From NCBI GenBank assembly GCA_031082155.1, contig JAVHLL010000027.1, forward strand, positions 5,734-39,301: a DNA stretch of 33,568 nucleotides, in the 5' to 3' direction. The DNA comes from Thermodesulfovibrionales bacterium. Lineage in GTDB: Bacteria; Nitrospirota; Thermodesulfovibrionia; Thermodesulfovibrionales; SM23-35. The translations under genes were made by a program, and so were the position numbers. The notes under the pieces are model-generated. The model was given only the letters and a program-made list of their open reading frames with translations. It did no database searches and had not been told where the DNA came from. Below are positions 1 to 33,568 of this stretch, piece by piece (position 1 is the first letter of the stretch; the number at the start of each line of letters is the position of its first letter).

Positions 1-106
1 TTTATCGCAAGATTATCTTAACCTTACCTTGAGCTTCACAACTCATATTATCCCATAATTTTATTATGAATTACAATAACATATCCGATAAATCTGTCTG
101 GTATGA

Positions 107-150
107 TTCCCGGTCCGGGAAATAAACACTGGAAAAGAGAGAGACTCTCT
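107..150. promoter_or_regulatory. two dyads upstream of fabG
   Basis: The 181-bp stretch before fabG holds two perfect inverted repeats. TTCCCGG-T-CCGGGAA lies at 107-121 and AGAGAG-aga-CTCTCT at 136-150. The first has a 1-base centre and looks more like a protein-binding operator than a hairpin. The second could form a small RNA hairpin 21 bases before the fabG ribosome-binding site (GAGGTGA, 171-177). No convincing -35/-10 pair was found, and neither dyad matches a fatty-acid regulator site I know. Confidence 0.3.
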
Positions 151-181
151 GTTAAAATTAAAGCCAATTTGAGGTGAACGG

Positions 182-922
182 ATGGATTTTAAGGAACAGG
201 TTGCGGTTATCACCGGAGGGACGCGCGGCATCGGAAAGGCCATTGCCGAGACTTTGGCAGGGAAGGGCGTAAATCTCGCTGTTGCAAGCAGAAGTGAACA
301 GGACGCACACGAGGTGGCTTCTGCCCTTTCCGATCGAGGAGTCAAGGTGCTTGGGATGAAACTCGATGTCTCGAGAGCGGAAGAGGTCGAGAGAGTCTTT
401 GAAGAAATTCGGAAGGAGCTCGGCAGGATAGATATTCTGGTGAATAATGCCGGCATCACAAAAGACGGACTCCTGATGCGCATGAGCGAAGAGGCATGGG
501 ATTCCGTAATGGATATTAACCTGAAGGGAGCTTTCCTCTGTACGAAGGAGGCGATTAAGGACATGGCCAGGCAGCGGTACGGGAGGATTGTCAACATCAC
601 CTCGGTTGCCGGTTTCATGGGAAATCCCGGACAGGCGAATTACAGTGCATCCAAGGCCGGTATCGTTGGGTTTACCAAAACAGTTGCAAGAGAATATGCA
701 GGCAGGGGGGTCACAGCGAATGCGGTAGCCCCCGGGTTTATAGAGACTGCCATGACTGATGTCCTTTCTGAAAAGATCAGGGAGGAGATGAAAAAGCTTA
801 TTCCTCTGGGGAGGTTCGGTTCAGTCGGGGACATTGCCCATGCGGTTCTCTTTCTCGCTGCACCTGATTCAGGATATATAACCGGACAGGTAATCCATGT
901 GAACGGCGGGATGTATATGTGA
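182..922 (+). CDS. fabG: 3-oxoacyl-[acyl-carrier-protein] reductase FabG
   Basis: This NADPH-dependent short-chain dehydrogenase reduces 3-oxoacyl-ACP in each cycle of cytosolic type II fatty-acid synthesis. The 246-residue length is normal for the family. The Rossmann motif TGGTRGIG is at residues 11-18 and NNAG at 88-91. The catalytic triad is S141, Y154 and K158 in YSASK, matching E. coli FabG with a shift of three. The C-terminal VNGG is also typical. The start is the ATG at 182, preceded by GAGGTGA with four bases between. It is followed by acpP and fabF, so the substrate carrier and condensing enzyme lie just downstream. Other SDR enzymes share these motifs, but the context makes FabG nearly certain. 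Confidence 0.96.
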   Translation: MDFKEQVAVITGGTRGIGKAIAETLAGKGVNLAVASRSEQDAHEVASALSDRGVKVLGMKLDVSRAEEVERVFEEIRKELGRIDILVNNAGITKDGLLMRMSEEAWDSVMDINLKGAFLCTKEAIKDMARQRYGRIVNITSVAGFMGNPGQANYSASKAGIVGFTKTVAREYAGRGVTANAVAPGFIETAMTDVLSEKIREEMKKLIPLGRFGSVGDIAHAVLFLAAPDSGYITGQVIHVNGGMYM

Positions 923-970
923 CAAAACTATCAGCGCCGGTATTCGTGTTTCCTGCATTTCATATCGAGT

Positions 971-1005
971 AACTGGCAACTATGAACCATGAACTAAGAA
1001 CTATT
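971..1005. repeat. heptanucleotide tandem repeat (AACTNNG-type, 5 units) before acpP
   Basis: Five consecutive 7-bp units begin with AAC at 971, 978, 985, 992 and 999: aactggc, aactatg, aaccatg, aactaag, aactatt. The period is exact although the units have diverged. The array ends a few bases before the acpP ribosome-binding site and lies in the 97-bp fabG-acpP spacer, so it is probably transcribed. It resembles the heptamer arrays at 19594-19667, 20867-20894 and 22983-23010. Confidence 0.6.
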
Positions 1006-1019
1006 ATGGAGGTGTGTAA

Positions 1020-1253
1020 ATGATCGAAGAAAAAGTGAAAGAAATAATAGCAAAACAGCTCGGAGTGAGCGCTGCAGAGGTTGTCCCCGATGCATCGTTC
1101 GTTGAAGACCTCGGCGCTGATTCACTGGATACGGTCGAACTTGTCATGGCGTTTGAAGAAGCTTTCGGAATCGAGATACCTGATGAAGATGCGGAGAAGA
1201 TTGCCAAAGTCCAGGACGCTATCGAATATATCAATAAAAAGAAAACTGCCTAG
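1020..1253 (+). CDS. acpP: acyl carrier protein AcpP
   Basis: This is the small acidic acyl carrier that holds growing acyl chains on a phosphopantetheine arm. It has 77 residues, the standard size. The prosthetic-group site is S35 in the motif GADSLD, followed by the characteristic helix II sequence [13 protein letters not shown] and an acidic IPDEDAEKI segment. The ATG start follows a strong GGAGGTG ribosome-binding site at the end of the heptamer repeat. It lies between fabG and fabF, the conserved fatty-acid gene order. Confidence 0.97.
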
Positions 1254-1271
1254 CGGGACAAGAATACCCTA

Positions 1272-2516
1272 ATGGAAAAAAAGAAGGTTGTCGTTACCGG
1301 GCTGGGACTCATTACCCCACTCGGTATCGGTTTACAAGCAAGCTGGGACGGCATTGTCGGGGGAAGGTCAGGTATTGTCAGAATTACCCAGTTTGATACG
1401 TCAGGATTCCCTACCCGGATCGCCGGCGAGGTCAAAAGCTTCAATGCCGAGGACTATATCGAGCTCAAAGAGATTAAAAAGATGGACCGGTTTATCCACT
1501 TTGCGCTTGCTGCGGCAGGTATGGCCCTTGATGACGCCGGCCTGAAAATCACGGAGGAAACGGCAGAGAGAACAGGGGTAATCGTTGGTTCGGGCATAGG
1601 CGGACTCCATGCGATTGAGCACTATCATTCCGTATTGCTTGAGAAAGGGCCAAAAAGGATAACCCCATTTTTTATTCCAATGCTTATAGTGAACCTTGCA
1701 TCAGGACAGATATCGATGAAGTTTGGGGCAAAAGGGCCAAACTCAGCGGTTGCGACTGCATGCGCTACCGGCAGCCACGCAATCGGCGATGCCTTCAAGA
1801 TTATTCAGAGAGGCGATGCTGATATAATGATCGCCGGGGGAACAGAGGCAGTCATCACCCCTCTCGGCATCGGAGGGTTTAACGCAATGAAGGCGCTTTC
1901 CACAAGGAACGAAGAGCCTGAGAAGGCGAGCAGGCCTTTTGACAGAGACCGAGACGGATTTATCATGGGAGAAGGGTCGGGGATACTCATACTTGAAAGT
2001 ATTGAGAGCGCTTTGAACAGAGGGGCTAAAATTTATGCAGAACTCGTGGGATACGGCATGACCGCAGATGCATATCATATTACGTCTCCGTCCCCTCATG
2101 GCGAAGGAGCCGCACGATGCATGGCTATGGCTTTGCGGGATGGAAATGTGCAGCCATCAGAGGTGAGTTACATCAACGCCCATGGGACCTCAACGAAACA
2201 TGGCGACGAACTTGAGACGCAGGCCATTAAAACGGTATTTCAAGAGGATGCATACAGAATCCCTGTTAGTTCAACGAAGTCCATGACAGGACATCTCCTT
2301 GGCGCAGCCGGTGGTGTTGAGGCTATTTTTACAGCCCTTAGCATTTACCATGACCTGATTCCTCCAACGATCAATCTTGATAATCCCGATCCCGAATGTG
2401 ATCTCGACTATGTTCCTCATCTCGCGAGAAGATCCGATGTCCGGTATGCCTTGACCAATTCGTTCGGATTCGGTGGAACAAACGCCTGTCTCCTGTTCGA
2501 AAAATTTGAAAGCTAG
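1272..2516 (+). CDS. fabF: beta-ketoacyl-ACP synthase II FabF
   Basis: This condensing enzyme elongates acyl-ACP with malonyl-ACP. It has 414 residues, the usual KAS II length. The thiolase-fold catalytic triad is visible: C164 in TACATGSHA, a histidine near 304 in NAHGTSTKHGD and a histidine near 341 in KSMTGHLLGAAG. The C-terminal NSFGFGGTNA loop is also present. The start ATG lies 18 bp after the acpP stop with only a weak purine stretch before it, so translation may be coupled to acpP. KAS I (FabB) is the alternative, but position and length favour FabF. Confidence 0.95.
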   Translation: MEKKKVVVTGLGLITPLGIGLQASWDGIVGGRSGIVRITQFDTSGFPTRIAGEVKSFNAEDYIELKEIKKMDRFIHFALAAAGMALDDAGLKITEETAERTGVIVGSGIGGLHAIEHYHSVLLEKGPKRITPFFIPMLIVNLASGQISMKFGAKGPNSAVATACATGSHAIGDAFKIIQRGDADIMIAGGTEAVITPLGIGGFNAMKALSTRNEEPEKASRPFDRDRDGFIMGEGSGILILESIESALNRGAKIYAELVGYGMTADAYHITSPSPHGEGAARCMAMALRDGNVQPSEVSYINAHGTSTKHGDELETQAIKTVFQEDAYRIPVSSTKSMTGHLLGAAGGVEAIFTALSIYHDLIPPTINLDNPDPECDLDYVPHLARRSDVRYALTNSFGFGGTNACLLFEKFES

Positions 2517-2531
2517 CCCGTTTTTTTCACA

Positions 2532-3227
2532 ATGCAGAATAATGAATTTATCGCATTAGAACAGTCTCTCGGATATTCTTTCCGGGACAGACAGCTTCTT
2601 ATAGAAGCATTGACACACCGGTCTTTTTATCACGAGCATCCCGATCAGGCATATGCGTACAATGAAAGGCTTGAATTCCTCGGTGATTCAGTCCTCGGGT
2701 TTGTAATCGTTGAGTATCTCTATTCTCTGGAAAGCAAGCTTCCGGAATCGGTAATGGCCAAGACAAAGTCCTATATCGTCAAGGAGGCGGTGCTCTCCGA
2801 TCTGGCTTCACGCATATCGCTTGGCAAGTACCTCCGTCTCGGGAAAGGAGAAGATACGACAGGGGGAAGAACAAAAAGGTCCCTGCTCGCAGACGCTATC
2901 GAAGCTATATTGGGTGCGCTTTACCTAGATGGCGGATTAGGGGAGGCACGAAGCCTAATCCTAAGATTTTTGAAAGAAAAAATTGATTCCATCATCAGTT
3001 CCGGTGAATTTCACGATTTCAAAACAGAGTTGCAGGAAAAGACCCAGATGCTCTTCGGTTCGATACCGACCTACAAAATCATCAAGCAGGAAGGGGAAGA
3101 ACACAAGAAAATATTTACCATAGAAGTGCATATAGCCGGGGAACAATACGGGACAGGTATCGGCAAAAGCAAGAAAGAAGCAGAAATCTCCGCCGCGAAA
3201 GAAGCTCTCAAAAAACTCTCACTGTAA
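2532..3227 (+). CDS. rnc: ribonuclease III
   Basis: This double-strand-specific endonuclease matures rRNA and other structured RNAs. It has 231 residues. The N-terminal RNase III domain carries the signature ERLEFLGDS near residues 45-53. A downstream acidic segment, LLADAIEAILGALYLDGG, supplies the other metal ligands. A C-terminal dsRNA-binding domain spans about residues 162-229 and ends in KSKKEAEISAAKEALKKL. The ATG has no clear ribosome-binding site and lies 15 bp after the fabF stop, which suggests translational coupling. fabF-rnc linkage is common in bacteria. Confidence 0.96.
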   Translation: MQNNEFIALEQSLGYSFRDRQLLIEALTHRSFYHEHPDQAYAYNERLEFLGDSVLGFVIVEYLYSLESKLPESVMAKTKSYIVKEAVLSDLASRISLGKYLRLGKGEDTTGGRTKRSLLADAIEAILGALYLDGGLGEARSLILRFLKEKIDSIISSGEFHDFKTELQEKTQMLFGSIPTYKIIKQEGEEHKKIFTIEVHIAGEQYGTGIGKSKKEAEISAAKEALKKLSL

Positions 3228-3243
3228 TCGTTTGTCAGTACGT

Positions 3244-3311
3244 TTGACGATCCAACACTTTTTTGGTAACGTTTCATTTATGAGGCCTGTCTCTGCAGGG
3301 AACAAGACAGG
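3244..3311 (+). promoter_or_regulatory. candidate promoter and 7-bp dyad before the YHS gene
   Basis: A TTGACG box (3244-3249) is followed after 17 bases by TAACGT (3267-3272). The -35 fits well and the -10 is poor. Just downstream, CCTGTCT (3286-3292) and AGACAGG (3305-3311) form a perfect inverted repeat with a 12-base loop. This could be an operator or a leader hairpin controlling the metal-island genes that follow. It is sequence-only evidence and the -10 match is weak. Confidence 0.3.
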
Positions 3312-3351
3312 ATCACACAATGCTGGAATAAGACCAAAGGAGGTGAATCTC

Positions 3352-3507
3352 GTGGCAAAAGATCCGGTTTGCAACATGGACGTTGATGAAAAAAAGGCTG
3401 CCGCAACGAGTGTGTATAAAGGAGAAACATATTATTTTTGCGCGAAAATCTGCAAAGAGAAATTTGAAAAGGAGCCGGAGAAGTATAGAAAGCAAGAAGA
3501 AGGTTAA
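3352..3507 (+). CDS. YHS-domain mini-protein (metal binding)
   Basis: This 51-residue protein is essentially one YHS domain. It has DPVCNMDV near the start, then the core YYFCAKICKEKFEKEPEKY, with the three cysteines arranged as in metal-binding YHS domains. The GTG at 3352 is chosen because AAAGGAGGTGA ends six bases before it; a longer reading to 3232 lacks such a site. It is a stand-alone version of the two YHS domains at the N-terminus of the Cu(+) ATPase encoded at 8503, with nearly the same core. A role as copper-binding carrier or sensor partner is inference. No signal peptide is visible, so it is probably cytosolic. Confidence 0.85.
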   Translation: MAKDPVCNMDVDEKKAAATSVYKGETYYFCAKICKEKFEKEPEKYRKQEEG

Positions 3508-3542
3508 CACGGGCAGGCCCTGCCAAGTCCAACGCAGGAATA

Positions 3543-3722
3543 TTGTTTCACAATGTGTATGCTGAACCGGTAAAGGAAAAGACACTGACCGCTACGTTTA
3601 GTAGGGTAGATTCAGGAACAGGAGAACCATTTATCGCCTGCCATAACCTCTCTCACATGGAGGCAGGGATGGCGAACCTTGTGAAAATGTTGCTACCACA
3701 ATTATGGAAAGGCAACAGATAA
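3543..3722 (+). CDS. small ORF, unknown (59 aa)
   Basis: An open frame runs from TTG 3543 (AGGA four bases upstream) or GTG 3555 to TAA 3720-3722. The product contains PFIACHNLSHMEAGMANLVK, with one Cys and two His near Met residues. It lies between the YHS gene and the SHOCT gene on the same strand, and its stop overlaps the AAAGGAGG ribosome-binding site of the next gene. I do not recognise the family. The protein-like composition and tight fit make it plausible, but the start is weak and it may be non-coding. Confidence 0.3.
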   Translation: MFHNVYAEPVKEKTLTATFSRVDSGTGEPFIACHNLSHMEAGMANLVKMLLPQLWKGNR

Positions 3723-3739
3723 AGGAGGCAATATAAAAT

Positions 3740-4048
3740 ATGTACGCGGCAATTTTTCAGGACAGCATTTCAGTTCAGTGGGGCGGCTACGGCCAGGGTA
3801 TGAGCCCGGGCATGATGAACTGGGGATATGGCATGGGCTGGTTCATGGGAATCGTGAATATAATTTTCTGGGTGGCTGTTATCGTCGGCGTTATTTACCT
3901 CATCAAGTGGCTCGCCGCTTCATCCCGGCAGGGAGGGAACCAGGCGAAGACAGAGGATTCAGCAATGGAAATACTCAGGAAACGGTATGCGACAGGTGAA
4001 ATAAGCAAAGAGGAGTTTGAGGAAAAGAAAAGGGACCTGGAAAAATAA
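3740..4048 (+). CDS. SHOCT-domain membrane protein
   Basis: This 102-residue protein has a Gly/Met/Trp-rich N-terminal part with several GM/GMG motifs. One transmembrane segment follows (about residues 33-56, MGIVNIIFWVAVIVGVIYLI). The C-terminal SHOCT motif (EILRKRYATGEISKEEFEEKKRDLE) occupies about residues 75-100. SHOCT is a short oligomerisation-type C-terminal helix pair found on many membrane proteins. The AAAGGAGG site lies 11 bases before the ATG. The GMSPGMM segment matches the Met-rich theme of neighbouring genes, so a metal-stress role is reasonable but inferred. Confidence 0.8.
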   Translation: MYAAIFQDSISVQWGGYGQGMSPGMMNWGYGMGWFMGIVNIIFWVAVIVGVIYLIKWLAASSRQGGNQAKTEDSAMEILRKRYATGEISKEEFEEKKRDLEK

Positions 4049-4107
4049 CGGCAGCCCATAGAAAAACAGACTGCCGATACAATTGTCGGGGCTTCGTAAA
4101 AAGATCG

Positions 4108-5265
4108 TTAGAAAGCAGCTACTATTTGAATGGTAAATCTGTTATCCCGCATAACATCATCCGGTTTGTCTGTCTGTGTCCAGTATTCTACAAAACCTTT
4201 TATATTCTCCGTGAAATAATATCCCACGTTCAGAGTCAACTCTTTATATTTATCGTTTCCGTCATTTTCCTCATAGCTGTCAAACCGAATAAGAGGAACT
4301 ATAAGGGGTCGTGTGTCTTTTTTCCAGACATAAAATGCCTGGGTATACCATGCATTATTGTCCTCACTCCCCGATGTCTCCCGGTCGTCCTTTGCATGAA
4401 GATATGCGCCAGTTAATCTAACATTGGAATAATCTACCTGAAGATCGAACCCATACCGGCTGAAATCCCTCTCTATATCGTCTTCATCCCACTTGCCAGA
4501 GATACCAAATGTACCTAAGGTTAATTCAGGGATGACATCCACTGCAAGCCGACCATGAAAATTATTTGCATTCTTCCCCTCAGCATCATCGGCAACACCA
4601 CTAAAACCAACACTATAGAATAATTTTTCGAGTGACCTGCCGTATAATGCAATAGTCTGACGGGCAGCACTGAGGGTTCCTTCGTTATCAGCTCCGCCGA
4701 ATGGATTGTCGATAACCGAATAGGCGCCTCTTGTCAATTTTCTTTTTTCTGACAATGTATCATAAGGGTCCGCCCATAATACCGGCGAGTAAGACAATTG
4801 GATGTTAAATGCTTTCATCGGATGATATCCAAGAACACCGATGCTGATTTCAGGCTCAAAATCATTCTCATCCTCTGCTTCTATCTCAAGGAAACCCGAC
4901 ACATTCTTATACAACAGCCCCGCTACCATTAGCTCCACTTCATGTAATGCTCTTACTTTCCTGACATCGCTCTTTTTCTCATCATATGGTCGGGATACGA
5001 TAACCGCAGTAAGGGGGATATGTCTGTCCCATTGCAGGAAATCGGAAATTACCTCAGTTTGTTCATTGCCGGGGAACTTATAGCCATTTTCCTTAAAAGT
5101 CCTCCCCACCTGATTCAACTGGGGCCATGCCAAGTGACAACTACCACAGTTCATCTGATACTTTCTTGCAAAGGCCGGGATCGCATTTGAATCTTCCGGA
5201 ATCAAAGATACGCAGAGAAATACCATAGCAGCTATTAATATCGTTATTACGGAAAAACGTCTCAT
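4108..5265 (-). CDS. secreted c-type cytochrome with porin-like barrel
   Basis: The 385-residue protein starts with a signal peptide (MRRFSVITILIAAMVFLCVS... cleaved near SNA). A single heme-c motif CGSCH follows at residues 40-44, in the context YQMNCGSCHLAWPQLN. The remaining ~330 residues alternate polar and hydrophobic strands rich in Tyr, Asp and Asn and end in Phe (VAAF). That is the pattern of an outer-membrane beta-barrel. I choose ATG 5265 rather than GTG 5274, because that GTG lies within the ribosome-binding site GGAGGTGG. The gene is downstream of the membrane cytochrome at 5321 in the same direction. The product may place a heme at the inner mouth of an outer-membrane pore. The barrel assignment is inferred from pattern, not homology. 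Confidence 0.7.
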   Translation of the reverse strand: MRRFSVITILIAAMVFLCVSLIPEDSNAIPAFARKYQMNCGSCHLAWPQLNQVGRTFKENGYKFPGNEQTEVISDFLQWDRHIPLTAVIVSRPYDEKKSDVRKVRALHEVELMVAGLLYKNVSGFLEIEAEDENDFEPEISIGVLGYHPMKAFNIQLSYSPVLWADPYDTLSEKRKLTRGAYSVIDNPFGGADNEGTLSAARQTIALYGRSLEKLFYSVGFSGVADDAEGKNANNFHGRLAVDVIPELTLGTFGISGKWDEDDIERDFSRYGFDLQVDYSNVRLTGAYLHAKDDRETSGSEDNNAWYTQAFYVWKKDTRPLIVPLIRFDSYEENDGNDKYKELTLNVGYYFTENIKGFVEYWTQTDKPDDVMRDNRFTIQIVAAF

Positions 5266-5320
5266 AATGTCCACCTCCTTTTATCAGCTTGCTCCATCAA
5301 AGATGGATCCTTACTTCAGG

Positions 5321-5848
5321 CTACTTTGGTTGCATCAGGTTCAAACCTTGTTCAGAGGTTATGTATGCGTATAATTCTTTAGCCTGTTTATCCATTATTG
5401 TTCCTTGAGAAAATGGGGGCATAGGTGCGGTTGGATTGCGAATAAAGGCAAGAAAAGTCTGATAATCTGTTAATTTAGGGGAACCTTTTATTGGTTTAGC
5501 AGGGTTGACTATGTTACCACCATTTTGGTGACAAGCCCGACAATGAGCATTAAATATATCAGCTCCGGCGGATGGTAATGAAGACTGTTGTGATTCTTCA
5601 CCTTGAACTAATCCTGCCAAGTTGTATCCAATCTTATCTTCTCCCAGTAATCCTAATAGCCCGTGGGTCAATGCAAGAATTATTGAAACAGCAGCGAAGC
5701 TATGATGCCACTTAAAGTATAATCGACTACCTTTTTTCTTAAGAACAGCCACTAATGCAGTTGCACAAAAAAGAATGAAGGCAAGAAGACCTAAATATGT
5801 TATTAAGGAGACGCCAAGAATTTTATAATAGGCAATTTCCGTTAACAT
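5321..5848 (-). CDS. membrane-anchored c-type cytochrome
   Basis: The 175-residue protein has two N-terminal hydrophobic helices (about 13-35 and 47-68). A cytochrome c class I domain follows, with CRACH at 103-107 and a likely axial Met at 143 in APMPPF. Histidines H48, H49 and H62 lie in or near the second helix, which could hold a further heme b. The ATG follows an AGAGGAAC ribosome-binding site. The next gene downstream, 55 bp away, is the CxxCH barrel protein, so the two may pass electrons across the periplasm. Substrate and partner are unknown. Confidence 0.8.
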   Translation of the reverse strand: MLTEIAYYKILGVSLITYLGLLAFILFCATALVAVLKKKGSRLYFKWHHSFAAVSIILALTHGLLGLLGEDKIGYNLAGLVQGEESQQSSLPSAGADIFNAHCRACHQNGGNIVNPAKPIKGSPKLTDYQTFLAFIRNPTAPMPPFSQGTIMDKQAKELYAYITSEQGLNLMQPK

Positions 5849-6182
5849 TTTTGTTCCTCTACTTCTTTCCTGTTATGAATAGACATCTTATGAAAAACCA
5901 TCCCGTTTAATTCTTCTTTGAAACCAATATCATTATAGCAAACTTCGATGGTGAGGGCTTTTCGTGAAGAAACCTGCGGCAGAGACCGCTGGGTGTAATA
6001 ATTATGAAGAATATTCAAAAACTTTGCAGGGAGGTGATTTCCTATGTCACGCCAAATCGTTATCAGGGGGCAAAGAGGTGTGTTGTTCAGAAAGAATGCA
6101 ATGGTATGTAAAAAGTAGTGGGGTGAGGATACGCCGGTCATTGTCATAGGGCAGAATCTCCTGAGAGCACCTCCTACAAAGG
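5849..6182. other. gene-poor gap with two doubtful small ORFs
   Basis: I see no firm gene here. On the plus strand an ATG at 6044 follows a strong GGGAGGTGA by seven bases, but its frame encodes only 24 residues (stop 6116-6118). On the minus strand an ATG at 6147 opens a 101-residue frame to 5842, overlapping the start of the cytochrome gene by 7 bp; its sequence resembles no family I know. The stretch probably holds the leader and promoter of the cytochrome gene. Confidence 0.4.
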
Positions 6183-6527
6183 TCAAGTTCTTGAGGTTGC
6201 TTCTATCTCCTTTAGCTCTTTGGATAAAAAGTAGTTCAAAACTGTTCGTATGCCTACTATAGCTGCAAGTTGTCCAAGGTCTTCCCATGTTGGTGAGATA
6301 GCTGTTTTCAAAATATCGGCAGCTATTAAGAACTCAAGCGCCACTGACAATATATGTCCGAGATGTGTTCTACTTTCCGTCATTGCTTTATACTCTTGAC
6401 GGAAAAGAAATGTTTTTCTCATGTAGATTACCAAGGCTCCAAGCATACCGATAATAATAAAAACTACCGCGATAGCTTCTGCTACTATTGCGGTGTAATT
6501 TGCTATCAGCTTTACAATATCTTGCAT
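6183..6527 (-). CDS. DUF1622 family membrane protein
   Basis: The 114-residue integral membrane protein has a first helix at about 13-35 (AEAIAVVFIIIGMLGALVIYM). A conserved cytoplasmic segment FRQEYKAMTESRTHLGHILSVALEFLIAADIL follows, then a second hydrophobic region (about residues 60-75) and a third (about 88-100). This layout and the LGHILxxALEFLIAADIL block are typical of DUF1622. The function is unknown in the family. The start ATG has AAAGGAGGTG eight bases upstream. It lies among metal and redox genes, transcribed toward the cytochrome genes. Confidence 0.85.
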   Translation of the reverse strand: MQDIVKLIANYTAIVAEAIAVVFIIIGMLGALVIYMRKTFLFRQEYKAMTESRTHLGHILSVALEFLIAADILKTAISPTWEDLGQLAAIVGIRTVLNYFLSKELKEIEATSRT

Positions 6528-6596
6528 GAATAAGCACCTCCTTTTGCAAGTGATATACTCTTTGAAAAATTATCGTTTCATTCTTTCAATAGAAGA

Positions 6597-6800
6597 TTAT
6601 TTTGTTCGTTTCGTTGAAATACCCAATGGTTTATATAGCGGGCACCAACCTATTGCACTCGTCAGAAGCAGAATTATTGCAAAAGTCCCCAAAATAATAC
6701 CCCATGTGCCGGATATGTTCCCTGTAAGAATCAGTATCCCAAGAATGACAGCAATGATCGTTCGAATAATACGGTCGGCAATTCCCATGTTTTTCGTCAT
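6597..6800 (-). CDS. DUF2892 (YgaP-like) small membrane protein
   Basis: This 67-residue protein has two transmembrane segments in the DUF2892 pattern. The N-terminus MTKNMGIADRIIRTIIAVIL leads into helix one, and TGNISGTWGIILGTFAIILLLTSAIGWCPLYKPLGI contains helix two and the conserved GxCPLY turn. The family occurs alone or fused to rhodanese domains (YgaP) and accompanies sulfur or metal stress genes. Function is unknown. It lies 69 bp upstream of the DUF1622 gene in the same direction. Confidence 0.85.
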   Translation of the reverse strand: MTKNMGIADRIIRTIIAVILGILILTGNISGTWGIILGTFAIILLLTSAIGWCPLYKPLGISTKRTK

Positions 6801-6861
6801 ATAAAATTATCTCCCAGCATTATCATTTAGGCAAAATTCCTGCAGTCTGTATATTACGTTG

Positions 6862-6900
6862 AAAAAAAGAGAGAGGCAGCCGGATACCCTCCGGCTGCCT
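6862..6900 (-). terminator. Rho-independent terminator
   Basis: A perfect 11-bp stem pairs AGGCAGCCGGA (6874-6884) with TCCGGCTGCCT (6890-6900) around a 5-base loop. On the minus strand it is followed by TCTCTCTTTTTTTC. It lies just past the stop of the Spy-like gene at 6921 and therefore ends that transcript before DUF2892. Confidence 0.85.
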
Positions 6901-6920
6901 GATGCAAAAGACAATTTGCG

Positions 6921-7374
6921 CTACCAGCACCCCTGAGGAGCCTTTTCATGTATCTTTTCCTGGAGTTCACGGATGTCTTTTTCAAGTTTCGTAACAGTTT
7001 CAGGCGTGGTTTTGGGATTACGAATCATTTCAAAATATTCGTATCTCTTGGTATGCAACTCTTTCCTCATTCCGGCAGTATCGTCAAAGAATTTCTGGCA
7101 GGCTTCGTTCTGCTGAGAATAGCCCGGACCCATCATGGCCATAGCCGCCGCCCATCATGCCGCGTCCCATCATGCCTGGACCCATACCGTAACCACCGCC
7201 CATCATCCCCGGTCCCATCATGCCGTAGCCACCACCCTGTCCTAAATTTTGGCCGCAATAGGGACAGTAATTCCAACCTTGCCCGCCACCCATCATTCCC
7301 GGTCCCTGGGCATATGCAAGAACGGCGACGAGAAGCACTACTAAAAAACCTGTCAGGACAATAGCTCTTTTCAT
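6921..7374 (-). pseudogene. Gly/Met-rich Spy/ZraP-like periplasmic protein, frameshifted
   Basis: Two overlapping frames form one gene. The first starts at ATG 7374 (GGAGGTGAAC upstream) with a signal peptide (MKRAIVLTGFLVVLLVAVLAYA). A Gly/Met repeat region follows (GGGYGMMGPGMMGGGYG...) with a CPYCG motif. The second frame ends at 6921 and supplies a helical segment, NEACQKFFDDTAGMRKELHTKRYEYFEMIRNPKTT..., like the Spy/CpxP/ZraP chaperone fold. The frames meet near 7137, where GGCC replaces the GGC expected from the upstream repeat. Removing one C restores GYGMMGPGYSQQ. Either the gene is broken or the base is a sequencing error. Intact, it would be about 150 residues. The family is periplasmic and often zinc- or copper-responsive. 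Confidence 0.75.
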
Positions 7375-7410
7375 ACGTTCACCTCCTTTCATCCTGGTTG
7401 TTTTATTCAC

Positions 7411-7865
7411 TGTATATCAAATTCCATGCCTTTCTGCAAGCTGTTGATTCTGCTGCTTTCCTTCCACTCATATCCCATAGAATTAGGGCATTTTGCCCGT
7501 GCCGCATCCCAAAATGTCCGGATGAGAAAATGAGAGAATTGTGAAAATATAATAGAATCAAAATATTACGCTCTGGCACTGTTCTTGTTACATATAGGAT
7601 AAGGAGCAATCTGGGGGTATACAGTTTGGATGCACGGAAGATGAAAAAGACGAAGAGAATGATGTTTTTGTATTTCATATTCTATGTTTTCTCCTTGTGT
7701 TTCACCTATGAGAGGCGCTGCAACTCTCAGTTAAGAAAAGGCAGCAAGAAGGAGGTGACACAGAGATATACTATTTACGGAGGAAAGAGGGGCCATCTTG
7801 CAAGAATAATGCAGGAAGTTATGTTGCGCCTGAAATGTTTTCAAATTTAGAGGGAGGAAAAAACA
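7411..7865. other. 455-bp divergent regulatory region
   Basis: This stretch separates the Spy-like gene (minus) from the Met-rich gene (plus). It holds the sigma-54-like promoter and dyad described separately. A 74-residue frame (TTG 7626 to 7850) begins with basic residues and a hydrophobic stretch (MMFLYFIFYVFSLCF), but its second half is not protein-like and I do not call it. A GGAGGTGA at 7750-7757 has no start codon at a useful distance. Confidence 0.4.
7489..7588 (+). promoter_or_regulatory. candidate sigma-54 promoter with upstream dyad
   Basis: TGGCAC (7574-7579), five bases, then TTGT (7585-7588) matches the -24/-12 consensus TGGCACN5TTGC except for the last base. About 58 bp upstream lies CATTTTG (7489-7495) paired with CAAAATG (7510-7516). 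This spaced dyad is placed where an enhancer-binding protein would bind. It points toward the Met-rich gene and copA. ZraP-type genes are known sigma-54 targets of ZraR, which fits the setting, but the dyad does not match the ZraR site I know. Confidence 0.35.
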
Positions 7866-8285
7866 ATGAGAACAATATTTTTCGCGGCAGTAGTAGTAAC
7901 ATTCCTCGCCTCATCTGGATATACCCAGATGGGCGGTGGCATGATGGGTGGACAGAAGGCTGAAGCTGGCAAAGGACAGATGATGCAGCAGCAAGGGATG
8001 ATGCAACAGAAAGGAATGATGGAGCAGAATCAGATGATGGGCGGCATGATGAATATGACGGGCTCAATGTCCGGGATGATGGGTGATATGTCGGGAATGA
8101 TGAAGAACATGACTCCCGAGAGGATGAAAGGTATGTCGGGCCTTATGAAGGACATGTCGAAGCAGATGACAGAGATGTCTGCGATTATGGAAAAAGGCAA
8201 GGCTACGGAGCAGGAGATGAAGAAGTTGAACGAGTCAATGCAAAAAATGCAGAAGACGATGTCCGGGTGGGGAAAGAAAAAGTAA
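7866..8285 (+). CDS. methionine-rich periplasmic protein
   Basis: The 139-residue product contains 33 methionines (24%) and no cysteine or histidine. A signal peptide is followed by GGGMMGG, then repeated MMxQQ, GMM and MxxM spacings. The C-terminal half (ERMKGMSGLMKDMSKQMTEM...) reads as an amphipathic helix with Met on one face and ends in lysines. Clustered Met thioethers bind Cu(I) in periplasmic proteins such as CopC, CusF and PcoE. It lies directly upstream of the Cu(+) ATPase, so copper sequestration or delivery in the periplasm is the best inference. The ATG has GGGAGGAAA upstream. I do not recognise a named family. Confidence 0.8.
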   Translation: MRTIFFAAVVVTFLASSGYTQMGGGMMGGQKAEAGKGQMMQQQGMMQQKGMMEQNQMMGGMMNMTGSMSGMMGDMSGMMKNMTPERMKGMSGLMKDMSKQMTEMSAIMEKGKATEQEMKKLNESMQKMQKTMSGWGKKK

Positions 8286-8300
8286 AGGAGCTTTCTACAA

Positions 8301-8334
8301 AGCGGCCCCTCCCTGGTTTAGGGTGGGGTTCGCT
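8301..8334 (+). terminator. hairpin after the Met-rich gene
   Basis: AGCG (8301-8304), CCCC and CCCT pair with AGGG, GGGG and CGCT (8320-8334), leaving a GGTTT loop and small internal mismatches. There is no immediate U-run; T-rich sequence starts about 18 bases later. It may terminate or attenuate readthrough from the Met-rich gene into copA. Confidence 0.4.
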
Positions 8335-8410
8335 GCAAAATCATCCATTTTTTATTTTCAGGTAGTTTTGCATTTATAGACAAATCATTTGCATTGTTAA
8401 GAAATGATTA

Positions 8411-8447
8411 TTGAACACAAATCATGCAGGACATATGCATTGTTCAA
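8411..8447 (+). promoter_or_regulatory. candidate copA promoter within a dyad
   Basis: TTGAAC (8411-8416), a 17-base spacer and TATGCA (8434-8439) make a plausible sigma-70 promoter. The same segment is bounded by the inverted repeat TTGAACA (8411-8417) / TGTTCAA (8441-8447), with an inner ATGCA...TGCAT dyad between. A repressor bound there would cover the promoter. The ATPase ATG is 55 bp downstream. No known CsoR or CueR site was recognised. Confidence 0.35.
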
Positions 8448-8502
8448 ATGTACTTTCAGGTTATCATGGGAGAGAGAGGAAGAAAGCAGTGGAGAGGAAT
8501 AG

Positions 8503-11121
8503 ATGAAAGTCACAGACCCTGTTTGTAAAATGTCGATTGAAGATACAAAAGCAGTTGCTACTGCAACATACAAAGGAACGAAATATTATTTTTGTGCAGA
8601 ACAGTGCAAGGTGGAGTTTGACAAAGACCCTGAAGTGTATATCAAAGAGGATATGCCCGCGCCAAAATTGATGATGCTTTCTCGGAAAAAAGAGGAAAAA
8701 GGAAAGGCTGTTTTCCAAACAGTGAAAGACCCTGTCTGCGGAATGGATGTTGATCCGGAGAAAACCGATCTAAAATATGAATATAAGGGAGAACAGTATT
8801 TTTTCTGCAGCAGGCACTGTCTGGAAAAGTTCAGGAAAAATCCGGCGAAAATACTCCTGGGAGAAGTGCGCCGGGACCTTGAAGTACCGGCCCCTCAGGG
8901 GACTATTTACACCTGTCCAATGGACCCCGAAGTGAAGCAGGAAGGCCCGGGGTCATGCCCGAAATGCGGCATGGCACTTGAACCGCTTATGCCCTCAATG
9001 GTAACGAAAACTGAATGGACGTGTCCGATGCATCCGGAGATTGTGAAAGACGAACCTGGGAGTTGCCCGATCTGCGGGATGGCGCTTGAGCCAAGGACCG
9101 TAACACTGGAAGAGGAAAATCCTGAGTTACTTGATATGACACGCCGTTTTAAAATAAGCGCGGTACTCAGCGTCCCGGTTGTCTTTCTTGCAATGCACCA
9201 TATGATCCCCGGATTTTTTCTCGACACCTATATAAATCCCTGGTGGCTGAGAATGCTTGAGTTTGTTCTCACGACACCTGTTGTCCTCTGGGCTGGCTGG
9301 CCTTTCTTTGTGCGGGGATGGCAATCGGTTGTGAACCGGAATCCCAATATGTTCACCCTCATCGGGTTGGGGGTTACTGTTGCCTATGTATATAGTGTAG
9401 TTGCAACCTTTTTCCCGAAAATATTCCCTGCGTCTTTCAGGGGAGAGGGGGGGAAGGTCGGAGTGTATTTCGAGGCTGCGGCAGTTATTATTACCCTGGT
9501 ACTCCTGGGACAGGTCCTGGAACTGAGAGCACGGGGGCAGACAGGTGCAGCAATCAGGACCCTGCTTGGTCTCGCACCCAAAACAGCACGCCGCGTAAAA
9601 GCCGATGGTTCAGAGGAAGATATACCGCTTGAGCATGTTGCTCCGGGTGACCTGCTCAGGATCAGGCCGGGAGAGAAAGTCCCTGTCGATGGAATTGTAA
9701 CGGAAGGTTTAAGTTCTGTAGACGAATCCATGATCTCCGGAGAGCCGATTCCTGTTCAGAAGCAAACAGGGGACCGTATCATAGGAGCAACGGTGAACGG
9801 CACGGGGACACTGGTTATGAAAGCGGAAAAAGTAGGCGCCGGGACGCTCCTTGCACAGATTGTTCAGATGGTGGCTGAGGCGCAGCGGAGCAGGGCCCCA
9901 ATCCAGAAACTGGTAGATATTGTTGCTGCATATTTTGTTCAGATAGTCGTAGCTGCGGCAATTGCAACCTTTGTTATCTGGATCTGGATCGGACCAGAGC
10001 CCCGTTTTGCCTATGCGCTTATCAATATGGTTGCGGTCCTTATTATCGCCTGCCCCTGTGCCCTTGGTCTGGCAACACCAATGTCTATTATGGTGGCAAC
10101 CGGAAGGGGCGCTTCCTCAGGAGTACTCTTCAGGAACGCTGAGGCAATTGAAGTGATGAAGAAAATAAATACCCTTGTTGTGGATAAAACAGGGACGCTC
10201 ACTATCGGAAAACCGAAGGTTGTTGAAATCCTTCCGGCTGAAGGATGGGATGATACCTCAATGCTTCTCTATGCAGCAAGTATCGAGAGGGGGAGCGAAC
10301 ACCCCCTGGCTGCTGCAATAGTATCAGAAGCGCTTGAGAAGAAAGTTGAGGTAAAAAATGTGGAGTCTTTTCAGTCCGTAACCGGCAAGGGGGTGACGGG
10401 TCAGGTAGAGCGTCGTGATGTCGCGCTCGGAAATGCAAAACTCCTCGAAGACCTCGGGATCAAATCCTCTGATCTTGTCCGGAAGGCCGAACAAATGCGT
10501 TCCGAAGGACAGACGGTAATGTTCCTTGTCGTGGATAAGAAGATTGCAGGGCTTATCGGAGTTGCAGACCCGATAAAAAAGACAACACCCGAGGCGATCA
10601 AACAATTGCACGGAGAGAATATAAAAATCGTGATGCTCACTGGAGACAACCGCACCACTGCCGAAGCCGTTGCAAAGAAGCTGGATATTGATGAAGTTGT
10701 AGCGGAAGTGTTGCCTGATCAGAAAGCAGAGCAGGTCCGCCGTTTCCAGGAAGCAGGGAGGATTGTTGCGATGGCCGGTGACGGGATAAACGATGCCCCT
10801 GCGCTTGCCCAGGCCCATGTCGGCATTGCCATGGGCACAGGGACTGACGTTGCAATGGAGAGCTCCGGCGTGACCCTTGTGAAAGGAGATCTCAGAGGGA
10901 TTGTACGGGCACGTATACTGAGCAGGCTCACCATGCGGAACATCAAACAGAACCTGTTCTGGGCTTTTGTCTATAATTCTATCGGGGTGCCGATTGCTGC
11001 AGGCGTGTTATATCCGTTCTTCGGCATCCTGCTGAGTCCGATGATAGCGGCTGCTGCAATGAGTTTCAGCTCGGTGTCGGTTATCGGAAATGCCCTGAGG
11101 CTGAGGAGGGCAAAACTTTAG
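8503..11121 (+). CDS. copA: Cu(+)-exporting P1B-type ATPase with YHS and heavy-metal-binding domains
   Basis: This inner-membrane pump exports Cu(I) from the cytosol using ATP. It has 872 residues. The N-terminus replaces the usual HMA domains with two YHS domains (Cys 8, 31, 35 and 79, 102, 106). Two HMBD metal-binding repeats follow (CPMDPEV...CPKCGM near 138-157 and CPMHPEI...CPICGM near 174-193). The ATPase core has the actuator loop DESMISGEP, the transport motif CPC at 517-519, the phosphorylated D561 in [15 protein letters not shown] and [13 protein letters not shown]. The C-terminal [17 protein letters not shown] is typical of Cu(+) pumps. The ATG follows GAGAGGAATAG. Its partners are the Met-rich protein upstream and DUF302 downstream. 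Ag(+) may also be carried. Confidence 0.95.
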
Positions 11122-11181
11122 AAATGCATATCAAGAATGTCATTGAATAGGAATGACAATTCCAAACACGAGGAGGGATAA

Positions 11182-11568
11182 ATGGCTTACTATTTCAGTA
11201 AAATCTTGCAGATGTCATTTGATGAAGCTGTTGCAAGGGTAACTGAAGAACTGAAAGACGGAGGGTTCGGAATACTTACCGATATCGACGTCCAGGCAAC
11301 GCTCAAGAAGAAACTCGATGCAGATTTCAGGAAATACCGGATCCTCGGCGCATGCAGCCCGCCCTATGCCTATCAGGCGCTGCTGGCTGAGGACAAGATC
11401 GGCACGATGCTCCCATGCAATGTGATCGTACAGGAAATTGCTGAGGGAAAAGTAGAGGTTGCGGCGATAGACCCTATTGCGTCTATGCAGGCAATTCAGA
11501 ATCCTAAATTGGGGAGCATTGCCATAGAAGTACAGGCGAAATTGAAAAAGGTGATTGATAACCTGTAA
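11182..11568 (+). CDS. DUF302 family protein
   Basis: The 128-residue soluble protein shows the DUF302 pattern. The N-terminal strand YYFSKILQMSFDEAVARVTEELKDGGFGILTDIDVQATLKKKL is followed by YRILGACSPPYAYQAL and the Leu/Pro block GTMLPCNVIVQEI, then VEVAAIDP. Two cysteines (ACSPP and LPCN) sit where metal-associated DUF302 proteins have theirs. The biochemical function of the family is unknown, although it often accompanies copper and heavy-metal genes. The ATG follows GAGGAGGGATAA. It lies 60 bp after copA and is probably co-transcribed. Confidence 0.9.
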   Translation: MAYYFSKILQMSFDEAVARVTEELKDGGFGILTDIDVQATLKKKLDADFRKYRILGACSPPYAYQALLAEDKIGTMLPCNVIVQEIAEGKVEVAAIDPIASMQAIQNPKLGSIAIEVQAKLKKVIDNL

Positions 11569-11631
11569 CTCCTTGCACTTGCCTAAGCCTGAAGTGATAT
11601 CGAATCTCGGTGTTCGGGTTCACCGTGCATC

Positions 11632-12087
11632 TTACTTGTGCTCAAACAGGGTTTTGACCTCATTCATCAGTTCATTGATGTCTTTGAATTGCCGGTAGAC
11701 CGAGGCAAACCGTACATATGCGACTTTATCGAGTTCTCTCAGCGATGACATCACTTCTTCGCCGACCCAGGTGCTCGGAATTTCCTTCACATTCAGGCCG
11801 ATAAGTTTCTTTTCGATTGAGTCAGTGATATCTTCGAGTGTCTCCATGCCTATCGGTCTTTTTTCACAGGCTTTTTTCAGTCCGGTCACGACCTTGGACC
11901 GTTCATAGGGTTCCCGTCTCCCGTCTTTCTTGATGACCATGGGAATGATATCTTCGACCCGTTCGTATGAGGTAAAACGCTTCGCGCACTTGAGGCACTC
12001 ACGTCTCCGGCGTATCGCATTGCCTTCACGGCTGGTCCGTGAATCAATGACCTTGTCTTCGAGGTTTCCGCAGAAAGGACATTTCAT
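11632..12087 (-). CDS. nrdR: transcriptional regulator NrdR
   Basis: NrdR represses ribonucleotide reductase genes in response to nucleotide levels. It has 151 residues. A zinc ribbon uses C3, C6, C31 and C34 (MKCPFCG...ECLKC), followed by an ATP-cone domain (PMVIKKDGRREPYERSKVVTGLKKACEKRPI...) that senses dATP/ATP. The 3' end is VRFASVYRQFKDINELMNEV. It is last in the minus-strand housekeeping run, separated from glyA by a 206-bp spacer that carries a nested palindrome. Confidence 0.96.
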   Translation of the reverse strand: MKCPFCGNLEDKVIDSRTSREGNAIRRRRECLKCAKRFTSYERVEDIIPMVIKKDGRREPYERSKVVTGLKKACEKRPIGMETLEDITDSIEKKLIGLNVKEIPSTWVGEEVMSSLRELDKVAYVRFASVYRQFKDINELMNEVKTLFEHK

Positions 12088-12127
12088 GGATATAAGACTC
12101 CCGGTTTCTGGCGCAGTTTCATATTTC

Positions 12128-12212
12128 TGTCATTCTGGCTTGTCCAGAATCTTTCTTGCGATCCCATACGGCTACAAGAGTTTGGAAAGATTCCCGACAA
12201 GCGGGAATGACA
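12128..12212. repeat. nested palindromic repeat (REP-like) in the glyA-nrdR spacer
   Basis: Two 28-bp arms (12128-12155 and 12185-12212) are inverted copies of each other, identical at 24 of 28 positions. Each arm is itself a hairpin. The left is TTCTGG-cttgt-CCAGAA and the right is TTCCCG-acaag-CGGGAA. All four differences between the arms fall in the two stem pairs 9/19 and 10/18 and keep base pairing (T-A to C-G, G-C to C-G). The loops are CTTGT and its complement. A 29-bp spacer lies between. Such paired hairpins resemble REP/BIME elements. Confidence 0.8.
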
Positions 12213-12293
12213 CTGAAAACAACAATTCAATTTTCAGATGCCCAGTGGTCTCTGTCGCAAGGTGTTTAGGATTTCGTGCTTGAGATTTGTTTT

Positions 12294-13532
12294 TCAGTAT
12301 ATGGGAAATTTCACGCAGAGCGATTGGGCATTTTGCATCAGCCTCGCAATTGTCTCCGGGTCGTTGTTGTTCTCTATTATCGATGAAATCATATCGGCGA
12401 TTTTGGTCATCTCCGCGCTTCCCATGCCCCTTGTGGTAACGCAGGGAGTGCCGAGCCTGATTCCGCTTGTTATGGCCGGTGACCTCTCATCATAGGGAAT
12501 AACATTTTTATTCACGGTTATTCTCGCTTGTCCAAGGACGCTTTCCGCGTCTTTGCCCGTAATATTCTTATTCGTGAGGTCCACGAGCATCATATGGTTG
12601 TCAGTCCCGCCGGATATGATCTTAAAGCCTCTTCCCAGCAATTCTTCAGCGAGTTTCTTTGCGTTCTGTATGACTTTTGCCTGGTAATCCTTAAATCCCG
12701 GACTCAGGGCTTCCTTCAGAGCGACTGCTTTAGCCGCAATGACGTGGACGAGGGGACCACCTTGTATGCCCGGAAAAATCGTCTTGTCGATGGCTTTTGC
12801 GAATTCCGCTCTGCACATGATCATGCCGCCCCTCGGGCCTCTCAGGGTTTTGTGGGTAGTTGTCGTGACAAAATCAGCGTGAGGGAGCGGTGAAGGATGA
12901 AGCCCGGCGGCAACGAGTCCCGCAATATGGGCGATATCAGCCATGAGATAAGCGCCGGTTTCTCTCGCGATGTCAGCGAATACCTTGAAATCGATGCTCC
13001 GTGAATATGCGCTTGCCCCAACGAGAATCAATTTCGGTTTCTCTGCAAGGGCGAGGCGCCTCACTTCCTCATAATCTATATATCCTGAATCTCTGTTTAC
13101 TCCGTAAGAGACAACTTTATAGAAAACTCCGGAAAAGTTCACCGATGACCCGTGCGAGAGATGGCCTCCGTGGCTGAGACTCATGCTGAGTATGGTATCG
13201 CCGGGTTTCAGGACCGAAAAGAAAACTGCCATATTGGCCTGAGAGCCCGAATGCGGTTGAATATTCACATGTTCAGCGCCGAATAATTTTCTGGCGCGTT
13301 CGGTTGCGAGGTTCTCAACAACATCCGCGTATTCACACCCGCCGTAATAACGTTTGCCGGGATATCCCTCTGCGTATTTATTGGTGAACACAGAGCCCTG
13401 CACTTCGAGGACAGCCGGACTTGTGTAATTCTCGGATGCAATGAGGACTATATTCATCTGCTCCCGCTCGATCTCATCCTGTATCGCCTGGTATACTTCC
13501 GGGTCGGTATTCTTCAGATTCTCGAAGTTCAT
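12294..13532 (-). CDS. glyA: serine hydroxymethyltransferase
   Basis: This PLP enzyme converts serine and tetrahydrofolate to glycine and methylene-THF, the main source of one-carbon units. It has 412 residues. The PLP-binding lysine is K228 in [20 protein letters not shown] near residue 95-100 and DIAHIAGL near 199-206 are family signatures. The start ATG overlaps the rpiB stop by 4 bp (ATGA). It lies between rpiB and nrdR in the same direction, and its methylene-THF feeds the thymidylate route that also needs tmk upstream. Confidence 0.97.
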
Positions 13533-13978
13533 TTCTTTAAGTTTTCCTCAATTTTCGTAATTTTTTCGAGTCGCCTGCAGTGTCTCTCCCCCTCGAAAGG
13601 TGTCGAGACCCAGGTCTGTACGATCTCTCTCGCGAGATCCCTCCCTACGATACGTCCACCGAGGACGAGTATATTGGCGTCGTTATGGAGTCTGCTCATT
13701 CTCGCTGTGAAGAGTTCATTACAGAGAGAAGCACGAATGCCCGGGAATTTATTGGCAACAATAGACATCCCGATACCGGTGCCGCAAATCAGGATGCCCC
13801 TTTCGATTTCTCCTTTTGAAACAGCCAGGGAGACCTTTTCACCAAAGTCCGGGTAATCTACCGATTCAGAGCGGTCAGTCCCGAAGTCAATGGCCTCGAT
13901 CTGGAGATTATTCAGAAGGGAAATAACCTCTTTTTTCAGTTCAACCCCGGCGTGGTCACAGCCAATAGCGATCTTCAT
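13529..13978 (-). CDS. rpiB: ribose-5-phosphate isomerase B
   Basis: The enzyme interconverts ribose-5-P and ribulose-5-P in the pentose phosphate pathway. It has 149 residues. The N-terminal motif IGCDHAG and the catalytic Cys65 in [13 protein letters not shown] identify RpiB/LacAB-type isomerases, and [13 protein letters not shown] follows. Allose-6-phosphate isomerase is the alternative within the family, but the pairing with glyA is typical of bacterial rpiB. It ends in a 4-bp overlap with glyA. Confidence 0.95.
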
Positions 13979-14032
13979 TCTAGAATTTCGAACACAAAAT
14001 ATCTTAATCTTATCCGAGAGGAGAACGGGAAG

Positions 14033-15634
14033 TCAAGCGTCCTGTTTGTCCTGTTTTTTTATGTCTATTCTTGGGAAAAGGGGCAAACCCTTGTTCAACT
14101 TTCTCCCATGCTCTGTTCTGCCCCATTGGACTTCGAATGCAAGGTCCAGCGATGAAAAATCTCCCGGGAGATTCAGCTGATCCCATATTTTCTCTGCGGT
14201 GGCGGGCATGAAAGGGTAGAGGAAGAGCGCTATGTGGCGAAGGGACTCCGCAAGTGTGTAAAGGATGTTCGAAAGCATATCCAGGTCTGTTTCCTTCCAT
14301 GGAGCCGAATGCTGGATATATTCATTGATCTCGTTGATGAACGACCAAAGCTGGATCAGGGCCGCATTGAATTCGAGTTTGCCGAGACTGCTGTCGTATT
14401 TTCTGAAAAGACTGGTGTCAGGATCAGATATCCATGCCTTTACTTTTTTCTCGAATTCGTCCCGGTCTTTCTTCGGCACGGGCTCCGGGACGATACCATC
14501 CCTGTATTTTTCTATCATCGTGAGAGACCGGCTCACCAGATTGCCCAAATCATTCGCGAGGTCGGTGTTGAACCTGCTGATCAGTGCATGTTCGGAAAAA
14601 TCACCATCGAGACCGAAAGGGACTTCTCTGAAAAGGAAATATCTGAAAGCGTCAGCGCCGAACTTATCGGCTATTTTATGAGGGTCTACCACATTGCCGA
14701 AAGATTTGGACATTTTTTTCCCTTCGATAGTCCACCACCCGTGTGCGAAGATATTTTTTGGGAGGGGCAACCCGAGCGCCATGAGCATCGTCGACCAGTA
14801 AATGGCGTGTGTGGTAAGGATGTCTTTCCCGATCAGATGATGGTCAGGTGGCCACCACTTACTCCCTCCGTCCCCTTTCGGAGGGGTATTGTCAGAGAAA
14901 GATGGCACAAGGTATTTTGTTGCGGAATAATAATTAAGGAGTGCGTCAAACCATACATATGTTACGAATTTATCATCAAACGGAAGTGGAATTCCCCATG
15001 AGAGCCGCTGCTTCGGTCTTGATATGCAGAGATCACCAAGCTGGTTGTTTGTGAGAAACCCTACTACCTCATTTTTCCTGGTCTCAGGCAGGACGTATGT
15101 AGGATTTTCCCTGATATGCTGTATGAGCCTGCCCTGATATTTCGACATAAGGAAGAAATAATTCTCTTCGGTGATATATTCTACGGGTCTCTTGCAGTCA
15201 GGACACTTTCCGTCTTCAACTTCTTTTTCTGTCCAGAAGCGCTCGTCAGGGAGACAGTACCAGCCGGAGTAGAGTCTCTTTTCGATTTCCCCTCTCGTGA
15301 AGAGTTCCTGGAGAATATCCTGGACGATCTTCCTGTGTTCCTGATCCGTAGTACGGATAAAGGCATCGTTTTTTATGGTGAGTTTTTTCCAGAGGACCTT
15401 GAAGTTTCCGACCATGGCGTCAGCGTGTTCCAGCGGAGTATTGCCTTTTTCCTGTGCCGCCTTCTCTACCTTCTGGCCGTGTTCGTCAGTTCCTGTCAGA
15501 AAAAAAACTTCATTCCCCTTCAGTCTGTTGTAGCGGGCAAGAATATCCGCTGCCACGGTGGTGTATGCATGACCGATATGCGGTACATCATTCACATAAT
15601 AAATCGGGGTAGTTACATAGAAGGTACGTTTCAT
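14033..15634 (-). CDS. metG: methionyl-tRNA synthetase
   Basis: The enzyme charges tRNA-Met. From ATG 15634 it is 533 residues. That start is chosen because it follows the upstream stop as ATGA and gives the canonical MKRTFYVTTPIYYVNDVPHIGHAY N-terminus with HIGH at 19-22. A zinc-knuckle region contains CLPDERFWTEKEVEDGKCPDC. The KMSKSFGN loop lies near residue 300, and the anticodon-binding helical domain follows. There is no C-terminal EMAP-type dimerisation domain. A short Gly/Pro-rich insert (NTPPKGDGGSK) precedes the conserved HLIGKDI, where a palindrome lies in the DNA (14864-14885). Confidence 0.96.
   Translation of the reverse strand: MKRTFYVTTPIYYVNDVPHIGHAYTTVAADILARYNRLKGNEVFFLTGTDEHGQKVEKAAQEKGNTPLEHADAMVGNFKVLWKKLTIKNDAFIRTTDQEHRKIVQDILQELFTRGEIEKRLYSGWYCLPDERFWTEKEVEDGKCPDCKRPVEYITEENYFFLMSKYQGRLIQHIRENPTYVLPETRKNEVVGFLTNNQLGDLCISRPKQRLSWGIPLPFDDKFVTYVWFDALLNYYSATKYLVPSFSDNTPPKGDGGSKWWPPDHHLIGKDILTTHAIYWSTMLMALGLPLPKNIFAHGWWTIEGKKMSKSFGNVVDPHKIADKFGADAFRYFLFREVPFGLDGDFSEHALISRFNTDLANDLGNLVSRSLTMIEKYRDGIVPEPVPKKDRDEFEKKVKAWISDPDTSLFRKYDSSLGKLEFNAALIQLWSFINEINEYIQHSAPWKETDLDMLSNILYTLAESLRHIALFLYPFMPATAEKIWDQLNLPGDFSSLDLAFEVQWGRTEHGRKLNKGLPLFPRIDIKKQDKQDA
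14864..14885. repeat. in-frame GC-rich palindrome inside metG
   Basis: CCCTCCG (14864-14870) and CGGAGGG (14879-14885) form a perfect 7-bp stem around an 8-base loop. It encodes the PPKGDGG part of an insert just before the conserved HLIGKDI of MetG. Similar palindromes lie within holB and the activase gene. Confidence 0.45.
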
Positions 15635-16527
15635 TTGCCGGGCACCGTCTTTGGAGGAAATTTCTTCCTCCGTCTCTTCGGACGCCATTTCTTCCGTTTT
15701 TCTTTCTTCTCCTCCTGCTTCTCCGGTTGCAGGGCAGTCTGCCCCGCTTCTGCAGCAGGACGTTTTCCCAGTTGCGATTGCGCAGGGGGTTCCTCAGTGG
15801 GCAAAAGTGCGTTATTTGAGACCACTGCTATTTCTTCTTCTCTCTCATCGGGCACTGATAGGGATTCTTCTTCCAGAAGCATGGTATCTTTCTGTAGTGT
15901 CTCAGAATATTCATATCCGAGACAGCACATAAGACGTCCGCATACCCCGGACAGTTTCCCCGTATTGAGCACAAGTTCCTGTTTCTTTGCCATCTTGATC
16001 GAGACTGGTTCAAAAGTTATCAGGAACCGTTTGCAGCAGACTTCCCTTCCGCAGATGCCGAGGCTGCCTATCATCCGTGCGCCGTCCCTGACCCCTATCT
16101 GCCGCATTTCGATCCTCGTCTTGAAGCGGGACGCAAGATCTTTTACCAGCTCTCTGAAGTCTATTCTCTTATCAGCAGTGAAATAGAAAATAATGCGCTT
16201 CCTGTCCAGTGTGGCTTCGGTGCAGATCAGCTTCATGGGAAGCCCCCGGGCCATGATCCTTTCAAGACAGAAAGTTTTTGCTTCTGCTTCGAGTTTTTTG
16301 TTCTCTTCTCTCTGGAGGAGATCTTCTTCAGTTGCCTTCCGGATGATTTTTTTCCGTTTATTCCCCGGGTCTTCCTCTCTATGCCGTCCTTCAATAACGG
16401 TTCCGATGTTCAGCCCGAGTTCAGACTCAACGACGACAAGGTCGCCTTTCTCCACTTCTGCTCCGTCAACTTCGAAATCATATATTTTCCCGCATTGTTT
16501 GAATCGTATCCCGACTATTTCAGACAT
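15631..16527 (-). CDS. PSP1-domain protein, RicT/YaaT-like
   Basis: The 298-residue protein begins with the PSP1/RicT fold (MSEIVGIRFKQCGKIYDFEV...). It carries a conserved cysteine set: C159, C164, C165, C196, C201 and C202 (ICGREVCCKRF and VCGRLMCCLGYEY). In Bacillus, RicT with RicA and RicF forms an Fe-S complex that affects RNase Y and mRNA maturation; RicT is encoded in the same tmk-holB-yaaT neighbourhood. The C-terminus (about residue 245 on) is a Lys/Arg/Pro/Gln-rich tail (KKEKRKKWRPKRRRKK), an unusual extension that could bind nucleic acid. Start and end overlap holB (8 bp) and metG (4 bp). Confidence 0.9.
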   Translation of the reverse strand: MSEIVGIRFKQCGKIYDFEVDGAEVEKGDLVVVESELGLNIGTVIEGRHREEDPGNKRKKIIRKATEEDLLQREENKKLEAEAKTFCLERIMARGLPMKLICTEATLDRKRIIFYFTADKRIDFRELVKDLASRFKTRIEMRQIGVRDGARMIGSLGICGREVCCKRFLITFEPVSIKMAKKQELVLNTGKLSGVCGRLMCCLGYEYSETLQKDTMLLEEESLSVPDEREEEIAVVSNNALLPTEEPPAQSQLGKRPAAEAGQTALQPEKQEEKKEKRKKWRPKRRRKKFPPKTVPGK

Positions 16528-17626
16528 AGTGAACTCCGAAGGTCTTTCTTAACAGGGAACCGGTATAGTTCCATGTCAGCGCTTTATTTAAATGAAACCG
16601 GAAATGCCCTCTGATGGAATTCAGAGTCCGGTGAATTTTTATTATACCCTGCAGGTCTGTTTCCCTGCTCAGTTTTTCGATATCTGTCTTCAGATCTCTG
16701 TTGATAATGACCGCTGCTTCGCCGCTTACATGCCATGCTGCCATGTCCCTGAGGAAGATCAGGATGAATTCAAACCATCGTTCCATCTCTTCTTTTGAAG
16801 CCCAGCCGTCTTTTTCAGCACGCAGCATTTCCTCGATAAGTTGTACGAATGCCGACCTCTCTTCGATTATATCGCCGGGCATTGCATTTCCCGGACGACC
16901 CATGGAAAGCCTGATAAGGTCAGAGAGCTGCAGATCATCTTCCGGAAGATATTTCTCTCTCCCGTGAGGTGATGTTACAGTTTTCCCGGATTTTTTTTCT
17001 TTTCCCCGCAGATGACGGACCATGATTTTTTTCAGGACCTCTTCGCATGCACCGTCAGAAAGGGGCGCAAATCGTATCGTTGAACAGCGTGAACGTATGG
17101 TATCGGGGAGAAGGTCAGGACTCGATGAGATAAGAATAATAAGGCTGTCCTGTGGAGGTTCCTCGAGAGTTTTGAGAAAAGCATTCGCAGCAAAGGGGTT
17201 CATGGCTTCTGCATCGTCCACAATGACAACTTTTTTCCTCCCTTCGAATGCTTTCAGGGCGAGAACGTCGTCAATCGCCCTGATTTCTTCTATCCTGATC
17301 TGACCGCCTTCAGGGGATATGAGCAGAAAATCCGGATGAATGCCGGCCGTGATCTTTTTGCATGAAGGACATTCATCACAGGCATCGAGAGCGCCTGTGT
17401 ATCCTTCTCTTTTTTTAGGATACCCCTGCTCATTCCCCCCCTTGGTAAGGTGGGGAGAAGAGGGGGTAAGGCAATTTAGTGTTTTGGCAAGATTGAGTGC
17501 GGTAAATTTTTTCCCAATACCCGAATCACCGGTAAAAAGATAGGACGAGGGGATCCTTTCCCTCTCAATTGTCTTGAGCAGAATGGTTACAGCCCTGTCC
17601 TGTCCGATAACATCCCTTAATGCCAT
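16520..17626 (-). CDS. holB: DNA polymerase III delta-prime subunit
   Basis: This clamp-loader AAA+ subunit has 368 residues. Walker A is GDSGIGKK near residues 33-40, and a zinc module uses C52, C83, C86 and C89 (NC...CDECPSC). KVVIVDDAEAMNPFAANAFLKTLEEPP carries the Walker B and sensor region. Between N51-C52 and the CDECPSC block sits a ~28-residue insert (LTPSSPHLTKGGNEQGYPKK...) that most HolB proteins lack and whose DNA contains a GC-rich palindrome. It is followed by ricT-like and preceded by tmk 30 bp away. Confidence 0.94.
   Translation of the reverse strand: MALRDVIGQDRAVTILLKTIERERIPSSYLFTGDSGIGKKFTALNLAKTLNCLTPSSPHLTKGGNEQGYPKKREGYTGALDACDECPSCKKITAGIHPDFLLISPEGGQIRIEEIRAIDDVLALKAFEGRKKVVIVDDAEAMNPFAANAFLKTLEEPPQDSLIILISSSPDLLPDTIRSRCSTIRFAPLSDGACEEVLKKIMVRHLRGKEKKSGKTVTSPHGREKYLPEDDLQLSDLIRLSMGRPGNAMPGDIIEERSAFVQLIEEMLRAEKDGWASKEEMERWFEFILIFLRDMAAWHVSGEAAVIINRDLKTDIEKLSRETDLQGIIKIHRTLNSIRGHFRFHLNKALTWNYTGSLLRKTFGVHYV
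17435..17455. repeat. in-frame palindromic insert inside holB
   Basis: C-run + CTT (17435-17443), GGT, then AAGG and TGGGG (17447-17455) form an imperfect palindrome: CCCC/GGGG and CCTT/AAGG. It encodes the SPHLTKGG part of a ~28-residue insert that separates the first from the other zinc cysteines in HolB. Homopolymer C and G tracts flank it. This composition is unlike the surrounding coding DNA. Confidence 0.5.
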
Positions 17627-17656
17627 ATCAGTTCTTCAGTAAAAAGCACACCTATA

Positions 17657-18283
17657 TCATGACGAAACCATATCCAGCACCATATTCAGTACTCTCTTGC
17701 GGACTTCCTCCTTCTCCAGAGAAGCATCGATTAATCTTATTCTCTCCGGTTGCTGTGCCGCAAGTTCCAGAAATCCGTTCCTCACCCGTTTATGAAAACC
17801 GATATCCTCAAGTTCAATCCTGTCAGTCTTGTTGATCCCCTTGTTTCTGCGCAGCCCGGTTTCCACGTCAAGATCGAGCAACAGGGTGATGTCAGGCTGC
17901 ATTCCCTTTGTAGCGATGTTGTCAAGCGAATGGAGAAGGTGCAGGGCGATGCCTCTTCCATAGCCCTGATAAGCGATTGTGGAATCGGTAAAACGGTCTG
18001 TAATAACGACAGCTCCCCGGTTGACAGCGGGAATGATGACCTGTGCAAGGTGTTGAGTTCGGGATGCAAAGTAGAGGAAAAGTTCAGTAAGCGGCGTTAT
18101 CTCCTGATGATCCGGCGAGAGAAGGATTTCTCTTATTTTACGGCCGATCTTTGTTCCGCCCGGCTCTTCAGTCAGGACTACATCGAACCCCTTCTCCCTC
18201 AGGCGCTCAAAAAGAAGACTTGCCTGAGTTGATTTCCCTGTTCCTTCAATACCCTCAAAAGAGAGGAAGAAGCCTTTTTTCAT
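17657..18283 (-). CDS. tmk: thymidylate kinase
   Basis: The enzyme phosphorylates dTMP to dTDP for DNA synthesis. It has 208 residues. The P-loop is EGIEGTGKST (10-19), EEPGGT is the substrate-binding segment, and DRFTDSTIAYQGYGRG is the family DR/TIAYQG motif. The start overlaps the MetE-like stop by 4 bp (ATGA). It lies upstream of holB, the usual bacterial order. Confidence 0.96.
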   Translation of the reverse strand: MKKGFFLSFEGIEGTGKSTQASLLFERLREKGFDVVLTEEPGGTKIGRKIREILLSPDHQEITPLTELFLYFASRTQHLAQVIIPAVNRGAVVITDRFTDSTIAYQGYGRGIALHLLHSLDNIATKGMQPDITLLLDLDVETGLRRNKGINKTDRIELEDIGFHKRVRNGFLELAAQQPERIRLIDASLEKEEVRKRVLNMVLDMVSS

Positions 18284-19293
18284 GATGATTCTCTCAGAAG
18301 TTGCTTCAATTCCTGCAGAACCCTAAACACTGTTTCTGCTTCTTCAACACTCCGTGAACCGGTTCCACAGGACGGAGTAAGGAGTATCCGGGAGCTGAGG
18401 AGTGCCACAGGGATATGCTTCGATAACAATGCTATCCCGGCATCGAAGCGCTCTTTCAGAGAACCGGGGGTCTCTGTTCGGATTTGGTCAGTGGTCGGTA
18501 CGATTCCCCATGCAAGGTATCCGCCGTTTTTCAGGAATTCTATAAACTCGCCGGGGTAAAGGGAGACCGATTCGAGATAATCATATGCGTCGAAACTGAT
18601 AATCCTGACGCCGCTCTGAATAACAAGAGGCCAGTCCGCCTTGCTGCAACAGTGGATTCCCGGAATCCCCCCAGCATGAAGAATAGTATCGGAAGTCTCT
18701 TTCAGGAGCCTTAGCGCCTCTTCCATACTGACGCCAAGATATGCTGATGTGCCAAGCGCCGAGAGGATCGGTTCATCGAGAAACAGAATCACCTGATCTG
18801 CAGACTGCCGGAGCAGGTCTGCCTGCCAGCGAATCTTTGCCTTCAGGAGGAGGAGAGAGACCTCTCTCAGTTCTTCATCAAAATACACAGGCCTCCCGCT
18901 GGTATCTTTCAGCCCGAGGGTGAAGGTCAGCGGGCCTGTAACCTGTCCTTTCAGCGCAGGGTAACGCCTGTCTTTTATCGTTCTGAGAAATGCGTACAAT
19001 CCCCTTGCATACCCTTCAGAGACAGAAATCTTCAGATCCTCCGAGCAGGTTTCATAAAACCTCATCAGGGAATCGCTGTTATCCCTCTCCATCAAAACGG
19101 TTTCTCTCTTGTCGTCGATTTTCAGAAAGGGCATTCCCTCGGAAAACTGAGGTATCATGAATTCGCGGAAGGAGAGCGCCGGAAGTTGCGGCCAGAACGG
19201 GATCTCACAGGAGCCGAGCACAAGCTTGCATGCCTCATTGGGATTGTCATGAGGAAGACTGCCGATGCCTGTTGTTGCGAAAGGAAGTATCAT
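18280..19293 (-). CDS. MetE-like / UROD-superfamily methyltransferase
   Basis: The 337-residue TIM-barrel protein resembles the C-terminal half of cobalamin-independent methionine synthase. FATTGIGSLPHDNP opens it. The zinc ligands appear to be H214 with C216 (GIHCCSKADW), E174 (FLDEP) and C309 (TPSCGTGSRS). There is no N-terminal MetE half, so it would be of the shortened core-MetE type, which in other anaerobes uses methylcobamide as donor. The exact substrate is inference. The start lies within a 22-bp palindrome and has no ribosome-binding site. It overlaps tmk by 4 bp and could head the eight-gene operon. Confidence 0.75.
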   Translation of the reverse strand: MILPFATTGIGSLPHDNPNEACKLVLGSCEIPFWPQLPALSFREFMIPQFSEGMPFLKIDDKRETVLMERDNSDSLMRFYETCSEDLKISVSEGYARGLYAFLRTIKDRRYPALKGQVTGPLTFTLGLKDTSGRPVYFDEELREVSLLLLKAKIRWQADLLRQSADQVILFLDEPILSALGTSAYLGVSMEEALRLLKETSDTILHAGGIPGIHCCSKADWPLVIQSGVRIISFDAYDYLESVSLYPGEFIEFLKNGGYLAWGIVPTTDQIRTETPGSLKERFDAGIALLSKHIPVALLSSRILLTPSCGTGSRSVEEAETVFRVLQELKQLLRESS

Positions 19294-19330
19294 CTTAAGA
19301 TGATACTCTAAATCAGAGTTCTTAAGTCAA
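19286..19330 (-). promoter_or_regulatory. palindrome over the MetE-like start codon with MerR-like promoter
   Basis: A perfect 22-bp palindrome (19286-19307, centre CTTAAG, arms AGTATCAT/ATGATACT) covers the ATG (19293-19291). Beside it ACTCT-aaatc-AGAGT (19305-19319) is a second dyad. On the minus strand TTGACT (19330-19325), a 19-base spacer holding most of the second dyad, and TATCAT (19305-19300) form a promoter with the long spacer used by MerR-type activators. Transcription would begin about at the ATG, giving a leaderless mRNA, which fits the missing ribosome-binding site. Confidence 0.4.
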
Positions 19331-19391
19331 GAGAAGGAGGGAATCGGTAGATGATTGGTAGGATGCTCTACGGAATTTCTTCTCCGGCCCT

Positions 19392-19460
19392 CTCAGATGA
19401 GATAAGTCTCCTCCTGTTCACCACAAAACGGATACACAGGAGGAGGTCTTAGCCCCTGAG
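19392..19460. ncRNA. unidentified stem-loop element
   Basis: CTCAG (19392-19396) pairs with CTGAG (19456-19460), TAAG (19403-19406) with CTTA (19448-19451), and CTCCTCCTGT (19408-19417) with ACAGGAGGAG (19436-19445). The loop is 18 bases. It lies between the bS22-like gene and the MetE-like gene. No U-run follows on either strand, and I could not match it to a known riboswitch. It might be a processed leader element or a structured small RNA. Confidence 0.4.
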
Positions 19461-19475
19461 TGAAACAGAAACAAT

Positions 19476-19574
19476 CTATTTATTTTTTCTCCTCTGGAAT
19501 TTTGTCTTTTTCCTGAGCTTTTTGTGTTTGTGTTTGCTCATTTTTTGCTTGCGCCACTTTTTAACGTTTCCCAC
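19476..19574 (-). CDS. AURKAIP1/COX24-domain small protein (bS22-type ribosomal protein)
   Basis: A 32-residue, very basic product reads MGNVKKWRKQ, then KMSKHKHKKL, then RKKTKFQRRKNK. This matches the bacterial AURKAIP1/COX24 C-terminal domain, whose mitochondrial and actinobacterial relatives are small-subunit ribosomal proteins (mS38, bS22). The start is GTG 19574, chosen because AGGAGG lies seven bases upstream and a TGA in frame lies just before; a nearby ATG (19578) gives only a five-residue frame. It is short and easily missed. It lies between the activase and MetE-like genes on the minus strand. Confidence 0.8.
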   Translation of the reverse strand: MGNVKKWRKQKMSKHKHKKLRKKTKFQRRKNK

Positions 19575-19593
19575 TCATCCACCTCCTTTGACA

Positions 19594-19667
19594 GTTGACA
19601 GTAAAAAGTTAAAAGTGAAAAGTTAAAGTAATGATATTTTTAACTCTTAACTCTTAACTCTTAACTT
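19594..19667. repeat. inverted heptanucleotide tandem arrays at the activase 3' end
   Basis: Two 7-bp-period arrays face each other. On the left, AGT occurs at 594, 601, 608, 615 and 622 (offsets within 19xxx), in units such as aaaagtt. On the right, AAC occurs at 642, 649, 656 and 663 in taactct units. They can pair, with G-T wobble, around a short centre (ATGATATTTT). The right array runs into the activase gene, encodes its last residues (LRVKS) and supplies its TAA stop at 19647-19649. Confidence 0.7.
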
Positions 19668-22600
19668 AGGTTTATACTCTCTTGCCTGATCCATAAATGC
19701 TTCAAGTTGTATTGCAATAGTAGGCGACTCAGTACCATCATAAGGGATACTCAAACAGGGGACACCATAGTCCCTGTTCACACCCCTCAGGAGTGCGGTA
19801 ACAATCGTGCCTGGCATACAGCCGAACGGCATAGCATTGATGATGCCGGAGGCTCCTCGTTCAAGGAGGTCAATGCATTTCCCGATACTCAGAATAGCCT
19901 CCCCCTCGAATGAATCATGTATATATGGGGAAGCCTTTACAAGTATATTTTTTGTGTCCGGCTCCTTCAGTGTTCTCAGAAAGCCCTCAAAATAATGGGC
20001 GAACCTGTGTTCGATCTTCTTCTGGAAATATTTTTTCAAAAGAAAATTAATAATAACAGACTTCTCCTTTTTTAACAACGCCTTTCTTAACCCCATCAGG
20101 TTTACATAATAGATCCACTCCTCCATCGGGGCAAGCCATACCTCGCCGCCAAGCGCCTCAATCTTCTTCACAAGGTTCTCGTTCGAGAATTTGTGTGACC
20201 GCACGAAAATTTCACCAATAACGCCGACGAGAGGTTTCCTCTCCCCGGACACCGGTAGATTTTCGAAGTCCCTTCTGATCGCGCTTAATATCGTCTCAAT
20301 ATTCGTCCCGTTCCCTTTTAATGTACGGTAAAGTTTTTCCCGGTGTTCTTGATACAGGGCTTCTGAGGATCCCTTCATGTTTTCGTACGGGCGGGTTTCA
20401 TGGAGAGATTTGTTCAGGAGTTCGAATGCGATAATGCCTTTCCATGCATGCATGGTGAAGTTTTTCCCGAGGATTCCGAGGTCCCGGTAAAACGTCGTAT
20501 CCTGGGTAGGTGAAAAGATCGGGACGTTATGATATCCGAGACCGTCAAGAACCATTCTGTGGAACACATTATATTGCCCGAAACGGCAGGGCCCTGTGCC
20601 GGAAGGCATGAAAAAAGCGCTCTTCTCAGGCTGAAACCCGGGCTCCATGGTCTTTTTCACCATATCTCCGGTTGTTACCGTACATGGATAGCATTCTTTC
20701 CCCGATACATATTTTTTCCCGATATCCGTAGTCGTTTTGTCAGACTCGTGAAGCACCTCGGCGTCGACCCCGCAGGCATTGAATGCGGCGGCAAGAGCGA
20801 ACGCATGGTCAGCCATGTGAGGGATAAAGACAATGCGGGGTGAAGTGCCTATGACAGGCGGTGAAGAACGGAAAACGGAAGATGGAGGAAGAGGGAGAGT
20901 TGATGAGGGCAGAAAATTTCCTTCTCTAATCTTCTGATTCGTGATGCTGTCAAGAAACGCCTCACACCGGGTTATGGCTCCGGCGTCAGCACTATGTTCA
21001 TCGATCTCGATCTGGAGAAACGGTTTCTCCCCCATGTCTTTCTTGAAGAATTTCAGGATAAAGGAATCCGGACCGCAGAGAAAATTGCCGATATAGAGCG
21101 CATGGAGCTGGGGATTGTCTCTTACAAATCTGGCGGCCTTTAATATCTGCTGTCCCGACCTCCAGTACATATTAGGCCATTCATTCTGTATCGAATACTG
21201 TTCGAAGGAGAGGAAATCAAAGGGAATCGAGAGAACCCCGAGTTCTGCCAGCTTTTTGGGTATATCGAGGTTGACCCCGCTGTCAAAAGCATTATAAGCC
21301 CTTCCAATGATCACAATAGCATTCTCTTGTATGGTCGCGAGAATTTCTTCTCCTTTCTGCTTGATCGAACGGGTGAAAGAATCCTGTGCTTCCTCGGCCA
21401 GAGCTATTGCCTTCAGAATATGTGACTTCCGGATCCTGTATCCCCTGAATGTCCGTTTCAGCTCATCAGCGAGAAACTGTCTGCCCCGCTGCAGATTTAC
21501 CACTGGTGAGAGCATTTTGACGCCGTGAAACGCGACTTTCGAAACGTAAGGAATCGTCTGGGTATGAGGGCATGCAACCACTCTGTGGTAACCGTCTTCG
21601 GGCTTGTTCAGATTAATAAAGCTTGGAAGGAAGATGACATCTACCTCCTTGTCTATGAGATATTTTATATGCCCGTGGGTGACCTTGACAGGGAAACATG
21701 CCTCTGCGAGCACTCGTTCAAGACCGAGGCTCACAATCTGCCTGTTTGTCTTCGGGGAAACTTCGACATCGAAGCCAAGCTCCCACAGAAGTGTTGACCA
21801 GAAGGGAAGGTAATCTTGGAAATAAAATACATAAGGGATCCCGATTCTCCCCCGCCTGCTTCCCTCTTTAAGGGAAGGAGCATGGGAAGATGCAGGAGTT
21901 TGGGTGCCATTAGCCAGTGAGGACCGTTTCAGGTGTTCATTCCAGAGCATCTCTTCCCTGAACGCGAAGAGATCAGGGATACCTGTGTTCTTTTTCTTTC
22001 TTATATCGTATTTTTCACATCTCCCACCGTAGAAAAGATACCCTTTCTCACCTGCAATCTTTACCCTGTTGATTTCACAGACATTCGGACACCCTTTACA
22101 TTCAAAAGACGATATTTCATAGGGTTTTTTCGATAATTCGAATCCTTTGAACGTTGATACAGTGTTTTGATTTTCCGGCTTCTGAGCGTGCATATGCCTC
22201 ATAGCGATCAGCGCCATGCCGATCGCACCGGTTACATCGTGATGGGGAGGCACGGTGATCTTTTTTCCAAGGTATTTCCGGAATGCGGCAACCACCGCCT
22301 TATTAAACGCTACGCCGCCCTGAAAGAAAATGTTTCCCCCGATCTTTTTCCCTGCGACAACCCGGTTGATATAATTCTGAACAATCGAGTATGAGAGCCC
22401 CGCAAGGAGATCGTTCCTGTCTGCGCCTTTCTGGAGGTTCGCCATCAGGGAATTTTCCATAAAAACGGTACACCGTTCACCGAGCCTGCAGGGGTTACTT
22501 GCAGAGAGTGCAGCGCGTTCGAATTCTCCCTTGATAGAGATGTTCAGTTTTTCCGCCTGTTCTTCCAGAAAAGAACCTGTCCCCGCAGCACATGCTTTAT

Positions 22601-23960
22601 TCATCTCAAAATCGACGATAATGCCGTTTTGAAGGGAGATGAACTTTGAGTCCTGGCCACCGATTTCGAAGATTGTGTCGACATTTTTGTCAATAAACGC
22701 AGCTGCAGTTGCCTGTGCAGTGATCTCATTTTTGACAATATCCGCACCGACATAATCGGCGATCATGTATCTGCCTGAACCGGTTGTCCCGACTCTTCTT
22801 ATTTGAACAGTATCCCCGATTTCTTCACCGATTTCCGATAGCCCCTGGTTTACGGCCTCAATCGGTCTGCCTGCTGTCATAAGGTACCGTTTGGCCAGGA
22901 GATTGCCCTGTTCATCAAGAACGGCAAGATTCGTACTTATGGAGCCGACATCGATACCGAGAAACGCCTTTGTTTTCCCAATGGATGAAGGATGAAGGAT
23001 GAAGGATGAAGAGTCATTGCTTTCGATTGCATTACTCATAATTTCTCGCTCATCCTTTAAAGGAGGGTATCCTTCCTCAAATGCTTTTTCTGACTGAAGG
23101 AATTCCTCAAGCTTCGCGAGGTCAAATTCTGCGATAACACCTCCGTCCCTGTTTTTCAGTACAGCGCCGATCGCGCCCATAAGGGCAAAATCATCAGGGA
23201 TGCACAGCTCTCCGAGACCAAAAATTTCCCTGAACGCCCTGCCCATCCCTTTATTTGCCGCCACACCCCCCTGAAATGATACGGGCGGAATAAGAGTTCT
23301 TCCTCTCGAAATACACCCTTTAAAGTTCCGGGCAACCGCAAAACATAATCCTGCCACAATGTCTTCAAGGGGTGTTGCAATCTGTTGCAGATGGATCATA
23401 TCGGACTTCGCGAAGACACTGCACCTGCCCGCAATCCGTGGAGGTTTCTCCGATCTGAACGCAACTTCGCTGAATTCATCGATGGTTAACCTAAGTCGCT
23501 CTGCCTGCTGGTCCAGGAATGAGCCGGTTCCGGCGGCACATACGGAATTCATGGAAAAGTCCCTGATCGAGTGTCCGTCTTCACTGAGAAGGATGAGTTT
23601 TGAATCTTCTCCCCCCATTTCAATAATCGTCTTGATATGGGGGGAAAGGGATTGTGTTGCATATGCCTGGGCAACGATTTCGTTCACCGGGGTTATTCCG
23701 AGAATGGAGCCAATCAAACGGCCTGCGGACCCGGTAATAGAGAGCGCCCATCGGGTCGTTCCCTCCCGGTTTTTCCTCTTCGTCTGCATGGCAGGAGGCG
23801 CTGAAAGACTGTTGTTGGTTATTTTCCCCAACAGAGCGAGAGCAACGGAAAGCGGATGCCCTTTATGTCTTTCGTAATGACTGTAAAGCCTGGTGCCATG
23901 TTCATCGAGTACCACAAGCTTTACACTCACAGAACCTGCGTCAAGACCGATGAACTTCAT
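19647..23960 (-). CDS. giant 2-hydroxyacyl-CoA-dehydratase-type activase (two ASKHA domains, DUF2229, HgdB-like)
   Basis: The 1437-residue protein fuses several modules. ASKHA activase one (about 1-285) has FIGLDAGSVSVKL and CAAGTGSFLDQQ (141-152). ASKHA two (about 331-595) repeats FLGIDVGSISTNL and CAAGTGSFLEEQ. A cysteine segment CKGCPNVCEINR lies near 625. A DUF2229-like domain (IGIPYVFYFQDYLPFWSTLL...) is followed by a long C-terminal region like the dehydratase D component, with GKECYPCTVTTGD and SGTGPCRFGQY cysteines. Activases use ATP and a 4Fe-4S cluster to inject electrons into a dehydratase or reductase. No separate dehydratase lies nearby. Heptamer or palindromic inserts sit at linkers near 316-326, before the DUF2229-like part, and within the D-like part. 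Confidence 0.88.
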   Translation of the reverse strand: MKFIGLDAGSVSVKLVVLDEHGTRLYSHYERHKGHPLSVALALLGKITNNSLSAPPAMQTKRKNREGTTRWALSITGSAGRLIGSILGITPVNEIVAQAYATQSLSPHIKTIIEMGGEDSKLILLSEDGHSIRDFSMNSVCAAGTGSFLDQQAERLRLTIDEFSEVAFRSEKPPRIAGRCSVFAKSDMIHLQQIATPLEDIVAGLCFAVARNFKGCISRGRTLIPPVSFQGGVAANKGMGRAFREIFGLGELCIPDDFALMGAIGAVLKNRDGGVIAEFDLAKLEEFLQSEKAFEEGYPPLKDEREIMSNAIESNDSSSFILHPSSIGKTKAFLGIDVGSISTNLAVLDEQGNLLAKRYLMTAGRPIEAVNQGLSEIGEEIGDTVQIRRVGTTGSGRYMIADYVGADIVKNEITAQATAAAFIDKNVDTIFEIGGQDSKFISLQNGIIVDFEMNKACAAGTGSFLEEQAEKLNISIKGEFERAALSASNPCRLGERCTVFMENSLMANLQKGADRNDLLAGLSYSIVQNYINRVVAGKKIGGNIFFQGGVAFNKAVVAAFRKYLGKKITVPPHHDVTGAIGMALIAMRHMHAQKPENQNTVSTFKGFELSKKPYEISSFECKGCPNVCEINRVKIAGEKGYLFYGGRCEKYDIRKKKNTGIPDLFAFREEMLWNEHLKRSSLANGTQTPASSHAPSLKEGSRRGRIGIPYVFYFQDYLPFWSTLLWELGFDVEVSPKTNRQIVSLGLERVLAEACFPVKVTHGHIKYLIDKEVDVIFLPSFINLNKPEDGYHRVVACPHTQTIPYVSKVAFHGVKMLSPVVNLQRGRQFLADELKRTFRGYRIRKSHILKAIALAEEAQDSFTRSIKQKGEEILATIQENAIVIIGRAYNAFDSGVNLDIPKKLAELGVLSIPFDFLSFEQYSIQNEWPNMYWRSGQQILKAARFVRDNPQLHALYIGNFLCGPDSFILKFFKKDMGEKPFLQIEIDEHSADAGAITRCEAFLDSITNQKIREGNFLPSSTLPLPPSSVFRSSPPVIGTSPRIVFIPHMADHAFALAAAFNACGVDAEVLHESDKTTTDIGKKYVSGKECYPCTVTTGDMVKKTMEPGFQPEKSAFFMPSGTGPCRFGQYNVFHRMVLDGLGYHNVPIFSPTQDTTFYRDLGILGKNFTMHAWKGIIAFELLNKSLHETRPYENMKGSSEALYQEHREKLYRTLKGNGTNIETILSAIRRDFENLPVSGERKPLVGVIGEIFVRSHKFSNENLVKKIEALGGEVWLAPMEEWIYYVNLMGLRKALLKKEKSVIINFLLKKYFQKKIEHRFAHYFEGFLRTLKEPDTKNILVKASPYIHDSFEGEAILSIGKCIDLLERGASGIINAMPFGCMPGTIVTALLRGVNRDYGVPCLSIPYDGTESPTIAIQLEAFMDQAREYKPKLRVKS
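20867..20894. repeat. heptamer array inside the activase gene
   Basis: Units aacggaa, aacggaa, gatggag and gaagagg keep a 7-bp period, with GGA at 20870, 20877 and 20884. They encode part of a Pro/Ser-rich stretch (STLPLPPSSVFRSSPP) that reads as a linker between folded parts of the D-like region. Confidence 0.45.
21859..21877. repeat. in-frame palindrome inside the activase gene
   Basis: CTTCCCT (21859-21865) and AGGGAAG (21871-21877) form a perfect 7-bp stem. On the coding strand it encodes PSLKEGS within a ~20-residue low-complexity stretch (GTQTPASSHAPSLKEGSRRG) directly before the DUF2229-like start RIGIPYVFYF. Confidence 0.45.
22983..23010. repeat. perfect 4 x GGATGAA array inside the activase gene
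   Basis: Four exact copies of GGATGAA run head to tail. On the coding strand they give SSFILHPSS, near residues 318-326, exactly between the two ASKHA domains. Perfect identity implies recent origin or ongoing slippage. Loss or gain of one 7-bp unit would shift the reading frame, so this is a potential phase-variation site. Confidence 0.8.
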
Positions 23961-24113
23961 CGTTTCTCCGATTTCTTACAAATTATACCACAGAATGTAT
24001 ATCGCCGGAGACATTCTTATCCTGGTCCGGGCCGGGGGAAAAAAGGAAACCTCTTTCACCGGGCGAATACCAAGAAATCCGGATTTGGAGTGGCTAACTT
24101 TCCGGGTACTCTG

Positions 24114-24119
24114 TATAAT
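24114..24119 (+). promoter_or_regulatory. -10 box of the mla promoter
   Basis: A perfect TATAAT lies 20 bp upstream of the mlaE ATG. A 17-base spacing gives TGGCTA as the -35, only a half match. The 179-bp gap also serves the divergent activase gene. No strong ribosome-binding site precedes mlaE. Confidence 0.4.
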
Positions 24120-24139
24120 ATGAAAGCGGTTTTCTACTT

Positions 24140-24931
24140 ATGACCAGGATTCTGAATACAGTCGGTGAACTCACCCTCTATTATGTCAACCAGGCAGGAA
24201 GGATGGGGATATTCCTTGCCTTTGTGATTTATCACATCATCAAATTGCCTTACTATAAGATTGCCCACGTAATCAAACAGATATACATCATCGGAACATT
24301 GTCGGTATTCGTTATTGTTTTTACTGGTGCCTTTACCGGCATGGTCCTTGCCCTGCAGGGATTCAACACGCTGAGCAAATTCGGTTCGGAGGGCCTTATC
24401 GGGTCTGTCGTTGCCTTAAGTCTGATCCGCGAACTCGGGCCGGTTCTGGCCGCGCTTATGGTTACCGGCAGGGCAGGTTCAGCCATCTGTGCGGAAATAG
24501 GAATCATGAGGAATTCAGAGCAGATTGATGCACTGGAATGCATGGCGATAGACCCCCACAAATATATCATGGCGCCCAAATTCATTGCAGCGTTGGTATC
24601 GGTACCCCTCCTTACCGCTGTTTTTAATGTGGTCGGTATCTTCGGCGGATATATCGTTGGCGTAAAACTTATGGGAGCAAACGAAGGGGCGTTCTTTACG
24701 AGTATGTATCGTGATGTTGAATTTGCCGATATCTCTATGGGGTTCATTAAGTCGGTCTGTTTCGGTCTCCTGATCGTCTGGATCTGTGCCGCGAAAGGAT
24801 ACTATGTGCATATGGAACGTTCAGGTGGTTTCGGAGCAGAAGGGGTCAGCAGGGTGACGACAAGCGCTGTTGTGCTGTCGTCTGTTTCTATCCTGGTACT
24901 TGATTATATCATCACCTCTTTGCTCATATGA
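24140..24931 (+). CDS. mlaE: MlaE-type ABC transporter permease
   Basis: This is the inner-membrane permease of the Mla (maintenance of lipid asymmetry) phospholipid transporter. It has 263 residues. Five or so transmembrane helices surround the conserved loop LIRELGPVLAALMVTGRAGSAICAEIGIMRNSEQIDALECMAIDP. That loop contains the E-G-IMR...EQIDAL coupling motif of the MlaE/YrbE family. The stop overlaps the mlaF start (ATGA). Confidence 0.94.
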   Translation: MTRILNTVGELTLYYVNQAGRMGIFLAFVIYHIIKLPYYKIAHVIKQIYIIGTLSVFVIVFTGAFTGMVLALQGFNTLSKFGSEGLIGSVVALSLIRELGPVLAALMVTGRAGSAICAEIGIMRNSEQIDALECMAIDPHKYIMAPKFIAALVSVPLLTAVFNVVGIFGGYIVGVKLMGANEGAFFTSMYRDVEFADISMGFIKSVCFGLLIVWICAAKGYYVHMERSGGFGAEGVSRVTTSAVVLSSVSILVLDYIITSLLI

Positions 24932-25701
24932 ACGCCCAGCCGATGATTCAAATGATAGACGTGAGGAAAAGATTCGGGGCACAGGAGGTGCTCAGGGGGA
25001 TCAATCTGTCCATCTTTGAGGGGAAGACGACTGTTATTGTCGGGGAGAGCGGACAGGGAAAAAGCCTTATCATCAAACACATCCTTGGCCTCATGAAACC
25101 GACCAGCGGCAAAATCCTGGTGAACGGTAAAGATATAAATACAATAAGCAGGAAAGGATTGAAGGAGATCCGGGCCAATTTTGGGGTTCTTTTCCAGCAT
25201 GCTGCGTTGTTTGATTCGATGACGGTATTTGAAAATGTCGCCCTGCCCCTCAGAGAACGCACGAAGGCCTCTGCAGAGGAGATCAGGAATAAAGTAGCCG
25301 AGATGCTCACCTTGATGGACCTTGAAGGAAGCGGGGAGAAATATCCTGCGCAGATCAGCGGCGGTATGAGAAAGAGGGTCGGCCTTGCCCGTGCCCTTGT
25401 CCTGAATCCAAAAATCGTCTTCTTCGATGAGCCTACCACAGGACTCGATATCGCAAAGAGCAATGAAATATACCGTGTATTTTTCAGAACCCAGACCAAA
25501 TTGGGATATACATCCGTGATAGTGAGCCATGATGTGCCGAAGATCTTCAAGCTCGCTGACTATGTTGCGCTTCTCTATAACGGGATCATTCAGGATTGCA
25601 TTTCCCCTGAAGACTTTCAAACATCCGAAAACCCCGTAATCAGGGAATTCGTTGAAAAAACTATGGGACATATCTATGAAAGTGAACGAATGGAGGGATG
25701 A
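24928..25701 (+). CDS. mlaF: MlaF ABC transporter ATPase
   Basis: This is the cytosolic ATPase of the Mla complex. It has 257 residues. Walker A is VGESGQGKS, the Q-loop is near VLFQHAALF, the signature is SGGMRKRVGLARAL, Walker B is KIVFFDEPTTGLD and the H-loop is VSHD. The GMRKRV signature is typical of MlaF. It starts in an ATGA overlap with mlaE and is followed 3 bp later by mlaD. No mlaB (STAS) is visible. Confidence 0.95.
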   Translation: MNAQPMIQMIDVRKRFGAQEVLRGINLSIFEGKTTVIVGESGQGKSLIIKHILGLMKPTSGKILVNGKDINTISRKGLKEIRANFGVLFQHAALFDSMTVFENVALPLRERTKASAEEIRNKVAEMLTLMDLEGSGEKYPAQISGGMRKRVGLARALVLNPKIVFFDEPTTGLDIAKSNEIYRVFFRTQTKLGYTSVIVSHDVPKIFKLADYVALLYNGIIQDCISPEDFQTSENPVIREFVEKTMGHIYESERMEG

Positions 25702-25704
25702 TCA

Positions 25705-26145
25705 GTGAAGAAATTTAATGTTGAAACATTGGTAGGCCTTTTCATGATTGTCGGATTCCTCTGTCTTGCCTATCTTGCCGTGAAACTCGGTGATGTGGAA
25801 TTGTTAGGGACAAAGGAGTATAAGGTCAATGCCCGTTTCGGAAATATTTCCGGTCTTAAGGAGGGATCGGAGGTAGAGATTGCAGGGGTCAAAGTAGGAA
25901 AAGTTTCAAAGATATACCTCGACAATTATCAGGCTGTCGTGGAACTGCTCGTCAACCCCTCGATCAAAATACAGGACGATTCGATCGCCAGCATCAGGAC
26001 ACAGGGGATCATAGGGGATAAATATATCAAGATTTCACCAGGCGGTTCAGAAGAATATATAAAGCCCGATGGAGCACTCACCGAGACTGAATCAGCGGTT
26101 GATATCGAAGAACTGATCAGTAAATATATTTTCGAGAAACAATAA
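25705..26145 (+). CDS. mlaD: MlaD MCE-domain protein
   Basis: The membrane-anchored MCE protein forms the periplasmic ring that holds phospholipid. It has 146 residues. The N-terminal helix (about 8-27, VGLFMIVGFLCLAYLAVKL) leads to an MCE domain (about 38-115, VNARFGNISGLKEGSEVEIAGVKVGKV...DKYIKISPGG). It is shorter at the C-terminus than E. coli MlaD. The start is GTG 25705, with GGAGGGA seven bases upstream. Confidence 0.94.
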   Translation: MKKFNVETLVGLFMIVGFLCLAYLAVKLGDVELLGTKEYKVNARFGNISGLKEGSEVEIAGVKVGKVSKIYLDNYQAVVELLVNPSIKIQDDSIASIRTQGIIGDKYIKISPGGSEEYIKPDGALTETESAVDIEELISKYIFEKQ

Positions 26146-26171
26146 GCCGCCCCTTTTCTGCCGGCGATTTT

Positions 26172-26999
26172 CTATTCGTCCACCTTTTTCTGCCGGTGCT
26201 GGATATATGCATTCCGGATAGAAACATAAGGATCGATTGCGGCTTTCTTGAGGTCCTCATAATCCCCGATGCGCAATGAAGTTTCATTCACTTCATCGTA
26301 TGCCATGATTCCAAAAGAAGCCTCCGTCGGATTTACATAACTGACAGGATCGAGAAAATAGTCTCCCGCCAATCCGACGGTGTCACGCAGGGAAGAGGGG
26401 CCGATAAAAGGCCAGACGATATAAAAGCCGTGGCCGATGCCGTAGCTTCCCAGTGCCTGGCCGACGTCTTCGTCACGGCGGACAATATTGAAATCAGCCT
26501 TTGCAGCGTCAGCAAGGCCGAGTACGCCTGCGGTGGAATTATATACAAAGCGGACCAGCTCGTTCCCTGCATCCTTTATCCTCAACTGCAGCAGACTGCT
26601 CACAAAGCGGACCGGCGTCATCAGGTTGGAGAAAAAATTGCGCGTAACTATTCTTATATCTTCCGGCATAACAGAAGAATACCCTTTCGCAACAGGTTTG
26701 AGAATCCAGAAGTAGAGTTTGTCGTTGAAATGGTACATGGCCTTATTCAAGGGATAAAGCGGGTCTGCAATCGTTATTGCGTTCCCCTCTTCTTCGGAGA
26801 ATTCAGACTCAGCCTCGGTCTCTGATGTCTTCTCAACGGCCATTGTCTCCGGCTTTGGCTGTTGAGCCGTTCCTGAAATCTCCTTGCTCACCTGAGCAGG
26901 CGACTCGGAAACCGGCGAAGAGGAATCTGCGTACAGAGACGGCACAAGGATAACCACACATGTAATAAGGGCCAGCAGATATATGTTTGTCTGTTTCAT
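26172..26999 (-). CDS. mlaA: MlaA/VacJ outer-membrane protein
   Basis: MlaA is the outer-membrane component that takes mislocalised phospholipid from the outer leaflet. From ATG 26999 it is 275 residues. An upstream TTG at 27035 is possible but lacks a ribosome-binding site, whereas GAGGAGGGA precedes 26999. A signal peptide (MKQTNIYLLALITCVVILVP...) ends near LYA. The lipobox cysteine usual for VacJ is absent, so it may not be lipidated. A ~45-residue Ser/Glu/Thr-rich linker precedes the conserved DPLYPLNKAMYHFNDKLYFWILKPVAKGY and WPFIGPSSLRDTVG motifs. It is 47 bp downstream of mlaC. Confidence 0.92.
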   Translation of the reverse strand: MKQTNIYLLALITCVVILVPSLYADSSSPVSESPAQVSKEISGTAQQPKPETMAVEKTSETEAESEFSEEEGNAITIADPLYPLNKAMYHFNDKLYFWILKPVAKGYSSVMPEDIRIVTRNFFSNLMTPVRFVSSLLQLRIKDAGNELVRFVYNSTAGVLGLADAAKADFNIVRRDEDVGQALGSYGIGHGFYIVWPFIGPSSLRDTVGLAGDYFLDPVSYVNPTEASFGIMAYDEVNETSLRIGDYEDLKKAAIDPYVSIRNAYIQHRQKKVDE

Positions 27000-27046
27000 A
27001 AAGTTTTGTCCCTCCTCTTTTCTCTTGTTCTTCAAGGTCTCGCTTC

Positions 27047-27640
27047 TTATGCCTTGCCGACTTTTTTCCGCAGCGTATCGAGCAATGCATCAGGTGTTTT
27101 ATTCATGAGAATTTCCTTGAACTGGGATCGATAGTTGCTGATAAGGCTTACCCCTTCGATCACGACGTCATAAACCCGCCAGGTGTCTCCCCTGGAGATG
27201 ACCCTGTAGGAAATCGGGATGTCCGCTTTTTTTGTGATGATTGTCGTCTGGACTTCGGTTGTTTTTTCTGTGAGAGTATTCTCTTTGTTGAATGACACCT
27301 TTTCGTCTGTATACGAAATAATCTTGTCTACATATGCGTCCTCAAGAATGGATCTGTACAGTTCGATGAAATCTTTCTGCTGGCTTGCATTGAATTTATT
27401 CCAGTTCTGACCCAGAGTCCTCCGGGAAAGCTCGGTGAAATCGAACATCTTTTCCGAAATCACACGAATTTTCTCTTTCTTCATCTTTTTGGCGGATTCC
27501 CCCTTGAATGCGGGATCACGTAACACATCGAGTATGCTGTTGACATGACCCTTTACCGTATCAAGCGGTATGCCTGCATAGGCAGAAAGGGGAAACACGA
27601 GAAGAAAAAGCAGAGACAGTACAGTCAAACGTTTTATCAT
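27047..27640 (-). CDS. mlaC: MlaC periplasmic phospholipid carrier
   Basis: MlaC shuttles phospholipid between MlaA and MlaD. It has 197 residues. The signal peptide (MIKRLTVLSLLFLLVFPLSAYA) is followed by the Tgt2/MlaC fold, with FDFTELSRRTLGQNWNKFNASQQKDFIELYRSIL and a VYDVVIEGVSLISNYRSQF segment typical of the family. It has a GGAGGTAA ribosome-binding site and is followed by mlaA. It converges on the mlaEFD operon. Confidence 0.95.
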   Translation of the reverse strand: MIKRLTVLSLLFLLVFPLSAYAGIPLDTVKGHVNSILDVLRDPAFKGESAKKMKKEKIRVISEKMFDFTELSRRTLGQNWNKFNASQQKDFIELYRSILEDAYVDKIISYTDEKVSFNKENTLTEKTTEVQTTIITKKADIPISYRVISRGDTWRVYDVVIEGVSLISNYRSQFKEILMNKTPDALLDTLRKKVGKA

Positions 27641-28135
27641 GGATTACCTCCTGAAAATTTAGTTCGGGCCACTTTTTCTGATTCCATTCGACACATAACT
27701 ATCACATATTTCAACGAATTTGGCAATATCATTCATATATCCTGATCGGGCAGGTTCTCTCAAGGAAAAGAGGCCTATTCTTATTACGAATACACGAGTG
27801 TTTTAATCTTGTGAATTCATGGAAATACCCCTGCTGTAAAATGTTTTGCGGCCCTGTTATTTCTTCCTGTTATCCACAGCACTTCGGGCATTGATGCTGC
27901 TGCGCTGTTCACATAGAAATGTGGATTCTTAGGCCTCAGTGATACTTAAAGATTTCCAAAACAAAGCCACGTTTCAAGGGCGCGGGAAATGGCGAACAGT
28001 TCAATCGCAAATTTTCACCTTTAGAATATGTAGTTGTCACTGTTGAACTTTCGGATGTGTTCGATCAGGTCTTTTCTTCCTGAATTCATGTTCAAAATGG
28101 TGCATTCTGATGCAACATGGTGTATAATTGTTTTT
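27641..28135. other. ~500-bp gap with no gene
   Basis: No coding region is supported between mlaC and the RHH gene. It holds a TTATCCACA DnaA-box match (27870-27878), a likely chance hit, and presumably the mlaC promoter. Short A/T-rich stretches are otherwise unremarkable. Confidence 0.5.
28101..28128 (+). promoter_or_regulatory. operator and -10 box of the RHH module
   Basis: TGCAT-tctg-ATGCA (28101-28114) is a perfect dyad. It lies nine bases before a TATAAT (28123-28128), eight bases ahead of the ATG at 28136. There is no clear ribosome-binding site, so the mRNA may be leaderless. A dyad at this place is where a ribbon-helix-helix antitoxin would repress its own operon. Confidence 0.5.
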
Positions 28136-28393
28136 ATGGGTACAACCGAAAAAGCGGTTCGACAGAGCGTCTCACTCCCTTCTCCGCTGGCCAAGCGGGT
28201 GAAGGCCTTGGCAAAGAATCGAAAAGTGAGTTCGAATCGGATACTCGTAGAACTCGTTGAAACCGGATTGCGATCAAAAGAAGAGGAGAAGCGCAGATTC
28301 TTCGAATTGGCGGATCGGCTAAACAAGTCAACAGACGCAAAAGAACAACAGGAATTGAAGGAACAACTTGCCCGAATGACTTTCGGAGAATGA
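28136..28393 (+). CDS. CopG/RHH-type DNA-binding protein (candidate antitoxin)
   Basis: The 85-residue protein has a ribbon-helix-helix N-terminus: TTEKAVRQSVSLPSPLAKRVKALAKNRKVSSNRILVELVETGL. This is the beta-strand plus two-helix pattern of CopG/Arc/MetJ proteins. The remainder is a charged helix (EEEKRRFFELADRLNKSTDAKEQQELKEQL). ATG 28136 is chosen because the frame upstream has no domain and includes the promoter. The stop TGA is directly followed by GTG of the partner gene. It is probably the self-repressing antitoxin of a type II module. Confidence 0.75.
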   Translation: MGTTEKAVRQSVSLPSPLAKRVKALAKNRKVSSNRILVELVETGLRSKEEEKRRFFELADRLNKSTDAKEQQELKEQLARMTFGE

Positions 28394-28636
28394 GTGCCGA
28401 AGATCCAGTGGACAAACCTTCCTCCCGATCTCCGCGATCATCTCTTTGATCGGCTCCGAGAGCGGCAAATTACCGCTGAGGATCTCTACCAACTGAAACT
28501 CTGGCGGGAATCAGAGCCCGAAGCCCCGGATGGTGATTGGTATAAAGATTTCGGCTCATTCAAAGTCTGCGGTAGGGGAAAGTATCCCAAGACATTTCTT
28601 CTTCGAGGGCAACCTGCCAATGGCAAAGAATTGTAA
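28394..28636 (+). CDS. unrecognised partner protein (candidate toxin)
   Basis: The 80-residue product starts with GTG immediately after the RHH stop, with no spacer. It contains a basic first half (PPDLRDHLFDRLRERQITAEDLYQLKLWRES) and a conserved-looking tail (DGDWYKDFGSFKVCGRGKYPKTFLLRGQPANG) with aromatic, Lys and Gly residues. I do not recognise a named toxin family. Small size, coupling to an RHH gene and its own operator suggest a toxin, but this is inference. Confidence 0.6.
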   Translation: MPKIQWTNLPPDLRDHLFDRLRERQITAEDLYQLKLWRESEPEAPDGDWYKDFGSFKVCGRGKYPKTFLLRGQPANGKEL

Positions 28637-28742
28637 ATCAAGCCTCTGATCTGGTGGTGTCCGATAGGTCGATATCTGACTTTTACACATAATGTCTGAC
28701 AAATTTGTGCAGACCCTGGAATTTTTCCCGATTTGTTGCTTC

Positions 28743-28925
28743 TTATTTGCTGTGTAGCACATCCATCCAATGGATGGCCTCTGAATCGCTGACCTTGCCG
28801 AGATAAATCTGAGTGGTTTCCAGGGTCTGCCTCTGTCCTATATATACTTGCAAACTTTCTGAGCGTCTTATAGCTGTCTGGACAAAAAACGAATCTGTGA
28901 CCAATCTGTAATCTGTTGTCAGGTA
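28743..28925 (-). pseudogene. tyrosine-recombinase C-terminal remnant
   Basis: A 60-residue open frame without a start codon ends in SLQVYIGQRQTLETTQIYLG and then KVSDSEAIHWMDVLHSK. The TLETTQIYLG segment matches the catalytic-tyrosine box of XerC/phage-type integrases (LGHxSxxTTxxY), with the Y at position 41. The Arg and HxxR boxes that should lie upstream are missing. It is a decayed integrase tail, lying between the toxin-like module and the secreted-protein cluster. Confidence 0.5.
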
Positions 28926-29042
28926 TTATGAAGTGAGAGGGAATTCAGACGGTTTGACGGAATAGATACTTTTAGCAAATCTGCAATAAAACAGCAAAAA
29001 ATGCTTGCAATGAGATATAAAATATGCTATTAATTTGAGCAG

Positions 29043-29876
29043 TTGTCTTCTGTGCGGCATGCTGACCTTGCCGTGCTAAAGGGGGAAGACAAGGTGCAGT
29101 ACCGGGGGGAAGAAGTTTCTTTATTGAGGTTTTGGGGGGGTAATAATTCACCACCCGCCGTTTCAGGCTACACTCATGTCTGCACGAGCAATTTAAAATT
29201 ATCTTCATCTTCGTTGCATATAATTGCGCTCTTCTTATTTTTGTTGCTGATAAGCAGCACATCCGTGCAGGCAGATGATGAGTTCGCAGAGAAGTATAAG
29301 TCCTACCAGCAGCACATAAAATCAGGTCAGTCAGCCCTTCAGAAGAAGGATTATCCAGCCGTCATAACCAATTACAGCAAGGCAATCGAAATGTCACCCT
29401 ATGAAATCAATAGTTACTACAACAGGGGGATTGCCTTTTACAAATCGGGACAAGAAAAAGAAGCTGAGATGGATTTTGACAGGGTAATTGTCATGGACCC
29501 AAGGATGATTTCGGCTTATGTATATCGGGGACTCTGTCGTGAAAAGCTGAGTAAGTATAAAGATGCGCTCAATGATTACACAAAAGCATTAGAACTTAAG
29601 CCGAATGATGCAGGCATTCATAACAACATTGCCTATCTGTATGTCTCTTCCAATGACGAGATTTTCAGCGACAAGACTAAGGCATTGGAACACGCTAAGA
29701 AAGCAGCAGAACTATCGAAGGAGAAGAATGCAGAGATTCTCGACACATTGGCCAGAGCATATTTTATGAATGGCCAGATCAAGGAGGCTATTGACGCAGA
29801 AAACAAGGCCCTCAAGTTGGAGCCATATAATGATGAGTTCAATAACAGACTGAAGGAGTATGAGAAATCCCTTTAA
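29043..29876 (+). CDS. secreted or membrane-anchored TPR protein
   Basis: The protein holds at least four tetratricopeptide-like repeats: SGQSALQKKDYPAVITNYSKAIEMSP, INSYYNRGIAFYKSGQEKEAEMDFDRVIVMDP, ISAYVYRGLCREKLSKYKDALNDYTKALELKP and ILDTLARAYFMNGQIKEAIDAENKALKLEP. They follow a hydrophobic segment (LHIIALFLFLLLISSTSVQA) that looks like a signal peptide or anchor. The start is uncertain: TTG 29043, GTG 29094, TTG 29124 and TTG 29214 are possible, none with a good ribosome-binding site. TPR proteins mediate protein-protein contacts. The role here is unknown. Confidence 0.8.
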   Translation: MSSVRHADLAVLKGEDKVQYRGEEVSLLRFWGGNNSPPAVSGYTHVCTSNLKLSSSSLHIIALFLFLLLISSTSVQADDEFAEKYKSYQQHIKSGQSALQKKDYPAVITNYSKAIEMSPYEINSYYNRGIAFYKSGQEKEAEMDFDRVIVMDPRMISAYVYRGLCREKLSKYKDALNDYTKALELKPNDAGIHNNIAYLYVSSNDEIFSDKTKALEHAKKAAELSKEKNAEILDTLARAYFMNGQIKEAIDAENKALKLEPYNDEFNNRLKEYEKSL

Positions 29877-29879
29877 TTC

Positions 29880-29900
29880 CCTCCCGTTACTAATGGGAGG
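29880..29900 (+). terminator. possible terminator after the TPR gene
   Basis: CCTCCC (29880-29885) pairs with GGGAGG (29895-29900), extended by G-T and A-T pairs. There is no U-run, so it could equally be a processing hairpin in a shared transcript. Confidence 0.35.
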
Positions 29901-29950
29901 CCAGAAAGGATTAAAGATCATTTTGTAACACCAAAAAAGGAGGTATGGAG

Positions 29951-30589
29951 ATGAAAGCGAAAGAGAAAATATTTATGACCGGAATAATTATTATGGCCTT
30001 TACCCTTCTGCCGTGGCTGAGCATTGCTGGCCCTCTGGAACCACCGGCTATTGCTGTAGACCCATTGGGAAACCCGGTACCCACAATGAAGACACTTGAC
30101 GAGATACCACCGGCATGGAGTCAGAAACTAAGGGCGGATGATGGTGACGCCGACGGTTGCAACTCCAGCAGATTCAAGTGCGTTCTTGATGGTCAGGCGG
30201 TCCTTGACAAGGAGACTGGACTTGTTTGGGAAAGATCTCCTGAAAATTTAGAAAATGGTTGGTTAACTTGGGATGGGGGTCAGTGGTCATGCTCTTCTGT
30301 TTACAGGGGAGGACGTGCCGGATGGCGGCTTCCAACTCTATCTGAGTTATTGAGTCTCCAGGACTATTGCCCCAGCCAAACGATTGATCAGCGACTACCA
30401 TGTGGCCACCCATTTAACAACGTCTCGTCTGCGTATCGTAATTTCTGGTCAGCAACTACATGGTTCTTTGACTCAAATAGGGCAATTGCCTGGTCCCCTT
30501 ACAGCGGCCACGGCTCAGTTGATAAGAGCATAGAACTATGGAGATGGTGTGTACGGGGTGGGATAGGATCGAGTTACGTATCAGATTGA
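29951..30589 (+). CDS. DUF1566 (Lcl-like) secreted protein
   Basis: The 212-residue protein has a signal peptide and then the DUF1566 fold: VLDKETGLVWERSPENL, GGRAGWRLPTLSELLSLQDYC, NFWSATTWFFDSNRAIAW and the C-terminal WCVRGG. ATG 29951 is chosen over 29945, because AAGGAGG lies only one base from the first ATG and seven from the second. DUF1566 adopts a C-type-lectin-like fold and occurs on extracellular binding proteins. It is a paralogue of the gene at 31862, sharing an N-terminal segment (PTMKTLDE). Confidence 0.88.
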   Translation: MKAKEKIFMTGIIIMAFTLLPWLSIAGPLEPPAIAVDPLGNPVPTMKTLDEIPPAWSQKLRADDGDADGCNSSRFKCVLDGQAVLDKETGLVWERSPENLENGWLTWDGGQWSCSSVYRGGRAGWRLPTLSELLSLQDYCPSQTIDQRLPCGHPFNNVSSAYRNFWSATTWFFDSNRAIAWSPYSGHGSVDKSIELWRWCVRGGIGSSYVSD

Positions 30590-30603
30590 AAGGAGCGATG
30601 ATT

Positions 30604-31824
30604 ATGACGACGTATAAATACAAAAAATACTTGATTATTCTTATTACCATATTCCTTCTATTCCCGCTTCTTGCCTTTGCTGGTAACATTGACCCGGACA
30701 ATGACGGCTCTCAGTATGCCTGGGGTGAGAATGTGGGATGGATCAATTTTGAACCATCGCAAGGAGAAGGAGTAACGGTGACCGATTCGGCGGTTACAGG
30801 TAACGCCTGGGGGGAGAACATCGGCTGGATAAATCTGAGTCCTTCAAATGGCGGAGTTCTCAATGACGGTGCCGGAAATCTCTCTGGCTATGCATGGGGA
30901 GAGAATGTTGGCTGGATCAACTTTGCTCCGAGTAACGGAGGGGTGACAATCGATCCAGCAACAGGCGCCTTCAGCGGAATGGCGTGGGGAGAAAACATCG
31001 GTTGGATTAACTTCGCGCCAGATGGCGTTCCCGTTAAGACATCATGGAGGGGGATAGTCGATAACTGTCCTGATGATCCCAACAAGACTGAGCCAGGAGT
31101 GTGCGGCTGTGGTGTTCCGGACACCGACTCAGACAGTGATGGAACACTTGACTGTAATGATCAGTGTCCGAGTGACTTCAACAAGATAGTCCCGGGCATA
31201 TGTGGCTGTGGAATAGCTGACACAGATTCCGATGGTGACAGCACAGCAGACTGTAATGACGGTTGTATGTCTGATCCTGCTAAGACAGCTCCGGGTGTGT
31301 GTGGGTGCGGTGTTACAGAGAACGATTCTGACAATGACGGTACCCCCGATTGCAATGACTCATGTCCAAACGATCCTAACAAGACGCAACCTGGAACATG
31401 TGGCTGTGGCATTGCTGATACTGACTCAGATAGCGATGGGATAGCAAATTGCCTGGATAACTGCCTGAACACTGCCAATCCTGACCAGCGTGATACGGAT
31501 GGTGATGGCATTGGTGATGCATGTGAATTGGCGTTGCTTCACCCTAATGGTGGTGAAATCATCCCAACGGGTTCGGTCTATACCATTCAATGGTCTCCGT
31601 CTGCCCAAACGGTTTCATACGATCTGCTGTATTCAACGAATGCAGGGAAGAAATGGAATGTTATTTCTAAGGGTGTTGCAGGCTCAAGCCTTGACTGGAC
31701 AGCACCGAAAACTAAGAAGAGTTTAACCACGTGCCTTGTGAAAGTCATAGGATATGATTCCGCTGGAAATAAGGTTGCCGAGGATATTTCAGAAGCCACT
31801 TTCACAATACAGGGAACAAAGTAG
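30604..31824 (+). CDS. secreted WG-repeat / thrombospondin-3-like protein
   Basis: The 406-residue protein starts with a signal peptide (ends AFA). Four AWGENxGWIN repeats follow at residues 39, 68, 97 and 127. Next come four ~33-residue repeats of the type DTDSDSDGTxDCND-CPxDPNK-PGxCGCG, with CGCG at 167, 200, 233 and 267. The Asp-rich part resembles calcium-binding thrombospondin type 3 repeats. A C-terminal ~100-residue beta domain begins LLHPNGGEIIPTGSVYTIQW. ATG 30604 is chosen over 30598 for ribosome-binding-site spacing (AAAGGAG). It is flanked by two DUF1566 genes in one direction. Confidence 0.85.
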   Translation: MTTYKYKKYLIILITIFLLFPLLAFAGNIDPDNDGSQYAWGENVGWINFEPSQGEGVTVTDSAVTGNAWGENIGWINLSPSNGGVLNDGAGNLSGYAWGENVGWINFAPSNGGVTIDPATGAFSGMAWGENIGWINFAPDGVPVKTSWRGIVDNCPDDPNKTEPGVCGCGVPDTDSDSDGTLDCNDQCPSDFNKIVPGICGCGIADTDSDGDSTADCNDGCMSDPAKTAPGVCGCGVTENDSDNDGTPDCNDSCPNDPNKTQPGTCGCGIADTDSDSDGIANCLDNCLNTANPDQRDTDGDGIGDACELALLHPNGGEIIPTGSVYTIQWSPSAQTVSYDLLYSTNAGKKWNVISKGVAGSSLDWTAPKTKKSLTTCLVKVIGYDSAGNKVAEDISEATFTIQGTK

Positions 31825-31861
31825 TTTATCAAAGAAAACAAAGACTTAAGGAGGTAAAGAA

Positions 31862-32518
31862 ATGAGTCAAAAGAAAAACATAAGATTAGCAGTATCGATT
31901 TTTGCGATTATTGCAGTTGCATTGCTCCTGCCGTGTCTGAGCATTGGGGGCAGCTTGGAGCCAAGTGACCCTCCGGGACCAACTATGCACACCTTGGATG
32001 AACTATATAACAAACCTGTATGGAAAATGTTCGATAAAGAATTTGTTGACTGGCCAGATAATCCCCGATTTGCGGTTTGTGACAATGGGACGACTGATAC
32101 TGACTGGGACGATATGGTGCTGGACAAGGAAACGGGCCTCGTATGGCAGAGGAATTTGTGGATTACCGAACCGGCGATGGCCTTAAGTCCGCGCATAGAA
32201 AGTTGTGAGGTACAGGGGTACCGGAAGGCACAAGGTTTGCCAGGCCGCCCTGGGTGGAGGCTGCCGACTTTGCAGGAGTTACTGAGCCTTGTAGATCCTT
32301 CTCGACATGATCCCGCCCTTCCCGATGGGCATCCCTTCGTTAACCTCAGGTGGGGAGACTACCCTTATGTGGAATACTGGACTTCGTCACCGAGTGCGTA
32401 CGGTGCGGGTATAAGCGTAGTTGAGTTCAAGTACGGTTATAGAGGGTATGCCAGTGAGGACGAGGCTCACTACTCCTGGTGTGTACGCGGCGGAAACGAT
32501 CCACTCGTTCATAGATAG
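31862..32518 (+). CDS. DUF1566 (Lcl-like) secreted protein, second copy
   Basis: The 218-residue protein has a signal peptide (MSQKKNIRLAVSIFAIIAVALLLPCLS) and the DUF1566 blocks MVLDKETGLVWQRNLW, GRPGWRLPTLQELLSLVDPS, YVEYWTSSPSAYGAG and YSWCVRGG. It shares the N-terminal LSIxGxLEPxxPP...TM-TLDE segment with the upstream copy, so both come from a duplication. The central residues between WxxLPT and WCVRGG differ strongly. The ribosome-binding site is AAGGAGGTAAAG. Confidence 0.9.
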   Translation: MSQKKNIRLAVSIFAIIAVALLLPCLSIGGSLEPSDPPGPTMHTLDELYNKPVWKMFDKEFVDWPDNPRFAVCDNGTTDTDWDDMVLDKETGLVWQRNLWITEPAMALSPRIESCEVQGYRKAQGLPGRPGWRLPTLQELLSLVDPSRHDPALPDGHPFVNLRWGDYPYVEYWTSSPSAYGAGISVVEFKYGYRGYASEDEAHYSWCVRGGNDPLVHR

Positions 32519-32823
32519 TAATCGGAGAATTATGAAAATAAGAACGCGCAATAAATAGATCAGCAAATTGCAGACTATATTTATGAGTTAAGGGACGATT
32601 TTTTGTTAAAGCAATTTTGAAATAGAAGTTCCAATTTCCTATTTTCATTCACGTCCTCTTGCTGTCTTCAAAAAAGGGCGACCATGAAAGAAGATACAAG
32701 AAGTTTTATTCTTGATCTAAATCCATTAAGAAGCATCGGGAAAGAACTGCAGGAAAAAGAGCGCCCTTAAATTATCATATTATGTAAAATTACTCCGCTG
32801 AATAGTGGCTGGGTATGTTTGCC
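32519..32823. other. ~300-bp gap with one doubtful ORF
   Basis: No firm gene. A 28-residue frame (ATG 32684 to TAA 32768-32770, ...SFILDLNPLRSIGKELQEKERP) has no clear ribosome-binding site. The stretch is A/T-rich and separates the plus-strand secreted cluster from the minus-strand pair that follows. Confidence 0.4.
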
Positions 32824-33318
32824 TCACAGTATCCTGAACCTATTCTCATAATACTCCCTCTTATCAATCACGCCCTGATTATACATCCCTTTCCACCCTC
32901 GACCTGAGGCATCAAGCTGCGATGCTCCAAGCACTACGAAAGCCAGAAACGCCACGATCCCGGCAAGAACGAACTCCCCCGGTGAAGCAGTCCTGAGCCT
33001 TCCGCCGAATATCGTGAGCCTCCTTGAATTCTCATCGAGGATTGGTATACCCATAACCGTCAGGCTGTCCATGAGGAGATGACCGAAACACACGCCGATA
33101 AGCACATCTCGAAGCGGTTCAAATCCAAGCATGAAGGATATCGCCAGCGCTGCGATCCAGAGAGCTGCAGAATGTGTTATTCCCCTGTGTTGCATATTCT
33201 TCGGAATCACCATCTCTGCAAGATCGGGAAGAATCGCACCGAATGTCACCAAGATATAGTTAAGACCGAATACCTTCGCGATGGAGCTACCAACGATAAT
33301 ATGAGACGCCCAGGTCAT
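32824..33318 (-). CDS. YdjM/DUF457-like membrane-bound metal-dependent hydrolase
   Basis: The 164-residue protein has four or so transmembrane segments and the family motifs MTWASHIIVGSS, LPDLAE, QHRGITHSAALW and CFGHLLMDSLTVMGIP. Those Asp/His residues sit as in the DUF457/YdjM family, named putative membrane-bound metal-dependent hydrolases. Substrate unknown. It starts in an ATGA overlap with the upstream 61-residue gene and has GGGAGGC as ribosome-binding site. The C-terminus is a basic ~30-residue soluble tail. Confidence 0.85.
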   Translation of the reverse strand: MTWASHIIVGSSIAKVFGLNYILVTFGAILPDLAEMVIPKNMQHRGITHSAALWIAALAISFMLGFEPLRDVLIGVCFGHLLMDSLTVMGIPILDENSRRLTIFGGRLRTASPGEFVLAGIVAFLAFVVLGASQLDASGRGWKGMYNQGVIDKREYYENRFRIL

Positions 33319-33500
33319 ATTCTTCTGCCTCCCATCCTTGTGCCCTGGAACATATAACGCATGGCAGCCGCAAGGAAGATAAGGCCATGCGCTCCGATAA
33401 TTGCAACGAAGACAATCATGATCGCAACAATGAAATACGTGATATCGAAAGTATCTGCTCCGGAACCGAGATTATGAACCTTCACATTGTTGAGTCTCAC
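33315..33500 (-). CDS. small single-helix membrane protein, unknown
   Basis: The 61-residue product has one transmembrane helix (about 23-49, YFIVAIMIVFVAIIGAHGLIFLAAAM) and basic C-terminus (RMGGRRI). The start GTG 33500 has a weak purine site. The frame stays open upstream almost to the window edge, so a longer start is possible. It overlaps the YdjM-like gene by 4 bp and is probably co-expressed. I do not recognise the family. Confidence 0.6.
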   Translation of the reverse strand: MRLNNVKVHNLGSGADTFDITYFIVAIMIVFVAIIGAHGLIFLAAAMRYMFQGTRMGGRRI

Positions 33501-33515
33501 CTTGATTTTAGATGG

Positions 33516-33540
33516 AAAAATGGGGACAGCGCCTATTTTA
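33516..33540. repeat. imperfect palindrome at the right edge (REP-like)
   Basis: AAAAATGGGGACAGCGCC then TATTTTA forms an imperfect inverted repeat (AAAAT-x-GG ... CC-x-ATTTT). It lies in the leader of the 61-residue gene. Sequences of this GGGGACAGCGCC type recur as dispersed repeats near REP-associated transposases in some bacteria, from general recollection; no copy elsewhere in this window was seen. Confidence 0.3.
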
Positions 33541-33568
33541 TTGAGAAATTACACGCTTATAACTTATT

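Follow-up and report, generated by a model that had tools for sequence, protein, structure and literature searches.

The element analysed here is closest to the CGTC-tagged REPs, a superfamily described by Di Nocera et al. in 2013 together with its outward-tagged dimers and a preference for heterodimers (PMC3733652). In several CGTC families the heterodimer preference was reported and called unexplained, and SbcCD protection was suggested, while some other species have homodimers commonly or exclusively (PMC3733652); thus, palindrome fragility cannot be its universal cause. No transposase was known for CGTC REPs in the 2013 survey (PMC3733652), and no later paper naming one was found in the openly accessible literature. 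Two further systems have features in common with the present element. The GTAG-tagged REPINs/BIMEs of Escherichia and Pseudomonas, which go with a RAYT (REP-associated tyrosine transposase), are likewise non-autonomous; they too consist of short hairpins paired in inverted orientation, tags outward, and have many intergenic copies. Bacterial MITEs (Correia/NEMIS, IS200/IS605-derived) have the same unit size of ~130-200 bp, terminal hairpins or inverted repeats and an empty site in a relative.

The window, i.e. the whole analysed stretch of 33,568 nucleotides, contains the following features around the element, which sits in the codirectional glyA-nrdR gap ~40 bp before nrdR:

12128 to 12212, no strand assigned: CGTC-type REP heterodimer, 85 bp, head-to-head with tags outward, from sequence, fold and pair orientation
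12128 to 12155, + strand: left REP arm, CTGG subtype, read directly as TGTC-ATTCTGG-CTTGT-CCAGAAT-CTTTC (tag, stem, loop, stem, inner box; 28 bp)
12156 to 12184, no strand assigned: spacer between the inner boxes, 29 nt, variable among copies
12185 to 12212, - strand: right REP arm, CCCG subtype, read directly as GAAAG-ATTCCCG-ACAAG-CGGGAAT-GACA (inner box, stem, loop, stem, tag; 28 bp)
11632 to 12087, - strand: nrdR, the downstream neighbour
12294 to 13532, - strand: glyA (serine hydroxymethyltransferase), the upstream neighbour

Each arm is built from an unpaired TGTC tag, a 7-bp stem and a 5-nt loop, and the two are joined through the inner boxes CTTTC...GAAAG around the spacer, whose shortest state in other copies is approximately CYTTCTTGAAGAARG. 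The 85 nt of the + strand fold at -37.7 kcal/mol, compared with -18.5 ± 3.4 kcal/mol for shuffled sequences (z -5.7, 0/200), and the - strand, which is the sense strand of glyA and nrdR, folds at -40.0 kcal/mol (z -7.1); the single-arm hairpins reach -6.8 and -9.7 kcal/mol. Direct reading and folding thereby bear out the nested palindrome with two facing hairpin arms that a first-pass annotation had proposed. Its further statement, that the arms differ solely at two compensated base pairs, also holds over the 28 bp: the left arm has T12136/A12146 and G12137/C12145 where its partner has C-G at both pairs. The second of these, G versus C at 12137/12145, is not private to the nrdR-side copy but marks an old divide between subfamilies found throughout the genome; several other copies likewise have T-A at 12136/12146.

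The element is a member of the published CGTC-tagged REP superfamily and not a GTAG/RAYT REP/BIME. It carries the unpaired CGTC-type tag (CGTC, or TGTC/CCTC) at one hairpin end, it belongs to a family of many copies arranged mainly as head-to-head dimers with the tags outside, and no CGTC-type REP lies within 1.5 kb of the 32 Y1 loci scanned. In common with the published CGTC-tagged REPs, especially CGTC-1 (dRS3 of Neisseria) and CGTC-2, it has the CGTC/TGTC end tag, AT at the stem base, a loop of 4-5 nt, outward-tag dimers that are frequently heterodimers, and a mostly intergenic placement with no adjacent transposase; dimers within larger palindromes, known from Halothiobacillus neapolitanus, likewise occur here (PMC3733652). 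The differences are a 7-bp stem with the loop CTTGT, where published stems have 8-9 bp, a 3' tail CYT in place of CCA, and a host clade in Nitrospirota, a phylum outside the five listed in that survey (PMC3733652). Since the stem is one bp short of the published families CGTC 1-4 (stem 8-9 bp, loop 4-5 nt), the element is filed under the tag-defined superfamily. Neither a GTAG tag at the hairpin base nor a RAYT gene flanked by the same CGTC-type REPs, the two marks of the REPIN systems, was found. Unlike bacterial MITEs, the core here is a conserved REP dimer common to miniature elements with different ends.

The reading we favour, at a probability of roughly 0.7, is that the CGTC-tagged REP heterodimer is a small non-autonomous repeat that is maintained and propagated as DNA, and that it is a recent passenger between glyA and nrdR. 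A transposase acting in trans would copy a larger unit into intergenic DNA, and the copying enzyme may be IS200/IS605-like for units with paired-hairpin ends and no clear target duplication, and of a TA type for those with CATAAGTA ends. The folded REP arms, as single-stranded hairpins, would be the selected object. Perfect arm-arm identity would in turn be selected against, because it gives an uninterrupted long palindrome, fragile or excised in DNA. In the glyA-nrdR mRNA the element would fold as a long hairpin, which may alter stability or read-through.

The family is abundant in the host genome of 2.65 Mb. The right arm (CCCG) has 29 exact copies and 80 with at most three mismatches, compared with 0 for the reversed control, and a degenerate arm pattern with at most three mismatches finds 121 arms genome-wide versus 3 in the control. 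Across patterns the totals are 111-121 arms versus 1-3, i.e. a family of ~110 copies, and the objection to which the earlier proposal was open, that the hairpin might have no other copies, thus fails. Close pairs have the TGTC tag outward in 38/38 cases (in 492 kb of stretches around arms), and the apparent single arms look mostly like pairs in which the second arm is worn or longer-looped. By simple ORF calls, which make both counts approximate, 52 of the 58 whole elements are intergenic, the DNA being 87% coding, and 38/58 lie between codirectional genes, roughly the expectation from gap number. T precedes GTC in 100 of 105 arms, while CGTC tag variants are present in four genomes (G048, G279, G081 and G032). 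Exact copies of the arm abound within the order and class, and hardly any are present in the remaining phylum sample.

The stems are preserved as pairs while their sequence changes. The 38 distinct arms comprise 266 stem cells, and Watson-Crick pairing holds in 248 of them; column shuffles, which ignore relatedness, give 215.6 ± 3.2 and never more than 226. Repeated two-sided change is seen at each of stem pairs 3, 5 and 6, and further stems, among them GCGG, CCTG, TCGG and CCGA, come from the relatives. These compensated changes, over the distinct arms as well as the relatives, uphold the proposal that hairpin structure is under selection, and we infer that the folded arms are selected as single-stranded hairpins.

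Each arm keeps its own stem, yet across the family the two arms of a dimer are almost never identical. Among 28 non-redundant dimers of the host genome, a C-type stem is combined with a G-type stem in 23, compared with 12.5 ± 2.5 under random pairing, and C/C pairs number 0. The arm-arm differences affect 49 stem pairs and are fully compensated in 42 of these. Likewise, identical stems occur in 0/50 distinct dimers from seven relatives, where within-genome random pairing gives 13.4 ± 2.6 (minimum 5); the loci were mostly chosen via a C-type arm, a bias that would favour C/C pairs and not hide them. One identical-arm dimer type, with two copies (L101, L140), is the exception in the host genome. 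The compensated differences of the nrdR-side copy reflect this family-wide rule, which is unusually sharp and testable.

The unlike arms could also mark separate left and right ends recognized by a transposase, with no avoidance of palindromes. The lack of C/C dimers and the nearly universal unlike stems are consistent with such recognition, but a fixed left/right code predicts linkage between stem and inner box, whereas avoidance of an uninterrupted palindrome makes no such prediction. The inner boxes are themselves unlike (CCTTC versus CTTTC) in 18/28 host dimers and 28/50 dimers of relatives, and their type combines with stem type randomly in phase (20:18 overall; 9:7 in the host, 11:11 elsewhere). 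Moreover, the unlike stem pairs are varied, CCCG being found with CCGG, CTGG, GCGG, CCGA or TCGG, a variety not expected from a fixed code for two ends. We thus regard end recognition as unlikely; because the inner-box asymmetry assorts independently, the unlike arms seem to reflect that perfect palindromes are avoided, and not that the ends are fixed. A preference that had gone unexplained is in this way put in numbers as a rule, and the independence in phase of the two asymmetries supplies a test that discriminates between the two readings. A stronger form, which we put forward only tentatively and think doubtful, is that unlikeness is an active requirement: a hairpin-handling system of the clade, a nuclease or an HUH enzyme, would destroy homodimers or be unable to move them, so that the repeats would be kept heterozygous, the arms mutating only by compensated pairs while the partner is unlike.

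As to the moving enzyme, the first-pass annotation had taken the element for a REP/BIME acted on by a RAYT. The repeated palindromic REP kind stands, whereas the RAYT/BIME assignment does not, given the tag TGTC/CGTC instead of GTAG and the lack of REPs near the Y1 loci scanned. Mobilization in which a Y1 enzyme recognizes the arms and moves the dimer would agree with the resemblance of outward-tagged dimers to REPINs and with the correlation, across 61 genomes, between REP copy number and the number of Y1_Tnp genes (rho 0.61 versus 0.37 for the DDE_Tnp_1 control, partial 0.56, kinship ignored), to which genome fragmentation may contribute. Against it, CGTC-type REPs lie within 1.5 kb of 0/32 Y1 loci (two host genes and 30 loci of relatives, Y1 class only), and the host genome has two Y1_Tnp genes while its congener has ten at equal REP number. 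In addition, G039 and G043 (completeness 99-100%) have 11 REP copies and no Y1 gene, and G048, with 84 copies, gives a single weak Y1 match. The suggested search for a RAYT gene returned a single RAYT-like gene, on L009, with unrelated TIR-like ends of its own, and no REP-flanked RAYT. RAYT mobilization of the dimer is therefore improbable in our judgement; Y1 action on the REPs in trans is possible. The proximity to nrdR and the highly stable sense-strand fold in a codirectional gap would also suit an RNA element acting in cis on the glyA-nrdR transcript (an attenuator, or a processing or stability hairpin) under local selection. However, the element is absent from the congener's nrdR-glyA gap and from every other nrdR locus examined, its ~110 copies lie beside unrelated genes, and an Rfam search of the element gave no family at gathering threshold and chance-level matches only. 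The absence at nrdR in all examined relatives argues for a recent insertion without a conserved role there. A local RNA function is thus very unlikely, cis-regulation of nrdR is not supported, and the association with nrdR appears, from these comparisons, to be accidental. What was proposed as an nrdR regulator is replaced by a repeat family with measurable behaviour, of which the present copy is an ordinary member in an accidental position.

A passenger repeat spread at the DNA level is further indicated by larger units that carry the dimer. These comprise a 198-bp miniature element in six copies, ~99% identical, at unrelated sites and with the REP dimer at the centre, and the probable ends of a comparable unit in the window:

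L124:18479-18676, L124:8701-8899, L135:8258-8455, L134:4704-4900, L121:9481-9678 and L123:7651-7850: copies of the 198-bp element, with ends TTTAATCAAAAGAATTCC...GGGGTTATTCATT
12103 to 12127, + strand: left flank of the window element, a degenerate TCTCT hairpin GGTTTCTGGCGCAG then TTTCATATTTC, common to L118:2148 and L133:16935; probable left end of a larger mobile unit, with a presumed end position
12245 to 12260, + strand: right-flank hairpin GTGGTCTCTGTCGCAA (GTGGTCTCTGTCGC hairpin), common to L118:2261 and L126:19303; the larger mobile unit probably ends here on the right

At L127:2352-2484, a dimer-bearing insertion of 133 bp is matched by an empty site that the congener (G001) reads through, and a 92% copy is found elsewhere in G001. 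Three G001 insertions absent from G000 also reach well past the dimer, with diverged flanks in two. In combination, the 198-bp copies and the filled and empty sites show that the moving unit is larger than the REP dimer in every resolved case, and that the pair moves as the core of miniature elements of ~130-200 bp. CGTC REPs are hereby seen to travel as the central part of larger miniature elements, one such site being empty in the congener. In the window, the shared flanks and the congener gap suggest a larger unit at ~12100-12265; comparison with the congener gap gave no clean empty site at the glyA-nrdR locus. At least two types of unit end occur: some units finish in paired hairpins and show no clear target duplication, others in CATAAGTA inverted repeats, most often with TA before them. 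One terminal repeat common to all dimers was not found, CATAAGTA ends being present in only 13/89 arms, and no autonomous element had ends matching the larger units. The 198-bp and TCTCT-hairpin units, the latter degenerate in the window copy, suggest an IS200/IS605-type layout, with same-orientation hairpins near both ends and no clear target duplication, for which no cognate enzyme was found. The idea that REP dimers always sit at the tips of flanking palindromes was rejected: recognisable larger palindromes hold only some dimers, and the energy test of flank palindromes is weak, being non-significant at most of the five flank lengths tried and reaching p 0.009 at 40 nt only.

Some minor observations concern related sequences. 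At 5974-5989 (- strand) of the window, a solo hairpin GCGGTCTCTGCCGC follows TAATTATTACACC without a REP and matches the terminal hairpins of the larger unit near nrdR; it is possibly a minimal or relic end of such a unit. At L109:4579, L121:2350 and L145:1-130, TACTAA...CATAAGTA ends surround a palindromic core of GGGGAGGG type in place of the REP dimer, as if the core inside these elements were exchangeable. An element with AACCTATCTCAAAAT inverted repeats at L133:7446-7696 encloses a REP dimer (L133:7583), and these repeats presumably resemble IS5/IS427-group ends. The Y1_Tnp gene at L010:1248-1980 is bordered by ACACCTCGGAGGTGT palindromes, with a similar ACACCTCCGAGGTGT near L010:3070. 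Finally, a second REP-like family, of GTCATTGCCCGACTTGATCGGGCAAT type, is present at L127:6334-6399 and at many G001 loci, coexisting with the first in the congener.
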